Positions 1 through 34,004 of a stretch of 34,004 nt of DNA are shown here, in pieces. The notes beneath the pieces are model-generated. The model did no database searches. It saw nothing but the letters and a program-made list of their open reading frames with translations, and had not been told where the DNA came from. Source of the stretch: a virus. Each line of letters begins with the position of its first letter. The stretch's first letter is position 1. Made by a program: the position numbers and the translations under genes. The DNA lies in IMG/VR virus record IMGVR_UViG_3300030616_000059, positions 1-34,004 of that record; one strand, given 5' to 3'.

Positions 1-3
1 AAG

Positions 4-36
4 ATGGTAGAGCAGGAGAAAATCCTGCTCCTCCAT
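4..36 (+). promoter_or_regulatory. Intergenic RNA hairpin H1
   Basis: The sequence can fold as a two-part stem: outer ATGG (4-7) with CCAT (33-36), an internal loop TA/CT, and an inner 8-bp stem GAGCAGGA (10-17) with TCCTGCTC (23-30) closed by a GAAAA loop. No U tract follows, so it is not a standard intrinsic terminator. It lies about 30 nt before the ribosome-binding site of the gene at 78. It is the first of a series with the same architecture (486, 1313, 1799, 3018). Its role is unknown; an mRNA-processing site, attenuator or protein-binding operator are options. Confidence 0.6.
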
Positions 37-77
37 GTTTATTTAAATTGTTAACCCAAACAAAGGAGGTAAGTATT

Positions 78-479
78 ATGTGTGAAAATTTTAAATCTTT
101 TGATACACCCAAAGAAAGAGAAAGAGTAAGATACCAGGTTCTTTTGAAAGACAAAAGAGGAAACTATTATGGACTATATACAGAAAAGAAAGCTGTACCT
201 ATAGGAGAATGGGAAGGTGCTATATTAGTTCCTTATTCTTGTTATTCCAGACATGCGAGAATAGATCATCAATATGGATTCTGTACTCTAACACTCAGAC
301 ACGCCAGGGCTTTTAAAAAGCAGTTTCAGGTACACTGGAATTCGGATGAAGAGAAGAGACGTCCGGTGCTGGTAAAAGTAAAAGTTAGGAATCATATTGG
401 TACTGCACAAGCAAATACTTGTGGACATCCTCCTCTTCTAGTTTCCAAGAGAAGAATGATTTTGGAAGAAGTACTGTAA
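78..479 (+). CDS. Hypothetical phage protein, 133 aa
   Basis: I do not recognise this protein. The ATG at 78 is preferred over an upstream TTG because AAAGGAGGT sits 8-9 nt before it and the same leader precedes the next two genes. The product is soluble and basic, rich in Lys and Arg, with no transmembrane segment and no obvious catalytic motif. Aromatic and Gly residues near the N-terminus (GNYYGLYTEKK) suggest a beta-rich fold. It is the first gene of a run of small hypothetical genes separated by hairpins, probably on one transcript. Its function cannot be assigned from sequence or context. Confidence 0.7.
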   Translation: MCENFKSFDTPKERERVRYQVLLKDKRGNYYGLYTEKKAVPIGEWEGAILVPYSCYSRHARIDHQYGFCTLTLRHARAFKKQFQVHWNSDEEKRRPVLVKVKVRNHIGTAQANTCGHPPLLVSKRRMILEEVL

Positions 480-485
480 TATTGA

Positions 486-520
486 ATGGTAGAGCATGAG
501 AAATTCTCGTGCTCCTCCAT
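486..520 (+). promoter_or_regulatory. Intergenic RNA hairpin H2
   Basis: It has the same architecture as the hairpin at 4-36: outer ATGG (486-489) with CCAT (517-520), internal loop TA/CT, and an inner stem of about 10 bp built from GAGCATGAGA and TCTCGTGCTC. Compared with the first copy, the inner stem differs in both arms, including a T-G wobble, so the pairing is kept while the sequence changes. It lies between a stop codon at 477-479 and the SD of the gene at 551. No poly-U follows. Confidence 0.65.
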
Positions 521-550
521 GCAGTATTAACCCAAACAAAGGAGGTAAGT

Positions 551-1306
551 ATGAACTATCAAGAAGCTAAAGAAAGGCTGGAAACCCCCAGGAAAAAGGA
601 TTCCAAGATTATCGCTAATAATACTATTCTCCACACCACTGAGGATGGGGGTATTGCCGTACAACTCCATGCAACAGATGTTATTACATTCTATCCAGAC
701 GGTTCTGTTATCTATAACACCGGAGGTTGGAATACAGTTACTACAAGGGAACGGATGAACACGTTTGGATCAAGAGAGGTCTGGGTATGCCAGCAGAAAG
801 GCATTCCTCATGCATTGCTTACCGGAGAAGAGAAAGGAATACCATTCAGAGAAACGTTTTCTCTTTCGACAGACCATAAATCAATAATTTCAGATATGAA
901 TGGCTCTGCAATCAAAAAACACAAAAACCTGCTGAAGAAAATAAACCAGTATACTAATAGATTCGTAGAAAAAATACTCAAAAAGGAAGTTCCCCCTCCA
1001 AGTTCAGGTGATTGTCTCTATTGTCAATTTCGAGAAGTAAAAATGAATGTTTCCCTTGGGGAGTCTACTAAAAACAAGGAGCACATCCTGTCCCATCTAG
1101 ATGAAGCATACTACGTCCCATCCCTGTTCGTCAGAGCTATAGAAAAATACCCACTATCTATGATATCAAACACAATACTGTCTATGCTCTGGAATCCAGA
1201 GGATGATCAGTATTCCCAAAATTTCATAGATAAAATGTCTGATGTATTTACTCAACAGGCACGATCCAGCCTAAAGAAGTATCTAAAAGAACAGCTTGGT
1301 GTGTGA
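551..1306 (+). CDS. Conserved phage hypothetical protein with CxxC...HxxxH motif, 251 aa
   Basis: The N-terminal half carries a pattern I recognise from many phage hypothetical proteins: an IANNT segment, then a phrase of the type LHATDVITFYPDGSVIYNTGGW followed by TVTTRERMN (about residues 25-75). The C-terminal half has a possible zinc site, CLYC followed about 20 residues later by EHILSHLDE (roughly residues 154-182). The ATG at 551 is chosen because it follows AAAGGAGGTAAGT directly. No enzymatic motif is visible and the family has no function that I know. It sits in the hairpin-separated cluster. The family resemblance is by eye; the zinc site is inference. Confidence 0.75.
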   Translation: MNYQEAKERLETPRKKDSKIIANNTILHTTEDGGIAVQLHATDVITFYPDGSVIYNTGGWNTVTTRERMNTFGSREVWVCQQKGIPHALLTGEEKGIPFRETFSLSTDHKSIISDMNGSAIKKHKNLLKKINQYTNRFVEKILKKEVPPPSSGDCLYCQFREVKMNVSLGESTKNKEHILSHLDEAYYVPSLFVRAIEKYPLSMISNTILSMLWNPEDDQYSQNFIDKMSDVFTQQARSSLKKYLKEQLGV

Positions 1307-1312
1307 GATAAG

Positions 1313-1347
1313 ATGGTTGAGCATGAGAAATTCTCGTGCTCTTCCAT
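1313..1347 (+). promoter_or_regulatory. Intergenic RNA hairpin H3
   Basis: Outer ATGG (1313-1316) pairs with CCAT (1344-1347), and the inner stem GAGCATGAGA pairs with TCTCGTGCTC as in the copy at 486. The internal loop here is TT/TT rather than TA/CT. It begins a few bases after the stop of the gene ending at 1306 and precedes the SD of the gene at 1386. It lacks a U tract. Confidence 0.65.
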
Positions 1348-1385
1348 GTTCACTTAAACACTAACCCAAAACAAAGGAGGTAAGT

Positions 1386-1769
1386 ATGAAAAGATTAGTT
1401 GTAAAGCTATTGCTGTGGGTACTCAGGAATGATATGGAAGCTCCTGACTTACTAAAGTACTACTTCAAGGTACCAAACGACATAGAAGGAAGGATGTTTA
1501 TAAACTTGTGTCGGAAATATAAGAACACTGGAAATTATCGTATCCGACTCAGGGGGAGACACCCAAAGAGGAAGCTTGTTATGGCTCTTAATAACCTGAA
1601 GCAGAACTTCACACGAGATATTCCAATAAAGTATGCAGCAGAAATTGCTGTATATATCGACCCGTTGGACAGGGAAAGATATCATACACTTGGTCTCACA
1701 GCGAAAAGGATGGAAGAATATCTTGAATTGAGAAGGTTGTTGTGGGACTTGAAAAAGAGATTAAAGTAA
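1386..1769 (+). CDS. Hypothetical protein, 127 aa
   Basis: I do not recognise this protein. ATG 1386 follows AAAGGAGGTAAGT at ideal spacing, with a leader almost identical to those of the genes at 78 and 551. The product is very basic and predicted helical, with many Leu-Arg-Lys blocks (for example RLRGRHPKRKLV near residue 55 and LRRLLWDLKKRLK at the C-terminus). The first 13 residues are hydrophobic (KLLLWVL) but too short and charged at both ends to be a confident signal or membrane segment. Nucleic-acid binding is possible from composition alone. Confidence 0.7.
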   Translation: MKRLVVKLLLWVLRNDMEAPDLLKYYFKVPNDIEGRMFINLCRKYKNTGNYRIRLRGRHPKRKLVMALNNLKQNFTRDIPIKYAAEIAVYIDPLDRERYHTLGLTAKRMEEYLELRRLLWDLKKRLK

Positions 1770-1777
1770 TACCTCCA

Positions 1778-1799
1778 TCAAAGGAGATGTCTCCTTTGA
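1778..1799 (+). promoter_or_regulatory. Perfect inverted repeat downstream of the gene ending at 1769
   Basis: TCAAAGGAGA (1778-1787) is the exact reverse complement of TCTCCTTTGA (1790-1799), separated by two bases, giving about 9 bp with a 4-nt loop. The 5' arm itself contains an SD-like AAAGGAG, here buried in a stem. It directly abuts the next hairpin (1799-1835). No U run follows. Confidence 0.5.
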
Positions 1800-1835
1800 C
1801 AGTAGGGCAGGAAACATCCAGTCCTGCCCCTCTGT
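1799..1835 (+). promoter_or_regulatory. Intergenic RNA hairpin H4 (covariant member)
   Basis: This member keeps the architecture of the other hairpins but with different bases: outer ACAG (1799-1802) with CTGT (1832-1835), internal loop TA/CT, and inner stem GGGCAGGA (1805-1812) with TCCTGCCC (1822-1829). Both outer-stem arms have changed together relative to ATGG/CCAT, and so has the first inner pair set. That is the covariation expected of a conserved RNA structure. It precedes the SD of the gene at 1870. Confidence 0.6.
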
Positions 1836-1869
1836 GAAAGGAAACCAACAGGAAAGGAGGTGAACAGTA

Positions 1870-2052
1870 TTGCCAAATGTGTGTATAGTATCACACGATA
1901 GCTATGGAGATATGAAACTACTGATAAACGGAAAAGAGTATAACTATCATAACGTGAACCAGTACAATATAAGGAAAATTCAGAGTTATATACTCCATAG
2001 AAATCACAGAAAGCTGTTCAAATATTTAAAACTTTTTACAAAAAGGAGGTAA
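1870..2052 (+). CDS. Small hypothetical protein, 60 aa
   Basis: I do not recognise this protein. It starts at TTG 1870, about 9 nt after AAAGGAGG; no in-frame ATG lies near the SD. The product is Tyr- and Asn-rich in the middle (EYNYHNVNQYN) and basic at the C-terminus (HRNHRKLFKYLKLFTKRR), with no membrane segment. The stop is 2 nt before the next ATG and the SD of the next gene (AAAGGAGG) lies inside the 3' end of this one, so the two are probably translationally coupled. The TTG start lowers certainty. Confidence 0.55.
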   Translation: MPNVCIVSHDSYGDMKLLINGKEYNYHNVNQYNIRKIQSYILHRNHRKLFKYLKLFTKRR

Positions 2053-2054
2053 GT

Positions 2055-3011
2055 ATGAGCCATTTTGCAGTTTATGTCATTGGAGAGAACCCCGAAGAAC
2101 AACTCGACCCTTACTGGGAACTTGATTTAGATGAATACGAGATGAAAAGAGACCCAAGGGCTGTATTTGAAATATTTATCAATAAGGAAGATATCCCAGA
2201 AAAAGCAAAGGGAATACTTGCACAAGCTAGAGACACACTGGCAGACAAGGAACGTATTATATATTCCCTAACAAAAGGGGAAATTCCAGATGAATTGAAG
2301 AATCACTGGAATTTCAAAAATAAAACTGCTGAAGAGATTCTGCCTAAAGTAATAAAAGATAGAGATCGTTGGGCAGAAAAAGTAAAGAAATACGCTCAGT
2401 ACTGTGCAGACGAAAACCCTGCTATCATTACAGACTGGGAGGGGGGTTGTTTTGATGACGAAGGAAATCACGGCTACTGGGGAAACCCTAATGCTAAGTG
2501 GGATTGGTACAGCATAGGAGGCAGATGGTCAGGATCACTCAGGCTCAAGAAGGGAAAATCAGGAAATGTTGGAGAAAGAAGCGGGTTTAATGAAAAAACA
2601 AAAGTACCAGAAAATCGCTGTGATCAGGCAAAGAAAGGAGATATAGACTGGGACGGCATGATTGCAGAACAAAGACATAGAGCAGAGAAAAATTGGGTAA
2701 AGTATCTTGAACAACAGGAGAAGGATATCCAGAAACAAGGTAGGGAAGCCCTGGAAGGAAAGGAAATGTTTGGGGAACACTTCTGGCAGATGCCCTACTT
2801 TCTTGATAAAGAAGAATTTATAATGAGACAGATAAACATTGCTCCATTTGCTTTCCTCAAAGACGGAGAGTGGGTAGAACGGGGTTCGATGGGATGGTGG
2901 GGTATGTCATCTAATAATGTTGGGTGTGATGTATGGGAAAAGAAGTTTATTGAAATGATATACGACCTTCCCAATGATACACTCATTACTGTAGTAGACT
3001 GCCACATATAA
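2055..3011 (+). CDS. Conserved phage hypothetical protein (MSHFxVxVIG family), 318 aa
   Basis: The N-terminus MSHFAVYVIGENPEEQLDPY matches the opening of a phage hypothetical family whose members begin MSHFTVLVIG and continue with an E-Q-L-x-P-Y block. A second typical element is the WDWYSIGGRWSG block near residue 155. Family members occur widely in phages of Gram-positive hosts, without an assigned function. The middle (about 185-235) is charged and helical. No catalytic motif is evident. ATG 2055 follows AAAAAGGAGGTAAGT. Recognition is from the N-terminal signature; no role is claimed. Confidence 0.8.
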   Translation: MSHFAVYVIGENPEEQLDPYWELDLDEYEMKRDPRAVFEIFINKEDIPEKAKGILAQARDTLADKERIIYSLTKGEIPDELKNHWNFKNKTAEEILPKVIKDRDRWAEKVKKYAQYCADENPAIITDWEGGCFDDEGNHGYWGNPNAKWDWYSIGGRWSGSLRLKKGKSGNVGERSGFNEKTKVPENRCDQAKKGDIDWDGMIAEQRHRAEKNWVKYLEQQEKDIQKQGREALEGKEMFGEHFWQMPYFLDKEEFIMRQINIAPFAFLKDGEWVERGSMGWWGMSSNNVGCDVWEKKFIEMIYDLPNDTLITVVDCHI

Positions 3012-3017
3012 TTCATG

Positions 3018-3049
3018 ATGGTTGAGTAGGAAAAATCCTGCTCTTCCAT
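3018..3049 (+). promoter_or_regulatory. Intergenic RNA hairpin H5
   Basis: Outer ATGG (3018-3021) pairs with CCAT (3046-3049), the internal loop is TT/TT, and the inner stem GAGTAGGA (3024-3031) pairs with TCCTGCTC (3036-3043) with one T-G wobble. It is the same design as the copies at 4, 486 and 1313, again between a stop codon and an AAAGGAGGT ribosome-binding site. Confidence 0.6.
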
Positions 3050-3081
3050 GATTAATTATATAAAGAAAGGAGGTGAGTATA

Positions 3082-3252
3082 TTGACACTAAAAGAAGCAC
3101 GAGAAGCATGGAGAACTAACCGAGCAGTAGACTGCCCATTCTGCCGTAAAGAAATAGAAGACACAGAAGATATAATGTTATACAGGGATGAAGTCTACCA
3201 CTATGAGTGTGTTTATAAATTAATAAAAAAACAAAGAAAAGGAGGCGAGTAA
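3082..3252 (+). CDS. Small zinc-finger-like protein, 56 aa
   Basis: A short open frame starts at TTG 3082, 8 nt after AAAGGAGGT, and stops at TAA 3250-3252. It has a CPFC pair at about residues 23-26 and an HxxC pair (HYEC) near residue 45, which together could hold one zinc ion as a small treble-clef or ribbon-like knuckle. The C-terminal codons GGA GGC GAG supply the SD of the next gene, whose ATG is 2 nt after this stop. Many phages carry such tiny zinc proteins; the partner and role are unknown. The gene is supported by the SD, motif and coupling rather than by length. Confidence 0.6.
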   Translation: MTLKEAREAWRTNRAVDCPFCRKEIEDTEDIMLYRDEVYHYECVYKLIKKQRKGGE

Positions 3253-3254
3253 AC

Positions 3255-3527
3255 ATGGGAAGAGATTTATCAGACCTTGATGAAAGATTTGCACCATACT
3301 TTGAGTCCGGTGAAAGAGTAGAAGTAGAATGGAAAGAAGGTTATGAAGATTACTCAGGGTATGGGGGTAGAACGAAAGGGAGAAAAGCTAGATTCTATGT
3401 AGGTATAAGCACAGGATGGAAACCGATTTATTTAATGATACAAAGAAAAGACAGTGTAGGTGGTAGTGCAATATTATCACAAGTAGTTAAATCAATACGT
3501 GGTTTAGGAGTAAATAGAAGGAGGTGA
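3255..3527 (+). CDS. Hypothetical protein, 90 aa
   Basis: I do not recognise this protein. ATG 3255 follows AAAGGAGGCGAGTAAAC, the SD lying in the end of the previous gene. The product has an acidic N-terminus, a Gly/Tyr-rich centre (YEDYSGYGGRTKGRK) and a basic C-terminus ending RGLGVNRRR. The pattern of alternating hydrophobic residues (ARFYVGIS, KPIYLMIQRK) suggests a small beta-sheet protein. The terminal AGAAGGAGG codons form the SD for the next gene, so three consecutive small genes are chained by SD-stop overlap. Confidence 0.65.
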   Translation: MGRDLSDLDERFAPYFESGERVEVEWKEGYEDYSGYGGRTKGRKARFYVGISTGWKPIYLMIQRKDSVGGSAILSQVVKSIRGLGVNRRR

Positions 3528-3532
3528 GTATT

Positions 3533-3781
3533 ATGGAAATAAGACTGAATAAAGGAAGCACCAGAAACACAGAAGCCTATATTGTAAACATCGGACCACA
3601 CGAATTTTATTTCTCCTATGAAACCTGTATAGCATACAGAGGTCCAGCAGGAAGATTCAGGGATGAGGATACATACAGCAGAACCACAGCACGACATATG
3701 AAAGAGATGGGAGTCAAGGAATGGCAGTCTTATCCTACCAAGGAGTTTGAGGAAAAACTGTCAGGACTCATATCCTGGTAA
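3533..3781 (+). CDS. Hypothetical protein, 82 aa
   Basis: I do not recognise this protein. ATG 3533 is favoured over an upstream GTG because AGGAGGTGAGTATT sits immediately before it. The start of the gene lies just beyond the previous stop (3525-3527). The sequence is mixed, with beta-like stretches near the start (EAYIVNIGPHEFYFSY) and a helical C-terminal half. There is no membrane segment and no metal motif. It is the last gene before the strong terminator at 3788, so it probably closes the upstream transcription unit. Confidence 0.65.
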   Translation: MEIRLNKGSTRNTEAYIVNIGPHEFYFSYETCIAYRGPAGRFRDEDTYSRTTARHMKEMGVKEWQSYPTKEFEEKLSGLISW

Positions 3782-3787
3782 AGAAGG

Positions 3788-3838
3788 TTCACAGTGGGGC
3801 AGGAGAAAATATCTCCTGCCTTATTGTGAATTTTTTTT
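3788..3838 (+). terminator. Strong rho-independent terminator
   Basis: A long stem runs TTCACA...GGCAGGAGA (3788-3806) against TCTCCTGCC...TGTGAA (3812-3830). The middle is bridged by G-U pairs, giving up to 19 bp, and eight T residues follow (3831-3838). The inner stem and the ACAG base resemble the intergenic hairpin at 1799-1835, but only this copy has a U tract. It separates the small-gene cluster from the next transcription unit, whose promoter starts 10 nt downstream. Confidence 0.9.
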
Positions 3839-3848
3839 AAAAAAACAC

Positions 3849-3877
3849 TTGACACATATTAAAAGGCATGATATTGT
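3849..3877 (+). promoter_or_regulatory. Sigma-A-like promoter
   Basis: A perfect -35 TTGACA (3849-3854), a 17-nt spacer and a -10 TATTGT (3872-3877) are preceded by TGA, a partial extended -10. It comes directly after the terminator and before the ribbon-helix-helix gene at 3903. The promoter at 7983 shares the -35, the following CAT, the same spacer length and the ATGATATT-x-TGCTTT segment over the -10 and start region. Confidence 0.85.
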
Positions 3878-3902
3878 GCTTTAAGAAAGGAGGGCAGGAA
3901 AA

Positions 3903-4070
3903 GTGAAGATTGTGGACTTGAATGATGTAAAAAAATCCGTAAATATCAAAATAGAAAGGAGAATATGGGATAAGCTATGGGAAATGGCTAAAAAGCAGTC
4001 AAGGTCTGTTCCTAACATGGCAGCACACATAATTAAAACCTTTATAGAAAGAGGAGAAAAGGATGGATGA
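3903..4070 (+). CDS. Ribbon-helix-helix DNA-binding protein, 55 aa
   Basis: The frame starts at GTG 3903 after AAAGGAGGGCAGGAAAA. The product has the layout of an Arc/MetJ-type ribbon-helix-helix monomer: a basic strand SVNIKIERR (about residues 12-20), helix A IWDKLWEMAKKQ, a turn with SRSVPN, and helix B MAAHIIKTFIERG. Such proteins bind DNA as dimers of the paired strand and are usually repressors. It is the first gene after the promoter at 3849, so autoregulation is a fair guess. The stop overlaps the next gene by 8 nt. Fold assignment is from the pattern and is fairly secure; targets are unknown. Confidence 0.75.
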   Translation: MKIVDLNDVKKSVNIKIERRIWDKLWEMAKKQSRSVPNMAAHIIKTFIERGEKDG

Positions 4071-4356
4071 AAAAATAACCTGTAGATACTGCAAGACCTT
4101 CAATCAAGCCAAAGATGAAGGCACAAACTACCGGAAATGCAAAGTAATAGACAAAAAAGTAGCCCAAGGAACTGAAGCCTGTGATAAGTTTGAACTCATA
4201 GGCTACATCTGGTGTGAAAAGAAAGAGCAGAAGAAGAGCACCAAAACCTGCGGGATGCAAGATTTTTGTCTGAAGTGTCAACACGTAAAACCAATCGTTT
4301 CAATAAATAAACGAAAGGCACTTAATGATGCTAAATCTACAAGAGCTAACGGATAA
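4063..4356 (+). CDS. Cysteine-rich (putative zinc-binding) protein, 97 aa
   Basis: ATG 4063 follows AGAGGAGAAAAGG and overlaps the previous stop by 8 nt. The N-terminal half has CRYC (residues 7-10), then single Cys at KCKV and EACDKF, and the C-terminal half has WCEKK, TCGMQDFCLKC. These fit one or two zinc knuckles. The remainder is Lys-rich. I do not recognise a specific family; small zinc-knuckle proteins are common in phage early operons. The 3' end overlaps the next gene by about 30 nt. Confidence 0.65.
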   Translation: MDEKITCRYCKTFNQAKDEGTNYRKCKVIDKKVAQGTEACDKFELIGYIWCEKKEQKKSTKTCGMQDFCLKCQHVKPIVSINKRKALNDAKSTRANG

Positions 4357-4579
4357 AAACATACCAACATATAATCTTGAAGAAGAAATTATTAAAAGAG
4401 ACAGGTGGAATCGCCTGTCTCTATCTTCACAGATGATGATCTCCACAATGTTGAGATACACAACAGATAAACCCCTTCCCATAGATAATTACCGAAAACT
4501 GTTATTAAAACAAGGATACAAACCTGGAAAAATCTTTGTTTGTTTTGAAGAGATGAGAAAATTTATAAAAGGAGAATAG
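4325..4579 (+). CDS. Hypothetical protein, 84 aa
   Basis: I do not recognise this protein. It starts at ATG 4325 (or 4328) inside the end of the previous gene, with only a modest GAAAGG about 8 nt upstream. The product is predominantly helical, with MMISTMLRYTTDKPLPIDNYRK in the middle, and has no Cys cluster or membrane segment. It ends 5 nt before the helicase start and its last codons (AAA GGA GAA TAG) provide the SD for it, so it is likely translated together with the helicase. A role linked to the helicase is only a context guess. Confidence 0.6.
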   Translation: MMLNLQELTDKNIPTYNLEEEIIKRDRWNRLSLSSQMMISTMLRYTTDKPLPIDNYRKLLLKQGYKPGKIFVCFEEMRKFIKGE

Positions 4580-4584
4580 GTAAG

Positions 4585-6222
4585 ATGAAGTTTGAGCTGG
4601 TTTTTCCGTACTATAAAGCTGAAGCAATAGTGGCATTAAAAAAACTACCGAGTGAGAAAAGAATCTGGGATGGAAACCGAAAGAAGTGGATTATAGACGG
4701 AGACCTTTTGTTCGATACAGCCAGACTCATCACAGAATACTTTCCAAAACTTGCGGGTACTCTCCTTCGTGGAGATGTGTACAAAGAAGTAAGGGAGTAC
4801 GCTATGGAAAAGACTAAACAGAAACAAAAATCCATAGCTGACTCCCTTGCTATCAAATCAAATACCAAGATACCCTCCCCTAAAGGACTAGACTACTACC
4901 CTTTCCAGAAAGCAGGAATAGACTATGCCCTGCAACGGAAGGGAACTCTTATCGCAGATCAGATGGGTTTAGGTAAGACCATGCAAGCTATCGGTTTTAT
5001 CAATTATAAGAAATTAAAAAGAATACTTATAATATGCCCAGCAACCTTGAAAACAAATTGGGAAAAAGAGCTTAAGAAATGGCTTACATTTAAATCTACA
5101 ATAGGTATAGCCTATTCTAAACAACCCTTCCCAAATAAAAATATAGTAATAATAAACTATGATATAATAAATAAATTTGAAGATGTTAAAAATAAAACAT
5201 GGGATTTACTGATATGTGATGAATCCCACTACATCAAAAATAATACAGCAGAAAGAACAAGACAGATAGTTGGGAGTAACAGGAGAGGCATAGCCCCAAT
5301 AAAAGCAGACCATTACCTGTTCTTAACAGGAACACCAATACTAAACCGACCAAGAGAAATTTGGACTGTAGCAAACTTCCTTCACCCAGAGGAGTTCTCT
5401 AACTTCTTTTCGTTTGCCCACAGATATTGTGGGGCATATAATACTGGATATGGCTGGAACTACAATGGAGCATCAAACCTGGAGGAGCTACAGGACAGGT
5501 TGCGTAGCCTTTTTATGGTACGTAGACTGAAAAGTGAAGTATTAAAAGAATTACCTGATAAAATAAGACAAGTTATCACTATACCATATTCATCCCTAGC
5601 TACACAAATAGACAATGAGAAAATATTATATGATAAATATAAAGACATAATACAGAACATAAAAGGAATGGAAGTATATGAAAAAGAAAATAAATGCAAG
5701 AGTACAGCCCCAGCCCTCAGCGAAATATCAGCAGCACGAGAGCAGACAGCACTTGCTAAAGTTCCATTTGTTATAGAACACATAAAAGAATCTCTGGAGC
5801 AGGAGGAGAAAATAGTAGTATTCGCACACCACCACTCTGTAGTTAATGCAATAGCAAGTAACTTTAAAAGAACTGAGTATGTATTACTAACAGGGCAAAC
5901 CCCACAAAAAACAAGAGAACTTGCAATAAGAGCTTTTCAGGAAAGCCCGACAAAGAGGTTATTCATAGGCTCTATCCTTGCAGCAGGAGTTGGTATTACC
6001 CTTACTGCAGCATCCCACATAATATTTGCTGAGCTTGACTGGGTTCCTGGCAATCTGTGTCAGGCAGAAGATCGTTGTCATAGAATTGGTCAAAAGGACT
6101 CTGTATTTGTTCAGCACATGATAGCAGAACAAAGTATTGATTCCCTGATGATAGATTCCATATTTAGAAAGCAAGAAATTATAGAAAAGGCATTAAACAA
6201 AAAAGAAAGGAGAAAAAAATGA
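4585..6222 (+). CDS. SNF2-family DNA translocase/annealing helicase (SMARCAL1-like), 545 aa
   Basis: All superfamily 2 landmarks are present: Walker A ADQMGLGKTMQ (about 122-132), DESH Walker B (about 212), LTGTPILNRPREIW (motif III, about 248), and motif VI AEDRCHRIGQ (about 492-501). The first 60 residues (FPYYKAEAIVALKKLP, then a KKWIID segment) resemble the HARP-type region that precedes the motor in SMARCAL1-like proteins, which rewind or remodel branched DNA using ATP. The length matches compact phage SNF2 proteins. ATG 4585 follows AAAGGAGAATAGGTAAG. Its stop overlaps the next small frame (ATGA). A role in replication-fork repair or origin remodelling is inferred. Confidence 0.9.
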   Translation: MKFELVFPYYKAEAIVALKKLPSEKRIWDGNRKKWIIDGDLLFDTARLITEYFPKLAGTLLRGDVYKEVREYAMEKTKQKQKSIADSLAIKSNTKIPSPKGLDYYPFQKAGIDYALQRKGTLIADQMGLGKTMQAIGFINYKKLKRILIICPATLKTNWEKELKKWLTFKSTIGIAYSKQPFPNKNIVIINYDIINKFEDVKNKTWDLLICDESHYIKNNTAERTRQIVGSNRRGIAPIKADHYLFLTGTPILNRPREIWTVANFLHPEEFSNFFSFAHRYCGAYNTGYGWNYNGASNLEELQDRLRSLFMVRRLKSEVLKELPDKIRQVITIPYSSLATQIDNEKILYDKYKDIIQNIKGMEVYEKENKCKSTAPALSEISAAREQTALAKVPFVIEHIKESLEQEEKIVVFAHHHSVVNAIASNFKRTEYVLLTGQTPQKTRELAIRAFQESPTKRLFIGSILAAGVGITLTAASHIIFAELDWVPGNLCQAEDRCHRIGQKDSVFVQHMIAEQSIDSLMIDSIFRKQEIIEKALNKKERRKK

Positions 6223-6266
6223 AAACCTTACAAATTACAAAAACTAAAAATAACCAGAGATGGTAA
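6219..6266 (+). other. 15-codon open frame reading through the duplicated leader element
   Basis: An ATG overlapping the helicase stop (ATGA), with AAAGGAG 7 nt upstream, opens a frame encoding MKTLQITKTKNNQRW before TAA 6264-6266. Most of it lies in the 52-nt element repeated at 32323. There, the same DNA is read in another frame as part of a 30-residue product. Here that alternative frame is open from 6223 to a TAG beyond 6310 but has no start codon, as if one base had been inserted. It could be a leader peptide, or simply the remnant of the small gene seen at 32305. Confidence 0.4.
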
Positions 6267-6283
6267 ACCTTTTTGGAGGGTGG
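6232..6283 (+). repeat. Duplicated 52-nt leader element, copy A
   Basis: This segment matches 32323-32374 at 51 of 52 positions, the only difference being a G for A in the final GGAGGGTGG. It ends with the SD of the gene at 6288. The two copies sit at the same kind of junction: just after an ATGA-overlapping stop and just before a small gene that is followed by a WLIxxFMIC membrane protein. Because the copies are read in different frames, the near-identity suggests a nucleic-acid function or very recent duplication. Confidence 0.85.
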
Positions 6284-6287
6284 GGAT

Positions 6288-6518
6288 ATGTACTGCTGTA
6301 AAGAATTTCAAGAAATGGTAGAAAACTATTGCGACCCGGTTGGTAGTGGTTTATTATATCCTATCCCCCCGCCCGATGGTCAATTTGAGAAAGATGACAA
6401 TGACACATGGAATATTTACGGGTGCTGTGGTGGTGGGTGCTATGTTGTTACGGGGATGAAATTCTGTCCTTTTTGTGGGGCAAGGTTAGAGATTAATAGA
6501 AAAGGAGAACCAAAATGA
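6288..6518 (+). CDS. Small zinc-ribbon-like protein, 76 aa
   Basis: ATG 6288 is chosen because GGAGGG ends 7 nt upstream; a TTG at 6273 in the same frame lies inside the SD. The protein starts MYCCKEF, has a Pro-rich middle (PIPPPDGQ), a Gly/Cys patch (YGCCGGGCYVV) and a C-terminal CPFCGARLE ribbon knuckle, so one or two metal sites are plausible. The CPFCG turn is the standard rubredoxin-like knuckle. It ends with an ATGA overlap into the membrane protein gene at 6515. No specific family is recognised. Confidence 0.7.
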   Translation: MYCCKEFQEMVENYCDPVGSGLLYPIPPPDGQFEKDDNDTWNIYGCCGGGCYVVTGMKFCPFCGARLEINRKGEPK

Positions 6519-6739
6519 ACAAAACAATGGCATGGTTGATAGTAGTTTTTATGATATGTGTAAAAGTAATATTAATAGCTTGTATACTTACATCAGTAGC
6601 TTTGGCAAGAGCAGACGAGTGGACACGCAATACATTCGAGAACAGTCTAGTGACCACTGAATTATGTATGAAAATAGATTTCGACAATGAAACAGGGAAG
6701 GCTATAGTATATAGCTACGCAGAAATGAGAGAGAAATAA
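6515..6739 (+). CDS. Small membrane or exported protein (WLIxxFMIC type), 74 aa
   Basis: Residues about 5-29 (MAWLIVVFMICVKVILIACILTSVA) form one hydrophobic segment after a short MNKT start, and an ALA sequence at its end could be a signal-peptidase site. The rest (about 45 residues) is polar and would face outward. The hydrophobic segment resembles that of the protein at 32701 (GWLIAIFMICATVVW), and both genes sit downstream of the same duplicated leader element. The two are probably paralogues, although their tails differ. The start overlaps the previous stop (ATGA) with AAAGGAG upstream. Confidence 0.65.
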   Translation: MNKTMAWLIVVFMICVKVILIACILTSVALARADEWTRNTFENSLVTTELCMKIDFDNETGKAIVYSYAEMREK

Positions 6740-6765
6740 AAACCAAACAGAAGGGAGAACAATGC

Positions 6766-7659
6766 GTGTTTCTAGAAAATATGGATATTGAAAAATATTT
6801 TGATGATAAGGGTATTGTATACCACCCAGAAGGAAAGAATGTCGGAAAAGGATACATAGGCATACAATGCCCTTTCTGTGCAGACAAATCAAACCACCTT
6901 AACATACACCTAGATTACAAAACTATAAAATGCTGGCGTTGTTCAGAAAAAGGAACCATCATAAAACTGATAATGAAACTTGAGCAATGCTCCTACAACA
7001 AAGCTATTGATAAAATAAAACTATATACTAAACGAGAGCTTAAGGGAACACAACCAGAGATCAGAAAAGACAGATCACTCCTTGTTCCTTACACAGTACC
7101 ATTACTCTACGAACACAAAAAATACCTTGAAAGCAGGGGGTTCGCCCCAGACTATATAGAAGAGTGCTTTCTTGTATCAAGCACCCTGCCGTCAGACCCA
7201 CTTTATAGATTCAGAATACTGGTTCCTGTCATATTCAAAAAAAGGATAGTATCCTGGGTAGCAAGAGATGTAACTGGTGTCAGTAATAAGAGATACATTG
7301 CCTGTGCAAACGAACACTCGTTAATCCCGATAAAACATTGTTTATATAATATTGATACAGTAAAAGATGTTGCAGTAATAGTAGAGGGAGTCACAGATGT
7401 ATGGAATCTTGGAGACGGTGTAGTTGCCACATTTGGAACTTCTTATACTGTGGAACAGCTGGCTCTGCTCAGACACGTAAGAAGAGCTTTCATCTTATTT
7501 GATAGTGGGGCAGAAGAATTAGGAGAACGACTCACACAAGACCTGTCTACCTTTGTCCCAGAAACTAAGTTGTATGTTCTAGATCAAGGTGATCCTGGCG
7601 AACTATGTAAAGATCATGTAAGACAATTCAGAAATATGGTATTTTCAAAAATTTATTAG
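6766..7659 (+). CDS. DnaG-type primase with zinc finger and TOPRIM domain, 297 aa
   Basis: The N-terminal domain has the DnaG-like zinc ribbon C35-x2-C38-x17-C56-x2-C59 (CPFC ... CWRC). The TOPRIM domain is marked by VIVEGVTDVW (catalytic Glu near 207), ILFDSGAEE (Asp near 246) and QGDPGEL near 275; the canonical DxD and DPD appear here as DSG and DPG. Such enzymes make RNA primers for lagging-strand synthesis and would partner the DnaB-like helicase at 10766. The start is GTG 6766 after AGGGAGAACAATGC; an internal ATG at 6781 is farther from the SD. The length is short compared with cellular DnaG, typical for phages, and no separate helicase-binding domain is obvious. Confidence 0.85.
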   Translation: MFLENMDIEKYFDDKGIVYHPEGKNVGKGYIGIQCPFCADKSNHLNIHLDYKTIKCWRCSEKGTIIKLIMKLEQCSYNKAIDKIKLYTKRELKGTQPEIRKDRSLLVPYTVPLLYEHKKYLESRGFAPDYIEECFLVSSTLPSDPLYRFRILVPVIFKKRIVSWVARDVTGVSNKRYIACANEHSLIPIKHCLYNIDTVKDVAVIVEGVTDVWNLGDGVVATFGTSYTVEQLALLRHVRRAFILFDSGAEELGERLTQDLSTFVPETKLYVLDQGDPGELCKDHVRQFRNMVFSKIY

Positions 7660-7669
7660 GAGGTATAAA

Positions 7670-7819
7670 ATGAGATCACTATATTCACGCATATCCACAA
7701 TAGAATATATTTTTAAATATTTAGCAAGTGGGGGAACAATAACCTATGTAGCTCTTGAAATGGATACCAATACCCTTAAAAAATTATATGAAAAAGCAAA
7801 TGAACAAAAAGGAGAATAA
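7670..7819 (+). CDS. Small hypothetical protein, 49 aa
   Basis: The open frame starts at ATG 7670 after TTAGGAGGTATAAA, a good SD that overlaps the primase stop, and ends at TAA 7817-7819. The product begins MRSLYSRISTIEYIFKYLASGG and ends in a charged helix KKLYEKANEQKGE. It contains no Cys and no convincing membrane segment. I do not recognise it. The last codons AAA GGA GAA supply the SD for the next small gene at 7822, which supports real translation. Confidence 0.55.
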   Translation: MRSLYSRISTIEYIFKYLASGGTITYVALEMDTNTLKKLYEKANEQKGE

Positions 7820-7821
7820 TT

Positions 7822-7986
7822 ATGACACAACAACAATTAGTAAATGCTTTAGACAAATATGCAAGCCATGCTATTAAGCTGGAAAACCACGACTGTATGG
7901 AAGGAAAGAAGGGAACTTTCCGTTTAGGTTTCCTGGCAAAAATTATAGTAACTACAGACAGTTACAAAAAAGTAAAAAGTTCTTGA
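7822..7986 (+). CDS. Small hypothetical protein, 54 aa
   Basis: The frame starts at ATG 7822, 2 nt after the previous stop, with AAAGGAG upstream, and ends at TGA 7984-7986. The product MTQQQLVNALDKYASHAIKL... is helical at the N-terminus and basic near the C-terminus (KKVKSS). It is unrecognised. Its stop codon lies inside the -35 box of the promoter at 7983, so the 3' end of this gene doubles as a promoter for the initiator genes. It is likely the last gene of the unit that begins at 3849, although transcription may continue. Confidence 0.5.
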   Translation: MTQQQLVNALDKYASHAIKLENHDCMEGKKGTFRLGFLAKIIVTTDSYKKVKSS

Positions 7987-8011
7987 CACATTAATTTTAT
8001 TATGATATTTT
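7983..8011 (+). promoter_or_regulatory. Sigma-A-like promoter upstream of the initiator genes
   Basis: TTGACA (7983-7988), a 17-nt spacer and TATTTT (8006-8011) preceded by ATGA. The block CTTGACACAT and the ATGATATT-x-TGCTTT segment are shared with the promoter at 3849, although the rest of the spacer differs. It lies 40 nt before the start of the gene at 8051. Confidence 0.8.
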
Positions 8012-8050
8012 GCTTTCATTAATCCCGAAAAAGAAGGAAAGGAGAGTACA

Positions 8051-8359
8051 ATGCCAAAAAAAGGAGAGGAATTTTGTCCTAACACCCACATCCCCCTATC
8101 AATGAGAAGAGATGTCCTGCGTTTCCCTGCAATATCCCACGGAGCAAAACTACTATACGCTATAATTGTAGAAGAAAATGAATTTGTGCTACGACAGGAG
8201 ACAGGAGACCGACTTGAATGGACTCCTGATGTTGAAAAGAAGTGGGCAAAAAAGATGGGGGAAGATGTAGTAAACATAAGACAGATGTTAGATGAGCTTG
8301 AGGAAACTAAGCTTATAAGATTTGACGATAAGGAGCAAATCTTTCTTGATTACGAGTAA
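8051..8359 (+). CDS. Truncated initiator-like protein, 102 aa
   Basis: The N-terminus MPKKGEEFCPNTHIPLSMRRDVLRFPAISHGAKLLYAII parallels that of the next gene (KKGEEFCPKN, then a WGAKILYGVL segment), the start of a phage replication-initiator type with a helix-turn-helix domain. The remainder (MGEDVVNIRQMLDELEETKLIRFDDKEQ) fits the second half of a winged helix: a recognition helix and wing. It lacks the long C-terminal part of its neighbour. It may be a duplicated DNA-binding domain acting as regulator or partner of the full initiator. ATG 8051 follows AAGGAAAGGAGAGTACA. Paralogy is visible; the function is inferred. Confidence 0.7.
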   Translation: MPKKGEEFCPNTHIPLSMRRDVLRFPAISHGAKLLYAIIVEENEFVLRQETGDRLEWTPDVEKKWAKKMGEDVVNIRQMLDELEETKLIRFDDKEQIFLDYE

Positions 8360-8380
8360 CACACAGCTATTGGAGGTAAT

Positions 8381-9619
8381 ATGAAAAAAGGTGAGGAGTT
8401 TTGTCCAAAAAATAAATTCAGAATATGTGTTGTGCCTGATCCTATAATAAGGTACAAAAATTTGTCTTGGGGGGCAAAGATATTATACGGAGTACTTGCA
8501 AAACATGCAGGAGATGATACATCATGCTTCCCAAAACAGAAAACTTTAGCTAAATATATGAATACTTCTCTTAGAAGCATACAATATTATATATATGAAC
8601 TAGAAAAAAATGAATTTATAAGAAAAGAACTACCAACAGGACAAGACAGACTCAAACATAAATCAGTAAAATATTACTTCATATGGCATGAATGGTATGA
8701 TAATTATGATAGTGCAGACACGCAGAATACTGCGACAGCCAGACACGCAGAATCTAACGAGTGCGAAGTAAATGAGTCATATATAAATGAAGTATTATCT
8801 AACGATAATACATTGTGTTCTACGAACACAGAACCTAATAATGCCCCCCCACATTCTCCTTCTCTACGTAAAAAGCAAGCGGAGATAATATGCCCCGACA
8901 CAATTAAGCTATTTATTGATTATTGGGAACAGCATGGGTTGCGTAAGCATAGAATAACATCCAAGACATACGGAGTAGCTGTTTCTTCTTTAAAGAAACT
9001 GGTTCTAGGAAAATTCTTTAATGATAAACCATCTTCATATAAAGAGTTTTATAACAGGCAATTTGATTTGGATGATTGGCGTACAGCAGTAGACAGGTTC
9101 AGCCTGATGGTCAATTCCCCCGACTTCTACCCGAAGAATAAGGATAATGTAAAGAATATTGGACTGAATGAATTTCTATACAATGTCTACAGTAAAATTG
9201 AGAAATCTTATTTTCTCAAATGTTTACACACCTACCCAAAAAGACTTGATAACATAAATGATACTAACCCAAAACTTACTGATATACTCATACAAAAATA
9301 TAAAGAGACTTTTCTTAATGGTGTCAGTATAACTTTTTCTGAAGAAGACAGGATAAAGTTTACACTTGGAGCTAATCAGCTTATTCGATTTATTGATGAA
9401 AACAGGAGTAAGATAAGCCCACATTTTATGAATACTAATCAAGATAAAGCAAGACTATTGTTAAAGGCAATAGAAGAGGATAAAAATGGATTCGATGTAT
9501 CACCTGGTTGGGTCTGTTCAAGCCGTACATTTTCCCACCGTTTACCCTCCTATCTGAAAAAACAAGGTATTACAGAGAAAACACAAAACAGGAGAACGAG
9601 AGTTGGTGCAAAACTTTAA
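8381..9619 (+). CDS. Phage replication initiator-like protein with winged-helix domain, 412 aa
   Basis: Residues about 25-90 match the HTH_36 type found in phage replication proteins: LSWGAKILYGVLAKHAGDDTSCFPKQKTLAKYMNTSLRSIQYYIYELEKNEFI, where CFPKQKTLA begins the first helix and SLRSIQYYIYELE is the recognition helix. The C-terminal end has GWVCSSRTFSHRLPSYLKKQG. The middle (about 150-370) is a long helical region of unknown fold. By analogy with phage O-type and DnaD-like initiators it would bind an origin and help load the helicase encoded at 10766. ATG 8381 follows TTGGAGGTAAT. The HTH is secure; the initiator role is inference from context. Confidence 0.75.
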   Translation: MKKGEEFCPKNKFRICVVPDPIIRYKNLSWGAKILYGVLAKHAGDDTSCFPKQKTLAKYMNTSLRSIQYYIYELEKNEFIRKELPTGQDRLKHKSVKYYFIWHEWYDNYDSADTQNTATARHAESNECEVNESYINEVLSNDNTLCSTNTEPNNAPPHSPSLRKKQAEIICPDTIKLFIDYWEQHGLRKHRITSKTYGVAVSSLKKLVLGKFFNDKPSSYKEFYNRQFDLDDWRTAVDRFSLMVNSPDFYPKNKDNVKNIGLNEFLYNVYSKIEKSYFLKCLHTYPKRLDNINDTNPKLTDILIQKYKETFLNGVSITFSEEDRIKFTLGANQLIRFIDENRSKISPHFMNTNQDKARLLLKAIEEDKNGFDVSPGWVCSSRTFSHRLPSYLKKQGITEKTQNRRTRVGAKL

Positions 9620-9645
9620 TCATATTAAATGAAAGGATAATAATT

Positions 9646-10482
9646 ATGGAAAAAAACAAATATGCAGTAGAAAAAAACAAATACGCAGTAGTAGAAGAAT
9701 GTTCTGATAATTTTAGGCAGCATCTTGATGGTATAAGAAATCATATAGTACAAACAGAAAAGCAATTAGCTGAGATCAAGGAGACTGAAACAGAACATCC
9801 AGAGGTAGCTTTTATGGGAGTAAAAGCAGAGTTATTAATGAAAATACTTTCAGAGTTTCCTTTTGGTTCTGGAACATGTCCATACTGTGAATATTATGAA
9901 TTTGATTCAACTGGTACTAGGGCTTGTAGGGGTTGTGAGTGGGGAGAGATGCATGGGAAATGTGATGTTGATGGAGAAAATTTATGGACAGAAATATTGA
10001 GAGCAAAGAAAAACTTTAAAGATTTATTATTGAAATATGGTTTTGAAGTCCCAATTATAAAAGGAACACATTTTGAAACTAAAGATGAGTTTGTAGTTGG
10101 ATTAGGTAAATCAGTAATAATTATAACAGATAAAGATGGGAATATATTGATAAAGATGAAACGAGAGAATAATTATACTTTTCCTTGGACTATATATTTG
10201 AGTCCAACTCTTTCTGAACAAAATAGTAATGTTTTTTATAAAAGTGAGGATAGGCGGGACTACTCTGATATAAAATATACTGATGTTTTAGATGGTAGAA
10301 ATAAACACGAACAGATATGTGTATTACAAAATAGGAATGAACTTTGTATCGCAACAAAAGACAAATATCTACTGGCAATTAATAAAATAAATGGGTTTAT
10401 TCGTTTTAGTTCAGCCCAACAGAATGTGTTTGAAACAACTGTAGAGTCTGGTCATAAAGTAAAAGTAACTCGTAACATTTAA
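9646..10482 (+). CDS. Hypothetical zinc-binding protein, 278 aa
   Basis: ATG 9646 follows GAAAGGATAATAATT and is preferred to in-frame starts inside the previous gene. The first 15 residues are a tandem repeat (MEKNKYAVEKNKYAV) encoded by a 21-nt duplication. Residues about 15-50 form a charged helix, and CPYC ... CRGC ... GKC (about 89-115) looks like a zinc site, preceded by LLMKILSEFPFGSGTCPYC. The C-terminal half has many beta-like strands with two DKDGNILI / KDKYLLAI blocks, suggesting a repeat-containing beta fold. I do not recognise the family. It lies between initiator and helicase genes, which is the only hint of a role. Confidence 0.65.
   Translation: MEKNKYAVEKNKYAVVEECSDNFRQHLDGIRNHIVQTEKQLAEIKETETEHPEVAFMGVKAELLMKILSEFPFGSGTCPYCEYYEFDSTGTRACRGCEWGEMHGKCDVDGENLWTEILRAKKNFKDLLLKYGFEVPIIKGTHFETKDEFVVGLGKSVIIITDKDGNILIKMKRENNYTFPWTIYLSPTLSEQNSNVFYKSEDRRDYSDIKYTDVLDGRNKHEQICVLQNRNELCIATKDKYLLAINKINGFIRFSSAQQNVFETTVESGHKVKVTRNI
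9649..9690 (+). repeat. Tandem 21-nt duplication at a gene start
   Basis: Two consecutive 21-nt units (9649-9669 and 9670-9690), each of the form GAAAAAAACAAATAyGCAGTA, differ at a single synonymous T/C position and encode EKNKYAV twice. The A-runs make slippage a simple explanation. The duplication keeps the frame. Confidence 0.9.
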
Positions 10483-10516
10483 CCCCTAAATTTTTTAACA
10501 ATGAAAGGAGAGTAGT

Positions 10517-10732
10517 ATGAAACTACAAAAAACAACGTACAAGAATGGATTTGATAGTGATGTGTTGAGGGCAATATGGTCACCATCAAAGAAGAGTGCA
10601 GCCACAACAAGAAAGGAGTTAAGGAAAAACTCATACACAAACATTGTAACCACTGATGTAAATGTTCCTACTATGAAGGAAAATCTGGTAAAGTTTCTTA
10701 ATTCACAGGCAACTATATCTGCGGTTGAATAA
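10517..10732 (+). CDS. Small basic hypothetical protein, 71 aa
   Basis: I do not recognise this protein. ATG 10517 follows AAAGGAGAGTAGT. The first 45 residues are Lys-, Arg-, Ser- and Thr-rich (SPSKKSAATTRKELRKNSYTN), the remainder is more hydrophobic and helical (TMKENLVKFLNSQATISAVE). No Cys, no membrane segment. The composition allows DNA or protein binding but nothing specific. It lies 33 nt before the helicase gene. Confidence 0.6.
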   Translation: MKLQKTTYKNGFDSDVLRAIWSPSKKSAATTRKELRKNSYTNIVTTDVNVPTMKENLVKFLNSQATISAVE

Positions 10733-10765
10733 AGCAAACATATTTTCTAGTAGTGTGGGGGATAG

Positions 10766-12259
10766 ATGACGATAACCGAGCACAAGTTAGATACATCTAT
10801 AGAGAAGAACATAATAACAGGGCTGATAACGAGTAAGGAATTTACAAACAAAATCGCCACAGTTTTTGACATTAATTACTTCACAAATGGTTTTGTGCGT
10901 ACACTTACCTCCTGGGCTTTTGACTTCTACAAATCTTATAAGGAACCTCCAGGAAAGCATATACAGGATATATTTGAGACGCACAGAACCACATTAAAAC
11001 CGGAACAGGCTGATATAATAGAGAAGTTCCTGCAACGCCTTTCTGATAATTATGAAGTAAGTGGCATAAATGTAGATTACCTGTTATCTCAAACCCTTGA
11101 ATATTTTAAGAAGAGAGAGCTTGAGATAACGTCAGGCAATGTGAGTGTTCTTCTGCAGCAAGGTAAAGTAAAAGAAGCAGAGCTTGAACTCCAGAAGTAT
11201 AGAAAGGTTTCCTTTCAAACATCAGAGTGGATAAACCCCTTTGATCTGGAGTGTGTTGATTCTGTATTTCAAATGATGGAAACACCATTCTTTACTTTAC
11301 CTGGCAAACTTGGTTCATTCGTTGGTCCATTTAGAAAGGAATGGCTTGTGGGGATATCTGGTGGATTTAAAAAAGGCAAGACATGGTTTCTTCAGGAATT
11401 TGCTGTTATTGCTGTATTGAATAATATCCCTACAGCCTTCTATTCCCTTGAGATGACGAAAGAGCAGATGCTTGAGCGTATATATAAAAGGCTCACAGGC
11501 TACTGCGGTGATGGTGGTGATTTTGCTTACCCTTGTTTTGATTGTATATTAAATCAGAACGGAACATGCAGGAGACCAGAGAGAAGAAACAGAACACCCC
11601 TTTTTGCTGATGGGGAGATACCGGAATTCGATCCAAGGAGTAACTACAGACCCTGTACGTTTTGTCGTGATAATAATATATCAGATTATCAATTGGCTAG
11701 TTGGTATAAAGTAATAAACAGAGAGGCATTTGATTACCTTAACGTTACTAAATGGATTGAGCGAATGAAGGTGCGTTTTGATAAGCTATTGCGAGTTAAG
11801 AGATACCCACGCTTCTCTGCTAATGTGTCTGATATAACTAATGACCTTGAGATACTGCAGAATTCAGAAGGCATATCCCCAGAAATGATAGTAGTTGACT
11901 ATGTTGATATCCTTAAGCCAGAGAATAGTAATAACAAAGGGGTAGATAAGGAAGATGAAACCTGGATGTCATTAGCACGGCTTGCTTCCGAGCGTAAGGC
12001 TCTGGTTGTTACAGGCACACAGATAAACAAAGAAGGGCAGGAAGCGGAGATACAACGACTCAAACATAGTGCAAGGTGGGTTGGTAAATACGGACATATT
12101 GATGTTATGCTAGGAGTTAACCAGACAAGTGAAGAAAAAGACAGGGGGGTTGTGCGTATGAATACCATTGCACACAGGCATGAGGACTTTATACCGGAAA
12201 GAACTGTATCTATTTTACAGATGCTCAATGCAGGACAGGTACATTTAGATAGTGAATAA
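10766..12259 (+). CDS. DnaB-like replicative helicase with Cys-rich insertion, 497 aa
   Basis: The C-terminal RecA-like motor is clear: Walker A GISGGFKKGKTW (about 195-206), the DnaB H1a motif AFYSLEMTKEQMLERI (about 225-240), Walker B MIVVDYVDILKPEN (about 375-388) and a VVTGTQINKEG sensor segment (about 412). The first 110 residues correspond to the DnaB N-terminal helical domain. Between H1a and Walker B lies an unusual Cys-rich insertion, YPCFDCILNQNGTCRRPERR followed by a CTFC pair, probably binding zinc. The enzyme would unwind DNA at the fork with the primase at 6766. The start is ATG 10766 with GGGGGATAG upstream, a moderate SD. Confidence 0.88.
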   Translation: MTITEHKLDTSIEKNIITGLITSKEFTNKIATVFDINYFTNGFVRTLTSWAFDFYKSYKEPPGKHIQDIFETHRTTLKPEQADIIEKFLQRLSDNYEVSGINVDYLLSQTLEYFKKRELEITSGNVSVLLQQGKVKEAELELQKYRKVSFQTSEWINPFDLECVDSVFQMMETPFFTLPGKLGSFVGPFRKEWLVGISGGFKKGKTWFLQEFAVIAVLNNIPTAFYSLEMTKEQMLERIYKRLTGYCGDGGDFAYPCFDCILNQNGTCRRPERRNRTPLFADGEIPEFDPRSNYRPCTFCRDNNISDYQLASWYKVINREAFDYLNVTKWIERMKVRFDKLLRVKRYPRFSANVSDITNDLEILQNSEGISPEMIVVDYVDILKPENSNNKGVDKEDETWMSLARLASERKALVVTGTQINKEGQEAEIQRLKHSARWVGKYGHIDVMLGVNQTSEEKDRGVVRMNTIAHRHEDFIPERTVSILQMLNAGQVHLDSE

Positions 12260-12265
12260 AAATGT

Positions 12266-12304
12266 GAAAAAAACTAAAGATGGTTTTAATTTACGTGATA
12301 TAAT
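12266..12304 (+). promoter_or_regulatory. Extended -10 promoter, copy 1 of a repeated design
   Basis: A -10 TATAAT (12299-12304) preceded by TGA gives a near-ideal extended -10, and no good -35 hexamer is present. The upstream block beginning GAAAAAAACTAAAGATGG (from 12266) recurs at 27625, with about 36 of 39 positions identical through the -10. The downstream part (a run of ATAAAAAcGTGAAGGAG) is shared with the copy at 18821. It starts just after the helicase stop and would drive the gene at 12335 and those beyond. Confidence 0.8.
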
Positions 12305-12334
12305 TATAATAAAAACGTGAAGGAGGATAATAAA

Positions 12335-12754
12335 ATGTTACCTGTAGAACAAATAAAACTAAATGAAGTAAGGGAAGCAATTAAAGCTATTCATGAATCT
12401 GGGTATCCTAAAAGGATTACATTTGTTGGGATACCAAAGTCTGATATAATCTGTAATTTTGTGAAGGCAGCTGATGAGATAACTAATCTTCCCCCAGTTG
12501 CAGCAAAACTTTACAATAAGATATTTAAGGATGAGATTGAGGATAACCCGAAACCAAAAAAACAAAGAATAGCTAAAAAAGAGGGAGTGATGTATAACTG
12601 CGTTAAAATGTTTAAGATGAATCCTGGTATTTCCCTTAGTGATCTTATTCTTAATCTTTCTGGAGAGTTTCCTACTTGTAAGAAAACAGTCACTCATGTT
12701 TATAGGGTGCTTCAGCTTGCTAATAGGGTGGAGAAGGATATTAAATGTCAGTAA
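12335..12754 (+). CDS. Hypothetical protein, 139 aa
   Basis: ATG 12335 is chosen over GTG 12317, because GAAGGAGGATAATAAA lies directly before it and the GTG is part of the SD region. The N-terminal half contains a beta-helix mix (KRITFVGIPKSDIICNFVKAADEI); the middle is Lys/Pro-rich (NPKPKKQRIAKKEG), probably a linker. The C-terminal 55 residues (YNCVKMFKMNPGISLSDLILNL ... TVTHVYRVLQLANRV) resemble a small winged or simple HTH module. I do not recognise the family; regulatory DNA binding is a possibility. It overlaps the radical SAM gene by 10 nt and is the first gene after the promoter. Confidence 0.65.
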   Translation: MLPVEQIKLNEVREAIKAIHESGYPKRITFVGIPKSDIICNFVKAADEITNLPPVAAKLYNKIFKDEIEDNPKPKKQRIAKKEGVMYNCVKMFKMNPGISLSDLILNLSGEFPTCKKTVTHVYRVLQLANRVEKDIKCQ

Positions 12755-13869
12755 TATCAGAACAAGAGTTAACAGATATATTGAAAAGCAGTAAAGATGT
12801 TGTGTTGTTTGAACCAATATACACAGTCAAACACATACCTCTTGGATTAGCGAAGATATCAACTTTTGTTAAGCAAAATGGAGGCAAGACTCATTACAGA
12901 CGGCAATACATGAACTATGGGGAAGACCTGATTTGTATCACATCCCTTTTTACATATGATATAAACTATGTTTTTATGGCTATTCAAAATATGTTTTTTC
13001 TTAATCCCAATGCAAACATAGTAGTGGGCGGGATATCAGCTACCCTTATCCCTGATCATATACAAAACAGGTTTAAAAATATAAAGATATTCAAGGGGTA
13101 CAGCAAAGCATTGGATTTATGCCCACCTGATTACAGTATTGATTATGGCAGGGAAGACCCGTGGGATAAAATGTCTCATGTGTTTACAAGCAGGGGCTGT
13201 CCTAACAGGTGTCAGTATTGTGCTGTATGGAGACTGGAACCAGATAGCTGGATGAATCCTACGTGGAAGGAACATATAAGTGATACTCTTCCTTATGTAA
13301 CTATATCTGATAATAATATGTCTTCCCTGCCAATTTCTCGTATAGAAGATATAGTGCGGTACTGCTGTGATAATAATAAGAAGGTATGTTTTGATAATGG
13401 CTTTGATTGTAAATTTATAACTGATGACATGGCAAAGCTGATGTCTAATATTAAGTACTTCAAAAGTGGTATGCGTCTTGCTTTTGATCGGATAGAAGAA
13501 GATGGGGTTTTTCAAGAAGCAATAAGAAAACTTATAGCTAATGGTGTTCCTGCAAAGAATATTCTGGCTTTTGTATTATTCAATTTTAATGACACACCAA
13601 AGGAAGCCGAGTACAGAGCAAATGAATGTGTAAAGCTTGGCATTCGCCCCTACCCTCAACAATATGTACCACTCAATAAGAAAACGAGAAGACCCCCTTT
13701 TATCAGTAATAAGTGGACTGAGAAGTTAGTCAAGACTTTCAGGCACTTTTGGTTAATGGCAGGATATTACACAAAGATGTCTTTCTATGATTTTGTAAGT
13801 ATGCAGGATGAAACTAACGGCAAATATAAACTGGATGACGAATCGAAAGAGAAACTATATGCAAATTAA
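12745..13869 (+). CDS. Radical SAM enzyme, 374 aa
   Basis: The cluster-binding motif C152-x3-C156-x2-C159 in TSRGCPNRCQYCAVW is the hallmark of radical SAM enzymes, which use a [4Fe-4S] cluster and S-adenosylmethionine to make a 5'-deoxyadenosyl radical. The first 120 residues have the layout of a cobalamin-binding-like or Rossmann-like domain (PLGLAKISTFVKQNGG, then NANIVVGGISATLIPDHIQ), seen in B12-dependent radical SAM proteins. The B12 contact motif DxHxxG is not evident. The substrate is unknown. The methyltransferase start overlaps this stop by 11 nt, so a joint role in DNA or RNA base modification is plausible (inference). ATG 12745 has AGGGTGGAGAAGG upstream. Confidence 0.88.
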   Translation: MSVISEQELTDILKSSKDVVLFEPIYTVKHIPLGLAKISTFVKQNGGKTHYRRQYMNYGEDLICITSLFTYDINYVFMAIQNMFFLNPNANIVVGGISATLIPDHIQNRFKNIKIFKGYSKALDLCPPDYSIDYGREDPWDKMSHVFTSRGCPNRCQYCAVWRLEPDSWMNPTWKEHISDTLPYVTISDNNMSSLPISRIEDIVRYCCDNNKKVCFDNGFDCKFITDDMAKLMSNIKYFKSGMRLAFDRIEEDGVFQEAIRKLIANGVPAKNILAFVLFNFNDTPKEAEYRANECVKLGIRPYPQQYVPLNKKTRRPPFISNKWTEKLVKTFRHFWLMAGYYTKMSFYDFVSMQDETNGKYKLDDESKEKLYAN

Positions 13870-14713
13870 GGAGTATCTTAACAAGGTTTTTAGTGGGGAA
13901 GCTCTGGAAATCTTACAGTCATTACCAGACTCAATCGTTGATTGTTGTATTACCTCACCGCCCTATTGGAGCCTGAGAAACTACGAGCATCCGAAACAGA
14001 TCGGCATGGAGAAGACCCCTGAAGAGTATGTCGATAAAATTAGAAGGGTGTTCAGACAGGTACAAAGAGTGCTAAAAGACACAGGAACCCTGTGGCTGAA
14101 TATTGATGACACCTATTCTGGTAGCAGCGTGGCAGGTAGGACTGATATTGACAGGAAGTTCCAATATGCAAAAGGAACATCTCTTGAAGCCCTAAAGGTT
14201 GAGAGGGATACCGGACTTCCCCCTAAATGCCTTGTTGGTATTCCTTGGCGTGTTGCATTAGGTATGCAACATGACGGATGGATTCTAAGGAGTGATAATA
14301 TATGGGAGAAACCCAATGCTATGTGTGAACTTGTATATGACAGGTGTACAAGGGAACACGAATATTTCTTCCATTTTGCTAAAAGCCAGAAATATTATTA
14401 TAAACACGAAGAGATGTATGAAAGAAGATCATGCCCGTTGGATGGGGAAAGGAAGGGGCGTTCTGTTTGGAGTGTGAACAATAAGAGCGGAAAGGGAACC
14501 AACTATGCTATTTTCCCAGAGGAGCTTATAAAACCTATTGTGCTTGCTTGTTGCCCAACTGAGGGTATTGTGCTTGACCCATTTATAGGCACAGGAACAG
14601 TTGGTAAGGTAGCACTAAAGTTGAAGAGAAACTTTATAGGAATTGACCTGAAAAATGCAGAGGAAGTGGAGAGGAATATATATAAATCGAAACCAGGATT
14701 TTTATCAATATAA
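13859..14713 (+). CDS. DNA methyltransferase, beta class (N4-cytosine or N6-adenine), 284 aa
   Basis: The catalytic motif IV TSPPYW (about residues 32-37) precedes the SAM-binding motif I DPFIGTGTVG (about 240-249), the order of beta-class amino-methyltransferases. An S in SPPY is more common among N4-cytosine enzymes but also occurs in N6-adenine ones. The target-recognition region is the middle (about 95-200). ATG 13859, inside the end of the radical SAM gene, aligns with the usual enzyme start (QIKEYLNKVFSGEALEILQS); upstream codons in this frame are not needed. No restriction enzyme gene is adjacent, so it is an orphan, probably protecting or marking phage DNA. Confidence 0.9.
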   Translation: MQIKEYLNKVFSGEALEILQSLPDSIVDCCITSPPYWSLRNYEHPKQIGMEKTPEEYVDKIRRVFRQVQRVLKDTGTLWLNIDDTYSGSSVAGRTDIDRKFQYAKGTSLEALKVERDTGLPPKCLVGIPWRVALGMQHDGWILRSDNIWEKPNAMCELVYDRCTREHEYFFHFAKSQKYYYKHEEMYERRSCPLDGERKGRSVWSVNNKSGKGTNYAIFPEELIKPIVLACCPTEGIVLDPFIGTGTVGKVALKLKRNFIGIDLKNAEEVERNIYKSKPGFLSI

Positions 14714-14725
14714 GGAGCATAACCT

Positions 14726-15763
14726 ATGAAAATCAACAAAGAAGAACTTAGAACTAAACTTGACCTGATGAAACCATCTATTGACCGCAAAGCCATGACT
14801 ATTGAGCAGATGGGGCATTTTGTTTTTACAGGAAGCAATATATACATAATCAACAATAGTGTATATATGTCAATGCCTATGGAAACAGACTTCAAGGCAT
14901 CTGTGCCAGCAGAGGAATTTCATAATATTGTCAAGAAAGCTATACCGGATGATGAAGGTAATATAGAAATAGTAATTGATAATAACAATATCCGCATAAT
15001 AGGGGAAAACCTTAAGGCAGGGATGGCATTATACGCAGAGGATGAAATAACCGAGTACTATGATGGTATAGTTAAGGATTCAAAGGCTGGTTTCCGTCCT
15101 TTGCCTGAAGGTTTGTTGGAAGCAGTGGGGCATTGTTTGTTCTCTGCTTCCAACAACCCCGCAATGGCTACTCTTACCTGTGTTAACTGCGAAGAGCAGT
15201 ATGTTGTGTGTGGGGATAACTACAGGATAAGCAGATACAAACACTCTGGTGAAGTAGACCAGTTTCTAGCACAAGCCTCAGCTGTGCATACTCTTATGAA
15301 TATGCCATCTGTTACAGAATACCTCGTAGGATCATCTTGGGTGCATTTCAAGAATGATGCTGGGGTGCTGTTCAGCATTCGCAGGGTAATAGGAGACTAC
15401 CCAGATTTTTCTTCGGTGTTTGACCTCCCCTACCCAAACAAGGTTATCATAAAAGATAGTAAGAAGTTGATAGAAGCACTGGATGCAGCGTGTGTGTTTT
15501 CAGATGTATCTAATCAGCTGGACCTTGCAGTAAAAGTTGATGTCGGGGAAAACCAGATAGTATGTAGTTCAACTAATGAGCAGGGTTGGGCAGATGCGTT
15601 TGCGGAAGCAGAACATTCTGGAGAGCCTATTGTATTTCACATAAACCCAGTTTTCTTTTCACAAGTACTAAAAAACATAAACGAGTTTTATGTTGGAGAT
15701 GGTAAGATTCATATAATTGAAGGTAACTTTGAGCATATAATAGTAACCTATGCTAAGGAGTAG
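14726..15763 (+). CDS. DnaN-like sliding clamp (polymerase III beta-type), 345 aa
   Basis: The length is close to the roughly 370 residues of bacterial beta clamps, and the three-domain pattern is recognisable: FVFTGSNIYIINNSVYMSM in domain 1, the CGDNYRISRY block near 160 matching the conserved T-D-x-x-R-L segment that ends domain 2's first half, and RRVIGDYPDF near 223 matching the R-x-I-x-G-x-Y-P-D-Y signature. It would form a ring on DNA that tethers the polymerase at 15784 and be loaded by the ATPase at 19174. ATG 14726 follows AAGGAGCATAACCT. The conserved C-terminal M-P-M-R-L is replaced by IIVTYAKE. Confidence 0.85.
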   Translation: MKINKEELRTKLDLMKPSIDRKAMTIEQMGHFVFTGSNIYIINNSVYMSMPMETDFKASVPAEEFHNIVKKAIPDDEGNIEIVIDNNNIRIIGENLKAGMALYAEDEITEYYDGIVKDSKAGFRPLPEGLLEAVGHCLFSASNNPAMATLTCVNCEEQYVVCGDNYRISRYKHSGEVDQFLAQASAVHTLMNMPSVTEYLVGSSWVHFKNDAGVLFSIRRVIGDYPDFSSVFDLPYPNKVIIKDSKKLIEALDAACVFSDVSNQLDLAVKVDVGENQIVCSSTNEQGWADAFAEAEHSGEPIVFHINPVFFSQVLKNINEFYVGDGKIHIIEGNFEHIIVTYAKE

Positions 15764-15783
15764 TGTGTTAAGGAGTAAGTAAA

Positions 15784-18369
15784 TTGCCAAAAGGTTTTTT
15801 TTCACAAGATAAGGTAATAGAAGAGAGCAGGATAAGTACAGCATCCTCAAAAAATGGGGCTAATTGCTATAAGTGTGGTCTGTATAAACACAGTATGCAC
15901 GGAAAGATGAAATATTCCGGTTTTGGCAAGAAGAAGGCACTAATTGTGGCTGAAGCCCCTGGGGTAGAGGAAGACAGGGTAGGAACCCAACTAGTTGGTA
16001 AGGTTGGGCAGAAGCTCAGGAAGGATTTAAAGAAGAGGAGGTTTTTTCTCGACAGGGATTTCTATAAAATAAATTCTGTAAACTGCCTTCCCTTGGAGCA
16101 TAGTGGTAGTAGGAAACCAACCCCAGAGCAGATAATTTGCTGCAGACCTAAAGTGGAGGAAGCAATAGAGGAATTAAATCCTGATTATATATGGCTTTTA
16201 GGTGGTGTTGCAGTAGAATCTTTCTACAGGGGGTATTTCAATGACAATTTGTCAATAACACGGTGGCGTGGTCTGTGTATCCCAGATCAGAGATATAAAG
16301 CACATATTATGCCACTTTATCACCCATCTTATATAGAGCGTAATTTAGATGATCCTGCCCTTATATCTATATATCAAAAAGACCTTGATAGGGCTTGTTT
16401 AGGCTTACAGAATTGCCCTGTAAGCGAACAAAACTTTAAAGACAAGGTTAGAGTCCTATTTTCCTATGAAGACGTTATCAGCGTACTTTCCAGCATCCTG
16501 AGCAGTAAACCAGAGAGTGTTTTCATAGATTTTGAGACTACAGGCAAGAAACCGTTCAAATTCGGACATAAATTACTGTCCATGTCAATAATGCCATCTG
16601 ATGAATACATTGCTTATTCCTTTCCACTTGATTTCAGGGGACATTTTACCCAAGAACAGCTAATAAGCATTTTTAATGTAGTAAAAGCCATTCTAGTGTG
16701 TCAGGAAATAGGAAAAGCAGCACAGAACATAAAATTTGAGCACCTGTGGGCTAAGGTCAAGTTGGGTATCACTATTTCTCCCTGGATTTGGGATACTAAT
16801 ACTTCAGCACATATTGAAGATAATAGGGCAGGATATTCTGGACTGAATTTTCAGGCATATATCAATTTTGGTGTTCTTCCTTATGATGGAAGCATAAAGA
16901 AGTTCAAAGAAGCCCCAACAGCTAATGACATAAATACTATGGAAGACCTGCATTTGCCTAACTTGTTGCTATATGGTGGATATGATTCCCTGTTTGGTGG
17001 GCTATTGCACAGAAAACAGGACATATATATAAAAAATGGTCGGAGAAGGGCTTGTGATTTCTTTCTTGAGAGTAATATAAATCTAGCTGAGATGCAGTAC
17101 AATGGTATATGTGCTGATGAAGAGTATTATCATAAACAGAAGGAAGAACTAGGCAGGATGATTGTTGATGCTAGAAAAGAACTGGACTTAAGCCCAGAAG
17201 CAGATCAATACAAAGCAGAGCGTGGCAGGGAAATAGACTTTACTTCTGATAATGATATTTTAGACCTATATTATAATATACTCAAAGCAGAGAAGATTTT
17301 TACTAAAAAAGGTAATCTTTCTATTGATAAACACGCCCTTGAGAGGATAAATCTAAAAATAAATGAAAAACTGTTATTTTTCCGAAAATTGCAGAAAGTG
17401 CATGGAACATATCTGAAACAATTCATGAGGGAAATTACATATGGTAAAATGCACCCATTTTATGATTTAGTAACTACTATAACATTCCGATCTTCATCAT
17501 ATGAACCAAATTTTCAGAATATTCCGGTAAGGGATGATTTCTCTATGAATATCTGTCGTGGCGGGATAGTACCTTCTGTTGGGAACAGGATACTTGAGGC
17601 AGATTTCAAGGGCATCGAAGTTGCTATTGGTTGTTGTTACCATAAAGATAAGAACATGATTGAATATGTTACTGATAGCTCGACTGATATGCACAGGGAT
17701 GTTGCTTGTGATATATGGATGCTCCCCCCAGAGGAGATATCCAAGAATATCCGTAGAGATGCTAAAGGTGGGTGGACTTTTCCTCAGTTCTATGGGTCAT
17801 ATTATGAAGAATGTGCAAGAAACCTGTGGAGACAATGTTTAAATCTGAAGACTAACTCTGGCATCACCCTTAAAAAGCATTTGAAGCAAAAAGGTATAGA
17901 TACATTTCATAAATTTGTGCGTCATTGTCAGGAAGCAGAGTATATCTTCTGGAGAGAGCGATTCAGGGAATATGATGATTGGAAGGAAAAGAACTATTTA
18001 CAGTATTGCGAGAATGGATATATAGAGACATTTTTCGGATTTAAGTTATATGGGCATATGTCAAAGAAAGACACGAGTAACTATCAGATACAAGGTACTG
18101 CTTTTCATTGTTTATTGTGGACTATGAATGAACTGATGAATACAGCAAAGGAAGAGAATTGGAAATCTCGTATATGCGGTCAGATACATGACTCACTCTT
18201 TATTGATCTAGTACCAGAAGAGAAAGACCATATTATAAATACAATAAAATATATAGGTACAGAGAAGATAAGAGAGAAGAATGAATGGATAAATGTTCCG
18301 CTGTCTATCGACTTTGAGATAACTCCGATAAATGGAAGTTGGAATCAGAAAGAGGAGATTAAAACATGA
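15784..18369 (+). CDS. Fusion of family 4-type uracil-DNA glycosylase and family A DNA polymerase, 861 aa
   Basis: Residues 25-215 form a family 4-type uracil-DNA glycosylase-like domain: CYKCGLY, AEAPGVEED (57-64), a second Cys region (NCLPLE ... IICCRP, possible Fe-S ligands), and HPSY (about 180). A 3'-5' exonuclease follows with IDFETTG (about 249), NIKFEHLW (about 315, Glu in place of the usual Asp) and YGGYD (about 398). The polymerase has motif A EADFKGIE (about 605), motif B RRDAKGGWTFPQFYG (about 658) and motif C QIHDSLF (about 800, Ser where Glu is common). A UDG-like N-terminus is known from the phage SPO1 polymerase. The start is TTG 15784, after AAGGAGTAAGTAAA. The domain may act in replication fidelity; whether the glycosylase is active is unknown. 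Confidence 0.92.
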   Translation: MPKGFFSQDKVIEESRISTASSKNGANCYKCGLYKHSMHGKMKYSGFGKKKALIVAEAPGVEEDRVGTQLVGKVGQKLRKDLKKRRFFLDRDFYKINSVNCLPLEHSGSRKPTPEQIICCRPKVEEAIEELNPDYIWLLGGVAVESFYRGYFNDNLSITRWRGLCIPDQRYKAHIMPLYHPSYIERNLDDPALISIYQKDLDRACLGLQNCPVSEQNFKDKVRVLFSYEDVISVLSSILSSKPESVFIDFETTGKKPFKFGHKLLSMSIMPSDEYIAYSFPLDFRGHFTQEQLISIFNVVKAILVCQEIGKAAQNIKFEHLWAKVKLGITISPWIWDTNTSAHIEDNRAGYSGLNFQAYINFGVLPYDGSIKKFKEAPTANDINTMEDLHLPNLLLYGGYDSLFGGLLHRKQDIYIKNGRRRACDFFLESNINLAEMQYNGICADEEYYHKQKEELGRMIVDARKELDLSPEADQYKAERGREIDFTSDNDILDLYYNILKAEKIFTKKGNLSIDKHALERINLKINEKLLFFRKLQKVHGTYLKQFMREITYGKMHPFYDLVTTITFRSSSYEPNFQNIPVRDDFSMNICRGGIVPSVGNRILEADFKGIEVAIGCCYHKDKNMIEYVTDSSTDMHRDVACDIWMLPPEEISKNIRRDAKGGWTFPQFYGSYYEECARNLWRQCLNLKTNSGITLKKHLKQKGIDTFHKFVRHCQEAEYIFWRERFREYDDWKEKNYLQYCENGYIETFFGFKLYGHMSKKDTSNYQIQGTAFHCLLWTMNELMNTAKEENWKSRICGQIHDSLFIDLVPEEKDHIINTIKYIGTEKIREKNEWINVPLSIDFEITPINGSWNQKEEIKT

Positions 18370-18623
18370 TAACGGTAAAAGAATTTGATACATTAAGTAA
18401 AAGAGATTTTGAAAATGGGGCTGTACAAGATGAAATAAGAAAAACTCTTAAATGTGTAGAACAAATTAAAGAAGCATTTTTAAAACTGAAGAACGCAAAA
18501 AGAAGAGGGTGTTCTTGTGATAGTTTTGGTCTACAATACAATGGAAGATGTACCTGTGGTAGAGGGGATGCTATTAAAAAATGGGATAGTGAATTGAAAA
18601 AAAGGGTAGAACTTTTAACATAG
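18366..18623 (+). CDS. Small Cys-rich hypothetical protein, 85 aa
   Basis: ATG 18366 overlaps the polymerase stop (ATGA) with GAGGAGATTAAAAC upstream. The N-terminal 50 residues are helical and charged (KRDFENGAVQDEIRKTLKCVEQIKEAFLKL), and the C-terminal part carries CSCDSFGLQYNGRCTCGRG, a four-Cys cluster that could bind zinc, followed by a helix KKWDSELKKRVELL. I do not recognise it. Coupling to the polymerase gene is the only contextual hint. Confidence 0.65.
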   Translation: MITVKEFDTLSKRDFENGAVQDEIRKTLKCVEQIKEAFLKLKNAKRRGCSCDSFGLQYNGRCTCGRGDAIKKWDSELKKRVELLT

Positions 18624-18634
18624 GAAATACAACT

Positions 18635-18727
18635 ATGAAGATGGAAATAGAACGCAAAGCTAAGATTGCTAAATATAAACCAATAATTAAAGAATTGATA
18701 GATGATGACTTTCTCTTTCTCACATGA
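18635..18727 (+). CDS. Possible 30-aa small protein
   Basis: A short frame starts at ATG 18635 with a weak AGGAA about 8 nt upstream, and ends at TGA 18725-18727. The product MKMEIERKAKIAKYKPIIKE... is a basic amphipathic helix with an acidic, hydrophobic tail (LIDDDFLFLT). It comes 11 nt after the previous gene and is followed by non-coding DNA. The weak SD and tiny size make it uncertain. Confidence 0.35.
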   Translation: MKMEIERKAKIAKYKPIIKELIDDDFLFLT

Positions 18728-18735
18728 AGGTTTTC

Positions 18736-18753
18736 ACGGAAAAATTTTTTCGT
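18736..18753. promoter_or_regulatory. A/T-rich near-palindrome in an intergenic segment
   Basis: ACGGAAAAA (18736-18744) and TTTTTTCGT (18745-18753) are reverse complements at 8 of 9 positions with no spacer. The site lies in the 127-nt gene-free, very A/T-rich stretch 18728-18854 that also holds the promoter at 18821. It could be an operator or simply A/T-rich sequence. Confidence 0.3.
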
Positions 18754-18796
18754 ATATATGTGTGCTGAAAAAAATTTGAAAACACAGCAAAAAATT

Positions 18797-18826
18797 TAGA
18801 ATGGGCTAGAGTTTTCGTGATATAAT
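18797..18826 (+). promoter_or_regulatory. Extended -10 promoter, copy 2
   Basis: CGTGATATAAT ends in a perfect -10 (18821-18826) preceded by TGA. The following ATAATAATAAAAACATGAAG is nearly the same as downstream of the copy at 12299, including the SD of the next gene. The far-upstream block of the other two copies is not conserved here. It would drive the recombination/clamp-loader unit starting at 18855. Confidence 0.75.
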
Positions 18827-18854
18827 AATAATAAAAACATGAAGGAGAAAGATA

Positions 18855-19172
18855 ATGGATGAGACAACTGTCAAGATGTACAAAAATGAAGATTTAAAGA
18901 TTGATAAGAAAAGAGAAAATGAAGAGCAGACCCTGATTAGAGAGCTTGGTATTAAGATATACACCCCTGAGTTAGATACGGGGGCTGGTAGATATAATGC
19001 TGTTTATCATCCCCCAATTTCTGAAATAAATATGCAAGCCCTTCTTAAAATTGTAGATGAACTCAAAATAATAAGGAAAAGTATAGATGAGTTAAAAAAC
19101 CGAGTAGAGTCTATAGAGATAGAACGAGATATTGAAGAGCAACATAAAATGGAGCAAAGAGAAAGGGAATAA
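18855..19172 (+). CDS. Hypothetical protein with C-terminal coiled coil, 105 aa
   Basis: ATG 18855 follows GAAGGAGAAAGATA. The N-terminal 55 residues are charged with a short beta-like portion (IKIYTPELDTGAG, AVYHPP), while residues about 60-105 (LKIVDELKIIRKSIDELKNRVESIEIERDIEEQH) show heptad spacing typical of a coiled coil, so oligomerisation is likely. I do not recognise a family. It is the first gene after its promoter and ends 1 nt before the clamp loader start. Confidence 0.65.
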   Translation: MDETTVKMYKNEDLKIDKKRENEEQTLIRELGIKIYTPELDTGAGRYNAVYHPPISEINMQALLKIVDELKIIRKSIDELKNRVESIEIERDIEEQHKMEQRERE

Positions 19173-19173
19173 T

Positions 19174-20100
19174 ATGCCATTAAACACAACACACAAGGCA
19201 GAAAGTATGGCTGACATACTTGAAAACAAAGCAATAAAAGAGAGTATTTCTACCTGTTTAGCCAGGAAAAAAGATATCCCTCATGTATTCTTACTGACTG
19301 GTCCTGCAGGATGCGGTAAGTCTACTATAGCAAGGATTCTTGCTAAAGAACTTAATTGTTCTGATCTAATTACCTATAACAGCAGCAACTCACGTGGGAT
19401 AGATACTATCAGAGAGATAGAGAAGAATATTCAGCTGGCTCCTATCCTTGGTGGGAACAAGATGTATATACTTGAGGAAGTCCACGGTCTTACTAAAGAT
19501 GCAAAGGAAGCACCACTTGTACTGCTTGAACGTGTACCTAAACACGCATTCTTTTGTATGACTACTACTGAGCCAAGCAAGCTTACTGATGCATTCAGAA
19601 GGCGTTGCCACGAGTATAAAGTAAGCCCTATATCGGACTTAGGTATGGAGAAGTTTCTAAAAGATACCTGTGATAAAGAGGGAGTAGATGATTTCCCAGA
19701 GGAGCTAATAAATAAAATAGTTAAAGAAGCAAAGGGGTCTGTTGGTATAGCATTAAACTATTTGGATAAAGTAATTGATGTGCTGGATATTGATGAAGCT
19801 ATTTCAGTACTTGAATCAACTACTGTATCTGATAAAGAAGCTATCGACCTTTGCAGGGTATTAATCGGACAGGAGAAAGGAGCAACTAAATGGATTAAAG
19901 CAAAGAAGATACTATCTAACATTAAAGGGGAGCCTGAAAGTATACGGTATGTAATACTTGGGTATCTTTCAGCAGTAATGCTAAACAAAGGTGGGGAAGC
20001 AGAAGCATTTATAATGTCCTGTTTTGTGGAAAGCTTTGTAAATTCAGGTAAGGCTGGTCTTATCTTTGCTACCTACACAGCATGTAAGGAGTATGTATGA
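19174..20100 (+). CDS. AAA+ clamp-loader ATPase (DnaX/RFC-like), 308 aa
   Basis: ATG 19174 is chosen because the RFC/DnaX alignment begins here and AGAAAGGGAATAAT is just upstream. Motifs are Walker A GPAGCGKST (about 43-51), Walker B YILEEVHGL (about 97-105, EE in place of DE), a sensor-1 segment FFCMTTTEPSKL and the arginine-finger block DAFRRRCHEYK (about 143-153, an SRC-like motif of the clamp-loader family with FRRRC). The length fits phage loader subunits. It would open the clamp encoded at 14726. The stop overlaps the next ATG (ATGA). Confidence 0.88.
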   Translation: MPLNTTHKAESMADILENKAIKESISTCLARKKDIPHVFLLTGPAGCGKSTIARILAKELNCSDLITYNSSNSRGIDTIREIEKNIQLAPILGGNKMYILEEVHGLTKDAKEAPLVLLERVPKHAFFCMTTTEPSKLTDAFRRRCHEYKVSPISDLGMEKFLKDTCDKEGVDDFPEELINKIVKEAKGSVGIALNYLDKVIDVLDIDEAISVLESTTVSDKEAIDLCRVLIGQEKGATKWIKAKKILSNIKGEPESIRYVILGYLSAVMLNKGGEAEAFIMSCFVESFVNSGKAGLIFATYTACKEYV

Positions 20101-20519
20101 GAGATTATAAATTAGTAATACAAACAGACAAGTATCATCTGGATGTAGGTCTTGAGGAAGTATCAAGTGACATGGGTGAATATGGAGAGGCAGCAGCAAC
20201 AGCTATTGGTAAGAGAGACTACTACAAAAGAGAGCTTGAGAAGTTGAAAGCAAAAAAAGAAAAAGAGTTTAGAACAAATGGTCTTCCTGAAGATATTAAG
20301 GCTACTGAGGCATCCATAAAAGCCTGTGTTGAAGTTGATGAAGAGGTAGATGATATAAACACACAGTATCTTGAATGGAAAGAGAAAGCACAGCATTTGA
20401 ATAACACGCTTGATTCAATCAAAGCTAAACTTACTGCACTGGTGGAACTTGATAAACTATATCTTAATGAATACTATACGAATTTTCCAATGAAACAAGA
20501 AGGTGGAGTTATAAAATAA
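20097..20519 (+). CDS. Coiled-coil protein, probable UvsY-like recombination mediator, 140 aa
   Basis: The protein is almost entirely helical, with a TEASIKACVEVDEEV block (about 64-78) followed by YLEWKEKAQHLNNTLDSIKAKLTALVELDKLYLNEYY. Phage proteins with this pattern, located next to gp32-like SSB and RecA genes, are often called UvsY-like recombination mediators, which help load recombinase on SSB-coated DNA. That pattern and the neighbours (SSB at 20543, RecA at 21628) support the call, but UvsY-like proteins have no catalytic motif, so it is an inference. ATG 20097 overlaps the clamp loader stop. Confidence 0.55.
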   Translation: MRDYKLVIQTDKYHLDVGLEEVSSDMGEYGEAAATAIGKRDYYKRELEKLKAKKEKEFRTNGLPEDIKATEASIKACVEVDEEVDDINTQYLEWKEKAQHLNNTLDSIKAKLTALVELDKLYLNEYYTNFPMKQEGGVIK

Positions 20520-20542
20520 TTTAATTACAGGAGACAAAAACT

Positions 20543-21628
20543 ATGAGTGTAAGAGATATCTACAAAAAAACAAGAGAAGATTTACAAAGGAGACAGGAAG
20601 AGGAAGGAAAGAAAAAGACAGGGGGATACGGACAGCAGGGGTCAAGTATTTATTTACTTGATAAAATACCAGACGGAATTGAGTTCTTTCGTCCAAAGGC
20701 TACTGAAGAGGGAGCTAAATGGAACTTTGATATCATTCCCTGGTTTCTCGGAGATAACCTTAATAACCCAAAGATACCCCCAGGATCACAGATGAGCTAT
20801 CTTTTTGTATCATTCCACAGAAATATAGGAAATATGTTTGATAAGATTGTATGTCCTACAAGGACATTTGGTGAACCCTGTCCTATTGATATCTGGCTGA
20901 GGACTAACAGACTTCCGAAGGAACAATGGAATGCTGTTCGCTCTGTTGATTATGGTATCTATCTTGTTTATGTTCGGGATGGAGGGGAAGAGCAGGAGAA
21001 GGGCTTGCAGATTTATGAAGTACCTTGGCGTTGGTTTGGTGAGGTGCTCAAGAACAGGTCAGAGATGCCTGAGGGTGGTGGGTATATACCTTATTGGGAT
21101 GTAGAGCTGGGCAAAACTGTGAGCATTATAATGACAAAGAAGGGTGAAGGGAAGATTAATTTTGATGTAAACAATCTTTTCGACAGGAGAAAACCAATCC
21201 CTGATTCGGTGCTTGAACAGGCAGCAAACTTCCACCTTGACGAGTGTGTTAATCTTCATCCAAGCTATGAGTATATTTATGAGACATTCTTTAACAAGAA
21301 GTATGTTGAGGGTGAAGATATGCTGGAACTCAAGCCTATTATCAATGAATATAAAACTGATAAGCAGGAGCAGCCAAAAGAAGAGAAGCAGAAACCAGCT
21401 ATGACATCACCCCAGGATGAAAATGATATACCGGATGAAAAGTATGAGCCTGTAACCAAGGAGTGTCCTCATGGGCATGTTATTGGCAGGGATATTAATA
21501 GATTCTCTCATTGTGAAATGTGTACTGTATGGGATGCTTGTCTTGCTCTATCAAATGATAATAAAAAAGAAGCCCCAGAGGATGAAGCTCCTGAACAGAA
21601 AACACAACGCAGAAGGAGAAATGTGTAA
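20543..21628 (+). CDS. gp32-like single-stranded DNA-binding protein, 361 aa
   Basis: The OB-fold core contains the order typical of phage gp32-like SSBs: WNFDIIPWFLGDN, a SYLFVSFHRNIGN segment, then VCPTRTFGEPCPIDIW (about residues 108-123), where Cys and Pro residues surround the zinc-type loop. The C-terminal region (about 310-335) repeats a CPHGHVIGRDINRFSHCEMC pattern with WDAC, another Cys cluster seen in this group. The N-terminus is basic for cooperative binding. The tail ends in basic residues (QRRRRNV) rather than the usual acidic tip, although the linker before it is acidic. It coats ssDNA during replication and recombination. ATG 20543 follows CAGGAGACAAAAACT. Confidence 0.8.
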   Translation: MSVRDIYKKTREDLQRRQEEEGKKKTGGYGQQGSSIYLLDKIPDGIEFFRPKATEEGAKWNFDIIPWFLGDNLNNPKIPPGSQMSYLFVSFHRNIGNMFDKIVCPTRTFGEPCPIDIWLRTNRLPKEQWNAVRSVDYGIYLVYVRDGGEEQEKGLQIYEVPWRWFGEVLKNRSEMPEGGGYIPYWDVELGKTVSIIMTKKGEGKINFDVNNLFDRRKPIPDSVLEQAANFHLDECVNLHPSYEYIYETFFNKKYVEGEDMLELKPIINEYKTDKQEQPKEEKQKPAMTSPQDENDIPDEKYEPVTKECPHGHVIGRDINRFSHCEMCTVWDACLALSNDNKKEAPEDEAPEQKTQRRRRNV

Positions 21629-22734
21629 TGGCAAGGAAGAAGAAAGAAGTAATAGATGAGATAAATGATACTGTAGACCAGATAAAAGCTGATGAAGAAA
21701 TGGTACCTGTAGATGACCATCCTCCTGTATATACATTAGATGACCTTATTCCTACTGGATCAACAGTTCTCAACCTAGCCTGTTCCGATAACCCTTTCGG
21801 GGGTTATCGGAAAGGCACAATGGTAAATCTGATTGGTGACAGTAGCTCCGGTAAGACCCTGCTTGCCTTGACTGGTCTTGCAATGATGTGCCAGAATAAA
21901 CGGTTTGATAAATATAAGATACACTTCAATGATGCTGAGACTGCACTTGGATTTAACATTCCTAAGTTGTTTGGCAATAAACTTGCAGAAAGAATAGATA
22001 CAAGCCACATATCAAACGGGGTAGAAGATTTCTATGGATGGTTTTACAAACTATTAAAGAAGGGGGAACCTTTTGTTGCTATAGTAGATAGTTGGGATGC
22101 GTTGCGTACTATTGAAGAGGAAGAGAGGGCAAAACAGTATGCTAAAGACCCAACTAAGGTAAAAGGAACATTTGGTGCTTCAAAACAAAAAATGGCTTCA
22201 GAGATATTCAGGAATGTTGTTGGTGATATAAGAAATACGGAGAGCTTACTTATTATTATATCACAGACAAGAGATAACCTTAATGCTGGGTTGTTTGGTA
22301 ATACCAAGATTCGTTCAGGTGGTAATGCACTCAAGTTCTATGCATACCATGAGATATGGCTTGCTGTACTAAGCAAAGAATACAAACAGGTGCGTGGGAC
22401 TAAGTATGAGATAGGTATAGATACATTAATGAAGGTCAATAAGAATAAACTGTCAGGCAAGAAGAGAAACGGGAACATCCCAATATTTTATGACTACGGA
22501 GTTCATGATTTCTACTCCTGTATTGATTACCTTGTAAAAACCGGTGAGTGGAAAAAGAATGATTCTGGTGCTATTACGCCAACAGGTTTAATAGAAGGCT
22601 CCTATAAAAGAGATAACCTGGCATCAATAATTGCTCAGGATAATAAGTTTGGTAGTATGCAGGAGCTTGTTTGGGATGTTTGGAATGATATAGAAAACAA
22701 ACTGGCAATAGATTTACCAAGGAGATTTGAGTGA
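21628..22734 (+). CDS. RecA-like recombinase, 368 aa
   Basis: The RecA core is clear: Walker A GDSSSGKT (67-74) after FGGYRKGTMVNLIG, the DAETALGFN block near 110, Walker B FVAIVDSWDALR (about 147-158), and the ISQTRDNLN plus GNTKIRSGGNALKFYA segments (about 210-240) corresponding to the L2 region. It would form filaments on ssDNA and drive strand exchange in replication-coupled recombination. The C-terminal domain of cellular RecA appears replaced by a shorter tail. The start ATG overlaps the SSB stop (TAATG), showing coupling. Downstream genes are nucleases. Confidence 0.9.
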   Translation: MARKKKEVIDEINDTVDQIKADEEMVPVDDHPPVYTLDDLIPTGSTVLNLACSDNPFGGYRKGTMVNLIGDSSSGKTLLALTGLAMMCQNKRFDKYKIHFNDAETALGFNIPKLFGNKLAERIDTSHISNGVEDFYGWFYKLLKKGEPFVAIVDSWDALRTIEEEERAKQYAKDPTKVKGTFGASKQKMASEIFRNVVGDIRNTESLLIIISQTRDNLNAGLFGNTKIRSGGNALKFYAYHEIWLAVLSKEYKQVRGTKYEIGIDTLMKVNKNKLSGKKRNGNIPIFYDYGVHDFYSCIDYLVKTGEWKKNDSGAITPTGLIEGSYKRDNLASIIAQDNKFGSMQELVWDVWNDIENKLAIDLPRRFE

Positions 22735-23312
22735 TGAGTAAAAAAGGACCAAAATGGGAACGTGAGGTAGCAGTAATGTTGTCTAATTGGTGGACAGAAG
22801 GTGAAAGAGACGATGTATTTTGGAGGACAGCAGGTTCTGGTGCTCGTGCTACTACACGAGCAAAGAAGGGGAAGAGGACAGCCAATTCCAGTAGTGATTT
22901 GTGTGCTCTTGACGATGTTGGAAGACCTCTGGTAAAGCTTTGTTTAATTGAGGATAAGCGTGGGTATAACAAAGACTTTTCTGTTATTGATATGATTGAT
23001 AAAAAGAAAGGAGCACCCCCACTTCTTAAAAAATGGTTAGACAAGGCTAATACCGAATGTATATATAGTGGTAGAATATTCCCAATAATTATCCTTAAGA
23101 GAGACAGGCGTGTTCCTGTAGTAATACTGAATGATGAGCTAATTGATGAGCTTAATAGTGATTCTTGTCTGGATAACTTTCTCTGTTCTGGGTCTTATAT
23201 AAAATTGTGCCTAGAGTATAATGATGTCTATATTTTAAAGCTACATGATTTTATGTATTATGTTTCACCAGATACTATAAGAGATATTTGTGATTATCGT
23301 GACATAACCTAA
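22734..23312 (+). CDS. PD-(D/E)XK nuclease, Holliday-junction-resolvase-like, 192 aa
   Basis: The N-terminal part shows the pattern of small PD-(D/E)XK enzymes: GPKWEREVAVML (Glu about 9), NSSSDLCALD (Asp about 57) and LIEDKRGYN (E-x-K about 73-75), with basic residues around ARATTRAKKGKR. The C-terminal half (ILKRDRRVPVVILNDELIDEL) looks like an accessory subdomain. Such proteins next to RecA in phages are usually resolvases or recombination nucleases. ATG 22734 overlaps the RecA stop by one base; GTG 22731 is the alternative, with the SD AAGGAG at 22719-22724 suiting either. The exact DNA substrate is unknown. Confidence 0.7.
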   Translation: MSKKGPKWEREVAVMLSNWWTEGERDDVFWRTAGSGARATTRAKKGKRTANSSSDLCALDDVGRPLVKLCLIEDKRGYNKDFSVIDMIDKKKGAPPLLKKWLDKANTECIYSGRIFPIIILKRDRRVPVVILNDELIDELNSDSCLDNFLCSGSYIKLCLEYNDVYILKLHDFMYYVSPDTIRDICDYRDIT

Positions 23313-23324
23313 ATGGAGGAAACA

Positions 23325-23864
23325 ATGAGTTATCATAATAGAACTACAATAGATATAAATGGAAAGAGACTTGATCTTGAATCTTATGCATTACTAAAAG
23401 CAAAAGTAAAGGAACTTAACTGCAGGAACATATCCACTATGTTCAGTAGGTTGTATAATAAAAATAAGATGAATACCAGGGAAATAGGAGAGGAGTTTAA
23501 TGTATCCAAGCAAACAGCAAGGAATTGGCTACTAAACTTCTCTTCTGTAAAGTTGAGGTCACGTGGTGGAACACAAAACAAGATTGATATAAATTCAGTA
23601 GCAAGGAAGCATGGGTTTAAGACAGGACATATTATGTTAAAATCCCTTTTCATTGAGTCTGGTATTTCCATTTCCGATGCTGTAGAGAAACTAGGGGTAG
23701 GAACTTCAACAATTAGTAGATGGTTAAATCGGAGGGGGTTTATCTATGACTTTGGAAATAGGAAGTGGTTCTATAGGGGTAGTTACAATAAATCTAATGA
23801 GAAAGAAAATGAGCCAAGCAGTAATAGAAGAAATGCAAGGGTTTTTTCAGGACATGCCAGATAA
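23325..23864 (+). CDS. DNA-binding protein with two helix-turn-helix motifs, 179 aa
   Basis: ATG 23325 follows TGGAGGAAACA. Two similar HTH segments are visible: MNTREIGEEFNVSKQTARNWL (about 46-66) and ISISDAVEKLGVGTSTISRWL (about 110-130), each with the typical small-residue turn and a recognition helix ending in W-L. Between them is a basic linker. The C-terminus is Arg/Asn-rich (SSNRRNARVFSGHAR). It is likely a transcription regulator; no cofactor domain is seen. It overlaps a small frame beginning at 23809. Confidence 0.75.
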   Translation: MSYHNRTTIDINGKRLDLESYALLKAKVKELNCRNISTMFSRLYNKNKMNTREIGEEFNVSKQTARNWLLNFSSVKLRSRGGTQNKIDINSVARKHGFKTGHIMLKSLFIESGISISDAVEKLGVGTSTISRWLNRRGFIYDFGNRKWFYRGSYNKSNEKENEPSSNRRNARVFSGHAR

Positions 23865-23925
23865 TATATTTATTGACTATGGGGTAATAACTATTTTTGG
23901 TAAATTGATTGAGGGGGATGTATAA
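23809..23925 (+). CDS. Small overlapping gene, 38 aa
   Basis: A frame in another register starts at ATG 23809 (or ATG 23797) inside the end of the HTH gene and ends at TAA 23923-23925, which overlaps the next ATG as TAATG. The product MSQAVIEEMQGFFQDMPDNI... is a plausible small globular protein with a helix and a strand (VITIFGKLI). It fills the otherwise empty gap 23865-23924. Its SD (GAGAAAG) is weak, but the stop-start coupling supports it. Confidence 0.5.
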   Translation: MSQAVIEEMQGFFQDMPDNIFIDYGVITIFGKLIEGDV

Positions 23926-24221
23926 TGAATGGGCAGACTGCAAAGAGGCTTAGAAGGGAGACATATGGTGACTTCTCTTCACAGGAAAGAGAAGTGAAGA
24001 TGAAACCAGTAAGAGTCACTCGTCTTGTTGTTACTAAGTATAGGGAAGTAGGCAACCCCTTTACCAGAAAAGTAGAAAAAGTAAGGATAAAGAAGAAGGT
24101 TAAAACAGTAAAATATATTGCCTACAAAGCAGAGTGCGATCCTTTGAGGCTTAAATATAAGAGAAAGAAGAAAGAGTACTATGCAAACAAAAATACAGAG
24201 TATGATAGAAACGATAACTAA
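23925..24221 (+). CDS. Small basic phage protein (MNGxxAKxLR type), 98 aa
   Basis: The start MNGQTAKRLRRETYGDFSSQER resembles the N-terminus of a common phage hypothetical type that begins MNGKxAKxLRK and is followed by a short Lys-rich body. The protein is strongly basic (RVTRLVVTKYREV, KVRIKKKVKTVKYI) and ends in a charged tail, so nucleic-acid binding is likely. ATG 23925 follows GAGGGGGATGTATA and is coupled to the previous stop. The 3' end overlaps the next gene by about 40 nt. Confidence 0.65.
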   Translation: MNGQTAKRLRRETYGDFSSQEREVKMKPVRVTRLVVTKYREVGNPFTRKVEKVRIKKKVKTVKYIAYKAECDPLRLKYKRKKKEYYANKNTEYDRNDN

Positions 24222-24402
24222 TATAGGTATTGGGTATTTTGTTGCACTTGGTAGCCAGATTATAATTTTCCCTATATTTGGACTCAAAGCAAGCATATTA
24301 GATAACCTTGGTATAGGAGCCTGTTTTACAGTAATATCCATAATACGGAGTTACTGTGTCAGGAGAATGTTTAATTATATACATGAGAGACAAAGGGTAT
24401 GA
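24181..24402 (+). CDS. Small phage membrane protein (DUF7220-like), 73 aa
   Basis: The pattern MIETITNIGIGYFVALGSQI, then IIFPIFGLKASILDNLGIGACFTVISIIRSYCVRRMFN, matches a widespread phage membrane family I recall as DUF7220, with two hydrophobic helices (about 12-33 and 43-60) separated by a short loop with Pro and Gly. The C-terminus RRMFNYIHERQRV is basic and would stay in the cytoplasm. The function of the family is unknown. It begins inside the previous gene and ends with an ATGA overlap into the next. The exact family number is from memory. Confidence 0.7.
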   Translation: MQTKIQSMIETITNIGIGYFVALGSQIIIFPIFGLKASILDNLGIGACFTVISIIRSYCVRRMFNYIHERQRV

Positions 24403-25460
24403 TTAAAAACCTGTATATAGAAAACTTCATGTCTTGGAAAAAGGGGCTGTTCGAGTTTACTAATGGTGTTAATGTAATAATGGGGCAGAGCCACAAAGGT
24501 AAGTCAGCAGTAATTAAATCATTACGCTGGCTTATACACAATAAACCAAGAGGAGATGCTTTTAAGAACTGGGATACAGAGCCTGAAGATGAAGTAAGGG
24601 TACAAGTATGTACTGATGATGAATTTAAATTAGACAGGTTTAAGAATAAAAACCACAATGCTTATATGAAAGACGGTTTGGTTCTTCAAGCCCTTAAAAC
24701 TGATGTACCTGAAGAGATATCAAGTGTACTTAGACTTGATGACATAAATCTCCAGACTCAGTTTGAGGGGTACTTTCTCTTGCAGGATTCTCCTGGTGAA
24801 GTAGGTAAGAGACTTAATAAATTGGTCGGGCTGTCTGTAATTGATAAGGCAATCTCTACTGTTAACGGTATTGTTACCAAAGAAAAGAGTGATGTTGCTG
24901 TATCTGATGAAACGGTAGAGGGGATTAAGGAGAAACTGGGGGAGCTAAGTTGGGTTAATAAAGCTAAAGAAGAAGCAGAAAAAATACAGGTTCTTGTTGA
25001 TACTAATGATAAGATAGGGAAGATGGCTGTTAACATAGAGCACCTCCTAGCCAGTATTAAAAAAGAAGAGGAAGTACTCAAGAATATACGGAAGTTCTTG
25101 GAGATAGAGGAGGCTTGTACCAGGCTAAAGGAGACTATTGATACTTTAAATACCAGTACTAAGGAGTATAACACCTTAGTTTTTATACGAACAAAGATTA
25201 AGGCAACGAAACAGGATATAGAATTTACTACAAAATGGCTCGAAGTAATACCGAAGCACAAGGCTATTTGTAGTCTGGTTGATGAGTTTGATCAAATAAA
25301 TAATGAGCGAACAATGTTGTCTCGTTTGATAGAAGAGGTGCAGGATAAAAACAGGAAGATTCTCATACTATCTGATGATATTACTGAATACCAAGAGAAA
25401 AGAGATAACATAATGAAGGAGCTAAAGATATGTCCACTATGTGGTCAAAAAATATCTTAA
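24399..25460 (+). CDS. N-terminal half of an SbcC/Rad50-like ATPase, 353 aa
   Basis: The first 50 residues have the SMC/Rad50 N-terminal fold: LYIENFMSW, then Walker A GQSHKGKSAVIKSLRWL (about 29-45). A helical coiled-coil section follows (about 150-340), and the protein ends with ICPLCGQKIS, the CxxC of a Rad50-type zinc hook, within its last 10 residues. There is no ABC signature, Walker B or H-loop; these are in the separate gene at 27013. So the protein corresponds to Rad50 cut at the hook. It would associate with the C-terminal half and the SbcD-like nuclease at 25638 for DNA end processing. ATG 24399 overlaps the previous stop. Confidence 0.85.
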   Translation: MIKNLYIENFMSWKKGLFEFTNGVNVIMGQSHKGKSAVIKSLRWLIHNKPRGDAFKNWDTEPEDEVRVQVCTDDEFKLDRFKNKNHNAYMKDGLVLQALKTDVPEEISSVLRLDDINLQTQFEGYFLLQDSPGEVGKRLNKLVGLSVIDKAISTVNGIVTKEKSDVAVSDETVEGIKEKLGELSWVNKAKEEAEKIQVLVDTNDKIGKMAVNIEHLLASIKKEEEVLKNIRKFLEIEEACTRLKETIDTLNTSTKEYNTLVFIRTKIKATKQDIEFTTKWLEVIPKHKAICSLVDEFDQINNERTMLSRLIEEVQDKNRKILILSDDITEYQEKRDNIMKELKICPLCGQKIS

Positions 25461-25660
25461 AGAAGTTCAAGTACACACATTGCCCACAATGTGGTGAGGA
25501 TGTAACAACGCAAGTAGTGGCAATAATAGATATTATAAAAAAAGACAAGTTAGATGGACGTACAATACAATGTGGACGGTGTAAGACAAAGCTCTTAATC
25601 AAAGCTAGTTATTCTTTTGATATAGAAAGGAAATGTTATGAAGGTAGTGTGCCTAGCTGA
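25430..25660 (+). CDS. Small zinc-ribbon protein overlapping the Rad50 half, 76 aa
   Basis: ATG 25430 lies within the codons for the zinc hook of the previous gene, with AAGGAGCTAAAGAT upstream. The product has HCPQCGED (about 18-25) and QCGRCKTK (about 51-58), a clear zinc ribbon of the type CxxC-x(~29)-CxxC. It ends 23 nt into the SbcD-like gene. Four-Cys ribbons are common in transcription and nuclease partners; its position suggests a function related to SbcCD, but no specific role is known. Confidence 0.7.
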   Translation: MSTMWSKNILKKFKYTHCPQCGEDVTTQVVAIIDIIKKDKLDGRTIQCGRCKTKLLIKASYSFDIERKCYEGSVPS

Positions 25661-26564
25661 TTTACATCTCAGGTTGGGGAGACCTGAGATGCGTATAGAC
25701 AGTTATTACCTAACCCAATACCAGAAGCTGGAATTCTGTCTTCATTGGGCTATTGAACATGATGCTATTGTTGTTATATCTGGTGATGTGTTTGATTCTG
25801 CAAAGGCAAGTAATATGCTTTTACAGACTTATGTTGGGCTACTTGCCACTTATAAAGACGAATTGCCTATCTATTGTGTCTATGGGCAGCATGATATGAG
25901 GTATCATAGCACAGACACCAAAGATACACCACTGCGTGTTTTGTATGAAGCTGATGTGATAACTATATTAAATGCTCTTCCCCGTATTGATAAGAAAGAT
26001 AAGAAAGAACGCCCTGTATTATATGGAGCAGGGTGGGGAGAGGACATTCCATCTATTTCTGAAGATGACATTAAAATCCTTGTTACCCACAGGATGGTTA
26101 TAAATGATAAGCCCCTATGGGATGGGCAGACAGGTTACTCAGAAGGAAAGAAACTTCTTGAAGAGAACGATTTTGATCTTATAGTATCCGGTGACAATCA
26201 CCAATCATTTGTAATAAAGCATGAGGATAAGACCCTTGTAAATCCAGGCTCACTCATGCGTATGACAATAGCACAGAAGGATTATAAACCACACCTCCAT
26301 GTATACGATACTATTACTAGAGAAGTAGAGAGAATACCAATTCCTATAGAACCCCCCGCTAAAGTTTTTGATATAGAGAAAGCTGAAGTAAAGAAGGAGC
26401 GGAGTGAAGAGCTTGAGGCTTTTGTAGAATCCCTGTCTGAAGAGACACTTGTTTGTGGTCTTGATTTTAAGGATAATCTTGCTAAAGAAGTGAGGGAGAA
26501 TAAAGTAACTGGTGTTGAAAAACAAATAATAGATGAGGTCATGGAGGGGATAGAGGATGCGTGA
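25638..26564 (+). CDS. SbcD/Mre11-like nuclease, 308 aa
   Basis: The calcineurin-type phosphoesterase motifs are in order: DLHL (Asp8, His10), GDVFD (about 50), GQHD (83-86, where GNHD is the usual form), VTHRM (about 152), SGDNHQS (about 188, where GHxH is common) and NPGSLMR (about 204). This domain with the ATPase halves at 24399 and 27013 makes an SbcCD/Mre11-Rad50-like complex that processes DNA ends. The C-terminal 80 residues are helical and may bind the ATPase coil. ATG 25638 follows GAAAGGAAATGTT. The Asn to Gln change in the third motif should be checked for metal binding. Confidence 0.85.
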   Translation: MKVVCLADLHLRLGRPEMRIDSYYLTQYQKLEFCLHWAIEHDAIVVISGDVFDSAKASNMLLQTYVGLLATYKDELPIYCVYGQHDMRYHSTDTKDTPLRVLYEADVITILNALPRIDKKDKKERPVLYGAGWGEDIPSISEDDIKILVTHRMVINDKPLWDGQTGYSEGKKLLEENDFDLIVSGDNHQSFVIKHEDKTLVNPGSLMRMTIAQKDYKPHLHVYDTITREVERIPIPIEPPAKVFDIEKAEVKKERSEELEAFVESLSEETLVCGLDFKDNLAKEVRENKVTGVEKQIIDEVMEGIEDA

Positions 26565-26784
26565 GAGGACTACTTATCTAACAACTGATGAATATAATTT
26601 TATAAAGAAGCTTGGGTCTTTTTCTAAATCTAAATTATCTCGTTTGGAACTTCTGTCTAATTATTTAGCTTCAATAGAACTCAGGGGTAATTGGATAGAT
26701 GATAATATTGGTCTTGACATAAACAAGGATTCGATAATTATTTTAACAAAAGATGAGATTGAAAAGGAGGGGATAAATGGATGA
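26557..26784 (+). CDS. Hypothetical protein in the SbcCD locus, 75 aa
   Basis: I do not recognise this protein. ATG 26557 overlaps the nuclease stop with GGAGGGGATAGAGG upstream. It is helical (TTDEYNFIKKLGSFSKSKLSRLELLSNYLASIEL) with a short C-terminal acidic, hydrophobic part (DSIIILTKDEIEKEG). No Cys or membrane segment. It is coupled to its neighbours (overlap of 8 nt each side) and sits between the nuclease and the second ATPase half. Confidence 0.6.
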   Translation: MRERTTYLTTDEYNFIKKLGSFSKSKLSRLELLSNYLASIELRGNWIDDNIGLDINKDSIIILTKDEIEKEGING

Positions 26785-27019
26785 GAAAGTAATAAAGGAT
26801 TTAGAGAAACTGGATAAGGAAATAAAGAATGCTCAGGAAGACAAAGCCAGATTAGAAGGCAGATTGGAGACGCTTTATGGTCAGCTGAAAGAAGAGTTTG
26901 ATATAGATACCATAGAGGGAGCAGAGAAACGACTTAGAGAAATAAAAGCTGTGATGGAAGAAAAGAGTAAGCAGATTGATGAACAGTATACAGCACTTAA
27001 GGAGGGGTATGAATGGTAG
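26777..27019 (+). CDS. Coiled-coil protein in the split Rad50 locus, 80 aa
   Basis: ATG 26777 follows AAAAGGAGGGGATAA. The protein is nearly all charged helix with heptad-like spacing (LEKLDKEIKNAQEDKARLEGRLETLYGQL, then KRLREIKAVMEEKSKQIDEQY). It has no catalytic motif. Because it lies immediately before the gene for the second ATPase half and overlaps it by 7 nt, it may supply a separate piece of the coiled coil of the split Rad50, but that is only a hypothesis. Confidence 0.65.
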   Translation: MDEKVIKDLEKLDKEIKNAQEDKARLEGRLETLYGQLKEEFDIDTIEGAEKRLREIKAVMEEKSKQIDEQYTALKEGYEW

Positions 27020-27636
27020 CTTTTGATAATAAAGATTTCCAGGTTATCAAAAAGAAGATTGATAGTAGCATAGCCGAAAGAACCGTTCTCAGAAAACAGC
27101 TTAAAGATGAGACAGATAATAATATATATCATAAGGAGCGGTTATTAGGGGCAGAGAAGGCTCGTATACGGATACAGCTAGTTGCAAGGAAAACACAAGA
27201 GAACCTGAGATATCATATTGAAAATATAGTATCTCTTGCTCTTTCTGCGGTATTCCCTGACCCCCCAGAGTTCTGTGCTGAATTTGTTACCAAGAGGAAT
27301 CAACCTGAGTGTAACCTTATGTTTGTGGAAAACGGACAGGAGTATAAACCTATTGATGGTAGTGGTGGTGGTCCTCTTGATGTTGCTTCCTTTGCTTTGC
27401 GTACTACATTCTGGAGTCTTAACAAGAACAGGAGAACACTCATTCTTGATGAGCCATTTAAATATGTATCCCCTGATCTGCAGAGTAAGGTATCTGATAT
27501 GTTAAGGTTGGTATCTGATAAGCTTGAGTTACAGATCATAATGGTGTCTCATGCAGAAGATATAAACACATCTGCAGATAAAACATTTCAGGTTGTAAAA
27601 GAAAAAGGCGAGTCAAAGATTATTGAAAAAAACTAA
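27013..27636 (+). CDS. C-terminal half of an SbcC/Rad50-like ATPase, 207 aa
   Basis: The protein begins with a helical region (about 1-75) that matches the returning coiled-coil arm and then contains the parts missing from the gene at 24399: the ABC signature IDGSGGGPLDVASFALR (about 114-130), Walker B RTLILDEPFKYVSPD (about 141-155) and the H-loop MVSHAED (177-183). It has no Walker A and no CxxC hook. With the other half it would complete one ATPase head. ATG 27013 follows AGGAGGGGTATGA. The promoter at 27625 overlaps its stop. Confidence 0.87.
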   Translation: MVAFDNKDFQVIKKKIDSSIAERTVLRKQLKDETDNNIYHKERLLGAEKARIRIQLVARKTQENLRYHIENIVSLALSAVFPDPPEFCAEFVTKRNQPECNLMFVENGQEYKPIDGSGGGPLDVASFALRTTFWSLNKNRRTLILDEPFKYVSPDLQSKVSDMLRLVSDKLELQIIMVSHAEDINTSADKTFQVVKEKGESKIIEKN

Positions 27637-27663
27637 AGATGGTTTTATTTTTTGTGATATAAT
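27625..27663 (+). promoter_or_regulatory. Extended -10 promoter, copy 3
   Basis: GAAAAAAACTAAAGATGG (from 27625) through GTGATATAAT (-10 at 27658-27663, preceded by TGA) is about 36/39 identical to the copy at 12266-12304. It overlaps the end of the Rad50 C-half gene and would drive the ParB-like gene at 27717. As in the other copies, no canonical -35 hexamer is seen, and the conserved upstream block may be a binding site for a phage regulator. Confidence 0.8.
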
Positions 27664-27716
27664 ATTATTAGAAAGTGACTAAAGTGTAAAGACTAACAAA
27701 CAAAAGGAGAAGAGCT

Positions 27717-28667
27717 ATGAAAAAAACAGAGAGAGTAAATTTTAGTAACATTGGCAAAGTATTAAATACTAAACAAAAGCCTGAATTTTTATCTGTGTCT
27801 GGAATTCCAGGACACAAAGGAACATTAAGATTTCGGTATTTGGAATCCATTGATGGTTTTGCTTCTGAAGTTTTGGAAACAAAAGAATACGATATATTTA
27901 GTTTGTTAAATGGGAACAGAAATATTGAGAGACTTTCTGCACACCAAGATAAACTAACAAAATCTTTTAAAGAGGGGCAACTTCTTTCTCCAGCAATTAT
28001 TGATAGAAACCTAAGAATTGTTGATGGGCAAAATAGGTGGGTTTCTTGTAAAAAAAATGGCTTCTGGTTTCAGTATGTTATTACTCTTAATGTTGCTACT
28101 ATTCGTACAGCACAACTCTTGAATGAAAACCAAAAATCCTGGACTATGGACGACTACGGCAGGTCTTGGGCAAAGCTAGGAAGAGACGAGTATGGGTTTT
28201 ATAATGACTATAGGAATGAATTTAAGCTAAGTTGTTCAGACTCTGTTTGTCTTCTCATGACAGGCAGACCATATCAAGGCAACAATCCTAATGAGAAGCA
28301 CCTCATATTATTTAAAAAAGGAAAACTAACCACTAACTATTTTGATGCTGCACAGGCTTTTGCTGCCAGTCTCATGCGATTTAAAAAATACTATTGTAGA
28401 ACAGCAGAACCAATGAGTGGGCGAAAGCTTTTTAATTTTGGCAAATCTTCTTTTGTTAGGGCTTGGGCAAACATTACAATAGGTAAATCAGAAAGTACAC
28501 CCCAAAAATGTATATTTGATATAGAAAGATTCTTTGAGAAGTTAGAAAAAAACGAGAGTCTTGTTGATCTTCTTCCTAGAGCAACAGGAACAACTGGATT
28601 TATGAGAAACATAGAAGATATATATAATTATATGACAAGAGAAGACAAACGAGTTCGCTTATTCTAA
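27717..28667 (+). CDS. ParB/Srx-like domain protein, 316 aa
   Basis: Residues about 55-125 match a ParB-like domain: FSLLNGNRNIERLSAHQDKLTKSF, then GQLLSPAIIDRNLRIVDGQNRW, the analogue of the D-G-Q-H-R motif (here DGQNR). The remaining 190 residues are specific to this protein and have no motif I recognise. Phage ParB-like proteins often act as DNA-binding factors, CTP-dependent clamps or nucleases, but a helix-turn-helix typical of chromosomal ParB is not seen. ATG 27717 follows AAAGGAGAAGAGCT. It is the first gene after its promoter. Confidence 0.7.
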   Translation: MKKTERVNFSNIGKVLNTKQKPEFLSVSGIPGHKGTLRFRYLESIDGFASEVLETKEYDIFSLLNGNRNIERLSAHQDKLTKSFKEGQLLSPAIIDRNLRIVDGQNRWVSCKKNGFWFQYVITLNVATIRTAQLLNENQKSWTMDDYGRSWAKLGRDEYGFYNDYRNEFKLSCSDSVCLLMTGRPYQGNNPNEKHLILFKKGKLTTNYFDAAQAFAASLMRFKKYYCRTAEPMSGRKLFNFGKSSFVRAWANITIGKSESTPQKCIFDIERFFEKLEKNESLVDLLPRATGTTGFMRNIEDIYNYMTREDKRVRLF

Positions 28668-28679
28668 GGAGGAAACCTA

Positions 28680-29201
28680 ATGAAATTAATTGAAGCATTG
28701 AAAAAGATCAAAGATTTGCAGCGGAAAGTGGATGACTTGCGGGAGAAGATTCGGGATAACTGTGCTATCAATTCTCTACAGGAACCCAAGTATGGAACTG
28801 AGCATGAGCAGAGGGATAAGATAAAGGAATGGTTACAGGGAGTAGAAGATACTCTTGAAGAGGTGTTGCGATTACGAGTAGCTATCCAGAAGACGAATCT
28901 GAACACACCCGTAACAATAGAACTGGGTGGTAAAAATGTAGTTAAATCAATAGCAGCATGGATTCACCGGAGACGAGACTTAGCAGAAGAGCAGAGGAAA
29001 GCGTGGGCGTGTCTGACTGATCGTGGCATACGAGAGGGGCATATGCAAGTACAAGGATCGGATAACCCTGTAGCTGTTAAGATCGTGCGTTTTTATGATC
29101 CTGACACACGAGATGGTAAGCTTGCTTTATATCGGGATGAACCCCACGTTATTGATGCTACACTTGAAGTTGTAAATGCTGTTACTGATTTGATGGAATA
29201 G
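28680..29201 (+). CDS. DIP1984-like protein, 173 aa
   Basis: The opening MKLIEALKKIKDLQRKVDDL and the later block SIAAWIHRRRDLAEEQRKAW resemble the DIP1984 family: an N-terminal coiled coil with a central conserved segment ending in a helix of Arg and Glu. The family is found in bacteria and phages, with no biochemical function known to me. The C-terminal part (VQGSDNPVAVKIVRFYDPDTRD) is more beta-like. ATG 28680 follows AAGGAGGAAACCTA. The stop codon TAG overlaps the first bases of tRNA-Trp. Confidence 0.65.
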   Translation: MKLIEALKKIKDLQRKVDDLREKIRDNCAINSLQEPKYGTEHEQRDKIKEWLQGVEDTLEEVLRLRVAIQKTNLNTPVTIELGGKNVVKSIAAWIHRRRDLAEEQRKAWACLTDRGIREGHMQVQGSDNPVAVKIVRFYDPDTRDGKLALYRDEPHVIDATLEVVNAVTDLME

Positions 29202-29270
29202 GTATAGCTCAATTGGGAGAGCATCGGTCTCCAAAACCGATGGTTGGGGGTTCAACTCCCCCTGCCTATG
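29198..29270 (+). tRNA. tRNA-Trp (anticodon CCA)
   Basis: A full cloverleaf of 73 nt: acceptor ATAGGTA (29198-29204) with TGCCTAT (29263-29269), D stem GCTC/GAGC, anticodon stem TCGGT/ACCGA with loop CTCCAAA (anticodon CCA at 29231-29233), and T arm GGGGG-TTCAACT-CCCCC. Discriminator G at 29270; no CCA is encoded. The first bases coincide with the stop codon of the upstream gene. It reads UGG. Confidence 0.93.
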
Positions 29271-29279
29271 TTAATAATT

Positions 29280-29351
29280 TGCGGGGTAATGTAATTGGCA
29301 ACAGGATAGTCTCATAAGCTATTATTGTAGGTTCGACTCCTACCCCCGCAA
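29280..29351 (+). tRNA. tRNA-Met (anticodon CAT)
   Basis: A 72-nt cloverleaf: acceptor TGCGGGG with CCCCGCA, anticodon stem ATAGT/GCTAT with loop CTCATAA (anticodon CAT at 29313-29315), T arm GTAGG-TTCGACT-CCTAC, discriminator A. The D stem has three pairs (TGT/ACA) plus an A-G mismatch. The first acceptor pair is T-A, so it is not a typical initiator. It is an elongator Met or, if C34 were lysidine-modified, an Ile tRNA. Confidence 0.88.
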
Positions 29352-29364
29352 TGTTCTTTGAAAA
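29352..29364 (+). promoter_or_regulatory. boxA-like antitermination site
   Basis: TGTTCTTTGAAAA directly follows tRNA-Met and is followed by TTAAATA. It closely resembles the boxA region (TGTTCTTTGAAAACT type) found in rRNA operons of Bacilli and Clostridia, where NusB and S10 bind to prevent termination. It heads about 400 nt with no protein gene, in which antitermination could matter. Confidence 0.55.
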
Positions 29365-29464
29365 TTAAATACCCTACTGCAAGAGATAAAAACTGGCAAA
29401 AGTAGAGCGTTTTAGTTTGAACGATATCAGGCTATCATAACAGGTGGAATTAGAATCCATTCTA
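29365..29464 (+). other. Gene-free stretch between the boxA-like site and the third tRNA
   Basis: No open frame with an SD is found here. The stretch is A/T-rich with a small stem GATA/TATC around 29425-29440 and a short arm GTGGA/TCCAT near 29445-29460. I tried to fit a tRNA and failed. It is probably transcribed untranslated RNA. Confidence 0.3.
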
Positions 29465-29537
29465 TAAGAAATAGCTCTAACAGAGAGAGCAGCCGAATGC
29501 TAATCGGAAGATGTGAGTGCAAATCTCACTTTCTTAT
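29465..29537 (+). tRNA. Divergent tRNA-like gene, anticodon GCT (Ser-type) without a long variable arm
   Basis: A 73-nt cloverleaf fits: acceptor TAAGAAA (29465-29471) with TTTCTTA (29530-29536), T8 A9, D stem GCTC/GAGC, anticodon stem GCCGA/TCGGA (one G-A mismatch) with loop ATGCTAA (anticodon GCT at 29499-29501), variable loop AGAT, T arm GTGAG-TGCAAAT-CTCAC, discriminator T. The anticodon reads serine codons AGC/AGU, but bacterial tRNA-Ser has a long variable arm, the D loop TAACAGAGA lacks the GG pair, and the T loop has TGC instead of TTC. It may be a degenerate, recoded or non-translational tRNA-like RNA. Confidence 0.6.
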
Positions 29538-29594
29538 ACTTCTTTTAAAGGAAGCAAGACTCAAGTTGGAATAGGAAGCAAGGTTAAATTGAGA

Positions 29595-29716
29595 GCAAGG
29601 TAGGATGGATAAAGAAAGTAAGGCAGTATCCCGAAAACCATAGGGTTTGAGGGAACGTCCTGAAGAAAGTTATGTTTCCTTTACTTATTCAACCAGAACT
29701 TTTCGGGCTTCCTTGT
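29595..29716 (+). ncRNA. Possible structured RNA downstream of the tRNA-like gene
   Basis: A nested fold is visible: GCAAGG (29595-29600) with CCTTGT (29711-29716); an 8-bp perfect helix CCCGAAAA (29630-29637) with TTTTCGGG (29700-29707); GGTT (29644-29647) with AACC (29691-29694); and within it a hairpin AGGG-AACG-TCCT (29650-29661) plus a weak AAGAAA/TTTCCTT stem. The repeat GGAAGCAAG occurs at 29550 and 29574, and a GCAAGG variant at 29595. No U tract and no family I recognise. The segment 29538-29758 has no protein gene. Confidence 0.35.
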
Positions 29717-29758
29717 TGGGAGGGTATATAATTTTATAAAGAGGTAAGTTATCCTATC

Positions 29759-30163
29759 ATGAATAATCCAATAATAAATATTAATACTAATATAATTGAT
29801 GAAAACAAAAACAGTCTTTGGGTTGCTGATGGTACTGTGTTTCTAAAGCTCCATGAAGAAGGAGGAAGAGTTAGGGATATAGGCAAGTTGTTTTGGCGAA
29901 ATGGGAACATAGTATATTTCAAAGCAGAGAATGCTACTGATGGAAAACTATTAAAAAAGGATGCAATAGGTTTTCCAAAGTATATGCATAATAAAGTATG
30001 GTATGACGTTGTTATAATAAAATATCTAGGTCTTTTTCATAGGCTTACATGGGATGATATTGAGAAACTTGAATATGAAAAAGACAAGTTTGTTAAAAAA
30101 TGGAATGCCCTGTATGAAATGAGGTTACTCATTTCTACTAAAAGTTGGCAAACATATAGATAG
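29759..30163 (+). CDS. Hypothetical protein, 134 aa
   Basis: I do not recognise this protein. The start ATG 29759 has only a distant AGAGGTAAG about 12 nt upstream, so initiation may be weak or lie elsewhere. The product has an Asn/Ile-rich opening (NNPIININTNIIDENKN), a short beta-rich middle (SLWVADGTVFLKLHEEGGRV) and a C-terminal helical half with many Lys and Trp residues (LTWDDIEKLEYEKDKFVKKWNALYEM). No Cys or membrane segment. It follows the RNA segment. Confidence 0.6.
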   Translation: MNNPIININTNIIDENKNSLWVADGTVFLKLHEEGGRVRDIGKLFWRNGNIVYFKAENATDGKLLKKDAIGFPKYMHNKVWYDVVIIKYLGLFHRLTWDDIEKLEYEKDKFVKKWNALYEMRLLISTKSWQTYR

Positions 30164-30173
30164 GAGTATAAAA

Positions 30174-30542
30174 ATGGACAAACAATCAGAAATGATAGAA
30201 AAAGCAAGATTAACATATTCCTACCTCACAAACGAAGCCCATGATCTTGGGCTTGAGTTCTCTTATGATTTTATAAAGGATAGAGATGGGAGAATAACTG
30301 CTACAAGATGTAAGCTCACTTGTTGTGATGTAGCACACTATGGTGTTGCTTTGCGTAGTCCAGATGATAATTTATGTAAGTTAGTAGGTAAGACATATGC
30401 ACTTGCTCGTGCTCTTAGGGCATATAAGAAGGGAAAGAGAGAACAGTTTGATAGTAATATATCTCACAAGATATTAGTTACCCTACCTAGAGAGGATGTT
30501 CCTTTTTGTAAATTCAAAACATATTATGGAGCAGCACAATGA
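30174..30542 (+). CDS. Hypothetical protein, 122 aa
   Basis: I do not recognise this protein. ATG 30174 follows ATAGGAGTATAAAA. It shows a helical opening (SEMIEKARLTYSYLTNEAHDL), a beta-like middle with a Cys pair (CKLTCCDVAHYGVALRS) and a basic C-terminus (ARALRAYKKGKREQF) followed by strands. The stop overlaps the next ATG (ATGA), so it is coupled to the membrane-anchored 3D-domain protein; no functional link is evident. Confidence 0.6.
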   Translation: MDKQSEMIEKARLTYSYLTNEAHDLGLEFSYDFIKDRDGRITATRCKLTCCDVAHYGVALRSPDDNLCKLVGKTYALARALRAYKKGKREQFDSNISHKILVTLPREDVPFCKFKTYYGAAQ

Positions 30543-31078
30543 AGTGTAAAGATGAAGAAGGCAGGATAATTTCTGTAATCATTTTGATTGGACTTGTCTT
30601 AATGATCTTTCTTATGCGTTGGAATATATCTTCAGAAATGGGGGCTAAATGGGATAATCTTACAAAAGAGATAGATGAGCTTGAGTGTCAGATAGTAGAA
30701 CTTCAATACAAATTAGAGGATGATAAAAATATAATAATTGATAAGATAATGGAAACACTAGCAAAAGCAGAGATATCTGCTTATCCCTCACTGGTAAAGT
30801 ATACAGACAATGATCCATTCATTATGTCTTCAGGTAAGAGGGTATATTATGGTGCTGTTGCTGTCAGCCCTGATCTTGAGCATGATTATAATCTAAAGTT
30901 TGGAGATATAATAATAGTACCTGGTATTGGAAGGTTTACTTTTGAAGACAGAACAGCACAAGGAGACCGATGGAAAGGAAGGTATATTGTAGATATTTGG
31001 ATGCCTTCAGAAAGAGAAGCTATTGAATTTGGGAGGAAAAAGGATACTCCTATAATAATAGTCAAAGGTGACATATAG
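30539..31078 (+). CDS. Membrane-anchored 3D-domain (double-psi beta-barrel) protein, 179 aa
   Basis: One membrane helix (about 10-26, ISVIILIGLVLMIFLMR) is followed by a short coiled coil (about 33-65, WDNLTKEIDELECQIVELQYKLEDD). Residues about 103-172 match the 3D domain, the double-psi beta-barrel found in MltA-like lytic enzymes: VAVSPDLEHDYNLKFGDIIIVPG, then FEDRTAQGDRWKGRYIVDIWMPSEREAIEFGRK. The three characteristic Asp positions are VSPD, FED and VDIW. The domain would lie outside the membrane and may act on peptidoglycan. It could serve in cell-wall remodelling or superinfection control; that is inference. ATG 30539 overlaps the previous stop. Confidence 0.75.
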   Translation: MKCKDEEGRIISVIILIGLVLMIFLMRWNISSEMGAKWDNLTKEIDELECQIVELQYKLEDDKNIIIDKIMETLAKAEISAYPSLVKYTDNDPFIMSSGKRVYYGAVAVSPDLEHDYNLKFGDIIIVPGIGRFTFEDRTAQGDRWKGRYIVDIWMPSEREAIEFGRKKDTPIIIVKGDI

Positions 31079-31121
31079 GTACCAAAACCATAACCGCCCA
31101 CGGGCAGGGAGGGAGTATAAA

Positions 31122-31349
31122 ATGGGGGATATGGCTGATTATTCACTTTCAACTATGGACTTTGCTGCCGGACATTCCACACGCATCAGAAGATACAAAT
31201 GCAACCGTTGTGGGATGGGTGGGCTTGTGTGGTTAAAGACAAAGGAAGGTTGGAGGCTTTTTGAAGTAATAGTTGTTGATGATGGTGTTACTTTTAAGAA
31301 GGAAACTTACAAACAACACGTTTGTGAACAGAGAAACGATGGAAAATAA
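31122..31349 (+). CDS. Small zinc-knuckle protein, 75 aa
   Basis: ATG 31122 is preferred because GGGAGGGAGTATAAA precedes it; the same frame is open farther upstream into the previous gene. The product has a CNRCGMGG knuckle (about 26-33) and a C-terminal KQHVCEQ that could complete a zinc site. The middle is a beta-type region (GWRLFEVIVVDDGVTF). I do not recognise a family. A small inverted repeat GCCC-AC-GGGC lies in the leader. Confidence 0.65.
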   Translation: MGDMADYSLSTMDFAAGHSTRIRRYKCNRCGMGGLVWLKTKEGWRLFEVIVVDDGVTFKKETYKQHVCEQRNDGK

Positions 31350-31364
31350 ATAAAGGAGGGTGAT

Positions 31365-31577
31365 ATGCTAAAACTCAAATTAGCAAAAAACACACGAGAT
31401 AGCGAAATGGTGGATATAATTGAAGTCCCATCACGAGAACGGGGTAGAGTACCAAGTGTGTGGGGAAGTCTTCATATTGACTTTCTCTACGACCCCGATT
31501 GTGATTCAACCCTGTATGATAAGGTAAAGAGTGAGGACGAGGTAATTGTTGGGTTAGTATTTATGATGAAAGGATAA
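31365..31577 (+). CDS. Small hypothetical protein, 70 aa
   Basis: I do not recognise this protein. ATG 31365 follows AAAGGAGGGTGAT, an excellent SD. The product is acidic at the C-terminal half (LYDPDCDSTLYDKVKSEDEV) and starts with a basic strand (LKLKLAKNTRDSEM). It ends with VIVGLVFMMKG, hydrophobic but too short for a membrane helix. It is likely a small globular protein. Confidence 0.65.
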   Translation: MLKLKLAKNTRDSEMVDIIEVPSRERGRVPSVWGSLHIDFLYDPDCDSTLYDKVKSEDEVIVGLVFMMKG

Positions 31578-31580
31578 GAG

Positions 31581-32099
31581 ATGAATTGTTCTTATGAAAT
31601 GAACCCAATACTAAATAACCAGCAAGTCCTTGCCCTCCACTCCGGTCAAGAGGCTGTGGCGTATGTGCCGATAGAGGGAGTGTCGGAGGGGTGGAAATGG
31701 GGAATGGAGTATGAAGGACACCATATGTTCGGTCTTTCTAAACCGACTCTTATGGAAGGCGTTAAGGTAATAGAAAACAATAGTAGAATGTGGATTACCT
31801 GCCCATTCACCCCTGGCAAGCCTGTGAAGTGTCGTGAGGAATGGAGGGCACTTACAATAGAATCACCCACAAGGGAAACGTGGTATTATGAGATAGAATA
31901 CAGGGACTACTACATTGCAGATGTTGTAACACCAGACATGGTATTTTTCCCAAAGTCAGAACGACTTACTCGAACATGGCAACCCCCCTCAACCATGCCC
32001 GAAGCGTTCATGCGTGAGTACATGGTTAAGGGCGTGTGGGTGGAGGAAATGGAAGGTAAATATTATTGGAAGACAAACCTATTCAGGAGGGAAGAATGA
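31581..32099 (+). CDS. ASCH-like phage protein, 172 aa
   Basis: The order of segments matches phage proteins of the ASCH-like type: an N-terminal MNPILNNQQVLALHSGQEA (compare PILFSxxMVxAILxG), a VKCREEW block where these proteins have a variant of W-V-R-E-T-W-A (about 85-90), and a C-terminal TWQPPSTMPEAFMREYMV (compare W-R-P-S-I-H-M-P-R-x-A-S-R). ASCH domains bind RNA or act as RNA-related enzymes, and phage members often have no known role. ATG 31581 follows AAAGGATAAGAG. The resemblance is by eye; the Arg-rich linker found in many members is absent. The stop overlaps the next ATG. Confidence 0.6.
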   Translation: MNCSYEMNPILNNQQVLALHSGQEAVAYVPIEGVSEGWKWGMEYEGHHMFGLSKPTLMEGVKVIENNSRMWITCPFTPGKPVKCREEWRALTIESPTRETWYYEIEYRDYYIADVVTPDMVFFPKSERLTRTWQPPSTMPEAFMREYMVKGVWVEEMEGKYYWKTNLFRREE

Positions 32100-32308
32100 G
32101 AACATTTTACAATTTTCCAGCCAACAGTAAATGCCCGATATGTGGGACATCTGACAACAAGCCTTGTGTGTTGGTGCCCATTGACAGAACCGAGCAAGGG
32201 AACCTGTGTAAAGCAGAGCCGGTGCATGTGGATTGTCTGACAAATGACGAATGGCGATACAACCGAGATGTTGGTATTATTTATATTTTTTGTAGGAGGG
32301 AAGAATGA
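32096..32308 (+). CDS. Small zinc-binding phage protein (NFPxNxxCPICG type), 70 aa
   Basis: ATG 32096 follows CAGGAGGGAAGA and overlaps the previous stop (ATGA). The opening MRTFYNFPANSKCPICGTSDNKPCVLVPIDRTEQ, then AEPVHVDCL, matches a small phage protein type with a CPICG knuckle, a KPC site and an HVDC pair, likely holding zinc. The remainder is short. It has no known function. The last codons GGA GGG AAG AAT GA provide the SD and start for the next small frame. Confidence 0.7.
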   Translation: MRTFYNFPANSKCPICGTSDNKPCVLVPIDRTEQGNLCKAEPVHVDCLTNDEWRYNRDVGIIYIFCRREE

Positions 32309-32397
32309 AAGATATATTTTTTAAATTACAAAAACTAAAAATAACCAGAGATGGTAAACCTTTTTGGAAGGTGGTGCTGTGTCGAGCAAAAAATTAA
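32305..32397 (+). CDS. Small protein reading through duplicated leader copy B, 30 aa
   Basis: A frame starts at ATG 32305, overlapping the previous stop, with AGGAGGGAAGA upstream (excellent SD), and ends at TAA 32395-32397. The product MKDIFFKLQKLKITRDGK...PFWKVVLCRAKN is basic and contains a DGKPFW block. The corresponding DNA at 6232 has one extra base upstream, so its DGKPFW frame lacks a start. The two frames remain similar even beyond the nucleotide repeat (VVLC..AKN and VGIC.AVKN), so this may be the ancestral gene. Confidence 0.5.
   Translation: MKDIFFKLQKLKITRDGKPFWKVVLCRAKN
32323..32374 (+). repeat. Duplicated 52-nt leader element, copy B
   Basis: Matches 6232-6283 at 51 of 52 positions. 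It starts after an ATGA-overlapping stop and ends in the SD of the gene at 32379. As at copy A, a second gene downstream encodes a WLIxxFMIC membrane protein. Confidence 0.85.
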
Positions 32398-32699
32398 ATA
32401 TACTCTTTATTTTAATAGTAGTTATTTTTTGTATTTCTTATTCCTATTATGTTTCAAAGAAAGAATCACCACCAACAACAGATTTATCAAAAGTTCACAG
32501 TTACGTGGAAAATTATTTTGGGTCTTGTTTTACAATAACAGAATGGGTAGAAGATACAATATACATAAATAGAGTTATGGTAACAGCAGGAGCACATGTT
32601 ACTCATAATATATTAACAGAAGTTGGAATAAAGATATACAAAATTAAGGATAATGGTACTGAAGAAGCATTAATTTCATATGAAGAAAGGAGAAGGTAG
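32379..32699 (+). CDS. Small exported or membrane-anchored protein, 106 aa
   Basis: GTG 32379 is chosen as the start because GGAAGG ends 7 nt upstream, just as for the gene after copy A at 6288; a TTG at 32364 is less likely. The protein has one hydrophobic segment (about 7-23, NILFILIVVIFCISYSYYV) after a SSKK start, followed by a polar domain of about 80 residues with beta-like strands (DTIYINRVMVTAGAHVTHNI). This would face outside the cell. No specific family is recognised. Its 3' end overlaps the SD of the next gene. Confidence 0.65.
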   Translation: MSSKKLNILFILIVVIFCISYSYYVSKKESPPTTDLSKVHSYVENYFGSCFTITEWVEDTIYINRVMVTAGAHVTHNILTEVGIKIYKIKDNGTEEALISYEERRR

Positions 32700-32700
32700 T

Positions 32701-32973
32701 ATGAAAAACAAAGGGATTGGTTGGCTGATAGCAATTTTTATGATCTGTGCAACGGTAGTATGGTGTACTAAAATGGTTTATGAACCGAATAAACTACACT
32801 GTTCTAAGTGTGGAAAAGAGATTACGGTTCTTTGTAATCAATGTACACAGGAAAGGGATGCTCTGTTACTGGTAAAAGAGAATCAGAGGAGACAACAAAA
32901 ACAGGCAGAGGCTTTGAAAAAACAAAAAGAAGAAGCCATGATAAAAAGGCTTGAAGAAGGGAAGAAGAAATGA
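32701..32973 (+). CDS. Membrane protein with zinc ribbon and coiled tail, 90 aa
   Basis: ATG 32701 follows AGGAGAAGGTAGT. Residues 5-23 (KGIGWLIAIFMICATVVWC) form a membrane segment similar to that of the protein at 6515 (AWLIVVFMIC). A cytoplasmic or external zinc ribbon HCSKCGKE ... LCNQC (about 34-51) follows, then a charged coiled helix rich in Gln, Lys and Glu (QRRQQKQAEALKKQKEE). The similar membrane segment and the duplicated leader upstream suggest a paralogous pair with added domains. The stop overlaps the next ATG (ATGA). Confidence 0.65.
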   Translation: MKNKGIGWLIAIFMICATVVWCTKMVYEPNKLHCSKCGKEITVLCNQCTQERDALLLVKENQRRQQKQAEALKKQKEEAMIKRLEEGKKK

Positions 32974-34004
32974 CATCCTACCCCGATGATTTTATCAATA
33001 AGGTTATTTGCGGATATTGCTTGGACGTGATGAGGGAAATACCAGACAATGTTATTGACGCTGTTGTCACAGACCCGCCATACGGGATAAAGTTTATGGG
33101 TAAGAAATGGGACTATAAAGTACCAAGCGTTGAAGTTTGGGAAGAGGTATTACGTGTGCTAAAACCGGGGGGGTATATGCTCTGTGCCTGTGGTACAAGA
33201 ACACAGCACAGAATGGTATGTAATATAGAAGATGCCGGTTTTGAGGCAAGAGATATTATTGCATGGCTGTATGGTTCAGGATTTCCCAAAAGTCTTGATG
33301 TTGGAAAGGCTATCGACAAAGAGCTTGGGGCAGAAAGAAAGGTTGTTGGTGAGAAAATATATGGAGATGGGAAACCATGTCATTTTGTTTCAGAAGAAGC
33401 TATGGTTGCAAGTGCAGGAAAATCACAAAGTGGGTGCACAACACATAACAAACAAACAGAACCAGTCACCCATGAAGCCAAACAATGGGAAGGTTACGGC
33501 ACAGCCCTTAAACCGGCAATGGAGTTGTTCACCCTTTGCAGAAAACCACTGTCGGAAAAGAACGTTGCAAAGAACGTGCTGAAATGGGGAACGGGTGGAA
33601 TTGATATTGACGGGTGTAGAATACCAACAGAGGACACCTTATCTTTCGGAAGTCGTGAATTGGGGGATGGAATAAAATACGGAAAGTGCAAACCAACAAC
33701 CGAAGGAAACCAGAATCCCCAAGGTCGTTTCCCCGCAAACGTAATCCATGACGGAAGTGAGGAAGTGGTGGGGCTGTTTCCCGAAACGAAAAGCGGGAAG
33801 ATGAAGCAAACCATAAATGGTGGTAGTTTTAACGGATATGGCAAGCAAAATAAAAGAGATGTCGAAACAATAGGAGACAAAGGCTCTGCAGCACGTTTCT
33901 TCTATACAGCAAAAGCAAGCAAATCAGAACGGGGGAAAGGCAATAATCACCCAACGGTTAAACCACTTGCTCTTATGGAATATCTTGTAAAGCTGATAAC
34001 GCCA
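32970..34004 (+). CDS. DNA methyltransferase, beta class (partial, cut by the window end)
   Basis: The frame starts at ATG 32970 (AGAAGGGAAGAAGAA upstream, ATGA overlap) and is open to the last base, 345 codons. The catalytic motif IV TDPPYGI (about residues 31-37) is followed by KPGGYMLCACGTRT, and NHPTVKPLALMEYL (about 329-342) matches the conserved segment just before motif I, which must lie beyond 34004. TDPPYG is typical of N6-adenine or N4-cytosine enzymes. The large middle (about 110-320, with GWGTGGIDIDGCRIP-like WGTGGIDIDGCR) carries target recognition. It is the second methyltransferase in the window. Confidence 0.85.
   Translation, partial: MTSYPDDFINKVICGYCLDVMREIPDNVIDAVVTDPPYGIKFMGKKWDYKVPSVEVWEEVLRVLKPGGYMLCACGTRTQHRMVCNIEDAGFEARDIIAWLYGSGFPKSLDVGKAIDKELGAERKVVGEKIYGDGKPCHFVSEEAMVASAGKSQSGCTTHNKQTEPVTHEAKQWEGYGTALKPAMELFTLCRKPLSEKNVAKNVLKWGTGGIDIDGCRIPTEDTLSFGSRELGDGIKYGKCKPTTEGNQNPQGRFPANVIHDGSEEVVGLFPETKSGKMKQTINGGSFNGYGKQNKRDVETIGDKGSAARFFYTAKASKSERGKGNNHPTVKPLALMEYLVKLITP

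Follow-up and report, generated by a model that had tools for sequence, protein, structure and literature searches.

The four phage genes described here probably encode a divergent Mre11-Rad50 (SbcCD) complex, in which two chains would make up the ATPase head and a one-way arm would end in a terminal zinc hook. The existence of this Mre11-Rad50 variant, as a recurrent and widespread arrangement, is real. The window analyzed (the whole stretch of 34,004 bases) is the complete contig of IMG/VR virus record IMGVR_UViG_3300030616_000059, which is a fragment of a phage genome. A first-pass annotation had named six open reading frames in it, all of which were found (Table 1), and had proposed that Rad50 comes here in two pieces, of which only one chain bears a hook, possibly along with a separate coil subunit. 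The half that carries Walker A is referred to below as RadN, the half that carries the signature and Walker B as RadC, and the coil protein as coil80.

Table 1. Features of the split Rad50 block, in window coordinates.
Feature	Position	Strand	Description
RadN	24399..25460	+	353 aa; Walker A, head N-lobe, helical arm of 47-aa repeats, terminal CPLCG
CPLC, terminal zinc-hook motif (RadN codons 345-348)	25431..25442	+	only GQKIS and the stop codon come after it
Zinc ribbon	25430..25660	+	76 aa; overlaps the RadN end; this window only
SbcD/Mre11-type nuclease	25638..26564	+	308 aa; phosphoesterase motifs DLH, GD, G(Q)HD, H, G(D)NH
75-aa hypothetical	26557..26784	+	this window only
coil80	26777..27019	+	80 aa; helical hairpin H3-41, turn 42-45, H46-78; directly upstream of RadC
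RadC	27013..27636	+	207 aa; start codon overlaps the coil80 end; returning coil of ~57 aa, no hook

The four genes that had been placed between the two halves are all present in the window, but only two of them belong to a conserved block, the zinc ribbon and the 75-residue hypothetical protein each giving a single match among the HMM-annotated loci. Since these two genes are confined to the window, the conserved block consists of the four genes RadN, SbcD, coil80 and RadC; the other two, rejected as members of the complex, are local inserts, and the zinc ribbon probably lies outside the conserved complex. The neighbours of the block in the window are a polymerase, a clamp, a clamp loader, a UvsX-like recombinase and a nuclease. 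The polymerase gene (15784-18369) encodes a family A enzyme with an N-terminal uracil-DNA-glycosylase-like domain (PF03167, residues 50-191), a radical SAM protein (PHROG 9298) is encoded among the replication genes at 12745-13869, and a DUF7220 protein (24181-24402), which has a relative near RadN in locus L067, lies directly upstream of RadN and overlaps its start.

RadN had been read as a protein with Walker A and a coil that ends at CPLCG, and the window sequence bears this out, with the Walker A motif GQSHKGKS, a long helix and a terminal CPLCGQKIS. It matches AAA_23 (PF13476) at 8e-9, its sequence matches among solved Rad50 structures are to N-half chains only (1ii8_A and 1f2t_A), and the best Foldseek match of its model is the Rad50 N-half 1f2u_A (E 1.9e-6); the Walker A lobe of Rad50 is therefore present in RadN. 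In the AF2 model of the RadN monomer (pLDDT 90, pTM 0.44) the head is followed by a long helix that ends in a knuckle, and the residues C345, P346 and C348 are conserved in the family alignment. The CxxC motif of a zinc hook is found inside the last 60 residues of 77 of the 79 distinct RadN sequences, mostly as CPLC or CPFC, and the tail beyond it is usually 2-10 residues long (as in CPLCGRGE and CPLCKK), which places the hook at the extreme C-terminus of the chain with no internal apex. There is likewise no globular hinge of the SMC type, since RadN ends 5 residues past CPLC and its AF2 model has no hinge domain. A CCHH finger completed by a histidine after CPxC was considered and rejected, because such a histidine occurs in only 15 of 76 viral RadN tails and is common only in plasmid fusions. 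One RadN (locus L038, 4163-5263) ends in CPVTGEYC and not in CPxC, which may be an altered terminal metal site.

RadC, for its part, had been read as having a returning coil, signature, Walker B and H-loop and no hook. The motifs it contains are the ABC signature SGGGPLDVASFALR, Walker B ILDEPF (within LILDEPF) and the H-loop SH of SHAED (within VSHAED), and CxxC was found in none of 91 RadC sequences. It matches only the C-half of solved Rad50 (1f2t_B and 3qkr_B, E ~7e-7), its residues G120, D123, D146, E147, P148, Q174 and H180 are invariant across 70 alignment rows, and it is thus the chain with the Rad50 lobe that comprises signature, Walker B and H-loop. A precedent for one head made by two chains is available, because the solved Pyrococcus furiosus head 1f2t consists of separate chains A and B of ~149 residues, of which RadN matches A and RadC matches B. 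In PHROGs the halves stand in separate families, 16465 ('exonuclease') and 15167 ('ATPase'), in agreement with how the two halves are annotated in Bacillus phage vB_BboS-125.

The distribution of the block was mapped with a profile scan that found RadC relatives in 385 IMG/VR contigs, of which the best 80 were retrieved together with 13 genome contigs; the survey, annotated with HMMs, comprises 109 sources including the window, some of them near-duplicates. A scan of viral contigs with the single RadN sequence gave no matches. All four genes in the order RadN-SbcD-coil80-RadC are present in 89 retrieved loci and in the complete genome of phage Mvi-JY20, a figure which is not a census of split versus fused forms, since the loci were sought with a split-type RadC. 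RadN precedes SbcD in 91 of 91 cases, SbcD precedes coil80 in 96 of 97 and coil80 precedes RadC in 99 of 99, and RecA/UvsX, an ssb-like gene and clamp-loader genes usually precede the block. A full-length SbcC elsewhere in the genome would count against the two-piece reading; none was found in the window, a fragment of the phage genome that has RadN only, or in 32 related records, some of them complete phages, where the above-cut-off AAA_23 matches all lie in open reading frames of at most 472 residues and where RadC occurs exactly once per record. The two lobes are accordingly carried by two chains, and not by one polypeptide, both in the window and in complete viral blocks. It is on this recurrence in dozens of loci, and on the gene order, that the proposal of a Rad50 in two pieces, one of them with the hook, and of a coil subunit apart from both stands, and two further lines of evidence, rate covariation and natural RadC-RadN fusions, add to it.

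The pairwise distances of RadN, RadC and SbcD are correlated with r between 0.62 and 0.72 (0.65 for RadN and RadC), and those of coil80 correlate with the other three at 0.38-0.45, while the block proteins correlate with the neighbouring RecA and ssb at 0.18-0.40 (about 0.26). Such covariation (partial Mantel p 0.001) fits a complex of the four proteins, though inheritance as a block can also produce it. The SbcD gene in the block supplies the partner nuclease of the Mre11 type, with phosphoesterase motifs kept in 82 sequences. Within this SbcD family, the Asn of GNHD is replaced by Gln (GQHD) in 51 of 82 and the first His of GHxH by Asp (GDxH) in 66 of 82, changes which might possibly reflect a different metal preference.

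The halves also occur joined in nature. A 691-residue fusion in Acidithiobacillus (L109) has RadC first and RadN second, with a C-terminal CPFCG, and the same permuted fusion is found on megaplasmids of Variovorax, Bosea, Methylorubrum, Vibrio, Pseudomonas, Acidiphilium, Alteromonas, Aeromonas and Rhizobium, again with a terminal hook, a coil open reading frame directly upstream and SbcD directly downstream. These megaplasmid genes (L110-L120) are annotated as 'AAA family ATPase' or hypothetical. Of 398 genomes sampled from the phylum, 2 have the permuted fusion, that of L109 itself among them, and no such fusion was found in viral contigs. A Jeotgalibacillus plasmid has a different arrangement, an SbcD-RadN fusion that also ends in a hook and has coil80 after it, with RadC elsewhere on the same plasmid. 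In an N-lobe tree, which is built on a short alignment, has long branches and carries no inferred root, the single-chain SbcCs fall on one side of a branch with support 86 and the permuted fusions cluster together (99) next to the split forms; this topology is compatible with a single ancient split and a subsequent refusion head-to-head.

Two readings that would remove the composite enzyme altogether can be weighed against this evidence. If the split were an assembly error, a frameshift or an interrupted gene, it would not be expected to return with its gene order unchanged across dozens of divergent contigs as well as in complete genomes of cultured phages, with conserved genes between the halves and with a RadN that stops at a conserved natural terminus, and this reading, refuted by the recurrence of the arrangement, retains a negligible probability. 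The notion that RadN and RadC are degenerate ATPase fragments which act independently, with no Rad50 head, draws on the distances between block genes, which reach thousands of bases in some loci, and on Microbacterium phage Magritte, in which RadC (gp2) and RadN (gp155) are 93 kb apart (L014/L015). It is nevertheless highly improbable, because each half retains solely its own catalytic motifs, nearly invariant, and because the halves are joined in natural fusions and their rates covary. The Magritte RadN has no CxxC, and no coil gene was recognized in that phage; in Tunturiibacter phage Tunturi_5 (L016) RadC was found and RadN was not recognized, and gp23, an 'exonuclease recombination-associated protein', is encoded nearby.

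The arm of RadN has an unusual construction. Its length between head end and hook clusters at 146, 193 and 240 residues, a step of 47, and the autocorrelation over 72 arms has a sharp peak at lag 47 (z = 28, or 8.1 when the null preserves the hydrophobic pattern), although these z-values overstate independence because the sequences in the set are related. In the RadN of the window itself the best lag is also 47 (z = 3.8), and each 47-residue repeat includes a stretch of ~16 residues without conserved hydrophobics. The arm of ~190 residues stands against a RadC coil of 57, and the RadC coil (57 +/- 5) and coil80 (83 +/- 6) stay constant while the RadN arm varies, with Spearman correlations to arm length that are not significant (0.04 for coil80 and 0.17 for the RadC coil). 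Complete canonical SbcCs, by comparison, have arm C/N ratios of 0.94-1.07 (loci L132 and L134, which are cut by the locus end, are left out), with lags of 7, 14 and 21 and no lag-47 signal. The hook is thus not at an apex between arms of matching length, and since the phage form departs from canonical Rad50 in this respect as well as in being more than one chain, it is classed as a variant and not as an ordinary member of the family.

The remaining component, coil80, is an undescribed protein family conserved directly upstream of RadC. Its AF2 model is a confident helical hairpin (pLDDT 95.5) with a helix of 39 residues, about the length of one RadN repeat; no CxxC was found in 81 coil80 sequences, and a Foldseek search gave no meaningful match. 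One profile match (locus L066) raised the possibility of homology to the RadN repeat, which was rejected at an hhalign probability of 5-9%. The coil genes of Bacillus phage vB_BboS-125 and of most plasmid fusions are weakly similar to coil80 (profile-profile E 6.5e-6, probability 85). It is most likely a separate structural subunit that packs against the arm or against the coil of RadC, but it could instead be a regulator.

What pairs with the long RadN arm has to be judged from lengths and positions, since the AF2 model is of a monomer, from which the pairing partner cannot be read. Because the lengths of the RadC coil and coil80 are independent of that of the RadN arm, RadC and a single coil80 do not together pair with the distal arm from end to end. 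Antiparallel end-to-end pairing would couple the lengths, so that their independence, with an arm that varies in 47-residue steps beside partners that do not, favours an arrangement in which a RadN dimer has its two helices wound in parallel as a coiled coil up to a shared hook and coil80 lies head-proximal, near the RadC coil. The hooks on both tips favour parallel alignment, and the coil80 gene is contiguous with that of RadC, which it overlaps by a median of 7 nt, as would suit a head-proximal position; against this, the stretch in each repeat that lacks conserved hydrophobics is unlike a simple continuous heptad coil, and the pairing of a dimer is not visible in the monomer model. We regard this parallel arrangement as a credible proposal that falls somewhat short of an even chance. 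In the alternative, several coil80 hairpins would dock along the 47-residue units and take the place of the missing returning strand, an idea that would account for the ~130 residues of partner helix that the RadN arm is missing, for the quantized arm length and the agreement of the repeat with the coil80 helix, and for the presence of the coil gene in essentially every complete block and of a similar gene by the permuted fusions. It is unlikely, given that coil80 has no sequence relation to the repeat or to an arm partner and that the plasmid fusions, whose arms show no 47-residue period, retain the coil gene all the same.

In the four-gene complex that we favour, RadN would contribute the Walker A lobe and RadC the signature and Walker B lobe of a single ATPase head into which both chains fold, and SbcD would dock on this composite head as the nuclease. 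The RadN arm would run one way, as ~190 helical residues of tandem 47-residue repeats, to the CPxC at its terminus, RadC would pair with only the head-proximal part of it (~57 residues), and the coil80 hairpin would dock on either the arm or the RadC coil. In canonical Rad50, internal hooks share one zinc ion; here, two RadN tips would do so, tethering two heads. The complex would serve the phage recombination and replication module, presumably in end processing and recombination-dependent replication. The function of Rad50 is usually explained by a continuous out-and-back arm that closes a ring at the hook, and the asymmetry of the arm together with its 47-residue repeat suggests that the four-gene complex would, as the first-pass annotation anticipated, be mechanically unlike the single-chain enzyme.

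A more far-reaching proposal, which we put forward only tentatively and hold to be doubtful as a whole, is that of a distinct, widespread Rad50 class with a one-way arm of two, three or four 47-residue units and a terminal zinc hook, in which a cladding of hairpin subunits would replace the returning strand and the number of repeats would set the reach, and which would later have been re-fused head-to-head, in permuted form, on megaplasmids. Whatever the fate of that proposal, the phage form presents a strand without a turn at the hook, an asymmetric arm whose repeats can be counted and an additional conserved subunit, and so offers natural variants with which to ask whether hook and arm serve tethering, ring closure or length measuring. 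Many genes of phages and megaplasmids that now stand as exonuclease, ATPase, AAA family ATPase or hypothetical also receive a corrected annotation from this analysis, which brings in coil80 as a previously undescribed protein family.

No description of a two-chain phage Rad50, of the coil subunit or of the permuted form was found in the open-access literature. SbcC and SbcD are described as practically universal in jumbo phages, in a part of an article that does not mention a split (PMC7824862), and the Rad50 hook is known as a stable dimerizer that is interchangeable with the SMC hinge (PMC6969161). SbcD-SbcC fusions have been described in Mimivirus (R555) and in Bacillus phage 0305phi8-36, the latter without one NTPase segment (PMC3175470), as would be expected of a RadN-only fusion; the nuclease and ATPase are related to those studied here, but a split Rad50 or a coil subunit was not recognized there, and the 2007 genomics paper on 0305phi8-36 does not mention SbcC. 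Escherichia phage vB_EcoM_IME392 likewise has a related nuclease and ATPase, but with a full single-chain SbcC and an internal hook.

Closer counterparts exist in other genomes. Bacillus phage vB_BboS-125 has the same split halves with a terminal CPLC (gp32 and gp35, PHROGs 16465 and 15167), a 78-residue coil gene ahead of RadC, and also an SbcD gene, which is unannotated and lies in the stretch between gp36 and gp37 (L013 7992-8972, NC_048735.1 ~22426-23253); it differs in that the halves are annotated as unrelated genes, an AP2 gene lies between them and SbcD follows RadC. The complete genome of Microcystis phage Mvi-JY20 (PP438412) has the RadN-SbcD-coil-RadC operon at 87229-90056, all annotated as hypothetical, with divergent sequence, a CSQC hook and a coil that is assigned by position, without a significant profile match. 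The megaplasmid 'AAA family ATPase' genes share the RadC and RadN domains, the terminal hook, the upstream coil gene and the downstream SbcD, but have the halves fused as RadC-RadN and lack the 47-residue periodicity. With the canonical SbcCD and Mre11-Rad50 enzymes (E. coli SbcCD, T4 gp46/gp47) the phage form has in common the motifs of the ABC head, a CPxC hook, an Mre11-type nuclease gene alongside and a recombination context; but where canonical SbcCD is one chain with an internal hook between symmetric arms, the phage form has two chains, a hook at the end of a chain and a one-way arm, together with a coil80 subunit and a 47-residue repeat that have no equivalent in the canonical enzyme.
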